The position numbers and the translations under genes were made by a program. Shown here one piece after another: positions 1-64,000 of a DNA stretch of 64,000 bases (positions are counted from its first letter, which is position 1; each line of letters starts with the position of its first letter). The stretch is from Ignavibacteria bacterium (lineage in GTDB: Bacteria > Bacteroidota > Ignavibacteria > Kapaibacteriales > UBA2268). The stretch covers positions 1 to 64,000 of the forward strand of contig JAOADV010000011.1 in NCBI GenBank assembly GCA_026417135.1, given 5' to 3'. Under the pieces are notes generated by a model, which was given only the letters and a program-made list of their open reading frames with translations, did not search any database and had not been told where the DNA came from.

Positions 1-2
1 TT

Positions 3-194
3 GTAGATCTGAATGCAGAGCCAAAGAATCGAGATATAGTTTTGATCTACCTTAATGGTTCTTATTATTTAAAGCGTTTCGAGTGTTGTGATGGTAAAGT
101 TACTTTAGCATCTACTAATTACGCATTTCCTAAAATTGTATTAACAGATACAGACGATTGGTTTATTTTAGGAGTTTATGTAAGAAAACTTTAA
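3..194 (+). CDS. C-terminal end of an S24/LexA-like repressor peptidase (partial)
   Basis: The reading frame is open from the window edge to a TAA at 192-194, giving about 63 residues; the start and the DNA-binding part lie outside. The visible end has the layout of the S24 (LexA/UmuD/phage CI) peptidase domain: an N-R-D-I-V segment, a strand carrying the Y-L-K-R-F motif whose lysine is the family's general base, and a final strand ending W-F-I-L-G-V-Y. The catalytic serine should lie just upstream of the window. These proteins self-cleave when RecA is activated by DNA damage and usually control mobile elements or SOS genes. It sits 15 bases ahead of an integrase start, which favours an element-borne repressor. 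The family call comes from this short segment only, so it is moderately sure. Confidence 0.6.
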   Translation, partial: VDLNAEPKNRDIVLIYLNGSYYLKRFECCDGKVTLASTNYAFPKIVLTDTDDWFILGVYVRKL

Positions 195-208
195 TAACAA
201 AATTAATT

Positions 209-1261
209 ATGCCACGATACGCTCAACCCCGGGATGACCGCTGGGTACATCCAACATATCGAAAAGCATATTGCTTTCGGTATCGCAATGGTATGATTTA
301 TACATCTGTAAATTCAGTAAGAAAAGCAACAGGATTGCTATGGACTCCGAAAAACCGAAAGCTAGCTATGGAGATTTTGGAACAGAGAATACAAGATGAG
401 ATTTTTCAAAATAGAGTTCGTAGTGGAAAAGATATAAAAGACTTGATTGAAAGATTTTTCTTAGACAGGGTATCTAAACTTGCTCCAGCAACACAAATTC
501 GTTATAAGCGTATCTTTCGTTATTTCTTTTACGAAAACTGGTCATTAGATAACATTCAAGAAATACGAATAAAGATATTGGAACGAATAAATTCAATGAC
601 GAGTTATAGCCCTAATTATATTCGTAAAATGCTGGCTGATGTAAAAGGAATTTTCAATTATGCAATAGAATTAGAATGGATGGATAGGAATCCAATAACT
701 AATTCAATGCTGCCTATTGTCAAGAAAAAAGAAGTAAGAGCCGTAACCGAGGCGCATATAGAAAAGTATAAAGAGTATTTTAAAGAAATAGGCAAAGAGC
801 ATATGGCTTTACTTATAGAGTTTGCTTACTTAACAGCTTTGCGGATTCAGGAGATAATTGATTTAAGTTGGGATGATGTAACTGATAGATATTTTATCAT
901 TAAAGGGAAAGGTAGTAGAGATAGAATTTTCCCCCTAAAACCGTTTCCAAGAGTAAAAGAAATTTTGGAAAGATTAAAAACTCTTGGATTTGATAAACCA
1001 GGCGTCTATAGGTACCAACAACTATTACAACGTCATTTAAAAGAAGCGAACAAAAAATTAGCGCAGCAATTACCTGAGATGCATTTTGAAATGGTTACTT
1101 TTCATGTCATAAGAAAAGGTGCAATTAATCGATGGAGGGCGATTGGAATAGAAACTGAGATAAGAAATATGTTATCGGGCCACACCCAGTCGATAGAAAA
1201 AGATTATTATTTAGTTGTTCCAGATGTTTACCTTTTAGAAAATAGGTTAAGCAAAATATAA
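209..1261 (+). CDS. Tyrosine recombinase / phage-type integrase
   Basis: A site-specific recombinase of about 350 residues. The N-terminal part (about 1-70) is basic and arm-binding-like. Residues 72-165 form a SAM-like core-binding domain. The catalytic domain follows with every expected residue: R212 (A-L-R-I-Q-E-I), K234 in the beta-hairpin (K-G-K-G-S-R-D-R), H299-V-I-R302, H325 (L-S-G-H-T) and the nucleophilic tyrosine at 333 or 334. The enzyme should therefore be active. I chose the ATG at 209 because translation from the upstream alternative at 158 would add 17 unlikely residues that overlap the preceding repressor frame. It is followed by tRNA-Ser, whose 3' end faces it, the usual layout for an element inserted in a tRNA gene. 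The family is certain; the exact element type is not. Confidence 0.9.
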   Translation: MPRYAQPRDDRWVHPTYRKAYCFRYRNGMIYTSVNSVRKATGLLWTPKNRKLAMEILEQRIQDEIFQNRVRSGKDIKDLIERFFLDRVSKLAPATQIRYKRIFRYFFYENWSLDNIQEIRIKILERINSMTSYSPNYIRKMLADVKGIFNYAIELEWMDRNPITNSMLPIVKKKEVRAVTEAHIEKYKEYFKEIGKEHMALLIEFAYLTALRIQEIIDLSWDDVTDRYFIIKGKGSRDRIFPLKPFPRVKEILERLKTLGFDKPGVYRYQQLLQRHLKEANKKLAQQLPEMHFEMVTFHVIRKGAINRWRAIGIETEIRNMLSGHTQSIEKDYYLVVPDVYLLENRLSKI

Positions 1262-1273
1262 GCAAAATAAAAC

Positions 1274-1294
1274 CCAAAAAAGGTATATTTTTGG
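1274..1294 (-). terminator. Stem-loop downstream of integrase and tRNA-Ser
   Basis: A perfect 7-bp inverted repeat, CCAAAAA at 1274-1280 and TTTTTGG at 1288-1294, with a 7-base loop. Read on the minus strand the stem is followed by a T-rich stretch, so it could end transcription of tRNA-Ser, which runs this way. It also lies 12 bases past the integrase stop. The stem is AT-rich, so the call is weak. Confidence 0.35.
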
Positions 1295-1346
1295 AACGAA
1301 AACATTGTGTAAGTGCTTGTAAATTAAGACAGAACAGAATCTATTG

Positions 1347-1428
1347 CGGTGGGTGAGGGACTCGAACCCCCACAGGCTTTCGCCCGGCGGTTTTCAAGAC
1401 CGCTGCAATACCATTATGCGAACCCACC
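1347..1428 (-). tRNA. tRNA-Ser(UGA)
   Basis: Read on the minus strand, the acceptor stem is GGTGGGT pairing with ACCCACC, the anticodon stem GCGGT/ACCGC encloses loop CTTGAAA (anticodon TGA, serine), and there is a long variable arm and a TTCGAGT T-loop with a 5-bp stem containing one G-U pair. The discriminator is G and CCA is not encoded. The long variable arm agrees with a class II tRNA. Its 3' end points at the integrase, making it the probable attachment site of the element on the left. Confidence 0.95.
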
Positions 1429-1498
1429 TCGAAGTTCAAAATTACGAAAAATTTTTAAATAAATTTTTCTATTTGTGAATGCACGCCGGACCCCAATA

Positions 1499-2290
1499 TC
1501 ATAGTTCAAGTGTTAAACCATCGTAAGAAAGATAAACTCCTTCGGGTAAAAGCTTGGAACATTCGGAGTGTTTAACTTGGTGAGCTAAATGTATAAGATA
1601 AGTTCGTTTTGCTTTGATTCTTTGTGCAACACTAATTGCTTCTTCGATTGTAAAATGGCTCGAATGTTTTTCGTATCGAAGTGCGTCGAGAAGCAATATT
1701 TCGAGGTCGCACAAAAGCCGAAGTGTTTCGTCGGGTATATTATTTGTATCGGTGCAGTAAGCTAAATTTTCAATCCGAAATCCAAGCACTTCTAATGTTC
1801 CGTGATGGAGTTTAAGAGGGTCGAATTTGATATCGCCTATTGTAAATGGTTCGATGTCGATAAAATTTACATCGAGAAGGGGTAATCCGCCTCCACTTCG
1901 TTCTGGTTCTTCGAAAATATAGAAGAAAGTTTTCTTTATTCGTTCGAACGTTTTTTTATCGAGGAAAATTTTCATAGGCATTTTGGTTGTGTAATTGAAG
2001 GCTCTTATGTCGTCGAGCCCACCAATATGGTCGAAATGGCCGTGTGTGAAAACAATTGCATCGAGTTTATCGACATTATGTTGTAACATTTGCTGTCGAA
2101 AATCTGGAGATGCATCTATTACTACCGTTGTATTTGGCGATTGAACAAGCAAGGAGGTTCGAAGTCGCTTGTCGCGTGGGTCGTTGGAAAGACAAGTTGG
2201 ACACTTACACGAAATTGTTGGAACACCAGTCGAAGTCCCGCTACCTAAAACAACAAACTTTAACTTGCGATTATATATGTCGCTCTGCAT
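1499..2290 (-). CDS. MBL-fold metallo-hydrolase, PhnP-like
   Basis: A 263-residue metallo-beta-lactamase-fold hydrolase. It opens with the [11 protein letters not shown] motif typical of the PhnP/YycJ-like branch, then a C-x-C-P-x-C cluster (about 28-33), then the metal motif T-H-G-H-F-D-H (about 82-88) that binds two metal ions. Another histidine near 163 and D-T at about 180 fit the remaining ligands. PhnP itself opens cyclic ribose phosphodiesters in phosphonate breakdown, but nothing else of that pathway is visible. The start overlaps the end of lipA by 20 bases, so the two are probably translated together. The fold is certain; the substrate is unknown. Confidence 0.8.
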
Positions 2291-3152
2291 GGTACGAGCT
2301 ACGCACTAAGGGTCCGGATTCGATGTGGCGGAAGCCCAAATCTATTCCAATTAGCCGAAGTTTGTTAAATTCCTCGGGTGTTACGTATCTATCGATTGGC
2401 AAATGATTTGGGGTGGGTTGTAGGTATTGCCCTATTGTAAAAATATCAACCCCGACTTTTCGTGCGTCTTGCATAACTTCGATGATTTCTTCGAAAGTTT
2501 CGCCAATTCCAACCATAATACCAGTTTTGGTAATGTAGCCTACTTTTTTTGCGTAAGAAAGAACATCGAGCGACCGCTGATATTTTGCTTGGGGGCGGAC
2601 AAGTTTATATAAACGGGGGACAGTCTCGAGGTTATGGCTCAAAACGTCTGGTTTAGCGTCGAGTACTTTTTGAATACATTCGGTATCACCTTTGAAATCG
2701 GGGATAAGAACTTCGACCGAAGCGTTAGGATTAAGTCTTTTTACTTCTGATATTGTTTTAGCCCAAATTGTAGAACCTTGGTCGGGTAGCTCATCTCGGT
2801 TTACAGATGTAATTACAACGTGATTAATTCCCATTTGTTGGACAGCAATAGCAACTTTGAGAGGTTCTTCGGGGTCGACTGGGTTAGGTCTGCCAGTTTT
2901 TATGGCACAGAAACCGCACGAACGAGTACAAATATCCCCAAGAATAAGGAAAGTAGCCGTTCGGTTTCCCCAGCATTCTGCAATGTTTGGACATCGCGCT
3001 TCTTCGCAGACTGTGTGAAGTGTTTTCGAACGCATCATTGAACGAAGCAAGGAATAGTTTTCGCCGCCCGGTGCTCTAACTTTTAGCCACGATGGTCTTC
3101 TTTGCGAAGGTTGAACGGCACCGTTTTGATTTTGAGTTTCGTTTCGCCGCAT
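2271..3152 (-). CDS. lipA: Lipoyl synthase
   Basis: Radical SAM enzyme that inserts two sulfurs into protein-bound octanoyl groups to make lipoyl cofactors. The auxiliary-cluster cysteines lie in [12 protein letters not shown], and the radical SAM cluster is C-T-R-S-C-G-F-C. The C-terminus carries the family's [13 protein letters not shown] chose the ATG at 3152: it lies two bases beyond the rpoD stop, whereas the upstream ATG at 3185 would overlap rpoD by 31 bases and add 11 residues unlike the family. It forms a run with rpoD upstream and the MBL hydrolase downstream. A LipM/LplA-type ligase that could supply its substrate lies 40 kb away (43045-43794). Confidence 0.95.
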
Positions 3153-3154
3153 TA

Positions 3155-4018
3155 TTAACCTAAGTAAGCTTTTAAAGCTTGGCATCGAGTAGTTTGACGC
3201 AATCGTCGAATTGCTTTTTCTTTGATTTGCCGTACACGCTCCCGAGTTAAATTGAATTTCTCTCCAATCTCGTCCAATGTCAAAGGGGTTGTATCGTTGA
3301 GACCGAAAAACAAACGGATAACATCGGCTTCCCGGTCGGGCAATGTTTTGAGTAAATTATTTATTTCAGTGCGTAAAGATTCTTGTATTAGTTGATGGTC
3401 TGGCGAAGGTTGCTGTTCGTTTGGTATAACATCGAGCAATCGATTGTCTTCGCCTTGAACAAATGGAGCATCGACGGAAAGATGACGTCCAGCAATTTTA
3501 ATGGTTTCGGCAATATCACTAACGGACATATCGAGCTGTTCAGCAAGTTCACTTGTTGTGGGTTCCCGTTCGTACTTTTGTTCCAATTCACTAAATTTTT
3601 TTCCAATTTTGTTAAGAGCACCAACTCGATTTAATGGTAACCGAACAATACGCGACTGCTCGGCAAGTGCTTGAAGGATTGATTGACGAATCCACCAAAC
3701 AGCATAAGAAATAAACTTAAAGCCTTTGGTTTCGTCGAATCGACGAGCTGCTTTGATTAGCCCAAGATTTCCTTCATTAATTAAATCTCCAAGTGTCAAG
3801 CCTTGGTTTTGATACTGTTTTGCAACAGAAACAACAAAACGTAAATTTGAGCGAACTAATCTTTCGAGAGCTCTTTGCCCTTCGGATCCGCCTTTTTTAA
3901 TTTTTTTTGCAAGCTCAACTTCTTCATCGGGAGATAAAAGTTCGTACTTCCCAATTTCTTGTAAATACTTATCAAGAGACTGACTTTCTCGGTTCGTATA
4001 TTGTTTAGTTATTCTCAT
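3155..4018 (-). CDS. rpoD: Primary sigma factor RpoD/SigA, short type
   Basis: Housekeeping sigma-70 factor of 287 residues that directs RNA polymerase to promoters. It lacks region 1.1 and begins almost directly with region 1.2 (about 10-45). Region 2 follows with [10 protein letters not shown] and the -10-binding A-V-W-W-I-R-Q-S helix. Region 3 covers about 125-205, and region 4 holds the helix-turn-helix [13 protein letters not shown]. This short build is the standard primary sigma of Bacteroidota and relatives, whose promoters carry a TAnnTTTG -7 box; such boxes appear in this window. lipA follows immediately. Confidence 0.95.
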
Positions 4019-4097
4019 AGAAACCAGATATATTTTACATAACGCAAAATTTAACGAAACAAATGTTTAAATATTTTATTAAACGATTATTTACAAT

Positions 4098-5837
4098 TCA
4101 ATTTGGGCTTAATATATTCTTGTATTCTTGGATGTTTTCAAGTAGCTCCAAAGCTTTTTTGTAATATGTGTCCTTTTGAAGAAGGTGAAATCTAAAATCG
4201 TAAAGGTTCATTTTCCTTCGCAGAATTTCTTCGTTAATTAAGTTTAGTACTTCTTTACGATATTCCAACACGTATTTTTCGGTAGGAACGGCAATTTCTT
4301 TTGCGAGCTTTTCGAACTTTTCGATAACCCACTTCTTTTCCTTGAATTTGTTCAAATCCTTAACCAATGTATCGACTATTAATTCAGCTGGAGACTTAAA
4401 GAAAAAGTTCTTTTCTTTTAAAAATTTAGTAAAGTCTTTGAGTAAAAATTTTTCATCTTTTAGTTTGGGATTATTCAAACCGAGTGTATTTTCTAATCGT
4501 AGAACATAAAGCAAAATAATCTGAGAATTGCGTAGATGGGAAAGAAAATTGAGAGAGTCGTCTTTTTGAATTAAAATATCTGGCTGGATACCATCGGAAA
4601 CTTTGAATACTCGACCATTTTTGGTGAAAAAAACACTATCGGTAATGAATGTTTTGAAAAGTTGGTCGCTTGTTCGGGACCGAAAACGAATTTTATGAAT
4701 ACATCTTCCCGAAGGGGTAAAATATTTTGATGTTGTAATTTTCAAATAAGAATCGAAAGGTAAAGGTGCAATTGATTGTACTATTCCCTTTCCAAAAGTT
4801 GCTTCGCCAAGAACAACGCCACGGTCGTTGTCTTGAACAGCCCCAGCAACGATTTCGCTTGCACTTGCTGAACCGCGATTGACAAGGATAATCAACGGAG
4901 TTGCAGTATCGATTGAATTAAAAACTGCTCGATATTCTTTATTTTGGTAAAAATTATTACTTTTTAAGGAAACTATTAGGCTCCCGGGTGGTAGCAAAGT
5001 TTCGCATAGACTGATTCCAGATTCGAGAGTTCCGCCGGGATTGTCTCGTAAATCTATTATTATGCCCTTTCGCCGTTCCAAATTTTGGGTAGCGAAACCT
5101 TTTAGAATTTTTGCAAACTCCGAAACCATCTCGGAGGAAAAGTAATTAATTTTTACATACAACACTTTCCCGTCTTTAAAGTCAATTTCACGCTGAAGTT
5201 CAATCATTGGAAGTTCAATTTCCCTTCTGCGAGTATTTACTATCACGATTGTATCGATACCTTCGCGCTGAATATAGACTTTTATTTTCGACCCCGGCTC
5301 CCCAGAAGTGTAGAATCTTAAAGTATCGAGGTTAGGTGGTAATCGTACGGAATCGATTTGAATAATTCTATCGCCTAATTTTAACTTTTTTTCTTCCATA
5401 GCAATAGAATCGACAAAATCGACAACCACAATTGAAGAGTCGACAATCGAAGTAACGATGCCCAGCCCGACGTAGCTTCGTTGGTTTACAACTTCATTTA
5501 GCTCTTTTTCGGTGCGATAGAAAACAGTGTAGGGGTCGAGTTCCTTTGTAATACCTTTTATTGCATCTTCAATCAAAGATTCTGGGTCGAGTGGTATTAC
5601 GTAATTTTTGATTAACTCTCTGAAAGCTGAACCAAAGATTTCGAAACCTTTAAATATCTTGAAATATAAATAGTCGGTAGAATCAACTTCGCTTGAGGTT
5701 TGATTTTTAAGATAATTATATATTTCAAGCCATTCTTCTTCTATCAAAGAAGAGTCTGGTTCACTCTCTTTGTTTTGACAAATAATTCCTTCGGACAAAA
5801 AAAGGATAAAAAGAAGAACGACAAGAATTTTTTTCAT
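4098..5837 (-). CDS. C-terminal processing peptidase (S41 family)
   Basis: Envelope serine protease of the tail-specific (CtpA/Prc) family, 579 residues. A signal peptide (about 1-20) is followed by an N-terminal helical part, a PDZ domain (about 125-205) that binds the C-termini of substrates, and the S41 core. The catalytic pair is visible: Ser327 in S-A-S-E-I and Lys350 in F-G-K-G-I-V-Q. The tail from about 430 to the end is charged and helical. It starts on the base after the glyS stop, so both are probably on one transcript. The cysteine near residue 20 does not sit in a lipobox (Ile at -1), so I do not call it a lipoprotein. Confidence 0.92.
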   Translation of the reverse strand: MKKILVVLLFILFLSEGIICQNKESEPDSSLIEEEWLEIYNYLKNQTSSEVDSTDYLYFKIFKGFEIFGSAFRELIKNYVIPLDPESLIEDAIKGITKELDPYTVFYRTEKELNEVVNQRSYVGLGIVTSIVDSSIVVVDFVDSIAMEEKKLKLGDRIIQIDSVRLPPNLDTLRFYTSGEPGSKIKVYIQREGIDTIVIVNTRRREIELPMIELQREIDFKDGKVLYVKINYFSSEMVSEFAKILKGFATQNLERRKGIIIDLRDNPGGTLESGISLCETLLPPGSLIVSLKSNNFYQNKEYRAVFNSIDTATPLIILVNRGSASASEIVAGAVQDNDRGVVLGEATFGKGIVQSIAPLPFDSYLKITTSKYFTPSGRCIHKIRFRSRTSDQLFKTFITDSVFFTKNGRVFKVSDGIQPDILIQKDDSLNFLSHLRNSQIILLYVLRLENTLGLNNPKLKDEKFLLKDFTKFLKEKNFFFKSPAELIVDTLVKDLNKFKEKKWVIEKFEKLAKEIAVPTEKYVLEYRKEVLNLINEEILRRKMNLYDFRFHLLQKDTYYKKALELLENIQEYKNILSPN

Positions 5838-7259
5838 TTATAAACTCAATTTGTCTTTCAAAAATTGTATTATCTGCGACGCATCGATGCGAACTTGTTC
5901 CATCGAGTCACGGTCGCGAATTGTAACAGTACTGTTTTGTAGAGTTTCGCCATCGACAGTTACGCAGTATGGTGTTCCAATTTCATCTTGCCGTCGATAC
6001 CGTCTTCCAATTGCTCCAGAATCGTCGTACATTGCTTTGAAATGCCTTTGAACATCTGAGTAAATCTTTTGAGCAAACTCTGGCATACCATCTTTATTGA
6101 CAAGTGGAAATGTTGCCACTTTTATAGGTGCAAGATTGGGATTCAACCGAAGAACAACTCTTCGCTCGAGAGTTCCTTTTTCGGAAGGAACATCCTCTTC
6201 GTCGTAAGAATTGCAAAGAATAGCCATAAGAGTTCTTGTAACTCCACCACTTGTTTCTACAACATAAGGAATAAATTTTTCGTTCGTATTTGGGTCGAAA
6301 TATTCCAATCTTTTACCGCTAAACTCTTGATGGTTCCGCAAATCGTAATCAGTTCGAGAATGTATTCCTTCGATTTCCCCCCATCCAAAAGGAAAAAGAA
6401 ATTCGATATCGACAGCACGGCTTGCATAATGAGCTAACTTTTCGTGTTCTTTGAATCGAAGTTTTTCTTTCGAAAAACCGATATCGACAAACCACTGGAA
6501 ACGCTCGTTCAACCAGTATTCAAACCATTCATCTTCTGTTCCCGGTCGGACGAAGTACTGCATTTCCATTTGTTCAAATTCTCGAGTTCGAAATAGGAAG
6601 TTTTTTGTATTTATTTCATTTCGAAAAGCTTTTCCTATTTGAGCTATACCGAAAGGTATTTTCTGTCTCGAAGAATCGAGCACATTTTTGAAGTTGACGT
6701 AGATTCCTTGGGCTGTTTCGGGCCGCAAATAAACTACACTGGCATCGTCTTCGACCGGACCGATAAATGTTTTGAACATAAGATTGAAATTCCGTACTTC
6801 CGTCCACTCAGTTGTTCCGCTGACTGGGTCTGGAATTTTGTAATCTATAATGATTTGATAGAAATCGGCAGGAGTTTTTGCGTTGGAAAGCCTAAGCTCT
6901 ATTTCGCGAGCAAGTTCAAATTTTTCTTTTTTTTGCATTCTTTCAATAAACTCTTCGATAAGATTGTCTGCTCGATATCTTGCCTTGCTTACCTTGTTGT
7001 CAATCATAGGGTCTGTGAATTGTGAAATATGTCCGCTTGCTTCCCAAGTTCGAGGATGCATTAATATCGAAGCATCCAATCCTTCGATATCGTCTCTGTA
7101 GGTCATCGCGCGCCACCAAAGTTCCTTCAAATTCCTTAGCAGCTCAACCCCTAATGGTCCGAAATCCCAACAACCATTTAAGCCTCCGTAAATCTCGGAA
7201 GACTGAAAAATTATTCCTCTACGTTTAGCGAGCGAGATTATCGTTTCGAGTTTTAACAT
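5838..7259 (-). CDS. glyS: Glycine--tRNA ligase (homodimeric type)
   Basis: Class II aminoacyl-tRNA synthetase that charges tRNA-Gly, 473 residues, the single-chain dimeric form rather than the alpha2-beta2 form. The family's N-terminal block F-x-S-S-E-I-Y-G-G-L-x-G-x-W-D-F-G-P-L-G is present. Motif 2 is F-R-N-E-I, motif 3 lies in the stretch with the E-T-S-G-G-V-T-R-T-L arginine, and an anticodon-binding domain starts near 375. A TAnnTTTG -7 box lies 22 nt upstream of its ATG. The S41 protease gene follows with no spacing. Confidence 0.95.
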   Translation of the reverse strand: MLKLETIISLAKRRGIIFQSSEIYGGLNGCWDFGPLGVELLRNLKELWWRAMTYRDDIEGLDASILMHPRTWEASGHISQFTDPMIDNKVSKARYRADNLIEEFIERMQKKEKFELAREIELRLSNAKTPADFYQIIIDYKIPDPVSGTTEWTEVRNFNLMFKTFIGPVEDDASVVYLRPETAQGIYVNFKNVLDSSRQKIPFGIAQIGKAFRNEINTKNFLFRTREFEQMEMQYFVRPGTEDEWFEYWLNERFQWFVDIGFSKEKLRFKEHEKLAHYASRAVDIEFLFPFGWGEIEGIHSRTDYDLRNHQEFSGKRLEYFDPNTNEKFIPYVVETSGGVTRTLMAILCNSYDEEDVPSEKGTLERRVVLRLNPNLAPIKVATFPLVNKDGMPEFAQKIYSDVQRHFKAMYDDSGAIGRRYRRQDEIGTPYCVTVDGETLQNSTVTIRDRDSMEQVRIDASQIIQFLKDKLSL

Positions 7260-7611
7260 TTTTTAAAAAAATTATAAACTACAAAATTACATAAAACGGA
7301 ACAATTGAATTTCTTTTGTGTGTTTTGTTAAAACTACATTCTTTCCTTTGTTCGTGAAGTTTTTAGCAATGAATTTAATTTTACTACGGGAAAATCCAAA
7401 ATTATTTGGAAATTTGTTTTTTCTAACCAATACATTTTCAAGTAAAAACCTTCGTGCGATTCAAAAAAGTAAAATAATTTGTAACATTTTATTTAATTAA
7501 GCATTAATTTATTTGCGTTCAAATGTCGATAAAATTTTTTTACCAAAAATGTGGAATTAGATTTGCAAAGTTATTTTTTAGTATGAAAAAATTTAATTTG
7601 GGGTGAATTTT
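7260..7611. other. Divergent intergenic region, about 350 bases
   Basis: AT-rich spacer between glyS (minus) and the beta-helix gene (plus). It holds the candidate glyS promoter at 7282-7289 and a purine-rich ribosome site GGGGTGA ending 5 bases before the ATG at 7612. A 60-codon open frame at 7318-7500 has no ribosome site and low-complexity composition; I do not regard it as a gene. Confidence 0.6.
7282..7289 (-). promoter_or_regulatory. Candidate -7 box of glyS promoter
   Basis: TAATTTTG on the minus strand, matching the TAnnTTTG -7 element known for Bacteroidota primary sigma factors, 22 nt upstream of the glyS start. I see no convincing TTTG -33 element at the standard spacing, so confidence is limited. 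Confidence 0.4.
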
Positions 7612-9120
7612 ATGTGTCTTTTCTTTTTTATTGCACTTTTCAATATTTTTTCATCCCTCCTTTTAATAGCCCAAGTTCATATCGGTCCGGGGCATAAGTT
7701 TTCGAATATCCAAGAAGCTGCACCATTTATTAAACCTGGGGATACGGTCTACTTACATACTGGTATTTACCGTGGTTACAATTATATTTGGGGTTTAAAA
7801 GGTAGAGCTAATTCTTGGATAACCATTCGACCCTTTGGAGAAGAGCAACCAATAATACGAGGCCAATGGCAGTTTTCGGCTTTGGAATTTGTAAGATTTG
7901 AAAATTTAACATTTCAAGGCGACAAAACAGATACGATTGGCCCTTTTTTGAACATAGATAATGGCGGAAATTGTGAGAATCAATCCCGATACATTATTAT
8001 ATCTAATTGTTTCTTTGGTGGGAACCGTAGTGGAAACACTTTGAAGTTCGGTGGAGTCGATAACTTCGAGATTGTTAATTGTACTTTCAAAGAGCAAGGC
8101 GATGGCAACGCTGGTCTCGCTTTAAATGTTTGCCACAACGGATTGGTTCGCAATAACATTTTCGAGAACATCAAGGGTAGAGCAATTCAGACAAAATTAG
8201 GAACAAGAAATGTTAAAATAGAACGGAATTTGTTTCTCAATTGTGGAACTTTAGATGCCGTTTTACGAATTGGAGAAGCTGGCGATACAAAATTTCATTG
8301 TCCAGAAGATAAGTGGACGGCAAGAGAAATTTTCGTTCACTCAAACATCATAGTAGGCGGACGCTCTGCTTTTTCCTTCGGTCAAGCCCAAAATTGTGAA
8401 ATTGTTAATAATACAATAATTAATCCTCAACAGTTTGTTTTTCGTGTTCTTGCCGAGCAACCAACCTTTGTTTGCGATTCAAATCGTATCATTAATAATA
8501 TTTTTTACCTTGTCAATACGCGTTACTTCAATGGTTCGCCTAATCCTAAATTGAATAATGTGGATTATTCCTCTTTTGTTGTTTCGAATAATCTTTTTTA
8601 TTACACTGCCGACCCAAACTGGTTGCCTAATCCTACTGGGGGACCTTACGATGCTGAAGAACTTGAAGGAATAAAAATATCAAATTCTATACGTGGCGAC
8701 CCTCTTTTCTACGACATTAATAGCTTTAATTTTCGACTTTTACCGGGAAGTCCAGCTATTGGAGCTGGAGTTATCGTTCCAGCCCCAAAATATGATTATT
8801 TTGGTAATCCCTTCAAACAGCCACCTTCTGTCGGAGCAATCGAAGATACGACTATCGCTACCATCGTCGACGAAAGCAAATCCAAAAATGAATTATTGCT
8901 TTATCTCAATTCAAAACAACTTTACCTCGATGGTATAATCAATGAAGCAACAATTTCAATTTGGTCGATTTGCGGTAAAAGATGTTTCCCACAAATTGAC
9001 TATTTTTCTAATGGTACGGCTCGAATTGATTTCGAAAGTTTAGCTTCTGGGATATATTTCCTTTGTATCAACGAAAAAAATTCAATTCAAACATTTAAAG
9101 TTGCAGTTAAAGAAAAATAA
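7612..9120 (+). CDS. Secreted right-handed beta-helix protein with a C-terminal T9SS-like domain
   Basis: About 502 residues. A hydrophobic signal sequence (about 1-20, ending L-L-I-A-Q) is followed by a parallel beta-helix region (about 30-400) rich in asparagine ladders such as I-V-N-N-T-I-I-N and N-N-I-F, as in pectate-lyase-like and NosD-like proteins. The last 75 residues form a small beta domain ending with L-A-S-G-I-Y-F-L, the pattern of T9SS type A sorting domains, though the usual P-N-P is missing. Candidate starts are GTG at 7603 and ATG at 7612; I prefer the ATG because GGGGTGA lies 5 bases ahead. It probably acts outside the cell on a polysaccharide, but no catalytic residues can be assigned. 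Confidence 0.75.
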   Translation: MCLFFFIALFNIFSSLLLIAQVHIGPGHKFSNIQEAAPFIKPGDTVYLHTGIYRGYNYIWGLKGRANSWITIRPFGEEQPIIRGQWQFSALEFVRFENLTFQGDKTDTIGPFLNIDNGGNCENQSRYIIISNCFFGGNRSGNTLKFGGVDNFEIVNCTFKEQGDGNAGLALNVCHNGLVRNNIFENIKGRAIQTKLGTRNVKIERNLFLNCGTLDAVLRIGEAGDTKFHCPEDKWTAREIFVHSNIIVGGRSAFSFGQAQNCEIVNNTIINPQQFVFRVLAEQPTFVCDSNRIINNIFYLVNTRYFNGSPNPKLNNVDYSSFVVSNNLFYYTADPNWLPNPTGGPYDAEELEGIKISNSIRGDPLFYDINSFNFRLLPGSPAIGAGVIVPAPKYDYFGNPFKQPPSVGAIEDTTIATIVDESKSKNELLLYLNSKQLYLDGIINEATISIWSICGKRCFPQIDYFSNGTARIDFESLASGIYFLCINEKNSIQTFKVAVKEK

Positions 9121-9303
9121 CTAATTTTACTTGAAATGTATGAATTTTCCATTGACATTATAGGTGTCGACATTAAAATCATCTTAACTACTTGTTATTT
9201 GCTCATTAAAAGTAACTATTATCAGCAGAATAGTAAATACTATTTTTCGAAATTTCTTAATTTAACCTTATGAAAAAGGAACTTTTGAACAATTGAGGTA
9301 TAT

Positions 9304-10215
9304 ATGCAAAAAATTATTCCAAGTTTGTGGTTCGAAAAAGAGGCAAAAGAAGCATCTGAATTTTTGGTTTCGATTTTTGGTGAAAATTCCAGAGTAATTA
9401 ATACTCAACTTCTTCGCAATACTCCGTCGGGAGATGCCGATTTAGTAACCTTCGAGCTACGAGGCTACAGATTTATGGCGATAAGCGGTGGACCATATTT
9501 TAAAATAAATCCATCAATATCTTTTATACTTACATTCAACCTTGCAAAGGACAGGAATTCGTATGATAATTTGAATTACTTTTGGGAAAAATTGACACAA
9601 GATGGAAAAATCTTAATGCCATTGGACAAATACTTCTTTAGCGAAAGATTTGGTTGGGTCGAAGATAAATTTGGCATATCTTGGCAATTAACTTTAATCG
9701 ACGATGAAAAAAACGAACGTGATTTTATTACCCCAGCCCTTATGTTTGCAAACGAAAGGTTTGGCTTTGCACTCGAAGCTACCGATTATTATATTTCCCT
9801 CTTTAATAATAGCCGAAGAGTTTCTATTTCAAGATATCCAATGGAAATGGGTCCGAACAACGAAGCCACTATGATATATAGTGAGTTTATACTTCATAAC
9901 CAATGGTTTGCGGTGTTGGATAACCCATACCCACAAAATTTTGGTTTTAACGAGGCAATCGCGTTCGTTGTTGCTTGCGATTCACAAGAAGAAGTCGATT
10001 ACTTTTGGTCTAAACTAACTTTCTACCCCGAAGCTGAGCAATGTGGTTGGCTAAAAGATAAGTATGGAATATCTTGGCAAATTATCCCAAAAGAGTACTT
10101 GTTGATGATGCAAACTGCTTCCCAACAACAAATTGATAGGGTCTTGCAAGCCGTACTTAATATGAAGAAGCTCGACTTGACAAAGTTAAAAGAGGTATTC
10201 AATTCAATCTCGTAA
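9304..10215 (+). CDS. Double-domain PhnB-like VOC-family protein
   Basis: A 303-residue protein made of two homologous PhnB/3-dmu-9_3-mt-like VOC domains, about 1-148 and 155-290. Each half repeats the same landmarks: a start like I-I-P-S-L-W-F or I-T-P-A-L-M-F, a central F-x-x-x-G/N-x-x-F/W block, and an end with C/F-G-W-x-x-D-K-F/Y-G-I-S-W-Q. Single-domain PhnB proteins usually dimerise, so this gene joins both halves in one chain. No enzymatic function is established for most of the family, and the neighbours give no hint. It has its own intergenic regions on both sides. Confidence 0.8.
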   Translation: MQKIIPSLWFEKEAKEASEFLVSIFGENSRVINTQLLRNTPSGDADLVTFELRGYRFMAISGGPYFKINPSISFILTFNLAKDRNSYDNLNYFWEKLTQDGKILMPLDKYFFSERFGWVEDKFGISWQLTLIDDEKNERDFITPALMFANERFGFALEATDYYISLFNNSRRVSISRYPMEMGPNNEATMIYSEFILHNQWFAVLDNPYPQNFGFNEAIAFVVACDSQEEVDYFWSKLTFYPEAEQCGWLKDKYGISWQIIPKEYLLMMQTASQQQIDRVLQAVLNMKKLDLTKLKEVFNSIS

Positions 10216-10476
10216 TAATCCATAAGTTTTTTACAATGGTTTTATTCAATGTAATAGCACAACCTTTGAAAGAACTTGCAATATTTGAACGAAAGGTAAA
10301 TAATAAGTTTGTTTTGTTACAGCATTAAGGCTTTACCACCGCTTTGCTTAGTAGACTGTTATTGTTATTTTAATTGGTAAAGATAGATTTCGAAAAGTAT
10401 CTTTTTCGAGCTAATAGTCGATGCTCACAAATTTTATAAAATGCAAAGGGGAGAATATTTAGTTAAAGTTTTATTG

Positions 10477-12330
10477 TTAAAGATTCCTACAGAAAGTTTT
10501 ATCTAATTCTTCCATAGTAAGTTCAATAACCACTGGTCGACCGTGGGGGCAAGAATATGGAATTTCGCATCGAAAAAGTTCTTCGACAAGTTTTTGTAAT
10601 TCCTCGGTCGAAAGACTTTCGCCAGTCCTTATAGAAGATTTACAACTTATAGTGGCTAATAGGTTCTCTCTAAAGTTTGTTTTTTCGAGATGACCAGTTT
10701 CGAGATACCATTGTAAAAGTTCGCGAAGTATTTTTTCTTCGGAAAGATTAAAAAGTGCAGAAGGAACTGCGTAGAGCTCTATTTCCCCGTTGGTGAAAAG
10801 TTCGAGTTGGAAGCCAATTTGGAGTAAATCTTCACGTATTTCTTTTAAAGCTTGGAATTCGATAGGATTTAATTGGATACTGATAGGAAAAAGTAAGTTT
10901 TGAATTTGCTTTTCACCTTCTTCAACATTTCGCAAGAGTTTCTCGAAAAGTATTCTTTCGTGGGCAGCGTGTTGGTCGATTATTAATATTCCTTTCGAGG
11001 TCTCAATAATAACATATTTGTTGTGGACTTGGAAGATTTTTTTTTCGAGTTCTTCAACTTCTTCTTGCTCAGTGGCTTTTTTTAAACGATTCGTAAAGAA
11101 ATTTTCAAGATTCTTTTGGATGTTGCTATCAAACGAAGGTCTGTATTTTAAGTTCTGTTTGGGAAAAACTTTGTAGTTTTTGCCATGAATAGTCGTGGAA
11201 AATTCTTTTTCTATTATTTCGCCAGTTAGTTTGTTCACAATAGAAATTCCTTTACTTTCGGATTTAATTTCATTCCCTACCTTTTCGAAAGGCTCATAAT
11301 TATTTTGAATCGAAACAGATGGAGCAAGATTGTGTTGTCGCAATGTCTGGCGAACAGCATTATTTACCAAATTAAATATAAATCGTTCGTCTTCGAACTT
11401 AACCTCGTGCTTTTGGGGATGGACATTAACGTCGTAGCGGCTTGGGTCTAACTCAATATTGATTAGGAAGAAAGGGTTAGCTTGTTTATCTAATAAATGC
11501 TCGTAAGCAAGGAGAACAGCATACGAAAGTGCTCGGCTACGAATATGACGACGGTTCAAGTAAATATATTGGTCGCCACGAACTGCCTTTGCCATATGTG
11601 GTTGCCCAATGAAACCAGTAATCTTTACATCATTATACTCATAATCGAGTTCGAGAGCCGATTCGTAAACTAAATCGCCGAGCAAATCCCGTATCCTTTC
11701 TTTAAGTGCGGAAGGGTGTACATCGAAAACGAGAGAATCTTCGTCGTAAAAGACAAATCGAATATCGTTTCGGCATAAAGCTATTTTAAGAAGTGTTTCA
11801 GAGATATATCTAAACTCTGTTAAATCCGATTTTAGGAATTTTCTTCGAGCAGGAATATTAAAAAAAAGGTTACGAGCAAACACTTGTGTTCCTTTGTCCA
11901 TCACAATTGGTTCTATCGTAGGTTCTCTGTTGGGCTCGGCAATAAGTCGCCACCCAATTTCATCGTTTTCTCTTTTAGTACGAATTTCCAAATTAGAAAC
12001 CGACGCTATCGAAGCAAGTGCTTCGCCACGAAAACCGTAAGAAAGAATTGATTCTAAATCCTCCGATGTGTAAATTTTACTTGTAGCGTGCCGACGGATA
12101 GATAAAGCAAGGTCCTCGCGACTCATTCCTTCTCCATCGTCAACGACGTGGATTAGTTGCTTTCCTCCTTTGTGAATAATTACAGCTATCGTTTTTGCAT
12201 TGGCATCCAGCGAGTTTTCGACAAGCTCTTTTACAACTGATTCTGGTCGTTGAACAACTTCGCCTGCTGCAATCTGGTTTGCTATATATTCTGGTAAAAT
12301 TCTAATTTTATTTGCTTTTGTAAGTTCCAA
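10477..12330 (-). CDS. mutL: DNA mismatch repair protein MutL (endonuclease type)
   Basis: 617 residues. The N-terminal GHKL ATPase is complete: E-L-V-E-N-S-L-D-A near 35-43, D-D-G-E-G-M near 64-69, and G-F-R-G-E-A-L-A-S-I near 99-108. A linker (about 340-430) leads to the C-terminal dimerisation domain, which carries the metal-dependent nicking motif D-Q-H-A-x2-E-x4-E starting at D452, plus the S-C-K-S-S and C-P-H-G-R-P motifs near the end. These belong to MutL proteins that nick DNA themselves and do not need MutH. The start codon is TTG at 12330; no in-frame ATG is near, and the N-terminus aligns with the family. Confidence 0.96.
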   Translation of the reverse strand: MELTKANKIRILPEYIANQIAAGEVVQRPESVVKELVENSLDANAKTIAVIIHKGGKQLIHVVDDGEGMSREDLALSIRRHATSKIYTSEDLESILSYGFRGEALASIASVSNLEIRTKRENDEIGWRLIAEPNREPTIEPIVMDKGTQVFARNLFFNIPARRKFLKSDLTEFRYISETLLKIALCRNDIRFVFYDEDSLVFDVHPSALKERIRDLLGDLVYESALELDYEYNDVKITGFIGQPHMAKAVRGDQYIYLNRRHIRSRALSYAVLLAYEHLLDKQANPFFLINIELDPSRYDVNVHPQKHEVKFEDERFIFNLVNNAVRQTLRQHNLAPSVSIQNNYEPFEKVGNEIKSESKGISIVNKLTGEIIEKEFSTTIHGKNYKVFPKQNLKYRPSFDSNIQKNLENFFTNRLKKATEQEEVEELEKKIFQVHNKYVIIETSKGILIIDQHAAHERILFEKLLRNVEEGEKQIQNLLFPISIQLNPIEFQALKEIREDLLQIGFQLELFTNGEIELYAVPSALFNLSEEKILRELLQWYLETGHLEKTNFRENLLATISCKSSIRTGESLSTEELQKLVEELFRCEIPYSCPHGRPVVIELTMEELDKTFCRNL

Positions 12331-12396
12331 ATTTACTCTTGCTAAAAATTTTTAACTTGCTACTTTTAAACGAAACAAGATAACAAAAAGTATTGA

Positions 12397-13572
12397 ATGA
12401 CCAAAGACAAAATATTCGAAGAAATCGATAAGGTTTTCGACAATGTTATCCGAGTTCGGCGGCATTTACACTTAAACCCAGAATTATCTTTCAGGGAATA
12501 TTTAACTTGCCAGACCATTTTGAACTATTTGAATGGTTTGGGTATCGAAGGAAAGGTAATTTCCGAAACTGGGGTTGTAGCGAAAATTGGAAATGGCAAT
12601 AGGGCTATTGCATTTAGAGCTGATATCGACGCACTTCCAATTAAGGAAGAGACTGGACTCCCTTTTTCATCGAGAAACGATGGAGTAATGCATGCTTGTG
12701 GACACGACATCCACTCTGCTACGCTTCTCGGTGTAGCAGAAATATTGAAGAAATACGAAGATTACTTACCAAATTCAATAGTTTTTATCTTTCAACCCGG
12801 AGAAGAAAAGTTGCCCGGCGGGGCAAAAAGAATCCTCGAAGAAGGGCTCTTAGAAAAGGAAAAAGTCGAAGCAATATTCGCTCAGCATACCGACCCAGAA
12901 ACCGAAGTCGGCAAGATATCTTTGAGCCCAAATGAAATTCTCGCCTCTTCCGACGAACTTTATTGGACTATTCGGGGGAAAAGTACTCACGCGGCTGAAC
13001 CACAGAAAGGCACCGACCCAATTCGTACTTCCGTAGCAATTGTAAATGCTCTCTATTCTTTAGCTCAATCAACTAAGAACCCTCTTGAACCAGTTGTTCT
13101 GGCAATAACTTCTATTCAAGGTGGAACTGCAACAAACATTTACCCCGATGTTGTAAAAATTATGGGAACTTTACGCACCTTCAACGAATCACTTCGGTAC
13201 GAAATTTTGAAAAAGATAAAATTCGTTTCCGAAACAATTTCGAATGCCTATTCAACGGAATGCTTATTCGAGCCAATTTTAGGTTACCCTTCTTTAGTTA
13301 ACCACAAAGAACTCACCGAATTTGTCAGAAAAATAGGGATTGAAGTTTTAGGAGAGGAAAACGTTGCGAATTTCGAAAAGAAAATGTGGGCCGAAGACTT
13401 TGCTTATTATTCTCGGGTTATTCCCGCAGTGTTCTGGTTTCTTGGAGTAAAACCAAAAGGATATAACGGTGAATTTTACGGACTACATTCCTCGCGATTC
13501 AACCCATCCGAAGAATCAATGAAATTTGCAATGGCAATGTTCGTCAAAATTGCTTTTGCTTATTCAAATTAA
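12397..13572 (+). CDS. M20-family amidohydrolase (metallopeptidase)
   Basis: Zinc-dependent hydrolase of 391 residues from the M20D branch, which includes hippurate and N-acyl-amino-acid hydrolases. Visible motifs are R-R-H-L-H-x-N-P-E-L-S near 20-31, F-R-A-D-I-D-A-L-P near 70, H-A-C-G-H-D near 97 with the metal-bridging cysteine and histidine, and F-Q-P-G-E-E near 131. The dimerisation domain spans about 180-290, and the final W-A-E-D-F-A-Y-Y block is typical. There is no signal peptide, so it acts in the cytosol, probably on N-acylated amino acids; the substrate cannot be fixed from sequence. It is divergent from mutL and may be cotranscribed with the permease 8 bases downstream. Confidence 0.88.
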   Translation: MTKDKIFEEIDKVFDNVIRVRRHLHLNPELSFREYLTCQTILNYLNGLGIEGKVISETGVVAKIGNGNRAIAFRADIDALPIKEETGLPFSSRNDGVMHACGHDIHSATLLGVAEILKKYEDYLPNSIVFIFQPGEEKLPGGAKRILEEGLLEKEKVEAIFAQHTDPETEVGKISLSPNEILASSDELYWTIRGKSTHAAEPQKGTDPIRTSVAIVNALYSLAQSTKNPLEPVVLAITSIQGGTATNIYPDVVKIMGTLRTFNESLRYEILKKIKFVSETISNAYSTECLFEPILGYPSLVNHKELTEFVRKIGIEVLGEENVANFEKKMWAEDFAYYSRVIPAVFWFLGVKPKGYNGEFYGLHSSRFNPSEESMKFAMAMFVKIAFAYSN

Positions 13573-13580
13573 TGTTTTAA

Positions 13581-14804
13581 ATGAATCACGAATTAATCAA
13601 GCTCATCTCGAACCGATACATTTCAAGATATGCTCGGCGTGGCTTTATTAACTTTGTCTGGTGGTTTGCAATAGTAAGTATTGTCCTTGGTGTAGTTGCT
13701 TTGATTATTTCTCTTTCTGTTCTCGAAGGTTTCCATTCAGCACTTCGTGAAAATGCGATACGATTCACTTCTCATATTAAAATTTTTACATTCGACAAGA
13801 ATTTGGTCTTTAATTCAAGCGATATAGTAAAGAAATTACAAGAAAGGGTTAGCGAAATAAAGGAAGTTTACCCAGTTGTAGAAAAAGAGGCTGTGTTGAA
13901 GTATAAGAACTATGTCGATGGAGTTTTGCTCCGTGCTTTAGACGAAAATACCTTAGCCAAAATTCTCGATTTAGAGCTGAATATTTCCACAGATGAACTA
14001 TTAAACCAAGATGGGATAATCGTAGGCAAAATGCTTGCAACAAAGTTCGGATTGAAAATCGGAGATACAGCAGTATTAGTTTCTTTGGGGGAAAATACCG
14101 ACCCAACAACTACTCTTCCAAAATTTTTTAAAGTAAAAGTATTAGGTTTCTATGAATCTGGAATGGCAAAATACGATGAACTTATTACTTTTATACCAAA
14201 GCATTATTTTTTAAACATATTCGGATTACCAAAGGACGTAGCAACTTCTTTCGATGTATTTATTGGGGATATAACCAAAATAAATTCGGTAGCTAATAAA
14301 TTGGAGGAGGAATTGGGTTATCCGTACTATTGCTATACATTCTACGATTTGCATTCTTCAATATTCGCTTGGATAGAACTCCAAAAAGAGCCGATACCAT
14401 TAGTTTTGAGTCTTATTACAATTGTTGCTGTCTTTAATGTGGTTACTTTCCTTCTTATAAATGTTATTGACAAAACAAAAAGTATAGCAGTGCTCAAAAC
14501 ATTAGGCTTAAAAAGAAAGGAAATACTTTTAATTTTTTTAAGAATAAGTCTAAAAATTGCAACTATTGGCACTGCAATCGGGGTTGGGATTGCACTTTGT
14601 TTCTCTCTTTTGCAAAAGTACTTCAAATTTATTCATTTAAACAGCGAAATATACTACCTTAATGTTTTACCAATTTCAATTTCAATTGAACATTATGCTA
14701 TTGTTGTTGCGTTTACATTTTTTGTAACGATTTTGAGCTCGCTATTACCTTCTCTTTTTGCGTCGAATATGAAACCAGTCGAAGCATTAAATTTCGCAAA
14801 ATGA
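13581..14804 (+). CDS. ABC-transporter permease of the LolC/LolE (FtsX-like) type
   Basis: 407 residues with the layout of lipoprotein-releasing permeases: one N-terminal membrane helix (about 23-47), a large periplasmic domain (about 48-265), and three C-terminal helices (about 270-300, 315-345 and 365-395) that form the FtsX domain. The cytoplasmic motif after helix 2 (K-T-L-G-L-K-R-K-E-I) is the usual contact with the ATPase. In the Lol system such proteins extract lipoproteins from the inner membrane. The partner ATPase is not adjacent, so it must be encoded elsewhere if this role is right. It overlaps the following Nudix gene by 4 bases. Confidence 0.8.
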   Translation: MNHELIKLISNRYISRYARRGFINFVWWFAIVSIVLGVVALIISLSVLEGFHSALRENAIRFTSHIKIFTFDKNLVFNSSDIVKKLQERVSEIKEVYPVVEKEAVLKYKNYVDGVLLRALDENTLAKILDLELNISTDELLNQDGIIVGKMLATKFGLKIGDTAVLVSLGENTDPTTTLPKFFKVKVLGFYESGMAKYDELITFIPKHYFLNIFGLPKDVATSFDVFIGDITKINSVANKLEEELGYPYYCYTFYDLHSSIFAWIELQKEPIPLVLSLITIVAVFNVVTFLLINVIDKTKSIAVLKTLGLKRKEILLIFLRISLKIATIGTAIGVGIALCFSLLQKYFKFIHLNSEIYYLNVLPISISIEHYAIVVAFTFFVTILSSLLPSLFASNMKPVEALNFAK

Positions 14805-15457
14805 TGGTACAGTTAGAATTGTTTCTATCCAAATTTCAAGAAGCACTTACAGAGAAAAAGCTTAAAGGAAAAATTTCGCACGAGAAAATGTCGCCACTAC
14901 TCGACGAACGTCCTTATCGACCTTTCGAAGCTACACACGATGCCTCGCAAAGTGCTGTTTTAGTTTTGTTAGTCGGAGAATCTTTCGAGCAACTCAAAAT
15001 ACTTTTCACTCTACGAAGTTCAAGGTTGCCCAAACATAAAAATCAAATAAGTTTTCCGGGTGGGCATTCGGAATCCGATGAATCTCCAATCGAAACAGCT
15101 TTGAGAGAAACCGAAGAAGAACTTGGGGTAAAGTTCGACAAAATCAGAATCTTGGGTATTTTATCGAATTTATTTGTTCCACCTTCTAATACAGTTGTAG
15201 TTCCCGTTGTCGGATACTTACCCCTTTTACCAAAGTTGAAATTGAACAAAGACGAGGTTACCGAAGTACTCCTACATCCCTTGCAATTCTTTTTAGACAA
15301 AAGAAATATTCGAGTAGAAACTTGGTTACACGAAGAAAAGAAAATTCAAGTCCCCCTTTGGAAAATTCATTATAAAATACCCCTTTGGGGTGCAACAGCA
15401 ATGATTCTTTCCGAATGTATTGACATTTGTTTAGACATACTTTGTGAAATTAATTAA
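14801..15457 (+). CDS. Nudix hydrolase, CoA pyrophosphatase type
   Basis: 218 residues. It has both signatures of the NudL/CoA pyrophosphatase group: the L-R-S-S-R-L-x-K-H-K-N-Q-I-S-F-P block (about 71-86) and the Nudix box starting G-G-H-S and containing R-E-T-E-E-E-L-G (about 87-110), whose glutamates bind metal. Such enzymes cut CoA or acyl-CoA to 3',5'-ADP and phosphopantetheine derivatives. Its ATG overlaps the stop of the permease gene, implying translational coupling. Confidence 0.85.
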   Translation: MMVQLELFLSKFQEALTEKKLKGKISHEKMSPLLDERPYRPFEATHDASQSAVLVLLVGESFEQLKILFTLRSSRLPKHKNQISFPGGHSESDESPIETALRETEEELGVKFDKIRILGILSNLFVPPSNTVVVPVVGYLPLLPKLKLNKDEVTEVLLHPLQFFLDKRNIRVETWLHEEKKIQVPLWKIHYKIPLWGATAMILSECIDICLDILCEIN

Positions 15458-15482
15458 TTTAGTTTTCCTTTGATTTATCGTT

Positions 15483-16529
15483 ATGAATAATTTGTCTGGT
15501 AAAGCAAGTCTCAACAATGCAGAAGTTTATAGAAATTTATCTTTCGAATCATATATCGAAGGGATACTATCTGGGAATAGGTCTATTCTTGCTCGGGCAA
15601 TAACTTTAATCGAAAGTACTTTAGAAAAACACCAACAGAAAGCTCAGGAACTTCTCTCGCAATTGCTTCCATATTCAGGAAACTCTATTCGGATTGGGAT
15701 TACTGGAAGTCCCGGGGTAGGGAAAAGTACCTTTATAGAAAATTTTGGCTTGTTCCTTTGCGAAAAGGGGCATAAAGTTGCTGTTTTAACAATCGACCCC
15801 ACCAGTATATTAAGTAAAGGCTCGATACTTGGCGATAAAACACGGATGGAAAAATTAGCTCAGCATCAAAATGCTTTTATTCGACCATCACCATCTGGTG
15901 GAATGCAAGGTGGGGTTTCGAAAAAGACGCGTGAAACAATTTTACTTTGCGAGTCCGCTGGTTTCGACATTATTATTGTCGAAACTGTCGGTGTCGGGCA
16001 GAGCGAAGTTTTGGTTCGTTCGATGGTCGATTTTTTCTTACTGATGATTCATCCGGGCGCAGGCGACCAAATTCAAGCTTTTAAGAAAGGTATTGTTGAA
16101 CTCGCTGACGCAATTTTGGTAAACAAAGCCGATGGCGAAAATATTGAACTGGCTAAAATAACCTTTCGCGAATACCAACAGGCGTTAAATTATATTTCCC
16201 CAGCAACAGATGGATGGAATACAGAAATACTCCTTGCTTCGGCAATTAGGAAAATCGGTATCGAAGAAACTTGGGCAACTATCGAGAGATTTAAGGAAAT
16301 TACAATAGCAACTGGGGTATTTCAGCTTCGGCGGCGAGAACAAGTTCTTGATTGGATGTATTCAATGATTAAAGAAAGAATTATCGATTCGTTCCTTAAT
16401 AATCCCAAGGTAAAAGCACTTCTACCAGAAATTGAAAGTCAACTTTTCCAGAGCAAGATTACCCCAACTCAAGCTGTGAACAAAATCTTTAGTGTTTTGA
16501 AATATGAAAATTTTGGTTGCAACGAATAA
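15483..16529 (+). CDS. meaB: Methylmalonyl-CoA mutase-associated GTPase MeaB
   Basis: 348-residue G3E-family P-loop GTPase. The P-loop G-S-P-G-V-G-K-S is at about 75-82. The MeaB-specific segments follow: a D-P-T/S stretch, G-D-K-T-R-M, S-P-S-G-G-M-Q-G-G and E-T-V-G-V-G-Q-S-E, with the base-specificity N-K-A-D near 218. MeaB loads and protects the adenosylcobalamin cofactor of methylmalonyl-CoA mutase. No mutase subunit lies in this window, so the partner must be elsewhere. Its 3' end overlaps rdgB by 26 bases. Confidence 0.93.
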   Translation: MNNLSGKASLNNAEVYRNLSFESYIEGILSGNRSILARAITLIESTLEKHQQKAQELLSQLLPYSGNSIRIGITGSPGVGKSTFIENFGLFLCEKGHKVAVLTIDPTSILSKGSILGDKTRMEKLAQHQNAFIRPSPSGGMQGGVSKKTRETILLCESAGFDIIIVETVGVGQSEVLVRSMVDFFLLMIHPGAGDQIQAFKKGIVELADAILVNKADGENIELAKITFREYQQALNYISPATDGWNTEILLASAIRKIGIEETWATIERFKEITIATGVFQLRRREQVLDWMYSMIKERIIDSFLNNPKVKALLPEIESQLFQSKITPTQAVNKIFSVLKYENFGCNE

Positions 16530-17127
16530 TAAAAATAAGCAAATAGAAATACTCGATATTTTTAGACAAAAGCAACTTCAAGTCGAACTTATTTTTCTAC
16601 AAGATGTATCTTCGAGCAAGATAGAGATAAGCGAAGAAGGTGCTACTATCGAAGAAAATGCATTACTCAAAGCAAAAGGTGTTTACGACATTTTTTCCAT
16701 CCCAACAATAGCAGACGATACCGCTCTCGAAGTTGAATCTATTGGTGCTCTTCCTGGCGTCCACACTGCCAGATTTGCTGGTGCTTATGCGACTGACGAA
16801 GAGAACCGAACCAAGCTTTTGAATCTTCTCGAAGGTATGCCAATCGACCAAAGAAAAGCACGATTTCGAACAATCATTTGTTATTATGATGGTAATTCCG
16901 CCAAATTTTTCGAAGGGGTTTGTGAAGGTAAGATATCAACCGAAGAACGAGGGAGCAAAGGCTTTGGCTACGACCCAATATTTATTCCTTCTGGCTACGA
17001 AATAACATTTGCCGAGATGGAACTGGAAGAAAAAAACCGTATAAGCCATAGAGCAAAAGCAGTCGAAAACTTTGTAAAATTTCTAAAAGAAAAGTTGAAC
17101 AAAAATCGAGATTTAAGCCAAGTATGA
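16504..17127 (+). CDS. rdgB: XTP/dITP diphosphatase (RdgB/HAM1)
   Basis: Removes non-canonical purine nucleotides (dITP, XTP) from the pool by releasing pyrophosphate. 207 residues; it opens with the A-T-N-N-K-N-K motif, has E-E-N-A-x-x-K-A near 57-64, A-D-D-T-A-L-E-V near 77-84, and ends with the G-F-G-Y-D-P-I-F block and S-H-R-A-K-A, all typical. The start lies inside the end of meaB in another frame, and its stop overlaps the mtnA start (ATGA), so it is part of a tightly packed operon. Confidence 0.95.
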   Translation: MKILVATNNKNKQIEILDIFRQKQLQVELIFLQDVSSSKIEISEEGATIEENALLKAKGVYDIFSIPTIADDTALEVESIGALPGVHTARFAGAYATDEENRTKLLNLLEGMPIDQRKARFRTIICYYDGNSAKFFEGVCEGKISTEERGSKGFGYDPIFIPSGYEITFAEMELEEKNRISHRAKAVENFVKFLKEKLNKNRDLSQV

Positions 17128-18227
17128 AAATTTTTGGCAAACATTACCAAACTATTTGGGAAACGGATAAAGAGGTTAGTTCGGTTTCGATTATCGACCA
17201 AAGGTGGCTACCTCACAAATTTCAAATAGTCGAATTAAAAAAGTTCGACGATTTTGTTCGGGCGATTAAAGAGATGTGGGTTCGTGGTGCACCACTAATT
17301 GGAGTAACAAGTGCTTATTCCTTGTATTTTGCTTTGAAGGGGACAGACGAAACAAATTTCGATAGGGTTTTCGAGGAAGCATCGAAAAAAATTTTGGAAA
17401 CACGCCCAACTGCGGTTAATATAAAATATTCGCTCGACATAATTGCAAGGAAAGTTTCTGCTAATATGACTTTGAACGAAAAGAAGCAAATTATACTCGA
17501 TACCGCAAGAAATTTATGCCGAGAAGATGTCGAGAATTGCAAAAAGATTGGGGAATTTGGTTTCGAATTAATTCACGAGATATACAGAAAAAAAGGCGAT
17601 AGTGTTAAAATTATGACTCATTGCAATGCTGGGTGGCTTGCCACAATTGATTACGGGACTGCTCTTGCCCCAGTATATTTTGCAAAGGAGCGTGCTCTAC
17701 CAGTATTTGTTTGGGTAAGTGAAACAAGACCAAGAAATCAAGGAGCAAAGCTCACAGCTTTTGAACTTTTACACGAAGGAATACCACATTCAATAATATC
17801 CGACAACGCTGCGGGCTACCTTATGCAAAAAGGTATGGTTGACCTTGTGATTGTTGGCAGCGATAGGACAACTCTCGATGGGGATGTGGCAAACAAAATT
17901 GGAACATATTTGAAGGCCCTTGCAGCAAAAGATAATTCTGTTCCATTCTACGTTGCTGTTCCTTCGAGTTCCATTGATTTCGAAATGGAAAACGGCTCGG
18001 CAAACATACCTATCGAACAGCGTGATGCCTCGGAAGTGAAATATATTTCCGGATTATATAACGAAGAAATTGTTGATGTTTTAGTTTGCCCGGAAGAATC
18101 CGAAGCTGTCAACTATGCCTTCGATGTTACACCTTCCCGCCTTGTCGATGGTTTGATTACAGAACGTGGAATTTGCAAGCCAAATAGAGAAAGTTTACTC
18201 AAGTTGTTTCCAGAAAAAAAGATATGA
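17124..18227 (+). CDS. mtnA: S-methyl-5-thioribose-1-phosphate isomerase
   Basis: Converts 5-methylthioribose-1-phosphate to methylthioribulose-1-phosphate in methionine salvage. 367 residues, the usual length. The R-G-A-P-L-I-G-V substrate loop is near 54, the catalytic cysteine is in T-H-C-N-A-G-W-L-A-T near 168, and the catalytic aspartate is in G-S-D-R-T near 248, followed by D-V-A-N-K-I-G-T-Y. It is flanked by 4-base overlaps with rdgB and with a class II aldolase gene, so the pair with the aldolase is likely a functional unit. Close relatives also isomerise 5-deoxyribose-1-phosphate. Confidence 0.93.
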   Translation: MKIFGKHYQTIWETDKEVSSVSIIDQRWLPHKFQIVELKKFDDFVRAIKEMWVRGAPLIGVTSAYSLYFALKGTDETNFDRVFEEASKKILETRPTAVNIKYSLDIIARKVSANMTLNEKKQIILDTARNLCREDVENCKKIGEFGFELIHEIYRKKGDSVKIMTHCNAGWLATIDYGTALAPVYFAKERALPVFVWVSETRPRNQGAKLTAFELLHEGIPHSIISDNAAGYLMQKGMVDLVIVGSDRTTLDGDVANKIGTYLKALAAKDNSVPFYVAVPSSSIDFEMENGSANIPIEQRDASEVKYISGLYNEEIVDVLVCPEESEAVNYAFDVTPSRLVDGLITERGICKPNRESLLKLFPEKKI

Positions 18228-18838
18228 GCGACGAAGGATATATCAAGTTCAAACTTGAATTAATAGAAGAAGAAATCGAGCATTTTCCTTTAATTTACGA
18301 GTTAACGAAATTTCGTTCTACCCTTTGGGATTTAGGGTTAATAGGAACGATTGGAAATGTTTCTTACGGGAACCTAAGCCATCGCCTCGATGATAAAAAA
18401 TTTATCATTACTGGTACAAACACTGGGGCTAAACGATTGCTCGATTACTCCGACTTCGTTGTTGTAATTGATTACGATATCGAAAACAACTTTGTCCTTT
18501 GCAAGGGAAGAACTAAACCTTCGAGTGAAACACTCACACATTCAGCAGTTTACAAAGCATTGCCCAAAATTAATGTTGTGTTACACTTTCATAACAAAGT
18601 GCTTTGGGAAACTTTCCGACTTGTTAAACCAACTACATCTTCTGCTGTGGACTATGGTAGTGTTGGATTGGCTCGGGAAATAACAAAAATTTGTAACAAA
18701 ATAAATCACAAAGAAGAGCAATTAATAGTTCTTGGGGGACATAAAGATGGCATTTTAACATTTAGCGAAAATATCAATGAACTTGAAATGTATCTAATTA
18801 ATCTTTTGGCCGAGCAGAAACAAATTTCGAGCCTTTAA
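18224..18838 (+). CDS. Class II aldolase/adducin-family protein (MtnB-like or DHAP-shunt aldolase)
   Basis: 204 residues. The fold is shown by G-N-V-S in the phosphate-binding loop (about 43-47), P-S-S-E near 103-106 with the catalytic glutamate, the zinc motif V-L-H-F-H-N near 125, and a further histidine in G-G-H-K-D-G near 175. It starts inside the mtnA stop (ATGA). Two roles fit the context: methylthioribulose-1-phosphate dehydratase (MtnB) of methionine salvage, or an aldolase that splits the MtnA product into DHAP and an aldehyde (DHAP shunt). Sequence alone does not decide. Its end overlaps the convergent glycosylase gene by 41 bases. Confidence 0.78.
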   Translation: MSDEGYIKFKLELIEEEIEHFPLIYELTKFRSTLWDLGLIGTIGNVSYGNLSHRLDDKKFIITGTNTGAKRLLDYSDFVVVIDYDIENNFVLCKGRTKPSSETLTHSAVYKALPKINVVLHFHNKVLWETFRLVKPTTSSAVDYGSVGLAREITKICNKINHKEEQLIVLGGHKDGILTFSENINELEMYLINLLAEQKQISSL

Positions 18839-19400
18839 GGTAAAATCGCAAAGGTAAATCTTTATCTTTGATTATTCCAATTCGCCCCGAAACACCAATT
18901 TCCGAAAGACTTACCCTTCTATAATTTTGAACGAAAAGTTCCTCTGTGAACAAATTTTTAAAGTTATCTCCCAAAGAAAAACCAAATGCTTTTGCAAAGT
19001 TTCCCGGTCCTTTCAATAAGTTTTCTATGTTTCTTACTCCACGATTCTTGATAAAAATCTCGAACCCAAGAATAGGTTCACCCGAGCGAAGTAATACGGC
19101 ACATCCTTTGCCAGCATACTCTGTAACAATATTGACACAGTAGTGAATACCATATATTTTATAAACATAAATAGAGCCACCTTCTGCGAACATTGCTTCG
19201 TTTCGTCGTGTTTTCCCAACATAGGAGTGGCTGGCAGAATCATTCCCTGCAAGGTATGCTTCTGCTTCGACAATCATTCCAGCAACATATATCCCGTCAA
19301 GTTTTCGAACCAAAAGTTTTCCAATCAGATTTTGGGCAACCCAAACAGTATCGTTCTGGAAAAAATCTTTATCTAACCTTTCATCGAAGTTCACAATCAT
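18798..19400 (-). CDS. mpg: 3-methyladenine DNA glycosylase (AAG/MPG family)
   Basis: Base-excision repair enzyme of 200 residues that flips out and removes alkylated or deaminated purines. Family landmarks are L-L-V-R-K-L, the catalytic V-E-A-E-A-Y near 43-48, the intercalating segment S-H-S-Y-V-G-K-T-R-R-N-E near 57-68, Y-V-Y-K-I-Y-G-I-H-Y-C-V-N near 78-90, and a final R-F-Y-L-K-G. It is monocistronic and convergent with the aldolase; the last 13 codons overlap it, yet the C-terminus matches where the family normally ends. Confidence 0.92.
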   Translation of the reverse strand: MIVNFDERLDKDFFQNDTVWVAQNLIGKLLVRKLDGIYVAGMIVEAEAYLAGNDSASHSYVGKTRRNEAMFAEGGSIYVYKIYGIHYCVNIVTEYAGKGCAVLLRSGEPILGFEIFIKNRGVRNIENLLKGPGNFAKAFGFSLGDNFKNLFTEELFVQNYRRVSLSEIGVSGRIGIIKDKDLPLRFYLKGSKFVSARPKD

Positions 19401-19463
19401 CGCGACTTTTGGACTTCTTCATAAAAAAAATTGTTTTACGGGACAAGGGCAAAAGTGTCCAAT

Positions 19464-20336
19464 CTATTCAACCTTTTCACTCAATTTGGAGTTGAGTTCA
19501 TCAACAATAATTTCGAAGGCTTGGTTTGGAGTATCGGCGAATTTAAAAATTCGCAAATCGCTTCTGCTTATCATTCCAACTTGAGCAAGGTAATTGAAAT
19601 CAATAACTTTGCTCCAAAAATCTGAACCATAGACAAGAATTAAACGGGGCTTTTTCATTTTTCCAGTCTGACGAAGTGTCAGAATTTCCATAAGCTCGTC
19701 GATAGTTCCATAGCCTCCGGGAAAAACGATTAAAGCTTGGGCTGGATAGACTAACCAAAACTTTCGCATAAAGAAATAATGAAATTCGAAGTTTAGCTCC
19801 TTTGTTATGTATTGGTTTGGTTCTTGCTCGAAAGGAAGGCTTATATTTAAACCTATGGTTTTCAACCCGGCATCGAACGAACCACGATTTGCTGCTTCCA
19901 TTATCCCCGGACCACCCCCAGAGCAAATGTAGTATCTATTTCTTGGTGGAAGCGTTTTACTCCATTCAGCAATTTTTCGCGACAATTCATACGCTTCGGT
20001 GTAATAGCGCCCAACGTTCTCGGAAATTTCTTCGAGCTCTTGTATTTTCTTTCGAACCTTTTGTCGGTCCCGTTCTCCAAGATTATCAAGCTTATTCCGA
20101 AGCAAGTCAATTTCTTCAATATACTTTTCTTTTGGTCTAATTCTCGAAGACCCAAAGAAAATAATTGTCTTCTTTATTCCGTGTTTGCGAAAGTGTTGTT
20201 CTGGATATAAATATTCAGCCAAAATTCTAATAATTCGCCCTTCGCTACTATGAATAAATACTTTATTATCGTAAGCTTTAAGAGGATGTTTGGGATGGAG
20301 CTCTTCTTCGGTAAACTTCTTTTTCTTTTTAATCAT
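19464..20336 (-). CDS. LOG-family / TIGR00730 Rossmann-fold protein
   Basis: 290 residues. The two hallmark motifs are present: G-G-G-P-G-I-M-E-A-A near 145 and P-G-G-Y-G-T-I-D-E-L near 213. Members called LOG release free bases from nucleoside monophosphates (for example cytokinin ribotides), and many were once misnamed lysine decarboxylases. The N-terminal 130 residues are charged and predicted helical, longer than the smallest members of the family. It begins 17 bases after the murE stop, so the two are probably cotranscribed. The bacterial substrate is not established. Confidence 0.8.
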   Translation of the reverse strand: MIKKKKKFTEEELHPKHPLKAYDNKVFIHSSEGRIIRILAEYLYPEQHFRKHGIKKTIIFFGSSRIRPKEKYIEEIDLLRNKLDNLGERDRQKVRKKIQELEEISENVGRYYTEAYELSRKIAEWSKTLPPRNRYYICSGGGPGIMEAANRGSFDAGLKTIGLNISLPFEQEPNQYITKELNFEFHYFFMRKFWLVYPAQALIVFPGGYGTIDELMEILTLRQTGKMKKPRLILVYGSDFWSKVIDFNYLAQVGMISRSDLRIFKFADTPNQAFEIIVDELNSKLSEKVE

Positions 20337-20353
20337 AGAACTTTGTCCTAACT

Positions 20354-21853
20354 TTATGATAACTTCTCCAACTCTTCGAAATCATTAAAATAGTATGTTG
20401 AATCGCCGATAATTTGATAAGTTTCGTGGCCTTTTCCTGCAACAACAATGATATCGTTGCAATTACTTTTTGAATAAGCAAATTGAATAGCTTCCCTTCT
20501 ATCTGGAATTTTGTAAACCTTTTGTCTTGCATCGAAAGGCACACCTTCGTAAATTTCTTCGATTATTTTTTCTGGATTTTCGCTTCTTGGATTATCGTTG
20601 GTAATTACTACAAGGTCCGCAAGCAACGAAGCTACCTTACCCATAACGGGTCGCTTCGATTTGTCCCGGTCTCCACCACATCCAAAAACACAAACGAGAC
20701 GAGTTGATGCTGATGACTGAACAATAATTTCCCGAAGTGTACGGAGTAATTTTTCCAAAGCATCTGGTGTATGTGCGTAATCGACCACACCAAGTGCCCC
20801 ATTTTTCAATTCCAATTTCTGCATTCTTCCCGGGACACTTGAAAAAGCTAATAATGCAGATTGAATAGCTTCAAAGGAAATACCATAATGTAAAGCGATT
20901 ACAACTGCGAGAGAAATGTTTTCTATGTTGTACCTACCCCACATAGGCGAGCGGAACAAAACTTTATCGAAAAGCAAATCTTTTCTTTTCGATTCTAATT
21001 CGAACTCTAAACCAGAAAGACTAACTTTTTCCGAGCGAATGATAAAATCGGAACTCTCATTTCTTCCGACAAATATTTTGTTTTTTGCTTTCGTATCGGC
21101 AAGCATCATATCGGCATAGGAAGTCCCAGAAAAGGCAACCGCAACAGAATTCTCTGGTAGGTTGTCGAATAATTTCTTTTTTGCTCGAGCGTAATTTTCC
21201 ATTGTAAGATGATAATCCAGATGTTCTGGGGTTAAGTTTGTAAAAATTGCCCCGTCGAACTTAATCCCGAAGGTCCGTTCTTGGTCCAAGGAGTGGGACG
21301 AAACTTCCATTGCAACAAAATGAACATTTCTCTCCTTCAACTCTTTGAAAATCTGGAAAAGTTCAAATGAATTAGGCGTTGTTACTTCGAGCTTCCTGAA
21401 ATAGTTTTCTGCAAAGGTTCCAGTTGTTCCTATAATTGCAGAACGCACCCCAATAAATTCAAAAATATGCTTTAAAAGATATGTAACTGTTGTTTTGCCA
21501 TTAGTTCCAGTAACACCGACGATTTTAATTCCTTCTGTCGGATAGTTGAACCAGAAATTCGAAGCAACCGCGAGTGCTTTTCTGGTATCGTCAACCAAAA
21601 TATAATTACAATTAGTTTCAATCGATGTCGGGAAAACTTCGCATACAATTACTTTAGCTCCATTCGATATTGCTTCATCGATAAAATTATGGCCATCGAC
21701 TTTACTCCCTTTGATTGCAAAAAAAAGGGAATTGGGACCACAGTTTTTCGAATTATAGCATATTGAATCGATTGGGTTCGTTTCCTTAATATTACCTAAG
21801 ACCGACTTTGGATTTAAAATACTAATTATTTGTTCGAGAGTTACCATTATCAA
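20354..21853 (-). CDS. murE: UDP-N-acetylmuramoyl-L-alanyl-D-glutamate--2,6-diaminopimelate ligase
   Basis: Cytosolic Mur ligase that adds the third residue of the peptidoglycan stem peptide, 499 residues. The ATP loop G-V-T-G-T-N-G-K-T-T is near 112-121, and the central domain holds E-V-S-S-H-S-L near 177. The C-terminal domain carries D-N-P-R, the residues that recognise meso-diaminopimelate rather than lysine, so the cell wall should be DAP-type. The first domain (about 1-105) binds the UDP-MurNAc part. It stands apart from murD (31200-32543) and not in a dcw cluster. Confidence 0.95.
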   Translation of the reverse strand: MIMVTLEQIISILNPKSVLGNIKETNPIDSICYNSKNCGPNSLFFAIKGSKVDGHNFIDEAISNGAKVIVCEVFPTSIETNCNYILVDDTRKALAVASNFWFNYPTEGIKIVGVTGTNGKTTVTYLLKHIFEFIGVRSAIIGTTGTFAENYFRKLEVTTPNSFELFQIFKELKERNVHFVAMEVSSHSLDQERTFGIKFDGAIFTNLTPEHLDYHLTMENYARAKKKLFDNLPENSVAVAFSGTSYADMMLADTKAKNKIFVGRNESSDFIIRSEKVSLSGLEFELESKRKDLLFDKVLFRSPMWGRYNIENISLAVVIALHYGISFEAIQSALLAFSSVPGRMQKLELKNGALGVVDYAHTPDALEKLLRTLREIIVQSSASTRLVCVFGCGGDRDKSKRPVMGKVASLLADLVVITNDNPRSENPEKIIEEIYEGVPFDARQKVYKIPDRREAIQFAYSKSNCNDIIVVAGKGHETYQIIGDSTYYFNDFEELEKLS

Positions 21854-21902
21854 TTAGATACACAAAAAATCAATTTTACGAACAGAAGCCAAAATTATTT
21901 GT

Positions 21903-23360
21903 TTAAGTTTTTTCCATCTTCCAAATTGCAAGGGTAACAACAGCATCGCCTGAAACATTTAGGACGGTGCGTAACATATCCAGAATTCTATCGACCCCGA
22001 TAATAAGAACAATACCCTGTTCCGGAATCCCAACAGATTGCAGAACCATAACTAACATAATTAAACCGACACCGGGAACCGGTGCAGTTCCAACGGAAGC
22101 CAATGTTGCAGTAAGCAAAATGGTTAGAACTTGGGGCAGAGCTAAATCGAGCCCGTAAAATTGTGCAATGAACATAGCAGCAACTGCTTGGTACAACGAG
22201 GTCCCATCCATATTTATGGTTGCACCTATTGGCAATGTGAAACTTGCAATTTTGTTTGGCACTTTTAAGTTCTCGACTACACATTCGTAAGTTACTGGAA
22301 GTGTTGCAGCGCTCGAACTTGTCGAAAATGCAACGATTAGAGCCTCCTTAACTTGTTTGATAAAATTTACTGGGTTTATTTTTCCTATTAAAATCAGAAT
22401 AGATGAATAGACTATGGAAAAATGTAAGAACAAGCCTATTAGAACAGTTAGGAAATAAAAACCAAGTGTGGAAAGTATTGATGGTCCAAAATCTGAAACC
22501 ACATTGGCTATCAAAGCCAAAACTCCAATTGGTGCAAAGTAAAGAACTATTTTGACAAGATTGATTAATGCTTTTGTCAATCCTTCGAAAAAGCGAATGA
22601 CAATTTCGCTATCTTTTGGCGGAAGATACGTCAACCCTATACCTAAAAACAGGGCGAAAACGATGATTTGAAGCATTTCTCCGTTGCTTAGTGCTTTAAA
22701 GGGATTGTTTGGAACGATGTTTACTAAGAAATCTAAGACATCTAAAGTTCTTTTTTCTTTTACTTTTTCTTCAAAAGAAGTTTGCTCGAAGTTGCTGATT
22801 TTGCTTGCAGTTTCGGCTGAAATTTTCTTCCCCGGTTCGACTATCGAAGCTACTAAAAGCCCAAGAGAAACAGCTATAACTGTCGTCAATAAATAGAGCG
22901 ACAAAGTACGTAGCCCTATTCTTCCCAGAGTTTTAATATTTCCAAGACTTGCAACTCCAGTAATAATCGACGATAAAACCAAAGGTAAAGCAAGAAAACT
23001 TAGTAATCGAAGGAAAAGATTGCCAAGCGGGGCAATATACTGAATCAAACTTTTCTTAGAAGTAATATTTATAATGTCAACAAAGATTGAATTTCCGATA
23101 ATAACCGAAATAACATCTTTCTTCGACTTTTCGAAAAAGGCAAGAAAATCTTTGACAGAAGAAAATCTAATTGTATCTATTTTGTTCCCTTGCGAAACAA
23201 TAATATGGGCTTCTTTAACAAAAGAAACTTCCTGCGAAATAAGTTTATCTTCCTTGCGATGCTGTATTTCCAATTTAGAATGGTCTTTTTCGAAAACGAT
23301 TCCAAGAATCAAACCAACAAGGAAAGCAATTAAAATCCAATGATGAAGTTTTAACTTCAA
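21903..23360 (-). CDS. Dicarboxylate/amino acid:cation symporter (SLC1/DAACS family)
   Basis: 485-residue secondary transporter for acidic or neutral amino acids or C4-dicarboxylates, driven by sodium or protons. The re-entrant hairpin motif F-S-T-S-S-S-A-A-T-L-P and the following N-M-D-G-T-S-L are both present, as is the final N-V-S-G-D-A-V substrate-binding helix. Unusual is about 70 extra polar residues between the first and second membrane helix (about 24-95), which should face outside the cytoplasm. It is transcribed alone. Confidence 0.9.
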   Translation of the reverse strand: MKLKLHHWILIAFLVGLILGIVFEKDHSKLEIQHRKEDKLISQEVSFVKEAHIIVSQGNKIDTIRFSSVKDFLAFFEKSKKDVISVIIGNSIFVDIINITSKKSLIQYIAPLGNLFLRLLSFLALPLVLSSIITGVASLGNIKTLGRIGLRTLSLYLLTTVIAVSLGLLVASIVEPGKKISAETASKISNFEQTSFEEKVKEKRTLDVLDFLVNIVPNNPFKALSNGEMLQIIVFALFLGIGLTYLPPKDSEIVIRFFEGLTKALINLVKIVLYFAPIGVLALIANVVSDFGPSILSTLGFYFLTVLIGLFLHFSIVYSSILILIGKINPVNFIKQVKEALIVAFSTSSSAATLPVTYECVVENLKVPNKIASFTLPIGATINMDGTSLYQAVAAMFIAQFYGLDLALPQVLTILLTATLASVGTAPVPGVGLIMLVMVLQSVGIPEQGIVLIIGVDRILDMLRTVLNVSGDAVVTLAIWKMEKT

Positions 23361-23429
23361 CTCCCTAACACATTAAAAAACTAATTTACTTAATTTTCAT
23401 TTTAAAAATGAATTTATGATTAGATGTCT

Positions 23430-23437
23430 TATATTTG
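23430..23437 (+). promoter_or_regulatory. Candidate -7 box upstream of aldehyde dehydrogenase
   Basis: TATATTTG, a full match to TAnnTTTG, 29 nt before the ATG at 23467; a GGAG ribosome site lies between. No clear -33 element is seen. Confidence 0.4.
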
Positions 23438-23466
23438 TATTCTACAAACTTAAAAATGGAGTTTCT

Positions 23467-24948
23467 ATGGAAAGGTTTAAAAATTTCATTAATGGGAAAT
23501 GGGTTGAACCCAGAAGTGGTAAATACTTTTTAAACATTAATCCAGCAAATATTGAAGATATTATTGGCGAATTTCCAGAATCTGGAAAGGAAGATGTTGA
23601 CGAAGCTGTTGCAGCGGCGAAAGAAGCATTTAGGAAATGGCGCTTAGTTCCCGCACCAAAACGAGGCGAAATCGTAAAGCGCGCAGGCGATATTTTCGCA
23701 CGGCGTAAAGATGAAATTGCTCGGATTATGACAAGAGAAATGGGCAAACCTGTTTTCGAAACCAAAGGAGATATTCAAGAGGCAATCGACACAGCCTACT
23801 ACGCTGCTTCGGAAACACGAAGATTATTCGGTCATAACACCCCAAGCGAATTACCCGACAAGGCTAATTTATCGTTTCGAGTTCCTATTGGTGTCGTAGG
23901 AGTCATTACTGCATTTAATTTCCCAATAGCGGTGCCTTCGTGGAAAATTCTACCAGCAATTGCAGCTGGGAATACCGTTATCTTTAAGCCATCGAAAGAT
24001 GTTCCACATTCTGGTGTTGTCTTTGCAGAAGTTATGGAAGAAGCCGGGTTTCCCCCTGGTGTTTTCAATGTTGTGCTTGGAAAGGGCTATATGGGCAATA
24101 TGTTAGTTGAACATCCCGATGTAAAAGTAATCGGATTCACTGGTTCAACAGATATAGGTAAAAAACTTGGTGAAATTTGCGGACGGCTAAACAAGAGAAT
24201 TTCTTTAGAAATGGGTGGAAAGAATCCACAAATTGTTATGCCAGATGCAAATTTAGAATTAGCTTTGGAAGGAGTACTTTGGGGTGCTTTTGGAACAACT
24301 GGTCAGCGTTGCACTGCAACCTCGCGTTTGATTGTGCACAAGGACATTTACGAAACCTTTATCGAAATGCTTGTCGAAAGGACGAAAAAACTAAGGTTGG
24401 GCAATGGATTGAACGAAGGAGTCGATGTTGGTCCCGTCATTCACGAACAGCAACTACAAACTTGCGAAGAATATGTAAAAATTGGTTTGTCCGAAGGTGC
24501 AAAGTTGGTTTGCGGGGGTAAAAGAGCAACCGATGGTGAACTTGCAAAAGGATACTTTTTCGAACCTACGATATTTATCGATGTTACACCAAGTATGAGG
24601 TTATTCCAAGAGGAAATATTCGGACCGATTCTTTCCGTTTCGAAAGCCGAATCGCTCGAACACGCCATCGAACTTGCAAATTCTGTTGACTACGGTCTTT
24701 CGAGCTCAATTTATACAACAAATATTAATAATGCTTTTGTTGCAATCCGAGACCTCGAAGCTGGGATAACTTATGTTAATGCCCCAACCATTGGAGCCGA
24801 AGCACATATGCCTTTTGGTGGAGTGAAGGGTACTGGCAATGGACATCGCGAAGGCGGATGGACAGTTTTCGATATTTTCACCGAGTGGAAGACTGTTTAC
24901 ATAGATTATTCAAATAGATTGCAAAGAGCGCAAATAGATAATTACTAA
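23467..24948 (+). CDS. NAD(P)-dependent aldehyde dehydrogenase
   Basis: About 493 residues. Motifs include F-I-N-G-K-W-V at the start, F-N-F-P-I-A-V-P-S-W-K near 155 for cofactor binding, F-T-G-S-T near 232, E-M-G-G-K-N-P near 256 with the general-base glutamate, and the catalytic cysteine in T-T-G-Q-R-C-T-A. The final P-F-G-G-V-K-G-T-G-N-G-H-R-E-G-G resembles semialdehyde dehydrogenases such as 2-oxoglutarate-semialdehyde dehydrogenase, but the substrate cannot be settled. I chose the ATG at 23467, preceded by GGAG; a start at 23416 would add 17 residues outside the family pattern and would lie upstream of the candidate promoter. Confidence 0.88.
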   Translation: MERFKNFINGKWVEPRSGKYFLNINPANIEDIIGEFPESGKEDVDEAVAAAKEAFRKWRLVPAPKRGEIVKRAGDIFARRKDEIARIMTREMGKPVFETKGDIQEAIDTAYYAASETRRLFGHNTPSELPDKANLSFRVPIGVVGVITAFNFPIAVPSWKILPAIAAGNTVIFKPSKDVPHSGVVFAEVMEEAGFPPGVFNVVLGKGYMGNMLVEHPDVKVIGFTGSTDIGKKLGEICGRLNKRISLEMGGKNPQIVMPDANLELALEGVLWGAFGTTGQRCTATSRLIVHKDIYETFIEMLVERTKKLRLGNGLNEGVDVGPVIHEQQLQTCEEYVKIGLSEGAKLVCGGKRATDGELAKGYFFEPTIFIDVTPSMRLFQEEIFGPILSVSKAESLEHAIELANSVDYGLSSSIYTTNINNAFVAIRDLEAGITYVNAPTIGAEAHMPFGGVKGTGNGHREGGWTVFDIFTEWKTVYIDYSNRLQRAQIDNY

Positions 24949-25083
24949 TTGTGATATTGGTTTACCATTACTCTGAATTAGAATTATGAAATTTTTGGAA
25001 GAGCTTTCTTGTCAATTGCATAAAAATTTTAATTTTTTTAATTTTATTATTTTCCTGTTTAATCTAAAATAGCGAAAGGAAAA

Positions 25084-27642
25084 ATGAAACCTGTACAAAC
25101 ATTTATCGTAACAGCGAAATTGCCACACAACATATCGAAATTAAAGGAACTTGCCTACAATTACTGGTGGTGTTGGAATTACGACGCAAAAGACCTTTTC
25201 ATCCGTGCAAACAATGTATTGTGGGACGAAGTAAACCATAATCCGGTGCTTTTCATTAACAGATTAAGCCAAGAGGAGTTGGAGAACCTTGCTACGCAAA
25301 AAGATTTCGTCGCCTATCTTGAAACTGTTTACCAAGAATTCCAAAATTATATGAAAGCCGAAGGTTGGTACGAATCGCTAAATGTAGAGAAAGTTGGGAC
25401 AATTGCCTATATTAGCCCAGAATATGGGATTAACGAAAGTTTTGCAAACTATTCTGGCGGTCTGGGAATACTTTCGGGGGACCATTTAAAATCGGCAAGC
25501 GACTTGGGTTTACCATTGGTGGCAATCGGTTTACTTTACCAACAAGGTTATTTTCGTCAAAAGTTAACCCAAAGCGGTTGGCAAAATGAACTTTATATTC
25601 CAAACGATTTTTATTCTATGCCTCTTCTTGTTCAACGAGATAAAAATGGCGACCCTTTGATTATCGATTTAGATTTCCCTTTGGGCAAGCTTTACGCACA
25701 AGTCTGGAGAATGGAAATTGGTAAAGTCCAACTCTTTCTCTTGGATACCAACATTGATAAAAACATTCCAGAATACAGAGATATAACCGACCAGCTATAT
25801 GGTGGTACCAGAGAAACTCGCATACAACAAGAGATAATACTTGGAATTGGCGGTATACGCGCTCTAAAAGCGATAGGAATCGAACCACAAGTATTGCATT
25901 TAAACGAAGGGCACGCAGCTTTTGCCCTTTTGGAAAGAATCCGATTGTTTATGAAAAAATATTCTATCGATTTTCAAACAGCGAAACAAATTGTAATAGG
26001 AACTTCTATTTTCACTACTCATACCCCAGTGCCTGCGGGCAACGAGGTTTTCGACCAATCCTTAATCAAAAAATACTTTGCCGATTACATTAAAGAGCTC
26101 GGTATAACGATGGAGGAACTCCTTTCGTTAGGGCAGATAAATCCTTACAATACAACGGAAGGATTTTCTATGACGGTTCTTGGCTTACGCCTTTCGAGTT
26201 TTAGGAATGCTGTGTCCAAATTGCACGGAAAAACAGCGCGTCGAATGTGGAACGAGCTTTGGAAAGATGTTCCAGAAGATGAAATCCCAATTACACACAT
26301 CACAAATGGTGTTCATACAATGACTTGGGTTGCCCGCGAACTTGCAGAACTTTACGATAGGTATATGACTCCCCGATGGCGTATCGACCCAGATAACCCC
26401 GAACTTTGGTCGAAAATCGATATGATTTCTTCCGATGAATTATGGCGGGAAAAGCAAAGACGTCGTGTTCGTCTCATTCTTTTCACGCGAAATTATCTGA
26501 AACAAAGGCAAAAAGGCTTCCTTTCGCCAGAACAATTAAATAAAATAAATGACTACCTAAATCCCGATGCTTTGACTATTGGGTTTGCAAGAAGATTTGC
26601 ACCATACAAACGCGCAACTTTGTTGTTTAGAGATATGGCAAGATTGAAGGCAATCCTTACCAATCCAGAAAGACCAGTCCAAATAATCATTGCCGGGAAA
26701 GCACATCCCCAAGACACACAAGGGAAAGAAATGATTCAAGCAATAATACATAATGTTCGTGCCCACAACTTAGAACGATACGTCGTATTTCTCGAAGATT
26801 ATGATATGGTAATTGCCCGTCTCTTGGTCAAAGGGTGCGACGTTTGGTTGAACACTCCAATTCGTCCACTTGAAGCTTGTGGAACCAGTGGGATGAAAGC
26901 AGCACTCAACGGAACAATTAACCTGAGTACTTTAGATGGCTGGTGGGACGAAGCTTTCGATGGCTCGAATGGCTTTGCTGTTGGACACGGCGAAGAATAT
27001 TCGAGTTGGGAAGAACAAGAAGCAATCGAAGCAAATTCACTTTACGACATACTCGAACAAGAGATTATTCCTATGTTCTACGAACGTTCGAAAATTAGCA
27101 GAATTCCCGAACGATGGGTTAAGTTTATGCGAAACTCTATAAAAACTGCTGCGAGCACATTTTCCAGCTCTCGTATGGTCAAGGAATATACATTGAAGTT
27201 CTACGTTCCTTCCCTTTTAAATTTTTACAAATTAACAGAAGAGCGAGCAAGAATGGCTCTTGAATTCAAGGATTGGAAAGAGTTCGTCCATCGCGAATGG
27301 CGTTCGCTCCAAATTCTCGATGTTCAGTTCAAGGACGAAGGCGAAATTTACGTTGGTAAACCAATCAAAGTTACTGCAACGATAAGTTTAGGGAAATTGA
27401 GGCCCGAAGATGTTAAAGTTCAAGTATATTACGGTTCGCTCGACCCACACGAAAATCTGTATAACACAAAATGGGATTACTTACATCTTACTCATAAAGA
27501 TGGGGATAAATACATATACGAAGGAACTTATTTTTGCTCTGGAACTGGTAAGCAAGGTTTTACTGTGAGAATCTTGCCCCATCACGATTTGCTAGTAAAT
27601 CCACAAGACTTGTTCTGTTTTTGGGCAAATAGCAAAGGGTAA
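25084..27642 (+). CDS. glgP: Alpha-glucan (glycogen/starch) phosphorylase
   Basis: PLP enzyme releasing glucose-1-phosphate from alpha-1,4-glucan, 852 residues. The N-terminal DUF3417-type domain (about 13-115) marks the shorter bacterial/archaeal form. Landmarks are E-Y-G-I-N-E and Y-S-G-G-L-G-I-L-S-G-D-H-L-K-S-A-S-D near 118-145, H-L-N-E-G-H-A-A near 274, and the PLP lysine in G-T-S-G-M-K-A-A-L-N-G near 600. The final 110 residues are a beta-rich extension typical of this type. An AAGGA ribosome site lies before the ATG. No other glycogen gene is near. Confidence 0.94.
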   Translation: MKPVQTFIVTAKLPHNISKLKELAYNYWWCWNYDAKDLFIRANNVLWDEVNHNPVLFINRLSQEELENLATQKDFVAYLETVYQEFQNYMKAEGWYESLNVEKVGTIAYISPEYGINESFANYSGGLGILSGDHLKSASDLGLPLVAIGLLYQQGYFRQKLTQSGWQNELYIPNDFYSMPLLVQRDKNGDPLIIDLDFPLGKLYAQVWRMEIGKVQLFLLDTNIDKNIPEYRDITDQLYGGTRETRIQQEIILGIGGIRALKAIGIEPQVLHLNEGHAAFALLERIRLFMKKYSIDFQTAKQIVIGTSIFTTHTPVPAGNEVFDQSLIKKYFADYIKELGITMEELLSLGQINPYNTTEGFSMTVLGLRLSSFRNAVSKLHGKTARRMWNELWKDVPEDEIPITHITNGVHTMTWVARELAELYDRYMTPRWRIDPDNPELWSKIDMISSDELWREKQRRRVRLILFTRNYLKQRQKGFLSPEQLNKINDYLNPDALTIGFARRFAPYKRATLLFRDMARLKAILTNPERPVQIIIAGKAHPQDTQGKEMIQAIIHNVRAHNLERYVVFLEDYDMVIARLLVKGCDVWLNTPIRPLEACGTSGMKAALNGTINLSTLDGWWDEAFDGSNGFAVGHGEEYSSWEEQEAIEANSLYDILEQEIIPMFYERSKISRIPERWVKFMRNSIKTAASTFSSSRMVKEYTLKFYVPSLLNFYKLTEERARMALEFKDWKEFVHREWRSLQILDVQFKDEGEIYVGKPIKVTATISLGKLRPEDVKVQVYYGSLDPHENLYNTKWDYLHLTHKDGDKYIYEGTYFCSGTGKQGFTVRILPHHDLLVNPQDLFCFWANSKG

Positions 27643-27663
27643 AACTTAAAAAGGGTTATTAAA

Positions 27664-29337
27664 ATGCACAAAATAATCGGGAAAATCTTATTAACTACGA
27701 TAATTTACTTCAATTTTGCTCTTGCTCAAAATTGGGAATGGGCTATTGGGGGAAAGGGATACGATAGCTTTGATTATTCAAGCGATGTGGCAGTCGACCG
27801 ATTTGGAAACGCATATCTTTTGGGTTACTTTAAAAGCAAAAACCTTTCTTTTGGTAGTGTCTCCATTTCGAACAAAGGAACTGATAGCGAAGATTTCTTC
27901 ATTGCAAAGTTTAATTCTTCTGGGACTTGCCTTTGGGCAAAAGCTTTCGGTGGCGACGGCAACGAGCGTGGTAAAGCACTTGCTGTACGCGACGGCTCGA
28001 TTTTCGTGTGTGGTTTCTACGAAGGCGACAACACAAAATTCGAAAACATTAATTTGCCAAACTCCATAGGCTCCGACATATTCGTTGCAGAATTGGATTT
28101 GGATGGGAATCTAAAATGGGTAAAAACATTCTACGGCGACGGCTACGAAGAACCTAATTCACTTATTTACGATTCCGAAGGGAATTTATATATCTGTGGC
28201 GATTTTTCCGGCGAAATTGTAGTGTTTGGAACCGACACCCTAAAAAATTTCAACTATGGGTCAGCTTTCAAAGGACTAACCGATGCTTTTCTTCTAAAAT
28301 TAAATTCAAAAGGGGAGCCTTTGGGAGCAATAAGATTGGGCGGAGTTTCGAACGACCGATTTAATTGTCTCGCTCTCGACAATTCCAACAACGTTTACGT
28401 AGCTGGTTCTTATAACAGCAATAGATTAATTTTTCCCACCGATACCTTAATCAACAAAGGTTACTCCGATGTTTTCGTCGTAAGGTATCGCCAAATTTTT
28501 ACGCAAGGCAAAGTGAGCTTCGAAAAAGAATGGGTCCGTGAAATCAGCGGAACCGATAAAGAATATCCATCCTTCTTAACCATCGATAAAGACAACTACA
28601 TTTATTTAGTAGGCGAATTTCAAAGTTCGCAACTTAAAATTTTGAATAACATTTTACCAAATTTTGGTAGCTACGATATTTTTTTAATTCGTTTAGACCT
28701 CTCTGGGACAATTATCTCTGCAAAATCCTATGGAGGCAATTCCGACGAGTATATCAAAAAAATAATTTTCGATAAAAACCACAATATATACTTTGCTGGA
28801 TATTTTGCTAGCGAAAGTTTTTATTTGGAGTGGCTTGGAACGACAAATGTTACAAACACACAATATTCAGATGTGTTCCTTGCAAAATTCGACTTCAACG
28901 GAGTACCACAATGGATTCTTTCGGCTGGTGGCAATAAAGAAGACCAAAGCTTTTCGATTGCCGTCGATAATAATGGTAACGTTTATCAGGTTGGTAACTT
29001 CGAATCAAAAGAAATAAGATTCAATAAGCATAATTTGTTTAACTTTGGCCACTCGAATATTTTTATTGCAAAAGCAAATCCGCTATTAACCGATGTGAAC
29101 GAAATAAACAGTTCCTCGTGTCTTGTTTTATATCCAAATCCTTGCACAGATTATTTATTTTTCTCCTTGCCCTTAGAAAGCGAAAGTAAGCAAGTCGAAA
29201 TTACAACACTCGAAGGAACTCAAATAACTGTTGTTCCAAATACCTCTTTCATTAATCGTTTGGATGTGTCGAAGCTTGCCCAAGGTGTATATCTTTTCCG
29301 TTACGAAAACCGAACGAAGCTGTTCGTTAAAATGTAG
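27664..29337 (+). CDS. Secreted SBBP-repeat (beta-propeller) protein with T9SS sorting domain
   Basis: 557 residues: signal peptide (about 1-21, ending F-A-L-A-Q), then about eight imperfect repeats of 50-60 residues with the pattern D-x-x-G-N-x-Y-x-x-G-x-F followed by F-I-A-K-F and G-G, as in SBBP beta-propellers. The last 80 residues are a T9SS type A domain with Y-P-N-P-C-T-D-Y-L and G-V-Y-L-F-R-Y. The protein should cross the outer membrane by T9SS and stay at the surface or be released. No enzymatic residues are evident. It follows glgP by 21 bases, but a functional link is unlikely. Confidence 0.82.
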   Translation: MHKIIGKILLTTIIYFNFALAQNWEWAIGGKGYDSFDYSSDVAVDRFGNAYLLGYFKSKNLSFGSVSISNKGTDSEDFFIAKFNSSGTCLWAKAFGGDGNERGKALAVRDGSIFVCGFYEGDNTKFENINLPNSIGSDIFVAELDLDGNLKWVKTFYGDGYEEPNSLIYDSEGNLYICGDFSGEIVVFGTDTLKNFNYGSAFKGLTDAFLLKLNSKGEPLGAIRLGGVSNDRFNCLALDNSNNVYVAGSYNSNRLIFPTDTLINKGYSDVFVVRYRQIFTQGKVSFEKEWVREISGTDKEYPSFLTIDKDNYIYLVGEFQSSQLKILNNILPNFGSYDIFLIRLDLSGTIISAKSYGGNSDEYIKKIIFDKNHNIYFAGYFASESFYLEWLGTTNVTNTQYSDVFLAKFDFNGVPQWILSAGGNKEDQSFSIAVDNNGNVYQVGNFESKEIRFNKHNLFNFGHSNIFIAKANPLLTDVNEINSSSCLVLYPNPCTDYLFFSLPLESESKQVEITTLEGTQITVVPNTSFINRLDVSKLAQGVYLFRYENRTKLFVKM

Positions 29338-29879
29338 TTTTGTAAAACATCAACAAAAGACTTTTTAAAATTCTATATTTTGGTCTAGTTAACATTTTAA
29401 TTTACTTTTGCTTCTCTTGTAGGTTTTTTTGGGATTAACTCTTCGGGAAAGAAGCAAATCTAATCATCTTTGGCTTAGAATAATTTTTACTTTTAACTAC
29501 AACTCACAAATGTTATGCCGAGATTTTGCCAATTGAAATTTCTCTTTGATGTGTTTCGAAAAGTTACAAATAAAAGAAAATTTCAAGTTCTTTTCTCCTA
29601 TTGAATTTTTTCCTTTTTTTAGAGTACCCCAAAAAATACTGAATAACAAGTAAATTCTATTTTTTTAGGATGGTTTAACATTTTCGACCGATTAATATTT
29701 TATTTTTTCAAAGTAGTTAAAACTTTTAAAGAAATAAATCAGAAAAATAAAGATTTCTCTCGAAAAAATTAACCTTGCCAGAACGAAATGGTATAGAAGC
29801 TAAGATTAAACAAAAAGACAATACGAATATTTTCGAATGGGTTGCTTTGATTTTGTTTTGAATAAAACTTTTGTGGATT
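29338..29879. other. Non-coding stretch, about 540 bases
   Basis: The longest gene-free stretch in the window, between the convergent SBBP-repeat gene and greA. It is very AT-rich with several T- and A-runs. I found no open frame with a ribosome site, no strong hairpin and no repeat of a neighbouring gene. Confidence 0.6.
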
Positions 29880-30353
29880 TTATCGATTTATTTCGAGAAT
29901 TTCGAGTTGGGTTTTTCCAGCTGGGGCTTGGAATTCAACAACATCACCAGTTTTTTTCCCAAGTAAAGCCTTACCTATTGGAGATGTTACCGAAATTTTA
30001 CCTTTTTCGAAGTCGGCTTCTTCGGGACTTACAAGCATATATTCGATGACTTTGTTTAGTTTCAAGTTTTTTACTTTAACTTTAGAAAGAATATAGACTT
30101 TGTCGTTAGGGAGTTCTTCGGGTCGAATCACTTGGGCTTTCGAAAGAGTTGCTTCCAACTTTGCGATTTCAATTTCAAGGAGTTCTTGTTGATGCTTAGC
30201 AGCATCGTATTCAGAATTTTCTGATAAATCGCCGTGCGAGCGGGCTTCGGCAATCTTTTGTGCAACTTCTTTCCTACCTTTAGTTTTTAATTCAACTAAC
30301 TTCTGTTGCAACTCTAAAAATTTTTCTTCGGTTAAATAAACTGCATCTCCCAT
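29880..30353 (-). CDS. greA: Transcription elongation factor GreA
   Basis: 157 residues. The N-terminal coiled coil (about 10-75) contains S-E-N-S-E-Y-D-A-A-K, with the acidic tip that reaches into the RNA polymerase channel to trigger transcript cleavage. The C-terminal FKBP-like domain ends in the I-S-V-T-S-P-I-G-K-A-L-L-G-K-K motif. It rescues backtracked polymerase. Its ATG is preceded by AGAGGGAACT, a good ribosome site, and just upstream is a terminator that separates it from the mqnA-like/murD genes. Confidence 0.95.
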   Translation of the reverse strand: MGDAVYLTEEKFLELQQKLVELKTKGRKEVAQKIAEARSHGDLSENSEYDAAKHQQELLEIEIAKLEATLSKAQVIRPEELPNDKVYILSKVKVKNLKLNKVIEYMLVSPEEADFEKGKISVTSPIGKALLGKKTGDVVEFQAPAGKTQLEILEINR

Positions 30354-30365
30354 AGTTCCCTCTAA

Positions 30366-30400
30366 TCAAATAAAAATAAGCCATCTTTCTCAATGGCTTA
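30366..30400 (-). terminator. Intrinsic terminator downstream of the mqnA-like gene
   Basis: On the minus strand a perfect 8-bp stem, TAAGCCAT at 30377-30384 pairing with ATGGCTTA at 30393-30400, with an 8-base loop, followed by TTTTTATTTG. It sits between the mqnA-like stop (30433) and the greA start (30353), so it should end the murD-mqnA transcript. Confidence 0.7.
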
Positions 30401-30432
30401 AATCTATTAACGAAACCTTCGTAGGAATATTT

Positions 30433-31203
30433 TTATTGTATTTCAAGAATTTTGACTGCTGGTATGTCGGATAAAATTTGATGGTAGTATAAAAAGAGCA
30501 AGGTTGATTCGAGTGCTTCTTCGAGCTCTGGGTTCCAATGCCAATAAATCTTTCCTTTTCTTCGGGGAATCTCATTCCTTGATTGAACTTCTTCCAAAAT
30601 CTCGTTAAATTCTGGAAGGTTGTCCTTTTTCAAAGAGTTAACAATATCGAAGATTTTTGGTGGACAATTTTCGGAGCGGCAAGCCCAAAAGCCAAGTGGT
30701 AACGGTAATTCGACTAAGTCGAACCATTCTTCGCTTATGTCTAATGAAACATCGTTAACTGTAGCAGAGCCCCAAAGAATAGCAGAATCAGATTTTTCCA
30801 AAAGTTCAGATTTATTACCTATATGTTTTACTATGTCCCCCGAAATTCCAAATTTTTCGGAAAGGATTAGTTTCGCAATAACCATTGCAAAGTCGTCCGG
30901 AGTTGGCGAAATCAATGAGTGAATATTTTCGATGCTTCTGCGAAAGAAAATCGTTGCAAGTCCCGTATAGTCTTCGGCAAAAAGCACAGGTCCAGGAATT
31001 ATTCTATAATCAGCGATTTTTACTGCTTTTCCGTAGCCCAAAGGATTAATAAAAGCTGCATCGACCAAGTTCCCCAATAATAAGTTCGAGCATTCTACCT
31101 CGCTTAGAGCATAATATGAAATATCGTTGGATTTACAATATAATTCACAGTTTTCGAATAATGGCTTATAAACGATATTATTGGGGAAAGCTAATTTTAT
31201 CAT
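30433..31203 (-). CDS. MqnA/MqnD-family protein, probable menaquinone biosynthesis
   Basis: 256 residues with the periplasmic-binding-protein-like fold of MqnA/MqnD, the chorismate dehydratase and related enzymes of the futalosine route to menaquinone. Matching landmarks are V-D-A-A-F-I-N-P near 47, a serine-containing segment L-I-S-P-T-P-D-D-F near 97, and S-A-I-L-W-G-S-A followed by W-F-D-L-V-E-L-P-L-P-L-G-F-W-A-C-R, where MqnA has its conserved W-x-x-L-T-G-L-P-F-V-F-A-x-W-A. There is no signal peptide, so it is not a transport binding protein. It starts inside the murD stop (ATGA). It is divergent from well-studied MqnA, so specificity is uncertain. Confidence 0.55.
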   Translation of the reverse strand: MIKLAFPNNIVYKPLFENCELYCKSNDISYYALSEVECSNLLLGNLVDAAFINPLGYGKAVKIADYRIIPGPVLFAEDYTGLATIFFRRSIENIHSLISPTPDDFAMVIAKLILSEKFGISGDIVKHIGNKSELLEKSDSAILWGSATVNDVSLDISEEWFDLVELPLPLGFWACRSENCPPKIFDIVNSLKKDNLPEFNEILEEVQSRNEIPRRKGKIYWHWNPELEEALESTLLFLYYHQILSDIPAVKILEIQ

Positions 31204-32543
31204 TTCAGTTTTTCTACAATTTCCTTGAAAACTCTACCCCTATGCTCGAAATTAATGAACATATCGAAGGATTTACAAGCTGGCGAAAGGAGGACGATAT
31301 CGCCTGGCACAGAAATAAAGTAAGCTCGGTTTATTGCATCTTCGAAACTTTCTTCAACAAAACAGCGTACTCTACTTGAAAAATGGTTATAAATTTCACC
31401 CTTTGCTTCTCCAAATGTTACAATTGCTTTTACCTTTTCCGAAACTAAATTGTCGAGCAAAGAATAATTGTTATTGTCGGCTCGTCCTCCAGCCAGCCAA
31501 ACCAAGGGTCGGGCAAAGCTACTTAAAGCAAAATATGTGGCATCAACGTTTGTAGCTTTCGAGTCGTTGATAAAATCGACGCCGTTGAGTGTCCGAACGA
31601 ACTCGAGTCGGTGTTCGACACCTTCGAATGCCATAAGTGCATCACGAATGTCTTCGTTCCGAACTTTAAAATATTTTAAAGCAACAACTGCGGCAAGCGA
31701 GTTGTATAGGTTATGAATACCAGGAATTTTTATTTCCCCCGCTTCCATAATGAACTCCTCGTTATACTTATCTGGGAACCGACTTGCAATTAAATTGCCA
31801 CTAAGATATGCCCCAAATTGGATTGGTTGCAAACTGAAGTGGGCAATTTCCCCCTTTGCAAGCTGTTCCGCTAATCGAGTTTCCTTATCGTCGAAATTCA
31901 AAATTAGCAAATCTTCTTTATCTTGGTTGCGAAAAATTTTGAATTTGGCATTTCTGTAATTTTCATATGTTCCGTGATATTCAATGTGGTCTGGTTTAAT
32001 ATTTAAAATTATAGCAAGTTGTGGTTCAAAGTGATTTGTCCTATCGAGTTGGTAACTACTTGCTTCCAAAACTACAATAGTTTCATTGTCAAGTGAATCG
32101 ACAAAATTTGATAAAGGCGTACCAATATTTCCAGCTGCAACTGCTTTTCTCCCCGATTTGTTAAGTGCATAGTTTATCAGAGCTGTTGTTGTTGTTTTAC
32201 CGTTCGTTCCAGTTATTGCTATGATTGGATTTTTTATAAACCAGCTGGCAAATTCCATTTCGCCGATAATCGGAACATTTAATTCTTCTGCCTTTTTTAA
32301 AATAGGTGAAAATGGAGGAACTCCGGGCGAAGTTACAACGAGTTCATAATCTCTAAGCTTTTCGCAAGTGTTCGTTCCAAATTCGAACTCTATTTGATTT
32401 TCGAAAAGTATTTTTTTTGTATCTCGAAATTTGCTTTCGTCTTGGCTTTCGCTAACAAATACTCTTTCAAAACCCCTTCGGCGAGCAAGGAGTGCAGCTG
32501 CAAGACCGCTACGACCAGCTCCGACAATAAAAACACTTTTCAC
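31200..32543 (-). CDS. murD: UDP-N-acetylmuramoylalanine--D-glutamate ligase
   Basis: Adds D-glutamate to UDP-MurNAc-L-Ala in peptidoglycan synthesis; 447 residues. An N-terminal Rossmann part G-A-G-R-S-G-L-A-A-A is followed by the ATP loop A-I-T-G-T-N-G-K-T-T-T near 110, E-A-S-S-Y-Q-L near 160, H-R-L-E near 313 and N-D-S-K-A-T-N near 327, all MurD landmarks. The start is GTG at 32543. A TAATTTTG box lies 21 nt upstream. It is coupled to the mqnA-like gene by a 4-base overlap and, like murE, lies outside a cell-division cluster. Confidence 0.94.
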   Translation of the reverse strand: MKSVFIVGAGRSGLAAALLARRRGFERVFVSESQDESKFRDTKKILFENQIEFEFGTNTCEKLRDYELVVTSPGVPPFSPILKKAEELNVPIIGEMEFASWFIKNPIIAITGTNGKTTTTALINYALNKSGRKAVAAGNIGTPLSNFVDSLDNETIVVLEASSYQLDRTNHFEPQLAIILNIKPDHIEYHGTYENYRNAKFKIFRNQDKEDLLILNFDDKETRLAEQLAKGEIAHFSLQPIQFGAYLSGNLIASRFPDKYNEEFIMEAGEIKIPGIHNLYNSLAAVVALKYFKVRNEDIRDALMAFEGVEHRLEFVRTLNGVDFINDSKATNVDATYFALSSFARPLVWLAGGRADNNNYSLLDNLVSEKVKAIVTFGEAKGEIYNHFSSRVRCFVEESFEDAINRAYFISVPGDIVLLSPACKSFDMFINFEHRGRVFKEIVEKLK

Positions 32544-32563
32544 TTCGAGCTCACTTTAAAAAG

Positions 32564-32571
32564 CAAAATTA
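32564..32571 (-). promoter_or_regulatory. Candidate -7 box of murD promoter
   Basis: TAATTTTG on the minus strand, 21 nt before the GTG start of murD, matching TAnnTTTG. A TTTG lies further upstream, but its spacing of about 25 is longer than the usual 19-21. Confidence 0.4.
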
Positions 32572-32646
32572 AGGTTTAATCGGTATCTTTTAATTACAAA
32601 TATTTCATATAATAATTCGTTTCTAATTTTTTAATTGACCTAAAAA

Positions 32647-33909
32647 ATGAAGTTCTACTTAAATATATTAATAAGTTTTGCTATACTTACTTTTCCAACC
32701 TTAAGTCAAAAGATACTGATACCTATGGATTTAACCCAAACCGACCATTTAAAGGCTTATGGTTTTGCGTATTGGACTTTGAAACAAGGGCAAACTGTCG
32801 ACTGGCTTTTGAACTACCGAGGTGGTTCGTTTATAACAGATTATTCTCCGATTATCGAAACTGAAAGTCGGATTCGGGGCGTCTCGTTCGAAGTTATCGA
32901 TGGAGCAACAGCATCGCTTATCTATGCAGAAGTGCAAAGCAACGATGTCAATATGGATGTGGTTCATCTTGAAAAGCCACCTAAAATTGCGGTTTATGCA
33001 ACGCCCGGAACACAACCTTGGGACGATGCAGTGTTATTAGCATTAAATTATGCGCAAATCGAACACGATGTCCTTTGGAACGAAGAGGTTCTTGCTGGTA
33101 AGCTCTCCGAATACGATTGGCTACATTTGCACCACGAAGACTTCACTGGTCAGTATGGTAAGTTTTGGGCTTCGTTTTCGACCCAACCTTGGTACATAGA
33201 ACAGGTTACGATAAACGAAGCAATGGCAAAGAAACTTGGTTTTACTAAAGTTTCCGAGATGAAAAAAGCGGTTGCTTTAAAAATTCGAGAATATGTTGCA
33301 AATGGTGGCTTCCTTTTTGCAATGTGTAGTGCAACCGATACCTACGACATTGCACTTGCTGCTCTTAATACAGACATATGCGAAAGTATGTTCGATGGCG
33401 ACCCAGCCGACCCCAACGCTCAATCCAAACTTGACTTTTCCCAAACTTTCGCTTTCGAAAACTTTAAATTGGTAATGGACCCTTTTGTTTATGAGTTTTC
33501 AGATATCGACTGCCCTCCAAATGTTTTTTTGATGAACCCCGAAACCGACTATTTCACCCTTTTTGAATTCTCAGCAAAGTTCGACCCAGTCCCAACTATG
33601 CTTACGCAAAACCACGTCAATGTTGTTAAAGGGTTTCTTGGTCAAACTACAGCTTTTAAATTAGATAAAATAAAAAAGAACATAACTATAATGGGCATAA
33701 AAGAAGGAACTGACGAAGTAAAGTATATCCACGGAAATGTCGGTAGAGGTATGTTTACTTTTTATGGTGGACACGACCCAGAAGATTATCAACACGCAGT
33801 CGGCGACCCACCGACAGATTTAAACTTGCATAAAAACTCTCCGGGTTATAGGTTAATTTTAAATAATGTGCTCTTCCCTGCTGCTAAGAAAAGGGTACTT
33901 AAAACTTAA
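32647..33909 (+). CDS. Conserved secreted protein often mis-named asparagine synthetase B
   Basis: 420 residues with a signal peptide (about 1-20, ending L-S-Q). The body matches, from memory of the family, a protein widely conserved in Bacteroidota and annotated as asparagine synthetase B: I-L-I-P-M-D, H-L-K-A-Y-G, V-D-W-L-L-N-Y-R-G-G-S-F, then a second half starting K-I-A-V-Y with W-D-D-A-V near 121, L-H-L-H-H-E-D-F-T-G-Q-Y-G-K-F near 154-168, F-A-M-C-S-A-T-D-T near 222 and Y-G-G-H-D-P-E near 375. It has no glutaminase N-terminal cysteine or ATP-pyrophosphatase loop of AsnB, and it is exported, so that name is wrong. The second half looks like a class I glutamine-amidotransferase-like fold. 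The function is unknown. Confidence 0.75.
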   Translation: MKFYLNILISFAILTFPTLSQKILIPMDLTQTDHLKAYGFAYWTLKQGQTVDWLLNYRGGSFITDYSPIIETESRIRGVSFEVIDGATASLIYAEVQSNDVNMDVVHLEKPPKIAVYATPGTQPWDDAVLLALNYAQIEHDVLWNEEVLAGKLSEYDWLHLHHEDFTGQYGKFWASFSTQPWYIEQVTINEAMAKKLGFTKVSEMKKAVALKIREYVANGGFLFAMCSATDTYDIALAALNTDICESMFDGDPADPNAQSKLDFSQTFAFENFKLVMDPFVYEFSDIDCPPNVFLMNPETDYFTLFEFSAKFDPVPTMLTQNHVNVVKGFLGQTTAFKLDKIKKNITIMGIKEGTDEVKYIHGNVGRGMFTFYGGHDPEDYQHAVGDPPTDLNLHKNSPGYRLILNNVLFPAAKKRVLKT

Positions 33910-34235
33910 TCCAAAAACTTTTTGTTGGCTCGAACCAGTTAAAAGACTTGATTTACGGCCAAAGCAAAATGTAGATTAGTTAAAATTAACTTTTCTAAGC
34001 ACAAATTTATTCAACGAAATTACAAAAGAATAACCAGCTACTAAATAAGAATTTTACCAAACAAGCCTTGTAGTTTTTTTATAAATAGAAATGATAATTG
34101 CTTATCTTCAGACTTAAGAGTACGATTTATTGTGAAGTTACAATCTCGCTCAAATTTTAGTAATACCTTTCGAAAATTTTATCTAAAATCTAAAATTTGC
34201 ATCCGAAGGAATTATTCGAAAAGCAAATAGAAAAA
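33910..34235. other. Non-coding stretch, about 325 bases
   Basis: Convergent intergenic region between the secreted protein and prfA. AT-rich; no open frame, repeat or convincing terminator hairpin was found. Confidence 0.6.
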
Positions 34236-35348
34236 TTAGTTAGTAGATTTGACAGAATTTGATTTCTCTACAAAGGCAAGCCCTTGGTTTAAAAGTTGGG
34301 TTTGTTCCAAAAGTCTCAATTTTTCAATTATTGGAAGCAAATTACCTTCGATGACCTCGCTCAATGGGAAATTTTTTTCGTCGCCTTCGAGTCTGTGGTC
34401 AGTAACTCGGTTTTGAGGCCAGTTATAAGTACGAATCTTTTCGGACCTATCGCCAGAGCGGACCATAGCACGGCGAGCGCTCGATATCTCTTCGTGTTGT
34501 TTCCTCAGCTCTAACTCGTAGAGCCTCGAACGAAGCACTTTCATTGCCTTTTCTCGATTTTTTAGTTGCGAGCGCTCGTCTTGGCAAGAAACAACAATTC
34601 CGGTTGGTAAGTGGGTTATTCGAACAGCAGTTTCTACCTTGTTTACATTCTGTCCACCACGCCCACCAGCCCGGAAAATATCTATTCGCAAGTCTTCATC
34701 CTTGACCTCGATGTCAATTTCGTCGGCCTCGGGCAAAACCGCGACCGTTGCTGCCGAAGTATGGATTCGACCGCTTGCTTCTGTTTCTGGAACACGCTGG
34801 ACTCTATGTACCCCACTTTCGAACTTCATTAAGCCATATACATCGTTTCCCGTAATAGAAAAAATAATTTCTTTAAAGCCACCGCGCTCGCTCTCATTAA
34901 AATCGATAATTTCTGTTTTAAAGGAATTTTTTTCTGCAAATTTTTGATACATTCGAAACAAGTCGCCTACGAATAAACCAGCTTCGTCCCCACCAGTTCC
35001 AGCACGAATTTCGACAATACAGTTCTTCGTGTCGTCAACATCTTTTGGAATAAGCAAAATCTTTAACTTTTCCTCGAGTTCTTCCTTCCTTTTTTGTAGA
35101 TTTTCGATTTCTTCGTAAGCAAGTTCTTTCAATTCGGGGTCAATTTCGCTTTCGATAAGTTCTAAGTTGGAATCAATTTCGTTTACAACGGAAAGATAAT
35201 CATTTGCAACCTCGACAATAGGTCGGAGATACTTGCTTTCTCGGGCAAGCTCCTTATATTTTTTAACTTCACGCAGAATTTCGGGTTTGTTCAATTCTTC
35301 CTGAACAAAATAATATCTTGCTAATATACTTTCTACTTTGTCTCGCAT
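34236..35348 (-). CDS. prfA: Peptide chain release factor 1
   Basis: Reads UAA and UAG stop codons and releases the finished chain; 370 residues. The codon-recognition P-x-T motif is P-E-T at 187-189, which marks RF1 rather than RF2 (S-P-F). The G-G-Q motif at 231-233 enters the peptidyl-transferase centre. The N-terminal helical domain (about 1-100) is complete. It is flanked on both sides by gene-free stretches; hemK/prmC, which modifies the G-G-Q glutamine, is not next to it. Confidence 0.96.
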
Positions 35349-35725
35349 TTTTCATTAATAATTTGAATACAAGAGACGATTTAAGAATTAAAAAATTTAA
35401 CTGATTTCCAACAAATCCACTTCCCAAATCTTATTTTCTTGATTATTTCTTCGACATCGGGTGGCAAAAGAATAAGTTTGAATTAGTTATGTGGTAAATA
35501 AAAATTTCTAAATTTCAGTATCTCTTGATTTTAGTCGGAAAAAATGGTATTGATACAAATTGAAATAGCTCCGAACATAACAATGGTTATCGAATAGCAC
35601 GCAAAAAAACAAAAATAAGTTAAACTAAGTGGAAAAATAATCTCTATGTAGGAAATTTCAGTAAGCTACATATTTAATGCGTTGACCTCGGTAAAATTTA
35701 TTCAACTTTTAATTTAATCGTCAGA
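35349..35725. other. Non-coding stretch, about 375 bases
   Basis: Region between prfA and the OmpA-family gene, both read on the minus strand. AT-rich, without a credible open frame or strong hairpin. It should contain the prfA promoter, but I see no clear TAnnTTTG near the start. Confidence 0.6.
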
Positions 35726-37657
35726 TTATTTAACCAAAAGCCAAGCTGAACGATTCATCATTCTACCAATAGGAGTTTCGTTTGAGAAAAGTGTTCCACC
35801 ATTGTCGAAAGACTCGATTTTTGCGTCTATACCCAGATAATTTTTGATTCTATTTGCTCGTCGAATTGCAAGTTGCTTGTTGTATGCTTCAGTTCCAACG
35901 TTATCGACCGAGCCAATTATGAAAATTTCTTTTCCAGTTTTTTTTGCTTGGTTAATTATTTTTTCGACTTCCGAGTTTATCCAGTAAAAATTATCCTCGT
36001 CGAAATTAAATAAAGAAACAAGAATTGCTTGGGACCCTTTGATTTGATATGGATTTATTAATACAAGACTATCTTTAACATTTTCTTCAAAGGTTAAATT
36101 CTTTTCCAGCTTAACGGATTGTTCGAGCTCGTCTTCGGATTTCACAATTACTTCTATTTGCAAAGTTCCGTTGGGATTAGAAGTAAAATCTTTTGGGTCG
36201 AATTGAAATTCTCTATCTTTGAAATGAACTATGGAGCTGTTAAATCCAATTTTACCAACGATACTGACCTTCGGGTTATTCGGTTCGACAACTGTTTCGA
36301 CTTTTATCTTAGGCAATATTGAATAACTCGAATCGTTCGATAGTTCTTGTTTTTCGAAGATGAAATTTCCGTTTGGAAACAAAATTCTCACAGAACGGGT
36401 TTCTTCGCTTAGCTCGGGCGGCTGGGTTTTCGCTTTCACAACAAGGGTTTGCTTTTCGATGTTATCAACATTTATACCAAATGTCTTTAGTAGGCCGATG
36501 GTTTGGGAAATACGATGCTCGCATATATTTGCTTCCTCGGAATCATTTTGTGAGCAAATTACCGATAGCTTGATGTTTGGGTTCTTAGCAAAAAAATCTT
36601 TCAAAGCGATAATCGTACTATAATTTAATTCGTAAATCCTCCGATTTTCCATGTCCGAGACAGCTGGGGTTTTGTAAATAGTATATTCATTGTGCGGAAA
36701 GAAGAAAATTGCTGGAAGGAATTCTTTCCGAATAAATTTAATTCTTGTAGTATAGAAAGCAATAGTATCCGATGTCAATACATTGTCATTGTTAATCTTG
36801 AGATTCAGTTTAGCCTCAAGTTTGGGTGGTAGCTTGGGTGGTTGCAATTCTGGTAAATCAAGTAAAGGTGGTGCAATAGGTGGAGGAGGTTCAATTTTGG
36901 GCAAAGTATATGCCAAGGACAAACCCAGTCCGATGGAATAGATTTTCCAATTAATATCTTTTACTTGGTTGAAGAAAGGAATAGCAAAAGAAAATCGAGG
37001 TGAAATCGAAAAGTTCGAGGATTTAAAAAAAGTATAAGCAATCGATAGATTTAAAGCAAGGTTGGGTTTCAAGTCGGGAATTTTACCAGAGAATGTATTG
37101 CGAGTCTTTTCACCATTTTCGAAATAAGCCCTTTCTGGTTCAACAAGTGTTTCAGATTGTTGGAACTTGGAAGTTAAAGGTACGGATAAATCCAAGCCAA
37201 GTCGAAGTTCTAAGTCTTTGAGCATCCAAATGTTAGAAAACGATAAGCCAGTTGCAAAAACAGCAGCTGGCAAATTGATTTTTAAAAGATGGCGACTTAT
37301 TGCTTTGTAAACTTTTTCATCGATGATTACATCGGCAAAGTATTCGTTGTAATCAAATTTCCCAGAATAATTCTGTAATGAAAAGTTTGAATATATCCCA
37401 AAATCGGTTTGAAATTCACGAAAGATTGGTTTTAAAGTAGTGCCTAATGCAATGTTGTAGCCGAAGCCTCCACCTTTCGAGAAATTTCCACAGCAATTAT
37501 ACCCTTTAAATCCAGAAAAGTCAGCAAAATAGAAATTAAAAGTTGGGAGAAACAAGCCTTCTATTCCAACCTTTGGTTTACTTTCTAAGTTAATGTTTAA
37601 AATAATGGGAAACAAAAAGATTATACAAGGAAAGACCAAAGATTTGAGCATTTTCAC
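35726..37657 (-). CDS. Outer-membrane protein with two OmpA-like domains
   Basis: 643 residues: signal peptide (about 1-26), a beta-rich N-terminal half (about 30-255) resembling an outer-membrane barrel, a proline-rich linker (P-P-P-P-I-A-P-P-L-L and following, about 256-280), then two OmpA/MotB-like segments. The first (about 315-425) has N-P-N-I-K-L-S-V and a downstream arginine pair; the second (about 545-643) has the clearer signature, Y-N-K-Q-L-A-I-R-R-A-N-R-I-K-N-Y-L, used to bind peptidoglycan. The gene starts 4 bases inside the end of the large WD40/Ig cargo gene, so the two products are made together. It probably anchors an outer-membrane or surface assembly to the wall. Confidence 0.78.
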   Translation of the reverse strand: MKMLKSLVFPCIIFLFPIILNINLESKPKVGIEGLFLPTFNFYFADFSGFKGYNCCGNFSKGGGFGYNIALGTTLKPIFREFQTDFGIYSNFSLQNYSGKFDYNEYFADVIIDEKVYKAISRHLLKINLPAAVFATGLSFSNIWMLKDLELRLGLDLSVPLTSKFQQSETLVEPERAYFENGEKTRNTFSGKIPDLKPNLALNLSIAYTFFKSSNFSISPRFSFAIPFFNQVKDINWKIYSIGLGLSLAYTLPKIEPPPPIAPPLLDLPELQPPKLPPKLEAKLNLKINNDNVLTSDTIAFYTTRIKFIRKEFLPAIFFFPHNEYTIYKTPAVSDMENRRIYELNYSTIIALKDFFAKNPNIKLSVICSQNDSEEANICEHRISQTIGLLKTFGINVDNIEKQTLVVKAKTQPPELSEETRSVRILFPNGNFIFEKQELSNDSSYSILPKIKVETVVEPNNPKVSIVGKIGFNSSIVHFKDREFQFDPKDFTSNPNGTLQIEVIVKSEDELEQSVKLEKNLTFEENVKDSLVLINPYQIKGSQAILVSLFNFDEDNFYWINSEVEKIINQAKKTGKEIFIIGSVDNVGTEAYNKQLAIRRANRIKNYLGIDAKIESFDNGGTLFSNETPIGRMMNRSAWLLVK

Positions 37658-40600
37658 CTGCTAAATTTTACAAAGTTCAAAACGATAGAGTTGCCTTCCG
37701 CCACCAAAACCAACGAGAAAATACCATCGGGCAAGTTTGAAACGTCCAACGAAGTTTCTATTTCACCCTCAGTAGTATAAAAGCTGGAATTGAGTAAATG
37801 GTTCCCTAAAACATCATTAATGCGAATTTCAATTAAGGTATGCTTTTCGGAAAAGAGAGAAATTCGAAGGATATCGCCAACTGGATTTGGAAAGATTTTG
37901 ACGTTACGAATGAGCTCATTCTTTTGAATAATTCTACGGTTTTCGCAAAGTCCAATTAATTTAATAATTCCGTCTTGAGCTTCAACTTCGAAATTTTTCC
38001 CCCAAAATTTTCCATTCTCTGTGAATTTTAGAAATGTACTATCTGTTTCCGCCAGAGCTACATTTCCAACAATACTTACAGCAGTTCCAACTGGGGGGAA
38101 ATTTCCGTTTACCCGAACTGCAATAAATCTGCGGTCGAAGACAATCTCGTTTCTTATGATTTCAGCTTCTCCAAAGTCACTTTCAGCATAAAATGGGATG
38201 AAAATTCTTGGATTGACGGAGAATTCTGCTTCGAAAAACCTTCGTCCATTATAAGGTTTATTCTCTGAATTGGAAAATTCTATTGGTATTTTTATTAAAC
38301 CTTTAGGTTCTGTCTGAATTATCGGCAAAATTATCTTCGATTTTCCTATATATGGACCAAGTGTCATAGAGTTTACAACTGCACAAGGCGAACCGTGAAT
38401 TCTTAATTCAGACTCGGGTATTTCCTTTGAAAGCAAACTTATGTTGATTATCTTAGAAGACTTTGCTCGAAGTATAAACGGAAAATTAATATCGACTGCG
38501 AAATAACCAGAAGGGACTAAAACAATACTATCGACAACAATATCCGTTTCGGATGTATTAGTTAAAGTGAATTGTCGTTGGGGAATTTCTGGAATAAATC
38601 TCAAATCGTTGGGAGTTGGATTTATGTTTGTTCCAAAGCCAATTCCAAGCACAGGAACAGAATAAATGTATCGTCGTTGTCCAAGATAGTAAATGTCGAG
38701 CGAAGCAGTATATTTACCAATAGTCGTTGGGGTGAATTGCAAAATAATCTTTAGTCTTCCTTTTGGAGCAAGAACTTGTGGTTGATTCCCAAAGAGAATT
38801 TTAAAATTCGAGAAAGTGTTCGATTCGATACGAATAAAATCAATTGGTAAGTCGATTGAATCGAGATTTTCGGCAATTTCGAGTTCTAACTGTTTACTTT
38901 CGTTCACGCAAACTTCGCCAAAATCGATAGGATTAACCAAGATTTTCAAATTGCGATTTAGTCCATAACCTCGAAGTGGGATAAAATATGTATTTCCGCA
39001 AGAGAGAAAAATTAATGTATCGTGAATCAATCCAGTATCCTTTGGGTTGTAAGTTATCATAACTGGTAAACATTCGCCGGGTTTTAGTGTTTCGTAATGA
39101 TAATTTCTTGGTAAACTGAAATTCTTCCCATAGAGCAAATATGCATATTCAATAATTAATGGTGTTTGGCCAATATTACAAAAATATTCGGTGAATGAAA
39201 ATTGAGTTTCGTGATATATATGTTGGGGTGGAAAGCTTATTTCTTTCGAACGAACAAGTGGCCTTTTAATCTTGAAACTTGAATCTGCAATATCCATCTC
39301 GGGGTAACTTAATTCGCGTCGTATGATTTCGCTTCGTTCGGGTTCAGCTGTTAGGATTGTAAAATCGGTCGGCGAGATTTTAAAATCCGAAATTGAGTAG
39401 CTAGAACCATAGATGCTCGAAGTCTTTTGGTCTAAAACTAAATCCCACAGAACAAGATAGGGATTGTTTTCGAACCCAAGGACAAGGTAATTATCGGTGG
39501 GAGAAAAGTCAATACCAAGAGCTTCGGACCAGTTTTTGTATAATGAACGGACAATTTGTCCAGACTCGATTTCGATAACGAAAGCATCCGAAAAATTATC
39601 GTAAATATCAGTATTTTGCGTTGTTTTGGTTGTAAAAGCGACGAATTTTTTGTCGTTAGAAATTGCCAAGGAAGTAAAATATGGCAAAAACTTTATTTTT
39701 AAATGTTTTATTTCAGTAAAATCTTTGAGGTTTAAGATTTTAATTTCATTTGAAAGAAGCCCAACAGCAAGCAAATCGTCTTTGATTGCAATTTTTTGAA
39801 TTGGAGACGGAAAAGATACCTTAGCCGATAAATTGAGCTTTGGCAAATGAATTATTTCGACAATATTTTCATTTCGAAAAGCAAGGAGACATTTGTTATT
39901 AGCGTCATCGACCAAAATGTCTTCAATTTTTCTTTCAGTTTGGATTGGAATTCTACTAACTACTTCTCCATTCAAAAGATTTATTACAACAAGGGAGTCG
40001 TTTCCCGTTTGACCAAAATAATCCATCCACCGATAAGAAATCACAGCGAAAGTATCGACCTCAAAGTAACTTAAACCAGTAACGAAGGAAGATTCCAATG
40101 GGAAATTTAAGCTTGTGAAAGTGTAGCTTTTGATAGGTTTACTTGTTGTTGCATCGTATTCTGTTAGTTTTCCATCTTGAAAAGCAATTATAAATTTGTT
40201 TCCATCGCTGGAAAAAGCGACCTTTTGCGGTTTTTTATTGGGAGAATCGAGGCTTTTTTCGCCGGACGCAACAAAATCTTGGCGAACACGAACAAGAACC
40301 TCGTCTGCATCTATGTTTGGTACGAACCAATTGTATTCTGAATCGGTAACTTCATCTATTTTTGTCCAGTTTTTTCCTTTGTCAGTTGTATATTCTATTA
40401 TCGTAGGAACATCTTTCCGATGACCTTTCCAGCGAATTTTAACAACTTGACAAGGAGTGAAAATTTCCCCTCCACTCGGTTCGATAAGCTCTAACAAAGT
40501 TCTTCGGAGAATTGGAAATGAATTGCCAACCAATGCTAAATGACTTTCGCGCCCTCCGTCGTAATATACTGTTAAGTATTCTCGGTAATACTTGTTTTCC

Positions 40601-41223
40601 GAAGGCAGAAATAGTACCTCGATTGCGTAAGGAAACGGGGAAACAATCGTTGTCGGAGGTTGGTCTGTATTTATACTCGACCCAAGCCAAAGGTATTTGA
40701 AAGATTCGGAACTAACACCAACACCATCGACAAGGATCCGATTCGTACTTGACATTGCTACAACATTCGTTCTTGCATTAGTGTATTCCCCAACTGGAAC
40801 ATTCCCAAATCGCAACTCTTTAATTAAATTTCTATCATTATCGACAAATTTGGCGAAGCTAAATGGAAAACTACTCGGTGGCTGAATAACTTCGGGAGAG
40901 GCAATCCCAACTTCGTCGCCGAATGTTATGTAAAAAGTTGGAATAGCAGTTTTAATTGCAGAGGCTGTCCATAAAACTTTTTGAAATTTATTAAAGTCTG
41001 GAGCATCGACTTTTTTAGGTCTAACTGGAATATTGTCGTCGAGAATTAAAACATTGTTCTCATCTACTGTAATAGGCTCTCCATTTTTTGTAACTTTTAT
41101 CTTTACCGAAAGATTAGGGTAGGCCGAAAAATTTAACCTTTCGCCAAAAGTAATTTCAATTTTTGAGTATAAAGGTGAAAAAAGCAATAAAAAAAGCAAA
41201 ATTGTAAGGGTTTTTAAAAGCAT
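37654..41223 (-). CDS. Large T9SS cargo with WD40-like propeller and choice-of-anchor Ig domains
   Basis: 1189 residues. A signal peptide (about 1-20) is followed by an Ig-like part with L-E-L-I-E-P-S-G-G-E-I-F near 243, then a WD40/quinoprotein-like propeller (about 330-640) with repeats such as V-A-F-S-S-D-G-N-K and G-I-D-F-S-P-T-D-N-Y. Then come several choice-of-anchor D (ASH-like) Ig domains (about 665-1000) with I-D-F-G-E-V and G-x-G-F/L motifs. The end is a T9SS type A domain with I-F-P-N-P-V-G-D and L-P-D-G-I-F. It should be exported to the surface and is translationally coupled to the OmpA-family gene downstream. No catalytic site is visible; a binding or scaffold role is likely. Confidence 0.8.
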   Translation of the reverse strand: MLLKTLTILLFLLLFSPLYSKIEITFGERLNFSAYPNLSVKIKVTKNGEPITVDENNVLILDDNIPVRPKKVDAPDFNKFQKVLWTASAIKTAIPTFYITFGDEVGIASPEVIQPPSSFPFSFAKFVDNDRNLIKELRFGNVPVGEYTNARTNVVAMSSTNRILVDGVGVSSESFKYLWLGSSINTDQPPTTIVSPFPYAIEVLFLPSENKYYREYLTVYYDGGRESHLALVGNSFPILRRTLLELIEPSGGEIFTPCQVVKIRWKGHRKDVPTIIEYTTDKGKNWTKIDEVTDSEYNWFVPNIDADEVLVRVRQDFVASGEKSLDSPNKKPQKVAFSSDGNKFIIAFQDGKLTEYDATTSKPIKSYTFTSLNFPLESSFVTGLSYFEVDTFAVISYRWMDYFGQTGNDSLVVINLLNGEVVSRIPIQTERKIEDILVDDANNKCLLAFRNENIVEIIHLPKLNLSAKVSFPSPIQKIAIKDDLLAVGLLSNEIKILNLKDFTEIKHLKIKFLPYFTSLAISNDKKFVAFTTKTTQNTDIYDNFSDAFVIEIESGQIVRSLYKNWSEALGIDFSPTDNYLVLGFENNPYLVLWDLVLDQKTSSIYGSSYSISDFKISPTDFTILTAEPERSEIIRRELSYPEMDIADSSFKIKRPLVRSKEISFPPQHIYHETQFSFTEYFCNIGQTPLIIEYAYLLYGKNFSLPRNYHYETLKPGECLPVMITYNPKDTGLIHDTLIFLSCGNTYFIPLRGYGLNRNLKILVNPIDFGEVCVNESKQLELEIAENLDSIDLPIDFIRIESNTFSNFKILFGNQPQVLAPKGRLKIILQFTPTTIGKYTASLDIYYLGQRRYIYSVPVLGIGFGTNINPTPNDLRFIPEIPQRQFTLTNTSETDIVVDSIVLVPSGYFAVDINFPFILRAKSSKIINISLLSKEIPESELRIHGSPCAVVNSMTLGPYIGKSKIILPIIQTEPKGLIKIPIEFSNSENKPYNGRRFFEAEFSVNPRIFIPFYAESDFGEAEIIRNEIVFDRRFIAVRVNGNFPPVGTAVSIVGNVALAETDSTFLKFTENGKFWGKNFEVEAQDGIIKLIGLCENRRIIQKNELIRNVKIFPNPVGDILRISLFSEKHTLIEIRINDVLGNHLLNSSFYTTEGEIETSLDVSNLPDGIFSLVLVAEGNSIVLNFVKFSR

Positions 41224-41280
41224 AAAACGAATAAATTAAAATAGGATAAAAGACACATAAAATTATTCAAAAGTTACATT

Positions 41281-42852
41281 TTAGACGAAAAAGTTGATTT
41301 GCAATCCTAAAGCTTCTTCGAGCAAGAGTTTCCTGCGCTCGGCGCCCCAAAGTTCAACTTCAACGGAAGTATTTTCGTTTCGTGGAACAAGTTGTATAGA
41401 AACGGTTCTGTTCGATTTGATAACATTTATATCCTTCACTTGTTGAAGCTGACGACGGTCGATACCTTCGGCAATTCGTAAAATACCAGCCAACTTTCGA
41501 ACAATTTCTTGCTTGTCGGGAGTTATTTTTGCAAAATTTTCGTGTTTTTTCTTGGGGTGACTTTTTCGATGATATCTTGCAATATTTGCGATTATTTCTT
41601 GTTCGTCGTTAGTAAAGCCGGGCATAATACAATGACTAATTAGGTAGTAGCTATGTTTATGATGTTGCTCGACCGAGATGTGGTAGCCGACGTCGTGTAG
41701 AATTGCTGCCGTGCTTAGCCATTCCCTTTCCTGCGTATCGAGATTGTGAAATTCTTTCAACTCGTCGAAAAGCTTCAACGCAATATCTTTTACGTGATAG
41801 CTATGTTTGAAATTTACGCCATATTGTTGAGCTATCGAACGAATTGTTGAATCACGGAGATGGCCTAAATGATGCAACTTTTCTATTTCATTACGTTTTT
41901 CGAGTGTGTCGAAAACTATTCCTTCGCGCAAGCCATAGGTGGATATCAATATCTTCTCGGCTTTTGTTCTTTCCAAAGCATATTCTAATATTAATGCTCC
42001 GCCGACTATTATGTCCGCCCGTTGTGGGTCGATCCCCGGTATTTGCCGTCTTTCTCGTAGATTCCTTGCAGAAATAATTTTCCGAATGGCTTTGAGAATT
42101 TTCCTTGTTTCTATAGCTGTACCATTCAAAATTTCTGGGACTGGCAAACCATTGGTTTGTAATGCTATTACTCCTATATTTAATATTGTTCCCGCAGTTC
42201 CTACCAATGTTTCGAAACCAGTTTGTTCGATTTTGTCGAGAATTGGAGCCCAAGTTCCGTTGATATATCTACGGCATTCTTCAAGCTTTTCGGGGGTGAC
42301 TTCGTCTTCCAGCCCGAACCTTTTTGTCAAACGAATTGCTCCTATCTTTTCACTATGAACATAAACTATGTTCCCGTGGTCGCCGACGATTGTTTCTGTG
42401 CTACCACCGCCGATATCTATTATTAGCACCTTCTTATTAATAATTGGTAAAGAATGGATTGCACCAAGATAAATAAGGCGTCCTTCCTCGGTCCCCGAAG
42501 CAACTTCGATTTCTATACCAGTCTCTTTTCGAACTAAGTTTATGAAGTCTTCGCGATTTAAAGCTTCGCGAACGGCGCTGGTACCAATTGCTCGAACCTC
42601 TGCATTTTTACTTAACGCTAAATCAGCAAACCTTTTCAAAGTTTGAACTCCTCGTTCAATCGCGTCTGGGGTTAAATACTTCATATCCCCTCCGCTTGTC
42701 CCAAGCCTTACAACCTCCTTTTCCCGAAGTATAATTTGCAACATACCCCGAGAATCAACATTAGCTACAATTAGATGGAACGAATTTGTTCCAACATCGA
42801 TAGCTGCAATCGTAGGTGCTTTTTTATTGTTGATGTTTTCACTTTTCATCAT
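41281..42852 (-). CDS. Ppx/GppA-family phosphatase with C-terminal HD domain
   Basis: 523 residues. The actin-like Ppx/GppA core (about 14-310) has A-I-D-V-G-T-N-S-F-H-L near the start and the second phosphate loop I-D-I-G-G-G-S-T-E near 145. The C-terminal part (about 330-520) holds an HD-type domain with I-L-H-D-V-G-Y-H and a following H-H-K-H. Such enzymes cut polyphosphate or pppGpp. The double ATG start overlaps the small membrane protein gene upstream by 11-14 bases, placing it in an operon with that gene and the LipM-like gene. Confidence 0.88.
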   Translation of the reverse strand: MMKSENINNKKAPTIAAIDVGTNSFHLIVANVDSRGMLQIILREKEVVRLGTSGGDMKYLTPDAIERGVQTLKRFADLALSKNAEVRAIGTSAVREALNREDFINLVRKETGIEIEVASGTEEGRLIYLGAIHSLPIINKKVLIIDIGGGSTETIVGDHGNIVYVHSEKIGAIRLTKRFGLEDEVTPEKLEECRRYINGTWAPILDKIEQTGFETLVGTAGTILNIGVIALQTNGLPVPEILNGTAIETRKILKAIRKIISARNLRERRQIPGIDPQRADIIVGGALILEYALERTKAEKILISTYGLREGIVFDTLEKRNEIEKLHHLGHLRDSTIRSIAQQYGVNFKHSYHVKDIALKLFDELKEFHNLDTQEREWLSTAAILHDVGYHISVEQHHKHSYYLISHCIMPGFTNDEQEIIANIARYHRKSHPKKKHENFAKITPDKQEIVRKLAGILRIAEGIDRRQLQQVKDINVIKSNRTVSIQLVPRNENTSVEVELWGAERRKLLLEEALGLQINFFV

Positions 42853-43048
42853 TTTCTTTTTCCTTTGCTTCGCCTTTCATCACAATTATATCATCTTTTG
42901 AATATATTACCTCGTCCTTTCCGATTCGTCGTTTTCTTTTGTTTGAAGGCTTTCTAAATGTTTCCTTATGAAATAGCTTTGCCATCGTTGTAATTATCAA
43001 CAAAGTAAGCAAAACAATTAAAATTATCAGAACAATATACCTTATCAT
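42839..43048 (-). CDS. Small membrane protein, unknown function
   Basis: 69 residues: one N-terminal membrane helix (about 3-24, very rich in Ile and Leu), then a basic stretch (K-R-K-R-R) and a charged cytosolic tail ending in acidic and lysine residues. I do not recognise the family. Its reality is supported by position: it overlaps the upstream ligase gene by 4 bases (ATGA) and the downstream Ppx gene by 14, the pattern of a translationally coupled operon. The positive-inside rule puts the tail in the cytoplasm. Confidence 0.65.
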   Translation of the reverse strand: MIRYIVLIILIVLLTLLIITTMAKLFHKETFRKPSNKRKRRIGKDEVIYSKDDIIVMKGEAKEKENDEK

Positions 43049-43794
43049 AAAGTCAAAAATTTGATAAATGCGTGAACTACACTTTCGAAAGTTACCTCTT
43101 CGTTCTTAATTTCCGAAATAGAAATGCTGTGCGACAAAATGTAATTGCGAAGCAAAGAGCGTTGCTCTTCGTCCTCTAAATTGGCTACATCGGCAAGCAT
43201 CTCGTAACCTTTATTCAAAAGTATAGAGCCGTGTTGTAATAATGTATTCCCAAAAAGCCTTTGAGCACTTCCGACAATTTTTTTGCCGTTCCATTCGACT
43301 TCGTATCGAGCCGAACTCGCAAAGCACGAAAGAGAAACGATTTCGCGTTGGTAAAAATCTTTGAAATTTGTTTGTACTTTTTCGAAACTTAAATTTGGCA
43401 AGCCAATTGAATTCAAGACCCTTACTATGAAATAATGCAATTCGCGATAAACATCGACAGTTGTTAATTCCCCGTCCAAAGTACCAACAAATGAATACGT
43501 CAGCTCGTTTGCGTGAAGGACAGCGCGACCCCCCGTTGGTCGGCGGACCAAATCGAAGCCGAACTTCCGTAGAAGATTCAAATCGAAATCTGTTTCCTTT
43601 TGGTGGGCGCCAAGCGAGACTGCCCAAGGTTCCCATCCATACAATCGAAACATTGGAAGTCTGTCTCCTTTTCCGACTTGGTGAACTCGTGCGTAATCGA
43701 AATCCATATTATAACTTCCAGAATTTTTCCCGTTGGCGATAAGTTCGCATTTAAACTTGAAAAGTGGGCTAATCTTTTCCCCTTCGATAACCAT
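43045..43794 (-). CDS. Lipoate/octanoate protein ligase-family enzyme, LipM-like
   Basis: 249 residues of the biotin/lipoate ligase fold. It has R-R-P-T-G-G-R-A-V-L-H near 86, where LplA and LipM bind the acyl group, then S-C-F-A-S-S-A-R-Y-E-V near 158 with a cysteine in the place of the LipM catalytic cysteine, and K-K-I-V-G-S-A-Q-R near 174 with the conserved lysine, then L-Q-H-G-S-I. This pattern fits a LipM-type octanoyltransferase, which would feed LipA (2271-3152), better than a true lipoate ligase, which has a C-terminal accessory domain missing here. It leads a three-gene overlapping operon. Confidence 0.78.
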   Translation of the reverse strand: MVIEGEKISPLFKFKCELIANGKNSGSYNMDFDYARVHQVGKGDRLPMFRLYGWEPWAVSLGAHQKETDFDLNLLRKFGFDLVRRPTGGRAVLHANELTYSFVGTLDGELTTVDVYRELHYFIVRVLNSIGLPNLSFEKVQTNFKDFYQREIVSLSCFASSARYEVEWNGKKIVGSAQRLFGNTLLQHGSILLNKGYEMLADVANLEDEEQRSLLRNYILSHSISISEIKNEEVTFESVVHAFIKFLTL

Positions 43795-43995
43795 TTTTAT
43801 ACTATTAAAAAAGTTATTTAACGATTTTAAGGGTAAAATAATCTATTGCCACAATAAAGCTTGCCTTCGAAGTGGAATTTAATTTAATCAAGCAAGTTTC
43901 GAACGAAAAAGCCACAAACAACACCGCAAATCTGTTGTGCGAACAACCTTGCTTTTGTTTGTTATTTTTCTTTAATTTTACAAATAAATTTGTAG

Positions 43996-44147
43996 ATGCT
44001 TATGGATAAGCAAAAAGCACGAGAAGAAGTCGAAAAGCTTAAAAAGCTTAACAAGGAAAGAGTTTAGATAAAATCGACCGCCTCGTTTATCAAATTTACG
44101 GCTTAACTGACGAAGAAATTGAATTTGTTGAAAAAAGTTTCAGTTAA
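43996..44147 (+). pseudogene. Remnant of a restriction-modification (N6-adenine methylase type) C-terminus
   Basis: Two adjoining short frames. The first (43996-44067) reads as a charged helix (M-L-M-D-K-Q-K-A-R-E-E-V-E-K-L) and stops. The second, open from 44067 to a TAA at 44145-44147, reads D-K-I-D-R-L-V-Y-Q-I-Y-G-L-T-D-E-E-I-E. From memory, D-x-L-V-Y-x-x-Y-G-L-T-x-E-E-I is the standard C-terminus of class I N6-adenine methylases and type IIG or BREX PglX-like enzymes. A frameshift near 44050-44067 would join the two. The rest of the gene is absent; upstream is the start of the LipM-like gene. Best read as a deletion scar. Confidence 0.45.
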
Positions 44148-44172
44148 TCGATTGATTCTATTGTACTAAAGT

Positions 44173-45123
44173 TTACTCATCTAAATTAGTTAAAACTCTT
44201 TGGCCAATAAGGAATGCCCCATCGATAGGAGTTCCTTTGGGTTTCATAAGAGCGAACCGTTTATCTTTTTCGATTTCTGCGATTAACTTTCGACCTAAAA
44301 GACTTTTGGATTCGACAATTCCGCCGATAGGTGCAACTGGGACGGTTTTGGATTTAAAGTATGGATATAAAGCAATTAAAAGTTCGACGAGATGGCGTGC
44401 GGAACGTTCGATAATTTCCAAGCATATTTCGTCGCCAAGTTCAGCGCAACGCATAACGGTAGGAGTAAGCATTTGGTATTCGAAAGTTCTTTCGGCATAA
44501 GCTTTAACAATAGTTCTTGGATTTTTAATATCAATTAAAGGATTGAAATCGGCAAGCATATCGGTCAGAATTGTGGGTCGGCCTCGCCCGTCGAGTGCGC
44601 GAACGACAGCAGTAAGAGCTTCGCGCCCAATCCAAGCTCCGCTTCCTTCGTCGTCGAGTTCAATACCCCAACCACCGCAACGAACCAACTTATCCTTGCC
44701 TACCTTTCCAATTGCAATCGAACCAGTTCCAACAATCAAAACAATACCGCTCGAACCATCAAAAGCCCCTTCGACAGCAATTTCTGCATCGCTTGTTATG
44801 ATTACATCGTTTAAGACAATATTTTGTGTGCGTGCAAGTGTTTTCAAAAGATGAGTTGAACGTTGCTTCTCTTCTTCGAGCCAAACCCCAGCAAGACCAA
44901 CAACTACCGCATCAACTTCGTTTGTTTCGATATCCGCTTGGTCGCAAAGGTCAAGTATTATACTTAATAGCCTTTCGCACGATTCACCGACACCAACCGA
45001 ACCGATACGAGTAGTTCCAGCAGTTGTTGTCGAAAGTATTTGGTCGCCTCGTTTCAATATAGCTCGCGTTCGTGTTCCCCCGCCGTCGATACCTACTATC
45101 GTGTAATCATATTTCTTTTGCAT
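44173..45123 (-). CDS. BadF/BadG-type ATPase, N-acetylglucosamine kinase-like
   Basis: 316 residues of the actin-like sugar-kinase fold. G-I-D-G-G-G-T-R-T-R near 12-20 is the first phosphate loop, V-G-L-A-G-V near 72 and T-S-D-A-E near 105 include the substrate-binding aspartate, G-T-G-S-I-A near 131 is the second loop, and G-G-W-G-I-E-L-D-D-E-G-S-G-A-W-I-G near 146 is the eukaryotic-type GlcNAc kinase signature. It would phosphorylate GlcNAc or a related amino sugar, perhaps from cell-wall turnover. Transcribed alone, divergent from the LptF/G gene. Confidence 0.75.
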   Translation of the reverse strand: MQKKYDYTIVGIDGGGTRTRAILKRGDQILSTTTAGTTRIGSVGVGESCERLLSIILDLCDQADIETNEVDAVVVGLAGVWLEEEKQRSTHLLKTLARTQNIVLNDVIITSDAEIAVEGAFDGSSGIVLIVGTGSIAIGKVGKDKLVRCGGWGIELDDEGSGAWIGREALTAVVRALDGRGRPTILTDMLADFNPLIDIKNPRTIVKAYAERTFEYQMLTPTVMRCAELGDEICLEIIERSARHLVELLIALYPYFKSKTVPVAPIGGIVESKSLLGRKLIAEIEKDKRFALMKPKGTPIDGAFLIGQRVLTNLDE

Positions 45124-45216
45124 AAATAATTACTTGTTATCAAATTTTATCTTATAAACAAATATTATGCCATAAAGAACTAAAATACAAAGAAAAGAGA
45201 AGATTAATATCTTTTG

Positions 45217-45224
45217 TAATTTTG
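45217..45224 (+). promoter_or_regulatory. Candidate -7 box upstream of the LptF/LptG gene
   Basis: TAATTTTG, matching TAnnTTTG, ending 16 nt before the ATG at 45241. No obvious -33 element. Confidence 0.35.
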
Positions 45225-45240
45225 TTTTTTTCGTAGCGTA

Positions 45241-46320
45241 ATGATACTATATAGATACCTAACACGGCTATTCTTTCAAGTCCTTTTTTTCTCGATTTTC
45301 GCACTCACCATCGTATTTATAATAGTAAGTATGATAGAAAACCTCGACGATTTTATCGATAATAACGCAACAACCGATGTTATCGTAAAATATTACATAT
45401 ATTTTGTCCCCGAAGTGATTAAAATAGTAACTCCAATTTCTGTTCTAATTAGCATACTTTTTTCGGTCGGGCGACTTTCGACATTGAATGAAATAATTGC
45501 AATGAAAGCCGGAGGGTTAAGCCTTTACAAATTGCTACTTCCTTATGCTTTTCTAACATTTTTGATAAGTTTTGCTTTACTTTACTTTAACGGTTGGGTT
45601 GTTCCGGTAGCCAACGAAAAGAAGTTCGTCATCGAAAAGAAGTATTGGAAAAAAGAACCCGAAGTTGCAACAATTTATAACTTTTTCTTCCGCGATAGCC
45701 CTCGGCGAAATATATCTTTCCAATATTACGACCCCGATGAATTTGCTGGGCAATATATTTTTTTGGAGGAATTTGTTTCGCCAACTAACCCAAGAATCGA
45801 AAAGCGTATCGAAGGAAAGCGTTTTGTTTGGGATACTACTTTAAAGGAATGGGTAATGTTTGATGCTGTTATCAGATTTTTTCCGAATGGGCAAGTTTCG
45901 ACAGAGCAACACGAAAAGTTGAAAGTCGAATTAAACATTACCCACGAGCAACTCTTGAAGTTACAAAAGCGAGTCGAGGCAATGACATTCACCGAGCTCC
46001 GTGAATATCTGAACTTACTTGCACTTGGGGGTAAAGATGTTCGCCGTCAAATGATAAAATATTATGCTGGATATGCTTTCCCATTCTCTTGTTTGATAAT
46101 TGTTTTGTTTGCTGTACCATTCGCATCGATTAAAAGACCCGGCGGATTGGCGTTACAAATAGCTTCGGCAATGACTGTTTCGTTTTTATACTTGTTTTTC
46201 ACCGAAATAGGCCAAATAATAATTTATGCAACTTCTTTCCACCCAGCGGTAGGAGGATGGTTTGCAAATTTAGTTTTTTTTATATTTGGAATCTTTGTCT
46301 TGCTTAAAATTAGGAAGTAA
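45241..46320 (+). CDS. LptF/LptG-family permease
   Basis: 359 residues of the YjgP/YjgQ family, the inner-membrane part of the lipopolysaccharide exporter. Two N-terminal helix groups (about 10-35 and 60-125) are followed by a periplasmic beta-jellyroll (about 130-255) and further helices at the C-terminus (about 275-355). A-M-K-A-G-G-L-S near 89 is the conserved coupling helix contacting LptB. Only one such gene is seen; LptF and LptG cannot be told apart here. The next gene starts within its stop codon (TAATG). Confidence 0.88.
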   Translation: MILYRYLTRLFFQVLFFSIFALTIVFIIVSMIENLDDFIDNNATTDVIVKYYIYFVPEVIKIVTPISVLISILFSVGRLSTLNEIIAMKAGGLSLYKLLLPYAFLTFLISFALLYFNGWVVPVANEKKFVIEKKYWKKEPEVATIYNFFFRDSPRRNISFQYYDPDEFAGQYIFLEEFVSPTNPRIEKRIEGKRFVWDTTLKEWVMFDAVIRFFPNGQVSTEQHEKLKVELNITHEQLLKLQKRVEAMTFTELREYLNLLALGGKDVRRQMIKYYAGYAFPFSCLIIVLFAVPFASIKRPGGLALQIASAMTVSFLYLFFTEIGQIIIYATSFHPAVGGWFANLVFFIFGIFVLLKIRK

Positions 46321-47180
46321 TGAATAGACGCAAGTTTCTGGAATTAACATCGACATTTTCTTTGATTTTACCATTAAGTCCGACAAGTGTTTTTCGAGCG
46401 GAAGGTCGCGAAGGATTGTTCAAAAAAATTATTGAGTCCGCAAGAAAAAACAATTTCAAATCATTACCAATTAACATTTTGCTTTGCAATGTCGCACGTT
46501 TTTTCATTGGGATGCCTTATATTCCCCATACTCTCGAAGTTGGAGAAGTCGAACAATGCATTGTTAGATTCGATGGTTTCGATTGCGTTACTTTTTTCGA
46601 ACTTTCGCTTGCTATTGCTCGAATTATTAAGCAAGGTCGCAGTTCGGAGCAAGATTTGCTAAAGGAGCTTACATTTATTCGATATAGAAATGGGGAGATA
46701 ATCGACTACGCCTCGCGTTTGCATTATTCTTCCGATTGGATTTACGACAACATACGAAAAAAGGTTGTCTTCGACAAGACAAAACAGCTTGGGGGCTACG
46801 AAATTTGTTTCAATTTAAATTTTATGACCAAAAATTCTCAGCTATACAAAAGATTGAAGGGAAGAAATGATTTGATTAGTAAAATAGAAAAAATCGAAGA
46901 AGAAATTTCGTCCAGAGCATATTTTTATCTTCCAAAAGCCGAAATTAATAGATACAAGGAAAAATTAGAAACGGGCGATATTGTTTTTTTTGTTACTAAT
47001 CAAGAAGGGTTAGATTATTCACACGTTGGAATTTGCTGCAAGGAGAAAGGAGTTCCGCGTTTGTTACACGCTTCGTCGAGAAAAGGTAAAGTAGTTTACG
47101 AGTCAAGCATAGTCGAATACCTCGAAAGGAGCGGTAAAGTTGTTGGTGTAACAATTGTAGCCCCGAATGAGTTAAAATAA
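46320..47180 (+). CDS. DUF1460 protein (NlpC/P60-like amidase family), Tat-type signal
   Basis: 286 residues. The N-terminus N-R-R-K-F-L-E-L followed by a hydrophobic run looks like a twin-arginine export signal. The DUF1460 core has F-D-C-V-T-F near 81-86 with a cysteine suited as nucleophile, and Y-S-H-V-G-I near 238-243 with the partner histidine. Known members act on peptidoglycan or related amide bonds. Its ATG overlaps the stop of the LptF/G gene by one base, so both are translated from one message. Confidence 0.8.
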   Translation: MNRRKFLELTSTFSLILPLSPTSVFRAEGREGLFKKIIESARKNNFKSLPINILLCNVARFFIGMPYIPHTLEVGEVEQCIVRFDGFDCVTFFELSLAIARIIKQGRSSEQDLLKELTFIRYRNGEIIDYASRLHYSSDWIYDNIRKKVVFDKTKQLGGYEICFNLNFMTKNSQLYKRLKGRNDLISKIEKIEEEISSRAYFYLPKAEINRYKEKLETGDIVFFVTNQEGLDYSHVGICCKEKGVPRLLHASSRKGKVVYESSIVEYLERSGKVVGVTIVAPNELK

Positions 47181-47227
47181 AGAAAATTTGTTAATTTATT
47201 TTAATTTTTTTCAAAAAATAAATAAAT

Positions 47228-48538
47228 ATGAAAGATTTTACTATCGAATGTCCGAATTGCAAAGTAAAGATAAAAATCGACGATGTGTTGTCGGGAAAAG
47301 TTTTTTCCGATTTCAAAACATTAATTGACTCGGAGATAAAAAAAATTAGGGAAAGTGAACTTGCCCATTACGAGAGCGAACTCAAAAGAAAATACGAGGA
47401 TAAAATTACTCAAATACAATTAGAATTCGCAAAAAAAGAGCATGAAAATTCTATACGGCTGAAACAAAGAGAAAATATGCATAAACTCGAAATAGAGCAA
47501 ATCCGACGAGAGTACGAATTGAAAATCAGCACCCAAATGAGTTCTTTGCAACAAACAATCGAACTTTTGCAAAAGCAGCTCGAAGAAAGCAAGAGGGAAA
47601 TCGACGAAAAGCGAAAGGAGTTAGAAATAGCGCGCAAACTCGAAGTCGAATTAAGAAAAAGAGCAACCGAGCTGGAAGAAAAGGAAAAAAATCTTGAACT
47701 CGAAATTCAAAGACGATTGAGTTTGGAACGCAACGCAATGGCAGAAAACATAAGAAAGACAATAGATACGGAATACCTTTTAAAATTGCAAGAGAAGGAA
47801 TTAACAATTAATTCGATGCAGAAAAAGATTGAGGAGCTGAATATGAAGCTCCAATTAGGCTCGCAGCAAACAAAAGGCGAAGCACAAGAAATAGTTCTCG
47901 AAGACCTTTTAACTCAAAGTTTTCCATTTGATTCAATCGAACCTGTCCCCAAAGGTATTCGTGGAGCCGATATCATTCAAGTTGTTCGTAACAGATATGG
48001 ACTTGTATGTGGCAAAATACTTTGGGAATCGAAAAGAACAAGCGCTTGGAATAACGAATGGATACCGAAATTAAAAGAAGACCAACGGGAAATCGGGGCC
48101 GAACTTGCAGTTATTGTTTCACGTACATTGCCAAAGGAAATAAATTTCATTGGTTTGCTCAATGGGGTATGGGTTTGCGATTTCGACCGCTGCATTGGCT
48201 TGGCTATGGCTTTGCGAGAAATTTTGATACAAGTTCAATCCATTCGAAACACTTTTGAGGGGCGCGATACAAAAATGGAACAAATTTTTAATTACATATG
48301 TAGCGAACAATTCACACAGAAAGTTAAAGCAATTGTCGAAGCATTCGTCAATATGAAAAGCGACTTGGAAAAAGAGAAAATCTCTATGGAAAAGCATTGG
48401 AAAAAAAGGGAAGAGGAATTAAATCGTGTTATAAAAAATACCGCAAGGATTTACGGCGAGCTGGAAGCAATTGTTGGGCGACAGTTACCAGAAATACCAG
48501 TATTTCAACTACCGGGTTTGGAAAAAGATTATTCTTAA
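47228..48538 (+). CDS. DUF2130 domain protein (coiled coil plus putative nuclease-like domain)
   Basis: 436 residues. It starts with a zinc-ribbon-like half (C-P-N-C near 9-12), then a long coiled coil (about 25-215) rich in Glu, Lys and Arg, then the DUF2130 domain (about 220-380). Within it, G-K-I-L-W-E-S-K-R-T followed by a Q-x-E-x-x-A-E-L-A-V-I-V stretch resembles the core of PD-(D/E)xK nucleases. A final coil reaches about residue 425. Function is not established for the family; the coil resembles structural filament or chromosome-associated proteins. Its neighbours give no clear link. Confidence 0.78.
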   Translation: MKDFTIECPNCKVKIKIDDVLSGKVFSDFKTLIDSEIKKIRESELAHYESELKRKYEDKITQIQLEFAKKEHENSIRLKQRENMHKLEIEQIRREYELKISTQMSSLQQTIELLQKQLEESKREIDEKRKELEIARKLEVELRKRATELEEKEKNLELEIQRRLSLERNAMAENIRKTIDTEYLLKLQEKELTINSMQKKIEELNMKLQLGSQQTKGEAQEIVLEDLLTQSFPFDSIEPVPKGIRGADIIQVVRNRYGLVCGKILWESKRTSAWNNEWIPKLKEDQREIGAELAVIVSRTLPKEINFIGLLNGVWVCDFDRCIGLAMALREILIQVQSIRNTFEGRDTKMEQIFNYICSEQFTQKVKAIVEAFVNMKSDLEKEKISMEKHWKKREEELNRVIKNTARIYGELEAIVGRQLPEIPVFQLPGLEKDYS

Positions 48539-48554
48539 AAATAGAGGTAAATGT

Positions 48555-50333
48555 ATGGTTCGAAAATTCTTGTTTCTTACTTTAGTTTTCGCATTAGTTT
48601 TCCCTTCGTCTGTTCTAAGCGATTGGGAACCATTGGGCAGTGCCCCGCTACCACCTATAAAAGATTTACTTGCCTTTCGAGGCAAAATATATGCTATCTC
48701 GGCAAATTTAGGAGTATTTGTTTCTTCGGACTATGGAGATAATTGGGTTCAATCGAACGAAGGGTTGGGCACTTCTTTTGTTAACTCTATGGCTCTTGTC
48801 GATACAGTACTTTTACTTGCAACCTACGACCAAGGCGTATACCGTTCGACAACTTATGGGATTACGTGGACCCGTGTTGTCGATACTGTAATGGAACGGA
48901 ACATCTTTAGTTTCGCAGTTGACCAACGAAATGTTTACCTTTTAACCGAAGGCTCATCGATTTTCAAATCGACAAATCTTGGTGTTACTTGGGAAAAAAT
49001 TAATACAAGTGAAATAGATGCTGTGATTACCTCTTTTACGGTTCGAGATGGTAAATTTTATGTCGGAACAATGAATTCGAATTTGTATTATTCGAGCGAC
49101 GAAGGAAAAACTTGGACCGATATTTCGAACGGAAAACTTTTCTCGAGTATAAATACAATTTTAGTTGATGGGAACGATGTCTTTTGTGGAACGGAATTCG
49201 GTATCTCTCACACATCAAATTTGGGGCAAATTTGGAATCATAAAAATGTTGGGATAAAGTTCCCCAAAATTAGATTTATTAGCATAATAAACAATGCATT
49301 GATTGTAAGTGTAAAGGATGGTGGTTTATATTTTTCTTTCAACAAGGGTCTTTCGTGGATTGAATTTAACGAAAATTTGCCAGAGATGAATGTGATTTCC
49401 CTTGCAGCCGACAATTATTACATATATGCTGGAACTGAATACAGCTATATTGCCCGAAGAAGTATCGGCGAACTAAAAGTTCCAGAAGTTAAAGCTCCAA
49501 AACTTATCTTCCCGCCAAATTTAGCTACCAATATCGAACTTACTGTAAGCTTTTCTTGGGAAATATCGAAAGGTGCAGTAGGTTATCATCTGCTTGTGTC
49601 CAATTCCGAAGATTTCGCCCCAAATTCCATACTCTACGATTTCGACAACTTGACTAACAATTACTACTTTGGCTTACAATTCAGACCCAATAGAAAATAC
49701 TATTGGAAAGTAGCAGCAATCGACGAGCTCAATGTAAAAAAATGGTCCGAAACTTTTTCTTTTCAAACTATTGTCGATTCGACCCCACCATTACTACATT
49801 TTCCACCAAATAATCACGAAATAACGCAAATTCCAATTCGTTTTACTTGGAGCGACCTCGGTCTTGTCGAACATTATAAATTTCAATTAGCTACCGACAA
49901 CTTGTTCCAAAATGTAATTGTCGAAAAGATTACAAAAGACACAATGGTTTCTGTTGTCGACGAATTAGAGAACAACAAAACCTATTATTGGCGCGTTTTC
50001 GTCCGATTTCTTAACGGTTTCGACACAGTTTCGAAGACACTAACGTTTACGACAAAGGTTCTTTCGGTCGGCGAGGACAATCTTGAAACTTGGTTTAAAT
50101 TTTATCAGACCAGCGAAAAGCTAATCTTTGTTTTCGAGGAAAAGGAGAATAGAATTTTTTCAATCGAAATATTCGACTTGCTTGGAAGAAGAGTGCTATT
50201 CGATTGGTTCGAAACCTCTTCCAATGAAAGCTCGATTTACTTCGATATTTCTCGTTTAAAAACTGGCGTTTATTACTATGTTGTTAGGTCTGGGACTTTT
50301 GTAAAACGCTCTTCTTTTGTTGTTACGAAATGA
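48555..50333 (+). CDS. Secreted sialidase-like (BNR) repeat protein with Fn3 domains and T9SS-like end
   Basis: About 592 residues. I chose the ATG at 48555: AGAGGT lies 6 bases ahead and it opens a clear signal peptide (M-V-R-K-F-L-F-L, ending V-L-S-D), whereas 48471 lies inside the previous gene. Residues 25-300 hold BNR/Asp-box-type repeats (S-x-D-x-G-x-x-W, for example S-S-D-Y-G-D-N-W and S-S-D-E-G-K-T-W), forming a propeller. Two fibronectin-III-like domains follow (about 310-500). The end has D-L-L-G-R-R-V and L-K-T-G-V-Y-Y-Y, as in T9SS type A domains. Probably surface-exposed; no sialidase catalytic site is evident. Confidence 0.8.
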   Translation: MVRKFLFLTLVFALVFPSSVLSDWEPLGSAPLPPIKDLLAFRGKIYAISANLGVFVSSDYGDNWVQSNEGLGTSFVNSMALVDTVLLLATYDQGVYRSTTYGITWTRVVDTVMERNIFSFAVDQRNVYLLTEGSSIFKSTNLGVTWEKINTSEIDAVITSFTVRDGKFYVGTMNSNLYYSSDEGKTWTDISNGKLFSSINTILVDGNDVFCGTEFGISHTSNLGQIWNHKNVGIKFPKIRFISIINNALIVSVKDGGLYFSFNKGLSWIEFNENLPEMNVISLAADNYYIYAGTEYSYIARRSIGELKVPEVKAPKLIFPPNLATNIELTVSFSWEISKGAVGYHLLVSNSEDFAPNSILYDFDNLTNNYYFGLQFRPNRKYYWKVAAIDELNVKKWSETFSFQTIVDSTPPLLHFPPNNHEITQIPIRFTWSDLGLVEHYKFQLATDNLFQNVIVEKITKDTMVSVVDELENNKTYYWRVFVRFLNGFDTVSKTLTFTTKVLSVGEDNLETWFKFYQTSEKLIFVFEEKENRIFSIEIFDLLGRRVLFDWFETSSNESSIYFDISRLKTGVYYYVVRSGTFVKRSSFVVTK

Positions 50334-50352
50334 TTTTACCTTGATTTTGTCG

Positions 50353-50402
50353 GGTTGAAATATATTTCAACCAAATTATGAATTGGCAAAAATTTTCCAA
50401 TT
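50353..50402. repeat. Two adjacent inverted repeats upstream of lspA
   Basis: A perfect 20-base palindrome lies at 50353-50372 (GGTTGAAATA and its complement), and a second hairpin at 50381-50402 (AATTGG/CCAATT with inner A4/T4 pairing). They lie between the sialidase-like gene and lspA. Neither is followed by a clean T-run, so they could be a weak terminator pair or operator sites. Confidence 0.5.
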
Positions 50403-50429
50403 AATTACGAACTAAAGTTAAAATGAATT

Positions 50430-51035
50430 ATGAACAAGAAAACGCAAGTAATTTTCCTCGTTAGTCTTATATTAGTGATTTTCGACCAAGTATCGAAATT
50501 TGCCATATACGATTATTTTAAGGTCGAACATCCGAATCCTCATTATTATTTAGTAACATCACCGAATAAGGAAATTCGGGTAATATCGGAGATTGTAAAG
50601 TTTGTTTACGTCGAAAATGCTGGGTTAGCCTTTGGAATTCAAGTCGGAGCTCTTAAGATTTTTTTAAGTATCTTTTCAATATTAGCTAGTGTAGTTCTTG
50701 TTTTTGTTCTATTGAAAATTAAAGATTATCCATTTGCAGTTCAATTGGCGTTTGGTTCAGTTCTTGCTGGTGCAGTTGGTAATTTGATAGACCGTGTATT
50801 TTATGGGGTTATCTTTGGGTATGCTCCAATTTTTTATGGCAGAGTTATCGATTTTATCCAAGTGGATATACCAGATATAAACATAGGTGGAATTATAAAT
50901 TATACCCATTGGCCTGTTTTCAACATTGCCGACTCTTGTGTAACGATTGGAATAATTCTTCTGCTAATTCTTCACAAACAGCTACCAAACTTAGGCTATC
51001 TTTTTGCGAAGAAAAATATTCCACCAAGCAGTTAA
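50430..51035 (+). CDS. lspA: Lipoprotein signal peptidase (signal peptidase II)
   Basis: Inner-membrane aspartic protease that cuts the signal peptide from prolipoproteins; 201 residues with four membrane helices (about 7-24, 77-95, 104-125 and 162-183). The catalytic aspartates are in G-N-L-I-D-R-V near 113 and F-N-I-A-D-S near 167. E-N-A-G-L-A-F-G near 63 is the other conserved block. It is followed after 3 bases by the pseudouridine synthase gene, an old pairing also seen in other bacteria. Confidence 0.95.
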   Translation: MNKKTQVIFLVSLILVIFDQVSKFAIYDYFKVEHPNPHYYLVTSPNKEIRVISEIVKFVYVENAGLAFGIQVGALKIFLSIFSILASVVLVFVLLKIKDYPFAVQLAFGSVLAGAVGNLIDRVFYGVIFGYAPIFYGRVIDFIQVDIPDINIGGIINYTHWPVFNIADSCVTIGIILLLILHKQLPNLGYLFAKKNIPPSS

Positions 51036-51038
51036 CCA

Positions 51039-52112
51039 ATGGATGCAAATGATAATACTGATTTTATTTCGGTTGAACATACATTAATTGTCCCACCCGG
51101 AAAAACTTTGGAAAGATTAGACGTTTATCTTGCTCGACATTTAAAAAATGTTTCGCGTACTAAAGTTCAAAGAGCCATAGATAATCTCGATGTAACTGTT
51201 AACGGGAAACCAGCAAAAGCAAATCAAAAAGTAAAACCCAACGACATTATTGTATGCCGATTGCGTAGGCTACCACCATTAAAACTTATTCCAGAAGCCT
51301 TACCTTTAGATATAGTTTACGAGGATGAATACCTAATGGTGATAAATAAACCAGCTGGTATAGTTACACATCCCGGTTACGGTAATAGAAGAGGAACAAT
51401 AGTAAACGCTTTATTATATCATCTTGGATATCGCGAAGAAATCGAAGTTTCTGGGGAATCTTTCGAAGACGAGGAAGAACAAGAAGAGGGAAGTATTTTT
51501 CAAATGCCCGAAATTCGACCCGGTATCGTCCACCGGCTCGACAAAAACACCTCTGGTCTGTTGTTGATTTCGAAGGACCCAAGTATTCACCAAGAGCTTG
51601 CCGAACAGTTTTCCAATCGAACAATTGAAAGATTCTACTATGCCATTGTTTGGGGAGAATTTGAAAACGACTACGGAAGATACGAAGGGGACATCGGGCG
51701 TTCGCCCCGCGACCGAAAGTTGTTTGCTGTTGTAAGAAAAGATGGAAAACCAGCAATAACCGATTTTTGGATTGTTGAACGATATCGTTACATTTCGCTT
51801 GCCAAAATTAAACTTCTAACTGGACGAACTCATCAGATTCGTGTTCATTTTTCTCACAATCGACACCCTGTCTTTGGCGACCAATCGTACGGAGGCGATA
51901 GAATTGTTTACGGAGGACATAATACAAGGTTTAGGAACTTCGTAGCATCGATTTTACCAAAAATTCATAGACAAATGCTTCACGCAAAGATACTTGGCTT
52001 TTATCATCCAGTATTGAAAAAAAATATGGCTTTCGAAACCGATTTTCCCGAAGATTTTAATTTTGTTTTAAATTCTTTAAGAGAGTTTAACCGGCAATTT
52101 AAAGACTATTAA
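51039..52112 (+). CDS. RluA/RluD-family ribosomal pseudouridine synthase
   Basis: 357 residues. An S4-type RNA-binding domain (about 15-85, with S-R-T-K-V-Q-R-A-I) precedes the synthase domain. The catalytic aspartate is in H-R-L-D-K-N-T-S-G-L near 165-174, and R-T-H-Q-I-R-V-H-F near 260 is conserved. This fits RluD, which modifies 23S rRNA helix 69. A glu-rich stretch near 145-150 (E-E-Q-E-E-G) is an unusual insert between the two. It follows lspA by 3 bases. Confidence 0.88.
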   Translation: MDANDNTDFISVEHTLIVPPGKTLERLDVYLARHLKNVSRTKVQRAIDNLDVTVNGKPAKANQKVKPNDIIVCRLRRLPPLKLIPEALPLDIVYEDEYLMVINKPAGIVTHPGYGNRRGTIVNALLYHLGYREEIEVSGESFEDEEEQEEGSIFQMPEIRPGIVHRLDKNTSGLLLISKDPSIHQELAEQFSNRTIERFYYAIVWGEFENDYGRYEGDIGRSPRDRKLFAVVRKDGKPAITDFWIVERYRYISLAKIKLLTGRTHQIRVHFSHNRHPVFGDQSYGGDRIVYGGHNTRFRNFVASILPKIHRQMLHAKILGFYHPVLKKNMAFETDFPEDFNFVLNSLREFNRQFKDY

Positions 52113-52385
52113 ACGTTACTAAATTCGCAAAAACTTTTCAAAAATAGGTTCTGTGTCTCAGCTGTTTATCGCTTTGTCTTGAAAAAGGTTCTAAATCTAT
52201 GTAAAAAGAATCAAAGCACAGAAGCAGATTGGGAAACTTTGTGAATTTCTCCACAAAATAATCTTTTAGGGTAACCAAAGAACTAATAACATTAAATTTA
52301 ATCTATCCTATTAATTTTTCCAGTATTTGTTCAATTTTTTTCATTTATTAAATTGCATATTCAATTTTAATTGAAAGGGAAAGAA

Positions 52386-54653
52386 ATGCTTTTCGATTTT
52401 GATTTGATTCAAAGTGTATATTCAAACTTTAAAGAGAAGGTCGATAGAGCAAAGCAGTTTTTAAACCGGGCTTTGACTTTGTCCGAAAAAATACTTTTTT
52501 CACATCTTTACAATCCCGATGAGTTAAAAGATTATCGGCGAGGGGTCGATTATGTTAATTTCAAACCCGACCGTGTTGCTATGCAAGATGCAACTGCACA
52601 GATGGCACTTCTTCAATTTATGTCTGCTGGCATTCCAAAAGTTGCCGTTCCCACGACAGTGCATTGCGACCATTTAATTATTGCACACAAAGGTGCATCG
52701 AATGATTTGGAAAGTTCACTTGGTTTGAACAAAGAAGTTTTCGATTTTCTTGCCTCGGTTTCGAAAAAGTATGGAATTGGTTTTTGGAAGCCGGGAGCTG
52801 GAATAATTCATCAAGTGTTGTTGGAAAATTACGCCTTCCCCGGAGGTATGATGATTGGTACAGATTCCCACACGGTAAATGCTGGTGGTCTTGCTATGAT
52901 TGCTATCGGAGTAGGTGGGGCAGACGCTGTCGATGTTATGTCGGCTATGCCTTGGGAACTTAGAATGCCTAAACTAATTGGAATAAAACTCACTGGGAAA
53001 TTGCGAAGGTGGACTTCACCTAAGGACGTAATATTAAAAGTTGCTGGGATACTAACTGTTAAAGGTGGAACTGGTGCTATTTTAGAATATTTCGGAGACG
53101 GTGCCGATAGCATCTCTTGCACTGGAAAGGGAACAATATGTAATATGGGTGCAGAAGTTGGAGCTACTACTTCAATTTTTCCTTTCGACCAAAAAATGTA
53201 TGATTATCTTGTTGCTACTGGTCGTAAAGAAGTTGCCGAGCTCGCTTATAAGCTTTTCGATTATTTAAGAGCAGATATCGAAGTTTATCAAAATCCAGAG
53301 CAGTACTTCAACCAAGTTATCGAAATAAACCTCGACGAGTTGGAGCCTCATATTAATGGACCATTCACCCCCGACCTTGCTTGGCCACTAAGCAAGTTCA
53401 AAGAAGCGGTCGAGCAAAATGCTTGGCCCGAAAAACTTTCCGCTGCGTTAATTGGTTCTTGCACTAATTCTTCTTACGAAGATATTTCCCGTTCTGCTTC
53501 GATTGCTAAGTACGCACTTGAAAAAGGATTAAAGGCAAAATCATATTTCCTCATCACCCCGGGTAGCGAACAGATTCGCTACACAATCGAAAGGGATGGA
53601 TTTATCGAACTTTTCGAAAAGATAGGTGGTGTTGTATTGGCTAATGCTTGTGGTCCTTGTATTGGGCAGTGGCGACGCGACGACGTTGGCAAAGACGAAC
53701 CTAACTCCATACTTACCTCTTTCAATCGTAATTTTGCCAAAAGAAATGATGGGAATCCAAACACTCATTCTTTTGTAGCTTCGCCCGAAATCGTAACCGC
53801 GTTTGCTCTTGCTGGTACGCTTAAGTTCAATCCAATTGAAGATGAATTATTAACTGAATCGGGGGAAAAGGTAAAACTCGAAGACCCGTTTGGTTATGAG
53901 TTGCCACCGAAAGGCTTTGCTGTCGAGGAAATGGGGTTCGTTCCACCAGCCGAAGATGGTTCTTCGATTGAAATTATAGTCGACCCAAATTCAGAAAGGT
54001 TGCAAATACTTCAACCTTTCGAACCTTGGGATGGAAACGACATTTTAGGACTACGCTTATTAATCAAAGTTAAGGGTAAGTGTACGACCGACCATATTTC
54101 TCCTGCTGGCCCTTGGTTGAAATATCGTGGACATTTGGATAATATTTCGAATAATCTTTTAATCGGGGCTGTCAACTATTTTAACGATAAAACCAACCTT
54201 GTAAAAAATCAAATTACAGGAGAGTATGCACCAGTCCCCGAAACACAAAGATACTACAAGTCCAAAGGAATAGGAACAATCATCGTCGGCGACGAAAATT
54301 ATGGGGAAGGCTCTTCGAGAGAACACGCTGCGATGGAGCCGCGGTATCTCGGAGTGCGAGCTATTCTTGTTAAATCTTTTGCTCGTATCCACGAAACCAA
54401 CTTAAAGAAGCAAGGAATTTTGGCTTTAAGCTTTGCAAATAAAGATGACTATGAGAAAATTCAAGAATCCGATATCATCGACATTGTGGGATTGAAGGAA
54501 TTCGCTCCAAATCAACCTTTAAAGGTAATTCTACATCATCAAGATGGTACAGTTGATGAAATTCTTGCTAATCATAGTTATAGCGACGCACAAATTGAAT
54601 GGTTCAAAGCTGGCTCGGCATTAAATTATATGAAAAAGCTTTTGTATGGTTAA
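52386..54653 (+). CDS. acn: Aconitate hydratase
   Basis: Citric-acid-cycle enzyme that isomerises citrate and isocitrate using a [4Fe-4S] cluster; about 755 residues, the size of the mitochondrial-type aconitase. Cluster cysteines are in G-S-C-T-N-S near 355 and A-C-G-P-C-I-G near 420. The substrate-binding S-R-E-H-A-A is near 640. I chose the ATG at 52386, preceded by AAAGGGA; the upstream TTG at 52371 overlaps that ribosome site. Transcribed alone; tRNA-Gln follows. Confidence 0.94.
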
Positions 54654-54688
54654 GCAATAATTTTTGTTTAATTTTGTTTTTCACTATT

Positions 54689-54761
54689 TGCCCTGTGGTG
54701 TAATTGGCAACACGTCTGACTCTGGATCAGAAGAGTCCAGGTTCGAGCCCTGGCAGGGCAG
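54689..54761 (+). tRNA. tRNA-Gln(CUG)
   Basis: Acceptor stem TGCCCTG/CAGGGCA with discriminator G; anticodon stem TCTGA/TCAGA around loop CTCTGGA (anticodon CTG, glutamine); T-arm CCAGG-TTCGAGC-CCTGG. CCA is not encoded, as for the tRNA-Ser gene. Confidence 0.96.
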
Positions 54762-54844
54762 CAAACGGCAAATCTTATATTTCCAAGTTATAACAACATG
54801 AAATTTATCGGATATTATCAGAGTTTTCAAAATTTAGAATATAT

Positions 54845-55858
54845 TTACTTCGGAAGAAGAAAACCTATCTTTGAATACACGTTTTGTAATGTGCTTTTAG
54901 CAATTTCCTTAGCCTTTTGGGCACCTTTGCAAATGACTTCGAAAAGGAACTCTTGGTTGTTTCTTATCTCGTTATATTTAGCTTTGAATGGTTTTAGGTA
55001 TTCGACCAAAGCATCGGCGACTTTCTGTTTGAATTCTCCATAGCCCTTGCCAGCAAACATATTTTCGATAGATTCAATAGATTCGCCAGTTGAAATGTGG
55101 TAGATTGTCATTAAGTTCGAGATGCCAGGTTTTTCTTCCGAAAACTTAATTTCTTTGCCAGAATCGGTAACCGAACGCTTGATTTTGTTGGATATTAGAT
55201 TTTCATCGTCTGCAAGAAAGAGAACTCCTAAACTGTTTTGGTCGCTTTTGGACATTTTTTTTGTAGGTTCTTGCAAATTCATAATTTTTGCTCCAACTTT
55301 TGGGATATATGGTTCGGGGACTTTAAAGGTCTCGCCATATATGTTGTTGAAACGAATAGCCAAATCCCGTGTAAGTTCGATATGTTGTTTTTGGTCCGCT
55401 CCGACTGGCACTAAGTCTGCTTGATACAACAATATATCGGCAGCCATAAGAACAGGATAGGCAAAAAGACCAACATTGACATTATCGGGATATTTTTTCG
55501 ACTTGTCCTTAAATTGAGTCATCCGGGAACATTCGCCCATACTTGTGAAGCAATTCAAAATCCAAGCCAGTTGTGTATGCTCGGGAATGTGTGACTGTAT
55601 AAATATATTTGATTTTTCTGGGTCAATTCCAACTGCGATAAGAGTTGCAACTAAATCCAAAGTCCAAGTTCTTAATTCTTCTGGGTTTTGACGAACAGTA
55701 ATTGCATGTAAATCGACAACAGTGTAGAAAGCTTCGAACTCGTCTTGAAACTTAACCCAATTAAGCAAAGCCCCAGTCAAATGTCCAAGATGTAAACCAC
55801 CTGTTGGTTGGATTCCGCTAAGTATTGTTTTTCGGTCTTCGGTTTTTTCCATTTTCAA
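54845..55858 (-). CDS. trpS: Tryptophan--tRNA ligase
   Basis: Class I synthetase of 337 residues that charges tRNA-Trp. The HIGH-type motif is L-H-L-G-H-L near 22-27, just after G-I-Q-P-T-G, and the KMSKS loop K-K-M-S-K-S near 203. The C-terminal helical anticodon domain ends near the stop. It is transcribed alone, convergent with tRNA-Gln. Confidence 0.96.
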   Translation of the reverse strand: MKMEKTEDRKTILSGIQPTGGLHLGHLTGALLNWVKFQDEFEAFYTVVDLHAITVRQNPEELRTWTLDLVATLIAVGIDPEKSNIFIQSHIPEHTQLAWILNCFTSMGECSRMTQFKDKSKKYPDNVNVGLFAYPVLMAADILLYQADLVPVGADQKQHIELTRDLAIRFNNIYGETFKVPEPYIPKVGAKIMNLQEPTKKMSKSDQNSLGVLFLADDENLISNKIKRSVTDSGKEIKFSEEKPGISNLMTIYHISTGESIESIENMFAGKGYGEFKQKVADALVEYLKPFKAKYNEIRNNQEFLFEVICKGAQKAKEIAKSTLQNVYSKIGFLLPK

Positions 55859-56037
55859 AAAATTAAAAAAATAAAATTACGAATATTGTTAGATGTAATT
55901 TGACAAGGTAAGAAAGTTCGTTCGGAAAAGTTGTTGGAACATTTAGGGTTTTAACAATTAAAAAAATTTAAGTTTTTTTTAATTGTGTTTTTAGTCAACT
56001 GCCTATAACTTTGCTCTTCAAAAATCAAAGATGTTCA

Positions 56038-56718
56038 ATGAAAAATTTATTCAATTTTGTTAAGTGGTTGGTTGTTGTTTCAATCATAGCGATTTTATTT
56101 AATCCCCTTTTGTTTGCCCGAGCTAAGAAAAGTTCATTGAACAAAAAGGCTAATTATAGAACAACCCTCGTGCAAGAATCTTTAAAGAAAATAAAAATGT
56201 ATTTGCTTGGTTACGAAATAATTTCGGCTGACTTTTACCCTAATAAATATCCTTCGCCGAACTCTCCAAAAAACATTTTTTCAGATTTGTATTTAAAAGA
56301 AAAATTATTTCGAAACATTTTACTGTGGCTTGGGACACCTTATAAATTAGGCGGGTCAACACGTAAAGGGATTGATTGTTCAAATTTTGTGGCGCGAATT
56401 CTAAAAGAAACCTTAAATGTTAACTTCCCAGCAAATGCCCAGACTCAAGCTCGCTTGTTTAAAAAAGTTACTTGCAATCTCGAAGAGCTTTCCTTCGGCG
56501 ACTTGCTATTTTTCACTGGAAGAAATCGAAAGTCGAAAAAAATAGGGCACGTTGGAATTTATCTTGGGAATGGAATATTTGTCCACTCTTCAACTTCACG
56601 AGGTGTTATTGTAACTCATATCTCGGAAGGATATTATTCCCAACGTTTTCGCTTTGGAGCAGTTATCGAACCAAGCAATTATCTTTTTGCCTCAATTAAA
56701 CCTGAATTTGGTGGTTGA
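56038..56718 (+). CDS. NlpC/P60-family cell-wall peptidase
   Basis: About 226 residues. An N-terminal hydrophobic segment (about 9-26) acts as signal or anchor. The C-terminal NlpC/P60 domain has G-T-P-Y-K-L-G-G near 97, the catalytic cysteine in G-I-D-C-S-N-F near 109, the histidine in K-I-G-H-V-G-I-Y near 169, and a polar H-S-S-T near 185. It should cut peptide bonds in peptidoglycan stems. I chose the ATG at 56038, which opens a normal signal peptide; a TTG at 56011 would add 9 residues. Its last 23 bases overlap the convergent heparinase gene. Confidence 0.85.
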   Translation: MKNLFNFVKWLVVVSIIAILFNPLLFARAKKSSLNKKANYRTTLVQESLKKIKMYLLGYEIISADFYPNKYPSPNSPKNIFSDLYLKEKLFRNILLWLGTPYKLGGSTRKGIDCSNFVARILKETLNVNFPANAQTQARLFKKVTCNLEELSFGDLLFFTGRNRKSKKIGHVGIYLGNGIFVHSSTSRGVIVTHISEGYYSQRFRFGAVIEPSNYLFASIKPEFGG

Positions 56719-58840
56719 AAGTTATTTCCCAATTTATTTCGTGTTCGTCAGTTAGAAAAACAATTCTTTTGGCTTTTAATTTCACCCCATATTGTGGTGA
56801 AAATTCGTAATCTTCGAGGAAAATTTCACCTTTACAAAAGTTAATTACTATTGCTTTTTGGGAACTTTCGAGTAAAACCTTTTCCGATTTGCATTCGACC
56901 AAGACATTTGGATGAAGGTGTAGGTGTAATCTCTTTTTGGTGGAAAAGGGGAAAAAGTCCACAAAATTAATCGATGTCGAAGTTATTTTTATTTCTCTTC
57001 GATGTGGGACCGGATATGCGAAGTGAATTCCAACAAGGCGATTATCCTCGATTTCAAGGAATTTGGCTCTTGTTTGGTGTTTGTATGTCCAAAAAACATC
57101 GTCGATATCGTCTTCTTTCCACAAATTTTGCTCAAGGTTATGGAAAATCAAAGTGTTATGCATTCGTACCGAGCGATATTTGTTCCGTTGCTTCATCGAA
57201 AAGGTATAGCAAAAAGTTCCCGGGTCGACGATAAAATCTTCGCCAGAATAATTTAATGTAATCGATAACTGGTCGTTGTGCGAATGTCCACCTTTGCCTT
57301 TTTGCCCAATATCTCCACATCTAAAGGTTAAGAGATATTCAACAGATTTAACAACCGCGAGACCAAAATGCTTAAATACATAAATTTCGGGTAGTGTAAT
57401 GATTCTTTCGGGTGGGAATTTGTGGCGAAAACTTCCGCCTTTTCGAAAGAAATTCGACAAGAAATTGTCCGAATCTCTTTCTTGAAAGTGTTTTACAAGA
57501 ACAAATGGTAATTCTCGCCGCGAAAGGTTGTCGTAAGTTGTTGAATTAACCGTATATTCATTTAAGAAATAGTTTAGACGAAGGAAAAGTCCGCTATCGT
57601 TGTCGCCAATTTGTTCGAATTCTAAATTCGGTTTTTTTAAAGTGTTTGTGAAACGGATTATCTGGTTTATTCTTGTTAAAAAACTTTTGGGGAAGGATAG
57701 GGTCTTGGATGTAAAATCAATAGTAAATTTTTGTTTTTCCTTTTTTCGTAGGCCTATTTTTGCTTTCCAATTCTTTGTAGAATAAATGGAAAGAAGAAGG
57801 AGTTTTTCTTCGGAAATGCACGATATAAGGTAAAGCGAAATCAAAAGCATTTCAACAACTTGAATATGGTAAAAAATTGAACATTCAAAATTTCCACCAT
57901 CTGGCAAAAATTGGTAAAGAGTTTCGTCGATTAATTCTTGAATACCAAAAGCAAGTAGTTGTGCGGAAAAATTGGAAATCGGCAAATAACAACCAGCAAA
58001 AATTAGAGAAACTATATTAGCATAATAGTGATTCCCTCGCAGACCTTCGGACCATTCCAAATTTTTTAAAACGAAAAGAATATGTTCGTAAATACTTTGT
58101 TTGAATTCGGTTTCGAAAAGAGAAGAGAAATCAGCCCGGGCAGATTTAAACAAATCGTAAGTTGCCAACCAATTACAAAATCGAATAGAAACTTCCATTG
58201 CAGACTTCCATTGGATAGAGTAGCCCAAAGGATTTGTCGCAATAAAATCGAGGATTTGGCTTTCGAACTCACGAAGATATAACTTTGCTCTGTCTTGGTT
58301 ATCATCTTGTTCCAAAAGATAACACAAAGCAAGAATTGGAAGATGTTGCATTCTGCCAAGCTCCCAAGCTTGCTTTACATCGTTTCCCTCTTCGATACGA
58401 TATTTAGTGTAAAATTTTGGTAACCAAATAAATTTAGTATTCGGTTCTTGCCAATAGTTAATAGATTTGTAATTGTCGAGATTTTCGAAAATCCTTTTCG
58501 CTTTTACTTTATACAATTCTGGTAAAAAATCTAAAATTTGAGTTCTATCGATTGAAAAGTTGCGGGAAATCCATCCTGTTCCAAGCAAATTAAATTTGTG
58601 GGAAAGTATTTTGTCGCCAATTTCTATTATTTTCTCTTTTTGTTTTTCTAAAACTTTGGGGTTATCGATCGAAAAGTAGCCTGTTTCGAAATTCTGTTCG
58701 AAAGCTGGAATTTTCGAGCAATCAAAATCCTTAAAAAAAATTGTTTCGTCGTTTTGCTTAAACTTTTTCTTAAAAAATGCAATAGCTTTCTTAATAGCAA
58801 TCGAAATAGGTATGTTTTTAAGTTTCCAAAGATTTTTCAA
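56696..58840 (-). CDS. Heparinase II/III-family protein
   Basis: 714 residues. The N-terminal alpha/alpha toroid (about 60-370) has L-R-G-N-H-Y-Y-A-N near 270 and F-Y-H-I-Q-V-V-E near 325 with active-site-type tyrosine and histidines. The C-terminal beta-sandwich (about 470-714) has G-G-H-S-H-N-D-Q-L near 525. No signal peptide is visible; the first helix is basic. Heparinase-II/III-like proteins without export signals are often encoded with polysaccharide biosynthesis genes, but none are adjacent here. The next gene upstream, NamZ, lies 8 bases away, so both are likely on one message. Confidence 0.8.
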   Translation of the reverse strand: MKNLWKLKNIPISIAIKKAIAFFKKKFKQNDETIFFKDFDCSKIPAFEQNFETGYFSIDNPKVLEKQKEKIIEIGDKILSHKFNLLGTGWISRNFSIDRTQILDFLPELYKVKAKRIFENLDNYKSINYWQEPNTKFIWLPKFYTKYRIEEGNDVKQAWELGRMQHLPILALCYLLEQDDNQDRAKLYLREFESQILDFIATNPLGYSIQWKSAMEVSIRFCNWLATYDLFKSARADFSSLFETEFKQSIYEHILFVLKNLEWSEGLRGNHYYANIVSLIFAGCYLPISNFSAQLLAFGIQELIDETLYQFLPDGGNFECSIFYHIQVVEMLLISLYLISCISEEKLLLLSIYSTKNWKAKIGLRKKEKQKFTIDFTSKTLSFPKSFLTRINQIIRFTNTLKKPNLEFEQIGDNDSGLFLRLNYFLNEYTVNSTTYDNLSRRELPFVLVKHFQERDSDNFLSNFFRKGGSFRHKFPPERIITLPEIYVFKHFGLAVVKSVEYLLTFRCGDIGQKGKGGHSHNDQLSITLNYSGEDFIVDPGTFCYTFSMKQRNKYRSVRMHNTLIFHNLEQNLWKEDDIDDVFWTYKHQTRAKFLEIEDNRLVGIHFAYPVPHRREIKITSTSINFVDFFPFSTKKRLHLHLHPNVLVECKSEKVLLESSQKAIVINFCKGEIFLEDYEFSPQYGVKLKAKRIVFLTDEHEINWEITFNHQIQV

Positions 58841-58848
58841 TTGGCAAT

Positions 58849-60090
58849 CTATTTGTAAAATAAATACTTACTTCGAAGTTTGATAAAATCGTTCAAGCCT
58901 TCGGAAAGTGCTTGTTTCAATTCTGATTCATTTTTCGAAAGAATAGCATTCAAAATTTTTTCGGTCCCAGTAACTTTAATAAACATTTGTTTAGCATAGG
59001 GTTTTAGTTTGTTCTCCGAAAGGAGTTCTGGAAATAATTTTGCTATATTGAATAAAAGCAAAATACCATAGGTGTATAATTTCAAATCTTTCGTTCGGTC
59101 GAATTGTAAATAAATCCCAGAAGTTTTATGCTTTCTTTTGTTAGAAAACCGAGATTGGGTATTTTCTTTATATGTTATCCCTTCGAAATTTAATTTCAGA
59201 AATAGTTCTTTTGTTTTTTTGAAACGAGCCCTTGGAATTCCAAAAAACTGAAAAGGATTGTCGCTCCCAATTCCAAGGTCGAAAAGCCGAAGTTCACCCA
59301 AAACTCCCAGCATCGCTGCGCCACGTATCGCATCGGGTGTTGGTATATTAGGTGAAGTTGGGTACCAAGTAAGTCCAGTTTCTTCCCATCTCATACTCCT
59401 TTTCCAATTCTGCATTCTGATTATCGTAAGGTTCGATTTCTTTTTAATTCCGTTTATAGCAAGCCAATTTTCTTCGTTTATCATAGTGGCAATCTCGCCG
59501 ATTGTCATACCGTGAAGATATGGAATAGGAGCAATCCCAACAAAAGATATTTTTTCCTGCTCCAAAACATTGCCATCGACTAAATTGCCTCCGAGCGGGT
59601 TGGGACGGTCGAGAACAACTATTGGTATGTTAAATTCTGCACAAGCTTCCATTACTTTGTAAAGTGTGCTTATATATGTGTAGGAACGAATTCCAATATC
59701 TTGTAAATCGACAACGATTATATCCACTAACGACATTTGATAGGGCGTCGGTTTCCGATTGTTTCCATAAAGGGAAAATACTGGTATCCCATAAAGGGTA
59801 TCGTCTGGAACGGTTCTTCCCGCTGGGACAGAGGCAAAGAAGCCGTGTTCGGGGGCGAATAGAGCAGTTAAAATAAAATTAGAGTTGTCGAGAAAATACT
59901 CGACTGTCATTTTTCCAGTCGAACTTCTGCTCGAAGAATTCGCAAGTAAACCGACTCGCTTCCCTTGAAGAATCGAAAAGTTGCTTTCGACAAGAACATC
60001 AATTCCCAGTTTTATTTTTTCATTTTGCGAGAATAAGCAATAAAAACTGCTAAGAAAAAAGTAAATTATTACAACCTTTAATTTAGGCAT
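58849..60090 (-). CDS. namZ: Exo-beta-N-acetylmuramidase NamZ (DUF1343)
   Basis: 413 residues with a signal peptide (about 1-21, ending L-F-S-Q). Family blocks are V-G-L-L-A-N near 46, L-F-A-P-E-H-G-F near 77, D-L-Q-D-I-G-I-R-S-Y-T-Y-I near 128 and L-D-R-P-N-P-L-G-G near 158. NamZ enzymes release terminal MurNAc from peptidoglycan fragments, feeding muropeptide salvage. Together with the GlcNAc kinase-like gene (44173-45123) this hints at a recycling route, although the genes are not clustered. Confidence 0.85.
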   Translation of the reverse strand: MPKLKVVIIYFFLSSFYCLFSQNEKIKLGIDVLVESNFSILQGKRVGLLANSSSRSSTGKMTVEYFLDNSNFILTALFAPEHGFFASVPAGRTVPDDTLYGIPVFSLYGNNRKPTPYQMSLVDIIVVDLQDIGIRSYTYISTLYKVMEACAEFNIPIVVLDRPNPLGGNLVDGNVLEQEKISFVGIAPIPYLHGMTIGEIATMINEENWLAINGIKKKSNLTIIRMQNWKRSMRWEETGLTWYPTSPNIPTPDAIRGAAMLGVLGELRLFDLGIGSDNPFQFFGIPRARFKKTKELFLKLNFEGITYKENTQSRFSNKRKHKTSGIYLQFDRTKDLKLYTYGILLLFNIAKLFPELLSENKLKPYAKQMFIKVTGTEKILNAILSKNESELKQALSEGLNDFIKLRSKYLFYK

Positions 60091-60126
60091 AAAAAAGCAT
60101 TATTCAAAAGTTATAAAATTACAAAA

Positions 60127-61317
60127 CTAACGAGAATATGGAATTTGCAGATATCGTTTGGCTTGCTCGTGAGAATCACGATAGTTTTTCCACGAAAGGA
60201 CTTTGTTGTATTGATTTATTGCATATTGTCTTTTGTTTTGCAAATCGTAGATTTTACCAATTCTCAAATTCAGATAAATCATAAACGGGGAAGGACCGTC
60301 TTTATCCAATTTTCTCGAAACTTCGTCGCATTTGTAGAGATATTCCAAAGCTTCGTCCAATTGATTTCGTTCCATTAAAGCACTTCCGATATAATATAAA
60401 GCTTCTCGTGCAGTCAACAAATCGTATCCGACCTTTTTTTGTCTATAATTTTCGAGCATCATTTTCCAATGCTGTTCCCAAAGTTCAAGATTATACATCG
60501 AAACGTAGCAGCGTCCAAGATAACGTTGAAAAACTGGATTGTTTGGGAATTTTTCAGTTAATTCCTTAGCAATTTGGTAGGCAGAATAAATATCGCGTTC
60601 GAAATCGTAAAAAATTTGCAAAAGAACAAATTTTGCTTCTATACCAGCATAACGGGCATTATTTGCAGCTGCTTGTAGTTGTAGTATTCCAAGCTTTTTA
60701 TCCCCTTTAGGTGCAAAAACCATCAACGGCTTTAAGGTCGGATACATATTCGGAAGAACTTCGGCAAAATAATTGTATATCCCAGTCCCAAGCATAATAT
60801 CGTGGTTATTTGGAGCAATTTCTAATGTTTTCAAAAGAATCCGAAAAGCAATGTAGCCGTCACTTGCAGCACGAAACCAACTTTCTCGTGTTACATAAAA
60901 TCGCCCCCGATAGCCTAATGCACCGCCTTTAAAGAATAAGGTGCTTAGGTGGAATTCATTTGTATCCAAAATTTTATCGCACAACTCGATGACCTTGTTA
61001 ATTTTTTCAAGGAATTTCTCATCATATTGTCTTGTATCTCTATGTACAGCAATTTTCCACCATTCGACCATTGCACTAAGAAAGTATCCTGCCGGTAGGT
61101 CGGGATATCTTGCAACTACTTCGCGAAAGCATTCTTCCGCCCGCTCGAATTCAAGATTATAAACGTAATGGGAACCAAGAAGGATAAGGCTATCTGCATC
61201 GCTCCGCATTGCGGGCCATTGACTAAGTATTGGAGTATTGTTCGTAATTAGAAATCCAAGAAAAGAACAGATAAATATTATATTATGATATTTACTTCTG
61301 TGTTGCATTTGGGGCAT
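60127..61317 (-). CDS. Secreted tetratricopeptide-repeat protein
   Basis: 396 residues with a signal peptide (about 12-33). The rest is helical TPR-like repeats, for example A-E-E-C-F-R-E-V near 60, Q-R-Y-L-G-R-C-Y near 270 and A-L-E-Y-L-Y near 330. No catalytic motif. The start overlaps the end of the radical SAM gene by 40 bases; a second in-frame ATG at 61308 is equally possible. Such proteins usually serve as scaffolds in the periplasm. Confidence 0.72.
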   Translation of the reverse strand: MPQMQHRSKYHNIIFICSFLGFLITNNTPILSQWPAMRSDADSLILLGSHYVYNLEFERAEECFREVVARYPDLPAGYFLSAMVEWWKIAVHRDTRQYDEKFLEKINKVIELCDKILDTNEFHLSTLFFKGGALGYRGRFYVTRESWFRAASDGYIAFRILLKTLEIAPNNHDIMLGTGIYNYFAEVLPNMYPTLKPLMVFAPKGDKKLGILQLQAAANNARYAGIEAKFVLLQIFYDFERDIYSAYQIAKELTEKFPNNPVFQRYLGRCYVSMYNLELWEQHWKMMLENYRQKKVGYDLLTAREALYYIGSALMERNQLDEALEYLYKCDEVSRKLDKDGPSPFMIYLNLRIGKIYDLQNKRQYAINQYNKVLSWKNYRDSHEQAKRYLQIPYSR

Positions 61318-62321
61318 ACTGCCTTTTTTCGACCTTTATTGTAATGGGTCCTTGTAAAATAGTTTTGACGTTCAACAAGCAAAAAATTACATTTTGGGCA
61401 GTAAGTATTTTCTACATCTGGCAAAGTAGTATTACCAATATAAACATAATGCAAACCTTCGGCTAAAGCTATTTCGCGTGCAATCTTTAAAGAATTTAAA
61501 GAAGTAGGTGGTTTATAGCTCATTTTGTATTGTGGATAGAAACGGTTGAAATGAAGTGGAATTTCGGGCGAAATAGAAATGATAAATTTTGCTATACTTT
61601 TAAAGCTTTCCTCTGTATCGTTCTCGCCAGGAATAACAAGGTTTATTACTTCCAAATGTATGCCAGATTCAAATACTTTTTCGATATTCTCTAAGACGTA
61701 TTTTAAATGACCCCCTGTTATACTTAAATAATGAGACTCGTCGAAAAATTTTAAGTCAATATTTATTGCATCCAACAACTTTTCGCTTTTGATTATTTCG
61801 AAAGTCTCTTTGGAAAAGTAACCATTCGAGACGAAAAGATGAACGTAGTCCTTAGTTTCGGGGTCATTTTTCATACGAATTATTACATCTCGGGCATACT
61901 CAAAAAAAATTGTTGGTTCGGAATATGTGTACGAAAGACCGTCGACTTTGTATTTTTTTGCTACTTCAAGAATCTCCTCTGGTGGAACAATTTGCCGAAG
62001 AATTAAGCTTTCGGGTTTAAATTTTATTGATTGTGAAAGGAAATTATTTTGGCAATTTTCACATTTAAAATTGCAACCCGGTGTGCCAAACGAAAGGATA
62101 TTTGTTCCAGGTTTGAAATTAAAAAATGGTTTTTTTTCTATTGGGTCGATTGCTAAACCATCGACTTTTCCGTATGTCAAGGAATAAAGAATACCATCGC
62201 GGTTCATACGAACTCTGCACAACCCAAACGATTCTGGCTTTATTTTACAATAATGATTGCAAAGTTGACAAAGAACTTCCTTTGAATCATCTATTTTCTG
62301 AAAAAGCAAGGCTTCTCTCAT
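61278..62321 (-). CDS. AmmeMemoRadiSam-system radical SAM enzyme (AmrS-like)
   Basis: 347 residues. A first C-x-x-C with C near 18-35 (C-Q-L-C-N-H-Y-C) marks the Amr family. The radical SAM cluster is C-N-F-K-C-E-N-C near 84-91. The C-terminal 50 residues hold a zinc-ribbon pair (C-P-K-C near 308 and near 337). Related proteins pair with Memo- and AMMECR1-like partners; neither partner is visible in this window. The gene lies directly downstream of the GcvH-fused response regulator. The reaction is not established. Confidence 0.8.
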   Translation of the reverse strand: MREALLFQKIDDSKEVLCQLCNHYCKIKPESFGLCRVRMNRDGILYSLTYGKVDGLAIDPIEKKPFFNFKPGTNILSFGTPGCNFKCENCQNNFLSQSIKFKPESLILRQIVPPEEILEVAKKYKVDGLSYTYSEPTIFFEYARDVIIRMKNDPETKDYVHLFVSNGYFSKETFEIIKSEKLLDAINIDLKFFDESHYLSITGGHLKYVLENIEKVFESGIHLEVINLVIPGENDTEESFKSIAKFIISISPEIPLHFNRFYPQYKMSYKPPTSLNSLKIAREIALAEGLHYVYIGNTTLPDVENTYCPKCNFLLVERQNYFTRTHYNKGRKKAVCPKCNTEVNIII

Positions 62322-62334
62322 AAATTACACCATT

Positions 62335-63105
62335 TCACAATAGCCCCAATGTTTTCATATCCTTTTCGAAATTCGATGGGCGAACCTTTAACAGCCAGCC
62401 TTCGCCATAAGGGTCTTGGACAATTAGGTCAGGTTTTTGTAATATCCGATTGTTGACTTCGACAACTGTTCCAGAAAGTGGTGAAATTATTGATTGAATT
62501 CTTAAATCCGTCGAAAAAATTTGGAAATAGACACTCCCTTGTCTTATTTCATCGCCGACGGAAGGTAAATATATTGTTTGAATACCGCCAATCGAATACA
62601 GAACTGCTCGTTCGATGCCTAAAAGGACTAAGCCTTCGTCGGTCATCATTAACCAAGAGTATTGCGCTGCACCGCGGATACCACCCAAAACATCTTTTTG
62701 TAGTTGTAAGTCCGTTTTTTGGTTTTTTTTCGATTTGATAAGCGACGACGCTCGGTCGATTACTTTTAAAAGTTCATCGCGTGTGAAAGGCTTGGAAATA
62801 TAGTCGAAGGCACCGAACTGCATTGCTTGTAATGCTGTATTTATAGTTGCATATCCAGTTATTATTATTACAAGGGCAAAGGGATTGTTTTTTTTAATTT
62901 CTTTTAGGAATTCTATCCCATCAATTTCGGGCATCATCAAATCGACTAAAATTATATCGGGTCGAAATTCATTTGCCAACTCTAAACCTCGAGGCGCCGA
63001 AAGAGATGATTCCAACTCGAGCATTTCTACCTTTTTAAGCAGTCTTTTTATACTGTCAATAACAATTTGCTCATCGTCGACAATTAATATTTTTATTTTT
63101 TCCAT
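62335..63105 (-). CDS. Response regulator fused to a GcvH-like domain lacking the lipoyl lysine
   Basis: 256 residues. Residues 4-120 are a receiver domain with D10/D11, phospho-acceptor D55 (V-D-L-M-M-P), T83 and K105. Residues 148-250 match glycine-cleavage H protein: L-P-S-V-G-D, S-P-L-S-G-T-V-V-E-V-N and D-P-Y-G-E-G-W-L-L-K-V. GcvH carries a lipoylated lysine in the segment before S-P-L-S-G; here that segment (about 195-207, F-Q-I-F-S-T-D-L-R-I-Q) has no lysine, so lipoylation is not expected. No DNA-binding domain. The output is probably protein-protein or ligand binding. It overlaps the histidine kinase gene by 13 bases. Confidence 0.9.
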   Translation of the reverse strand: MEKIKILIVDDEQIVIDSIKRLLKKVEMLELESSLSAPRGLELANEFRPDIILVDLMMPEIDGIEFLKEIKKNNPFALVIIITGYATINTALQAMQFGAFDYISKPFTRDELLKVIDRASSLIKSKKNQKTDLQLQKDVLGGIRGAAQYSWLMMTDEGLVLLGIERAVLYSIGGIQTIYLPSVGDEIRQGSVYFQIFSTDLRIQSIISPLSGTVVEVNNRILQKPDLIVQDPYGEGWLLKVRPSNFEKDMKTLGLL

Positions 63106-64000
63106 TGTTCTAAGGTAGCTTTTTGTTTGTGTTCCGATTGGAAGTAGGGTGGCAAGACAATAGTAAAGATTGCACCACCATTTGGAGCATTGTCAACTTC
63201 GATTGTTCCATTATGTCGCTCGATTATTCCCCAACTAACAGCAAGACCAAGCCCACTTGTATTTTTTGTAGAAAAGAATGGCTCGAAGATTTTCTCCAAA
63301 AGATTCTTAGGAATACCGGGACCGTTATCTTCGACAGAAATGGTGCATTTATTTTGATTTCGGAAATACTTTGTTATTACATTTATCTTACCTTTATAAT
63401 TCATAGCGTCGGCAGAATTAAGAATTAAATTCAAGATAACTTGCTGTATCTGATTGGCATCTGCTTTTATCATTGGAATATTGGTATCGTAATCGACTAG
63501 GATTTGAATATCTTTGAAAGATGGTATTTTATGAATCAGTTCAATTGATTGCCTAACTATTTCGTTTGGGCTGACTACTTCGAGTTTTGGAGTATGCTGT
63601 TTTGCGAAATCTAATAAATTTTGGACAATATCTCGACAGCGAAGAGTTTCGCGAACTATTATCTGGACATCTTCGCGCAAAGGATTGTTTGGCTCTAATT
63701 CTTCGGCGATACTTTCGGCAAACGAAAGAATACCAGTTAATGGATTGTTAATTTCGTGGGCAACCCCAGCAGCTAATCTACCAAGGGCAGCGAGTTTTTC
63801 GCTTTGGATTAGCCTTTCCATAAGCTGGACTTCGTTGGTGGTATCGCGTCCGATGGTACAAGTTCCGATTATTTTTCCAGTTTGGTCTGTCAAAGGAAAC
63901 CTTAACATACGAAAGTGCCGTTCTTCGCCGTTCATATTTATTATTTCGTTGAACATCGCTGGTTTTCCACTTCGCAATACAAGTGAATCGTGTACTCTTA
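63093..64000 (-). CDS. Sensor histidine kinase (N-terminus beyond the window)
   Basis: The frame runs open to the window edge, so the start is missing. What is visible: the end of a PAS-like sensory domain (about 1-50 from 63977), a HisKA domain with the phospho-acceptor histidine in A-H-E-I-N-N-P (near 74), and a HATPase domain with N-L-I-L-N-S-A-D-A, D-N-G-P-G-I-P and G-L-G-L-A-V-S-W-G. It would phosphorylate the GcvH-fused regulator with which it overlaps by 13 bases. The signal sensed is unknown. Confidence 0.9.
   Translation of the reverse strand, partial: RVHDSLVLRSGKPAMFNEIINMNGEERHFRMLRFPLTDQTGKIIGTCTIGRDTTNEVQLMERLIQSEKLAALGRLAAGVAHEINNPLTGILSFAESIAEELEPNNPLREDVQIIVRETLRCRDIVQNLLDFAKQHTPKLEVVSPNEIVRQSIELIHKIPSFKDIQILVDYDTNIPMIKADANQIQQVILNLILNSADAMNYKGKINVITKYFRNQNKCTISVEDNGPGIPKNLLEKIFEPFFSTKNTSGLGLAVSWGIIERHNGTIEVDNAPNGGAIFTIVLPPYFQSEHKQKATLEQWKK

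Follow-up and report, generated by a model that had tools for sequence, protein, structure and literature searches.

A conserved gene pair for a type A T9SS cargo protein and an OmpA-type barrel in Kapabacteria, and the surface complex they may form

The gene pair and its conservation

Two genes on the minus strand of the window, the 64,000-nucleotide stretch of Ignavibacteria contig JAOADV010000011.1 analyzed here, code for a T9SS-type propeller/Ig protein of 1189 aa (P1, 37654..41223) and a 643-aa protein with an OmpA-type barrel and two OmpA-like domains (P2, 35726..37657). The link between P1 and P2 is old and specific. We consider the chance somewhat better than even that the two proteins form a cell-surface complex in which P1 is exported by the T9SS and held by P2. 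Our results suggest a surface anchor of two proteins with parts of its own, and not a divided known secretion component.

Among the matches listed for 123 genomes of the order, P2 adjoined P1 at 75 of the 90 P1 places, lying downstream on the same strand in 72 and upstream in 3, and homologs of the two genes are not routinely encoded apart. At 12 of the 90 places the genes were non-adjacent despite visible flanks, and the remaining neighbors of P1 and P2 varied between genera. P1 places were counted down to scores near 210 bits, with a single row for each P1 and second pieces omitted, and P2 places to about 87 bits with few omitted, weaker ones being included only on P1 contigs and two others. 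The flanks were examined for 22 of the 24 P1 places that first had no match; the other two, in G038 and the first of G104, lie at a contig edge, and G104 was resolved by a second contig. Classification placed 64 of the 66 initial pairs on the orthologue side by profile and two (G035, G041) by tree, so that with the displaced locus of G068 the profiles assigned 65/65 loci to this side; the profiles were trained on groups drawn from the P2 tree itself, in which a fully supported branch separates the orthologues from the paralogues. The P2 of G122 is a fragment and was left unclassified. Its conservation throughout the order puts the arrangement beyond coincidence.

P2 orthologues also follow the presence of P1 even where the genes have separated. 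Among the matches listed, 85 of 89 genomes with P1 had a P2 orthologue, compared with 3 of 34 without P1, where only the best or selected P2 matches were classified and five genomes (G001, G002, G004, G005, G098) were unclassified. The Fisher p value, which ignores kinship, was 2e-21, or 9e-19 without these five. Both genes were retained though separated in 9 genomes, and joint absence occurred within genera: G063 and G066 had neither gene and G064 and G065 both, and G111 had neither and G110 and G112 both. No P2 orthologue was found among the matches listed in 4 of the 89 P1 genomes, and G056 had a P2 orthologue and no P1, for which a contig end is no explanation. P1 was not found outside the order in the phylum sample at E up to 1e-40, a search that scored two candidates per genome and leaves room for remote relatives beyond that value. 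A surface complex tied to the peptidoglycan, as had been predicted, is plausible because of the 75/90 adjacency and because P2 tracks the presence of P1.

The strand and lengths of both genes (1189 and 643 residues) agree with the open reading frames of the window. The original prediction, whose interval 37654-41223 is correct for P1 and does not include P2, had described translational coupling through a 4-base ATGA overlap. Close coupling was borne out by 29 gaps measured in relatives with the first possible start codon of P2: 23 of them fell within -4 to +31 bases and 26 within -76 to +31. The shared four bases, by contrast, are GTGA (37657-37654, within the junction 37649..37660), where the TGA stop of P1 overlaps a GTG with which P2 could begin. 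The likelier start is an ATG in the same frame, six bases 3' of this GTG (37651-37649) and directly preceded by AGGTGA; it would leave a 2-base gap after the P1 stop. A scan for promoter-like sites (30, versus 22.9 +/- 5.1 in shuffles) and terminator-like sites (10, versus 6.6 +/- 2.5) was uninformative; the junction contained none of the 10 terminator-like sites. A minus-strand site of this kind is located within the end of P1, at 37730-37710.

Domain make-up of the two proteins

P1 begins with a hydrophobic N-terminal helix, visible in the sequence and the model and a candidate signal peptide (residues 1-20, 41164..41223; all coordinates in this section are on the minus strand). The strand pattern of the model suggests about three N-terminal beta-sandwich (Ig-like) domains (residues 22-316, 40276..41160), which are followed by a WD40-type propeller (residues 317-640, 39304..40275), further Ig-like domains (residues 646-967, 38323..39288; about 766-862 match ASH/HYDIN/Cep192), a conserved beta domain (residues 968-1098, 37930..38322) and a type A T9SS sorting domain (residues 1104-1189, 37657..37914). 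The propeller was weak from the single sequence but clear in the family profile, which matched 2ymu with an E value of 1.9e-38, and in the predicted fold of residues 316-639 (Z about 33). The sorting domain passed the cut-offs of PF18962 (35.1 bits, cut-off 27) and TIGR04183 (23.9 bits, cut-off 23), and PF18962 was found in 19 of 20 P1 orthologues (E up to 0.01). The ASH/HYDIN/Cep192-type Ig domains exceeded the curated Pfam cut-off. The predicted propeller, Ig and sorting domains of P1 stand; the NCBIfam choice-of-anchor D model scored 39.9 bits, under its cut-off of 45. Outside P1 orthologues, the domain at 968-1098 found one weak, non-significant stretch (L161) among the matches listed. Six cysteines of P1 are invariant in 20/20 orthologues.

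For P2, predicted fold and profile matches upheld the barrel-like N-terminal half, proline linker and two OmpA-like segments first described. The outer-membrane beta barrel (residues 26-252, 36902..37582) is of the OmpA/NspA/OmpW type (Z 14-17; 17.0 to OmpA over residues 26-256, model mean pLDDT 84). It is followed by a proline-rich linker (residues 253-280, 36818..36901; low pLDDT at 266-275), a first OmpA-like domain (residues 301-430, 36368..36757), a beta domain in the predicted model that separates the two OmpA-like domains (residues 433-540, 36038..36361), and a second OmpA-like domain (residues 541-643, 35729..36037). Profile matches linked residues 322-427 to MotY and 549-640 to an OmpA domain; the C-terminal domain scored 30.3 bits (Pfam cut-off 27.2), and an OmpA domain was matched in 17 of 20 P2 orthologues (E up to 0.1). 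The second domain retains the predicted peptidoglycan-contact residues Asp585, Asn593 and Arg600, which are invariant in 20/20 orthologues and have the spacing of Asp576, Asn584 and Arg591, the peptidoglycan contacts given for PorE in the available part of its report (PMC7192894). The first domain has lost this pattern, which appeared in 1 of 30 orthologue rows. Twin cysteines, Cys55-Cys56 (37490..37495), lie between strands 1 and 2 in the first loop, presumed to be outside; Cys55 was kept in 18 and Cys56 in 17 of 20 P2 orthologues. A general P1-P2 disulfide through these loop cysteines is not supported, since Cys55 is missing in 2/20 and Cys56 in 3/20, and the twin cysteines are present also in paralogues without a cargo neighbor. 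P2 also gave no match that would make it a PorP/SprF type: TIGR03519 did not match the P2 of the window among NCBIfam models at E up to 1 and was absent from the 25 families matched by 20 P2 orthologues (E up to 0.1).

Surface attachment and export

The T9SS itself is present. Of the order's 123 genomes, 122 have SprA (4.5e-222 in G000), and the genome of the window has a PorU (803 bits, over cut-off) and a PorV match under cut-off. A PorP/SprF search of that genome gave no match, and the controls gave none either, so this does not establish absence. In the proposed complex, P1 would leave by Sec and then cross the outer membrane through the T9SS via its type A sorting domain. The OmpA-type barrel would place P2 in the outer membrane, where its outer loops would bind P1, and the last OmpA-like domain of P2 would hold the peptidoglycan and so give P1 a fixed attachment point. 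The propeller and Ig stack may then serve as an extracellular scaffold or binding platform.

Pairing, co-occurrence, joint absence within genera, the OmpA fold, the invariant contacts, the presence of the T9SS and the adjacency of P2 paralogues to cargo genes count for this complex. Counting against it are the 12/90 non-adjacent places, the 4/89 genomes without a P2 orthologue and G056, together with the PorU and PorV match, which allow lipopolysaccharide linkage of P1 without P2, the first OmpA domain without the contact pattern, the 16/26 paralogue places without cargo and the missing common docking domain.

In Porphyromonas gingivalis, the type A domain is removed and the cargo is linked to lipopolysaccharide. 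The PorU sortase could treat P1 in the same way, like ordinary type A cargo, with P2 a separate envelope stabilizer that shares regulation and a pathway with it but forms no complex. We consider this unlikely, although it is the strongest of the alternatives. The type A domain of P1 and the PorU and PorV matches of the window's genome fit it, and so do the 75 other sorting-domain matches of that genome set against a handful of P2-type barrel places, because of which most cargo has no P2-type neighbor. However, in our judgement the order-wide pairing and joint presence and absence exceed what shared regulation usually brings.

P2 might instead be a dedicated export carrier that receives P1 from the SprA channel and remains bound to it, like SprF for SprB, which appears improbable. 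Its cargo-then-barrel gene order recalls SprB/SprF and another type B pair (PMC12618676, available part). However, the barrels described for PorV and PorP-like carriers belong to the FadL family and have 14 strands (PMC9143113, excerpt), whereas the P2 barrel aligns with the OmpA type, and P1 has a type A domain, for which the known carrier in the accessible text is PorV (PMC12618676).

It is very improbable that P1 and P2 are a divided PorE or other core T9SS component, and the original suggestion that the parts of PorE are split over two coupled genes is disfavored because PorE-type matches occur in every genome and all 34 P1-less genomes keep SprA, which also indicates that the T9SS can do without the pair. 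A WD40 propeller and an OmpA domain are indeed the two fold types of PorE (PMC7192894, in part), here on separate chains, and the PorE model NF052230 touched 6 of 20 P2 orthologues (E up to 0.1, matched part not displayed); it matched neither P1 nor P2 of the window at E up to 1. PorE-model matches were present in 123/123 genomes, many of those listed running from about position 150-200 to 600 of 648 and covering both the propeller and the OmpA part within a single chain (the span in the window's own genome is not displayed), but none was over cut-off and 6 of 14 controls, E. coli included, matched too, and a bare match proves little. P1 also bears a sorting domain, which should place its propeller outside the cell, whereas PorE is located in the periplasm according to the accessible portion of PMC7192894.

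Related systems and the barrel family

In Bacteroidota, type B cargo of the T9SS is already described in pairs of cargo and barrel that attach to peptidoglycan. The closest are PG1035-PorP-PorE of P. gingivalis and the operons of type B substrate, SprF-like and PorE-like genes of Flavobacterium johnsoniae, which, in the available parts of the reports (PMC9143113, PMC12618676), share with P1/P2 a T9SS cargo, a neighboring gene for an outer-membrane barrel (in F. johnsoniae) and, within a proposed static complex, an OmpA domain that binds peptidoglycan. P1/P2 would act like this type B cargo/PorP/PorE complex with other parts: P1 is a type A cargo, P2 unites barrel and OmpA domain in one protein, its barrel is OmpA-type and not 14-stranded FadL-type, and the propeller lies within the cargo and not within a periplasmic lipoprotein. 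PorE itself, unlike P1/P2, is a single lipoprotein that also has a TPR domain, and the genomes of the order give separate matches to its model. OmpA and OprF resemble P2 in their small N-terminal barrel and C-terminal peptidoglycan-binding domain; P2 differs in having a second OmpA-like domain and a beta domain between the two, in its proline linker and loop-1 twin cysteines, and in its cargo partner gene. SprF also has conserved paired cysteines, but, in the accessible part of PMC12635249, these form a Cys-X-Cys in the periplasmic tail for gliding-track attachment, whereas P2 has Cys-Cys in the first barrel loop. If the complex is real, a type A version on an OmpA barrel would be the same solution from different parts, and would offer a testable surface machine for the little-studied Kapabacteria, whose relatives named here are all metagenome assemblies (14/14).

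P2 paralogues lay beside a T9SS cargo gene at 10 of 26 places, more than expected (p 5e-5 at a chance rate of 9%, itself estimated from 76 sorting-domain matches and a gene number extrapolated from the window; 0.02 at 20%). Cargo was called by Pfam in the window's genome and by a custom profile in the others. Among 20 loci sampled, five turned out to be P2 orthologues in displaced positions (two at contig ends), and 10/26 keeps them all; the window's genome had a seventh additional match, L100, which has the OmpA part only and was excluded. No docking domain common to cargos beside P2-type barrels was found among the matches listed, and the ASH-type Ig domain was rejected in this role, as it occurs also in cargos without a barrel neighbor. 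A tentative and rather doubtful extension is that OmpA-type, twin-cysteine, predicted peptidoglycan-binding barrels of Kapabacteria are a family of cargo-specific type A anchors that evolved independently of PorP/SprF, with P1/P2 the most conserved pair and the exposed cysteines perhaps locking or recognizing cargo. Anchoring of the kind proposed for P1/P2, if true, would help to explain the large paralogous barrel family in Kapabacteria genomes.

Arrangement and conservation of the gene pair

In the window, the gene for a T9SS-type propeller/Ig protein (P1, 37654-41223, minus strand, 1189 aa) is followed on its 3' side by a gene for an OmpA-type barrel protein with two OmpA-like domains (P2, 35726-37657, minus strand, 643 aa). 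The original prediction placed a 4-base 'ATGA' overlap between them; four bases are indeed shared, but they read GTGA. The GTG of this overlap is the earliest possible P2 start codon, and an in-frame ATG at 37651, located 2 bases past the P1 stop and immediately preceded by AGGTGA, seems the likelier start. Among 29 P1-P2 gaps measured in relatives, taken to the first possible start codon, 23 were between -4 and +31 bases and 3 further between -76 and -37, while the outlying values were +107, +592, and +646, the last measured to the second fragment of a broken P2 gene. In addition, P2 is apparently split in the relative G091 (L115:11484-13335), and the P1 reading frame in G036, a one-contig genome (L090:2843-6374).

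All 123 genomes available for the order (G000-G122) were searched, and the matches listed contained P1 at 90 places in 89 genomes. P2 was directly downstream on the same strand at 72 of these places, 66 from listed matches, 5 by profile matches in the P1 flanks (G013, G017, G034, G036, G037), and 1 in G104, whose P1 is divided between two contigs. It was directly upstream at 3 places (G120-G122). A contig end lay between P1 and a possible P2 neighbor at 3 places (G016, with 332 bases left; G038; G117), and P2 was absent from the visible P1 flank at 12 (the second copy in G039, G047, G055, G068, G082, G088, G113-G116, G118, and G119). Neighbor conservation, proposed earlier as a test of the pair, was thus observed at 75/90 P1 places. 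The other neighbors of P1 were common to a genus at most: four relatives have genes for lipoate ligase and Ppx/GppA upstream, and elsewhere the genes differ. In a phylum sample of 296 genomes, with two candidates scored per genome, P1 reached E 1e-40 or better in 21, and 21/21 belonged to the window's order. The 14 named relatives, including CP058732.1, are all metagenome-assembled Kapabacteria, titled 'Candidatus Kapaibacterium' or, in some cases, Ignavibacteria or Bacteroidetes. No description of the pair was recognised among the open-licence PubMed Central papers listed (for Kapabacteria by name, 15 of 84), judged by titles and abstract openings.

Co-occurrence of P1 with P2 orthologues

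P2 is a member of a large paralogous barrel family. One fully supported branch divided 40 P2 orthologues from 33 paralogues in a 73-row tree (quick method, SH-aLRT only), and 20 paralogues stood behind a 100/100 branch in a careful 51-row tree. All 66 P2 genes adjoining P1 by listed matches were on the orthologue side (64 classified by profile, two on the 51-row tree). A P2 orthologue was seen in 85/89 P1 genomes, adjacent in 75, displaced in 9 (G047, G055, G068, G082, G113, G114, G115, G116, G119), and at the edge of another contig in G038; it was not found in G016, G088, G117, and G118. Among the 34 P1-less genomes, 26 had solely paralogue-side matches among those classified, 5 were unclassified, and 3 had an orthologue: G056, and G014 and G033, each at the end of a contig, so that the assembly may simply lack P1. 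The co-occurrence gave a Fisher p of 2e-21 (9e-19 without the five unclassified genomes); this test ignores relatedness, and the within-genus contrasts (G063/G066 vs G064/G065; G111 vs G110/G112) carry more weight.

Domains of P1 and P2

The propeller, Ig domains, and sorting domain first proposed for P1 were all recovered. Pfam matches above cut-off placed ASH/HYDIN/Cep192-type Ig domains at about 766-862 and a T9SS sorting domain at 1110-1180; the TIGR04183 (type A) match was barely above cut-off. The propeller was merely hinted at by the single sequence; a 20-orthologue profile matched WD40 structures at 1.9e-38, and residues 316-639 of the predicted model (mean pLDDT 84) aligned to WD40 propellers (Z about 33).

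For P2, model alignments (mean pLDDT 84) recovered the proposed barrel-like N-half and two OmpA-like segments, and profile matches agreed on the OmpA-like segments. In the model, the barrel (26-252) aligned with OmpA, NspA, OmpW, and OprF (Z 14 to 17), residues 305-428 with Pal (Z about 11), and residues 541-643 with OmpA/Pal-type domains (Z about 10 to 13), while the profiles matched MotY at 322-427 and an OmpA domain at 549-640. Asp576, Asn584, and Arg591 of PorE touch peptidoglycan with their side chains in the crystal structure (PMC7192894). The equivalent P2 residues, Asp585, Asn593, and Arg600, have the same spacing and were invariant in 20/20 orthologues. In a wider set, the pattern was present near the C-terminus in 29/30 orthologue and 20/20 paralogue rows, and in the first OmpA-like domain in 1/30 and 1/20, which predicts peptidoglycan binding by the last domain and none by the first. 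Most listed rows of the family also have a Cys-Cys in the early part of the barrel; that of P2 sits, in the model, between strands 1 and 2 and, by barrel topology, should face outward.

Possible attachment of P1 and other barrel-cargo loci

P1 is most likely a cargo held by the P2 barrel, which would carry its own domain for the predicted peptidoglycan contact. Two proteins would then do what type B cargo, PorP/SprF, and PorE do: type B cargo in Bacteroidota is held by a PorP/SprF barrel, with a proposed peptidoglycan tie via PorE, and F. johnsoniae has five operons of this kind (PMC9143113, PMC12618676). The likeness is one of function, not membership, because the P1 signal is type A, the P2 barrel is OmpA-type, and P2 had no TIGR03519 match. 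The main ground for doubting attachment through P2 is that the window's genome has PorU (above cut-off) adjoining a PorV match (below cut-off), and type A cargo in P. gingivalis is cut and then joined to lipopolysaccharide (PMC9143113).

Sorting domains gave 76 matches in the window's genome. T9SS cargo adjoined 3/6 of this genome's other P2-type barrel places (contigs C60, C44, C62) and 7/20 sampled P2-type loci in other genomes. These 10/26 places are a minority, yet more than expected (p about 5e-5 at an estimated 9% chance per place; 0.02 at 20%). On C62 (L099:3388-6509), the gene of a 784 aa cargo overlaps by four bases that of a 256 aa P2-type barrel without an OmpA domain, and on C44 (L097:2336-7954) a P2-type barrel gene precedes that of a cargo in which Pfam matched VWA, Ig, and cohesin domains. 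In two other genomes, WD40/Ig cargo of 1438-1466 aa has P2-type genes on both sides, one of the two seen in part (L153:5322-13000, L156:5500-13001). A second P1-like cargo of the window's genome, 1255 aa on C11 (L095:14412-19411), has no adjoining barrel; its Ig and ASH regions match those of P1, its WD part is weak, and its gene overlaps a 411 aa sorting-domain gene by four bases. Within the window, the 420 aa product of 32647-33909 (plus strand) has a hydrophobic N-terminus and no Pfam/NCBIfam match at E up to 1, and three further T9SS sorting-domain genes are located at 7603-9120, 27664-29337, and 48471-50333.
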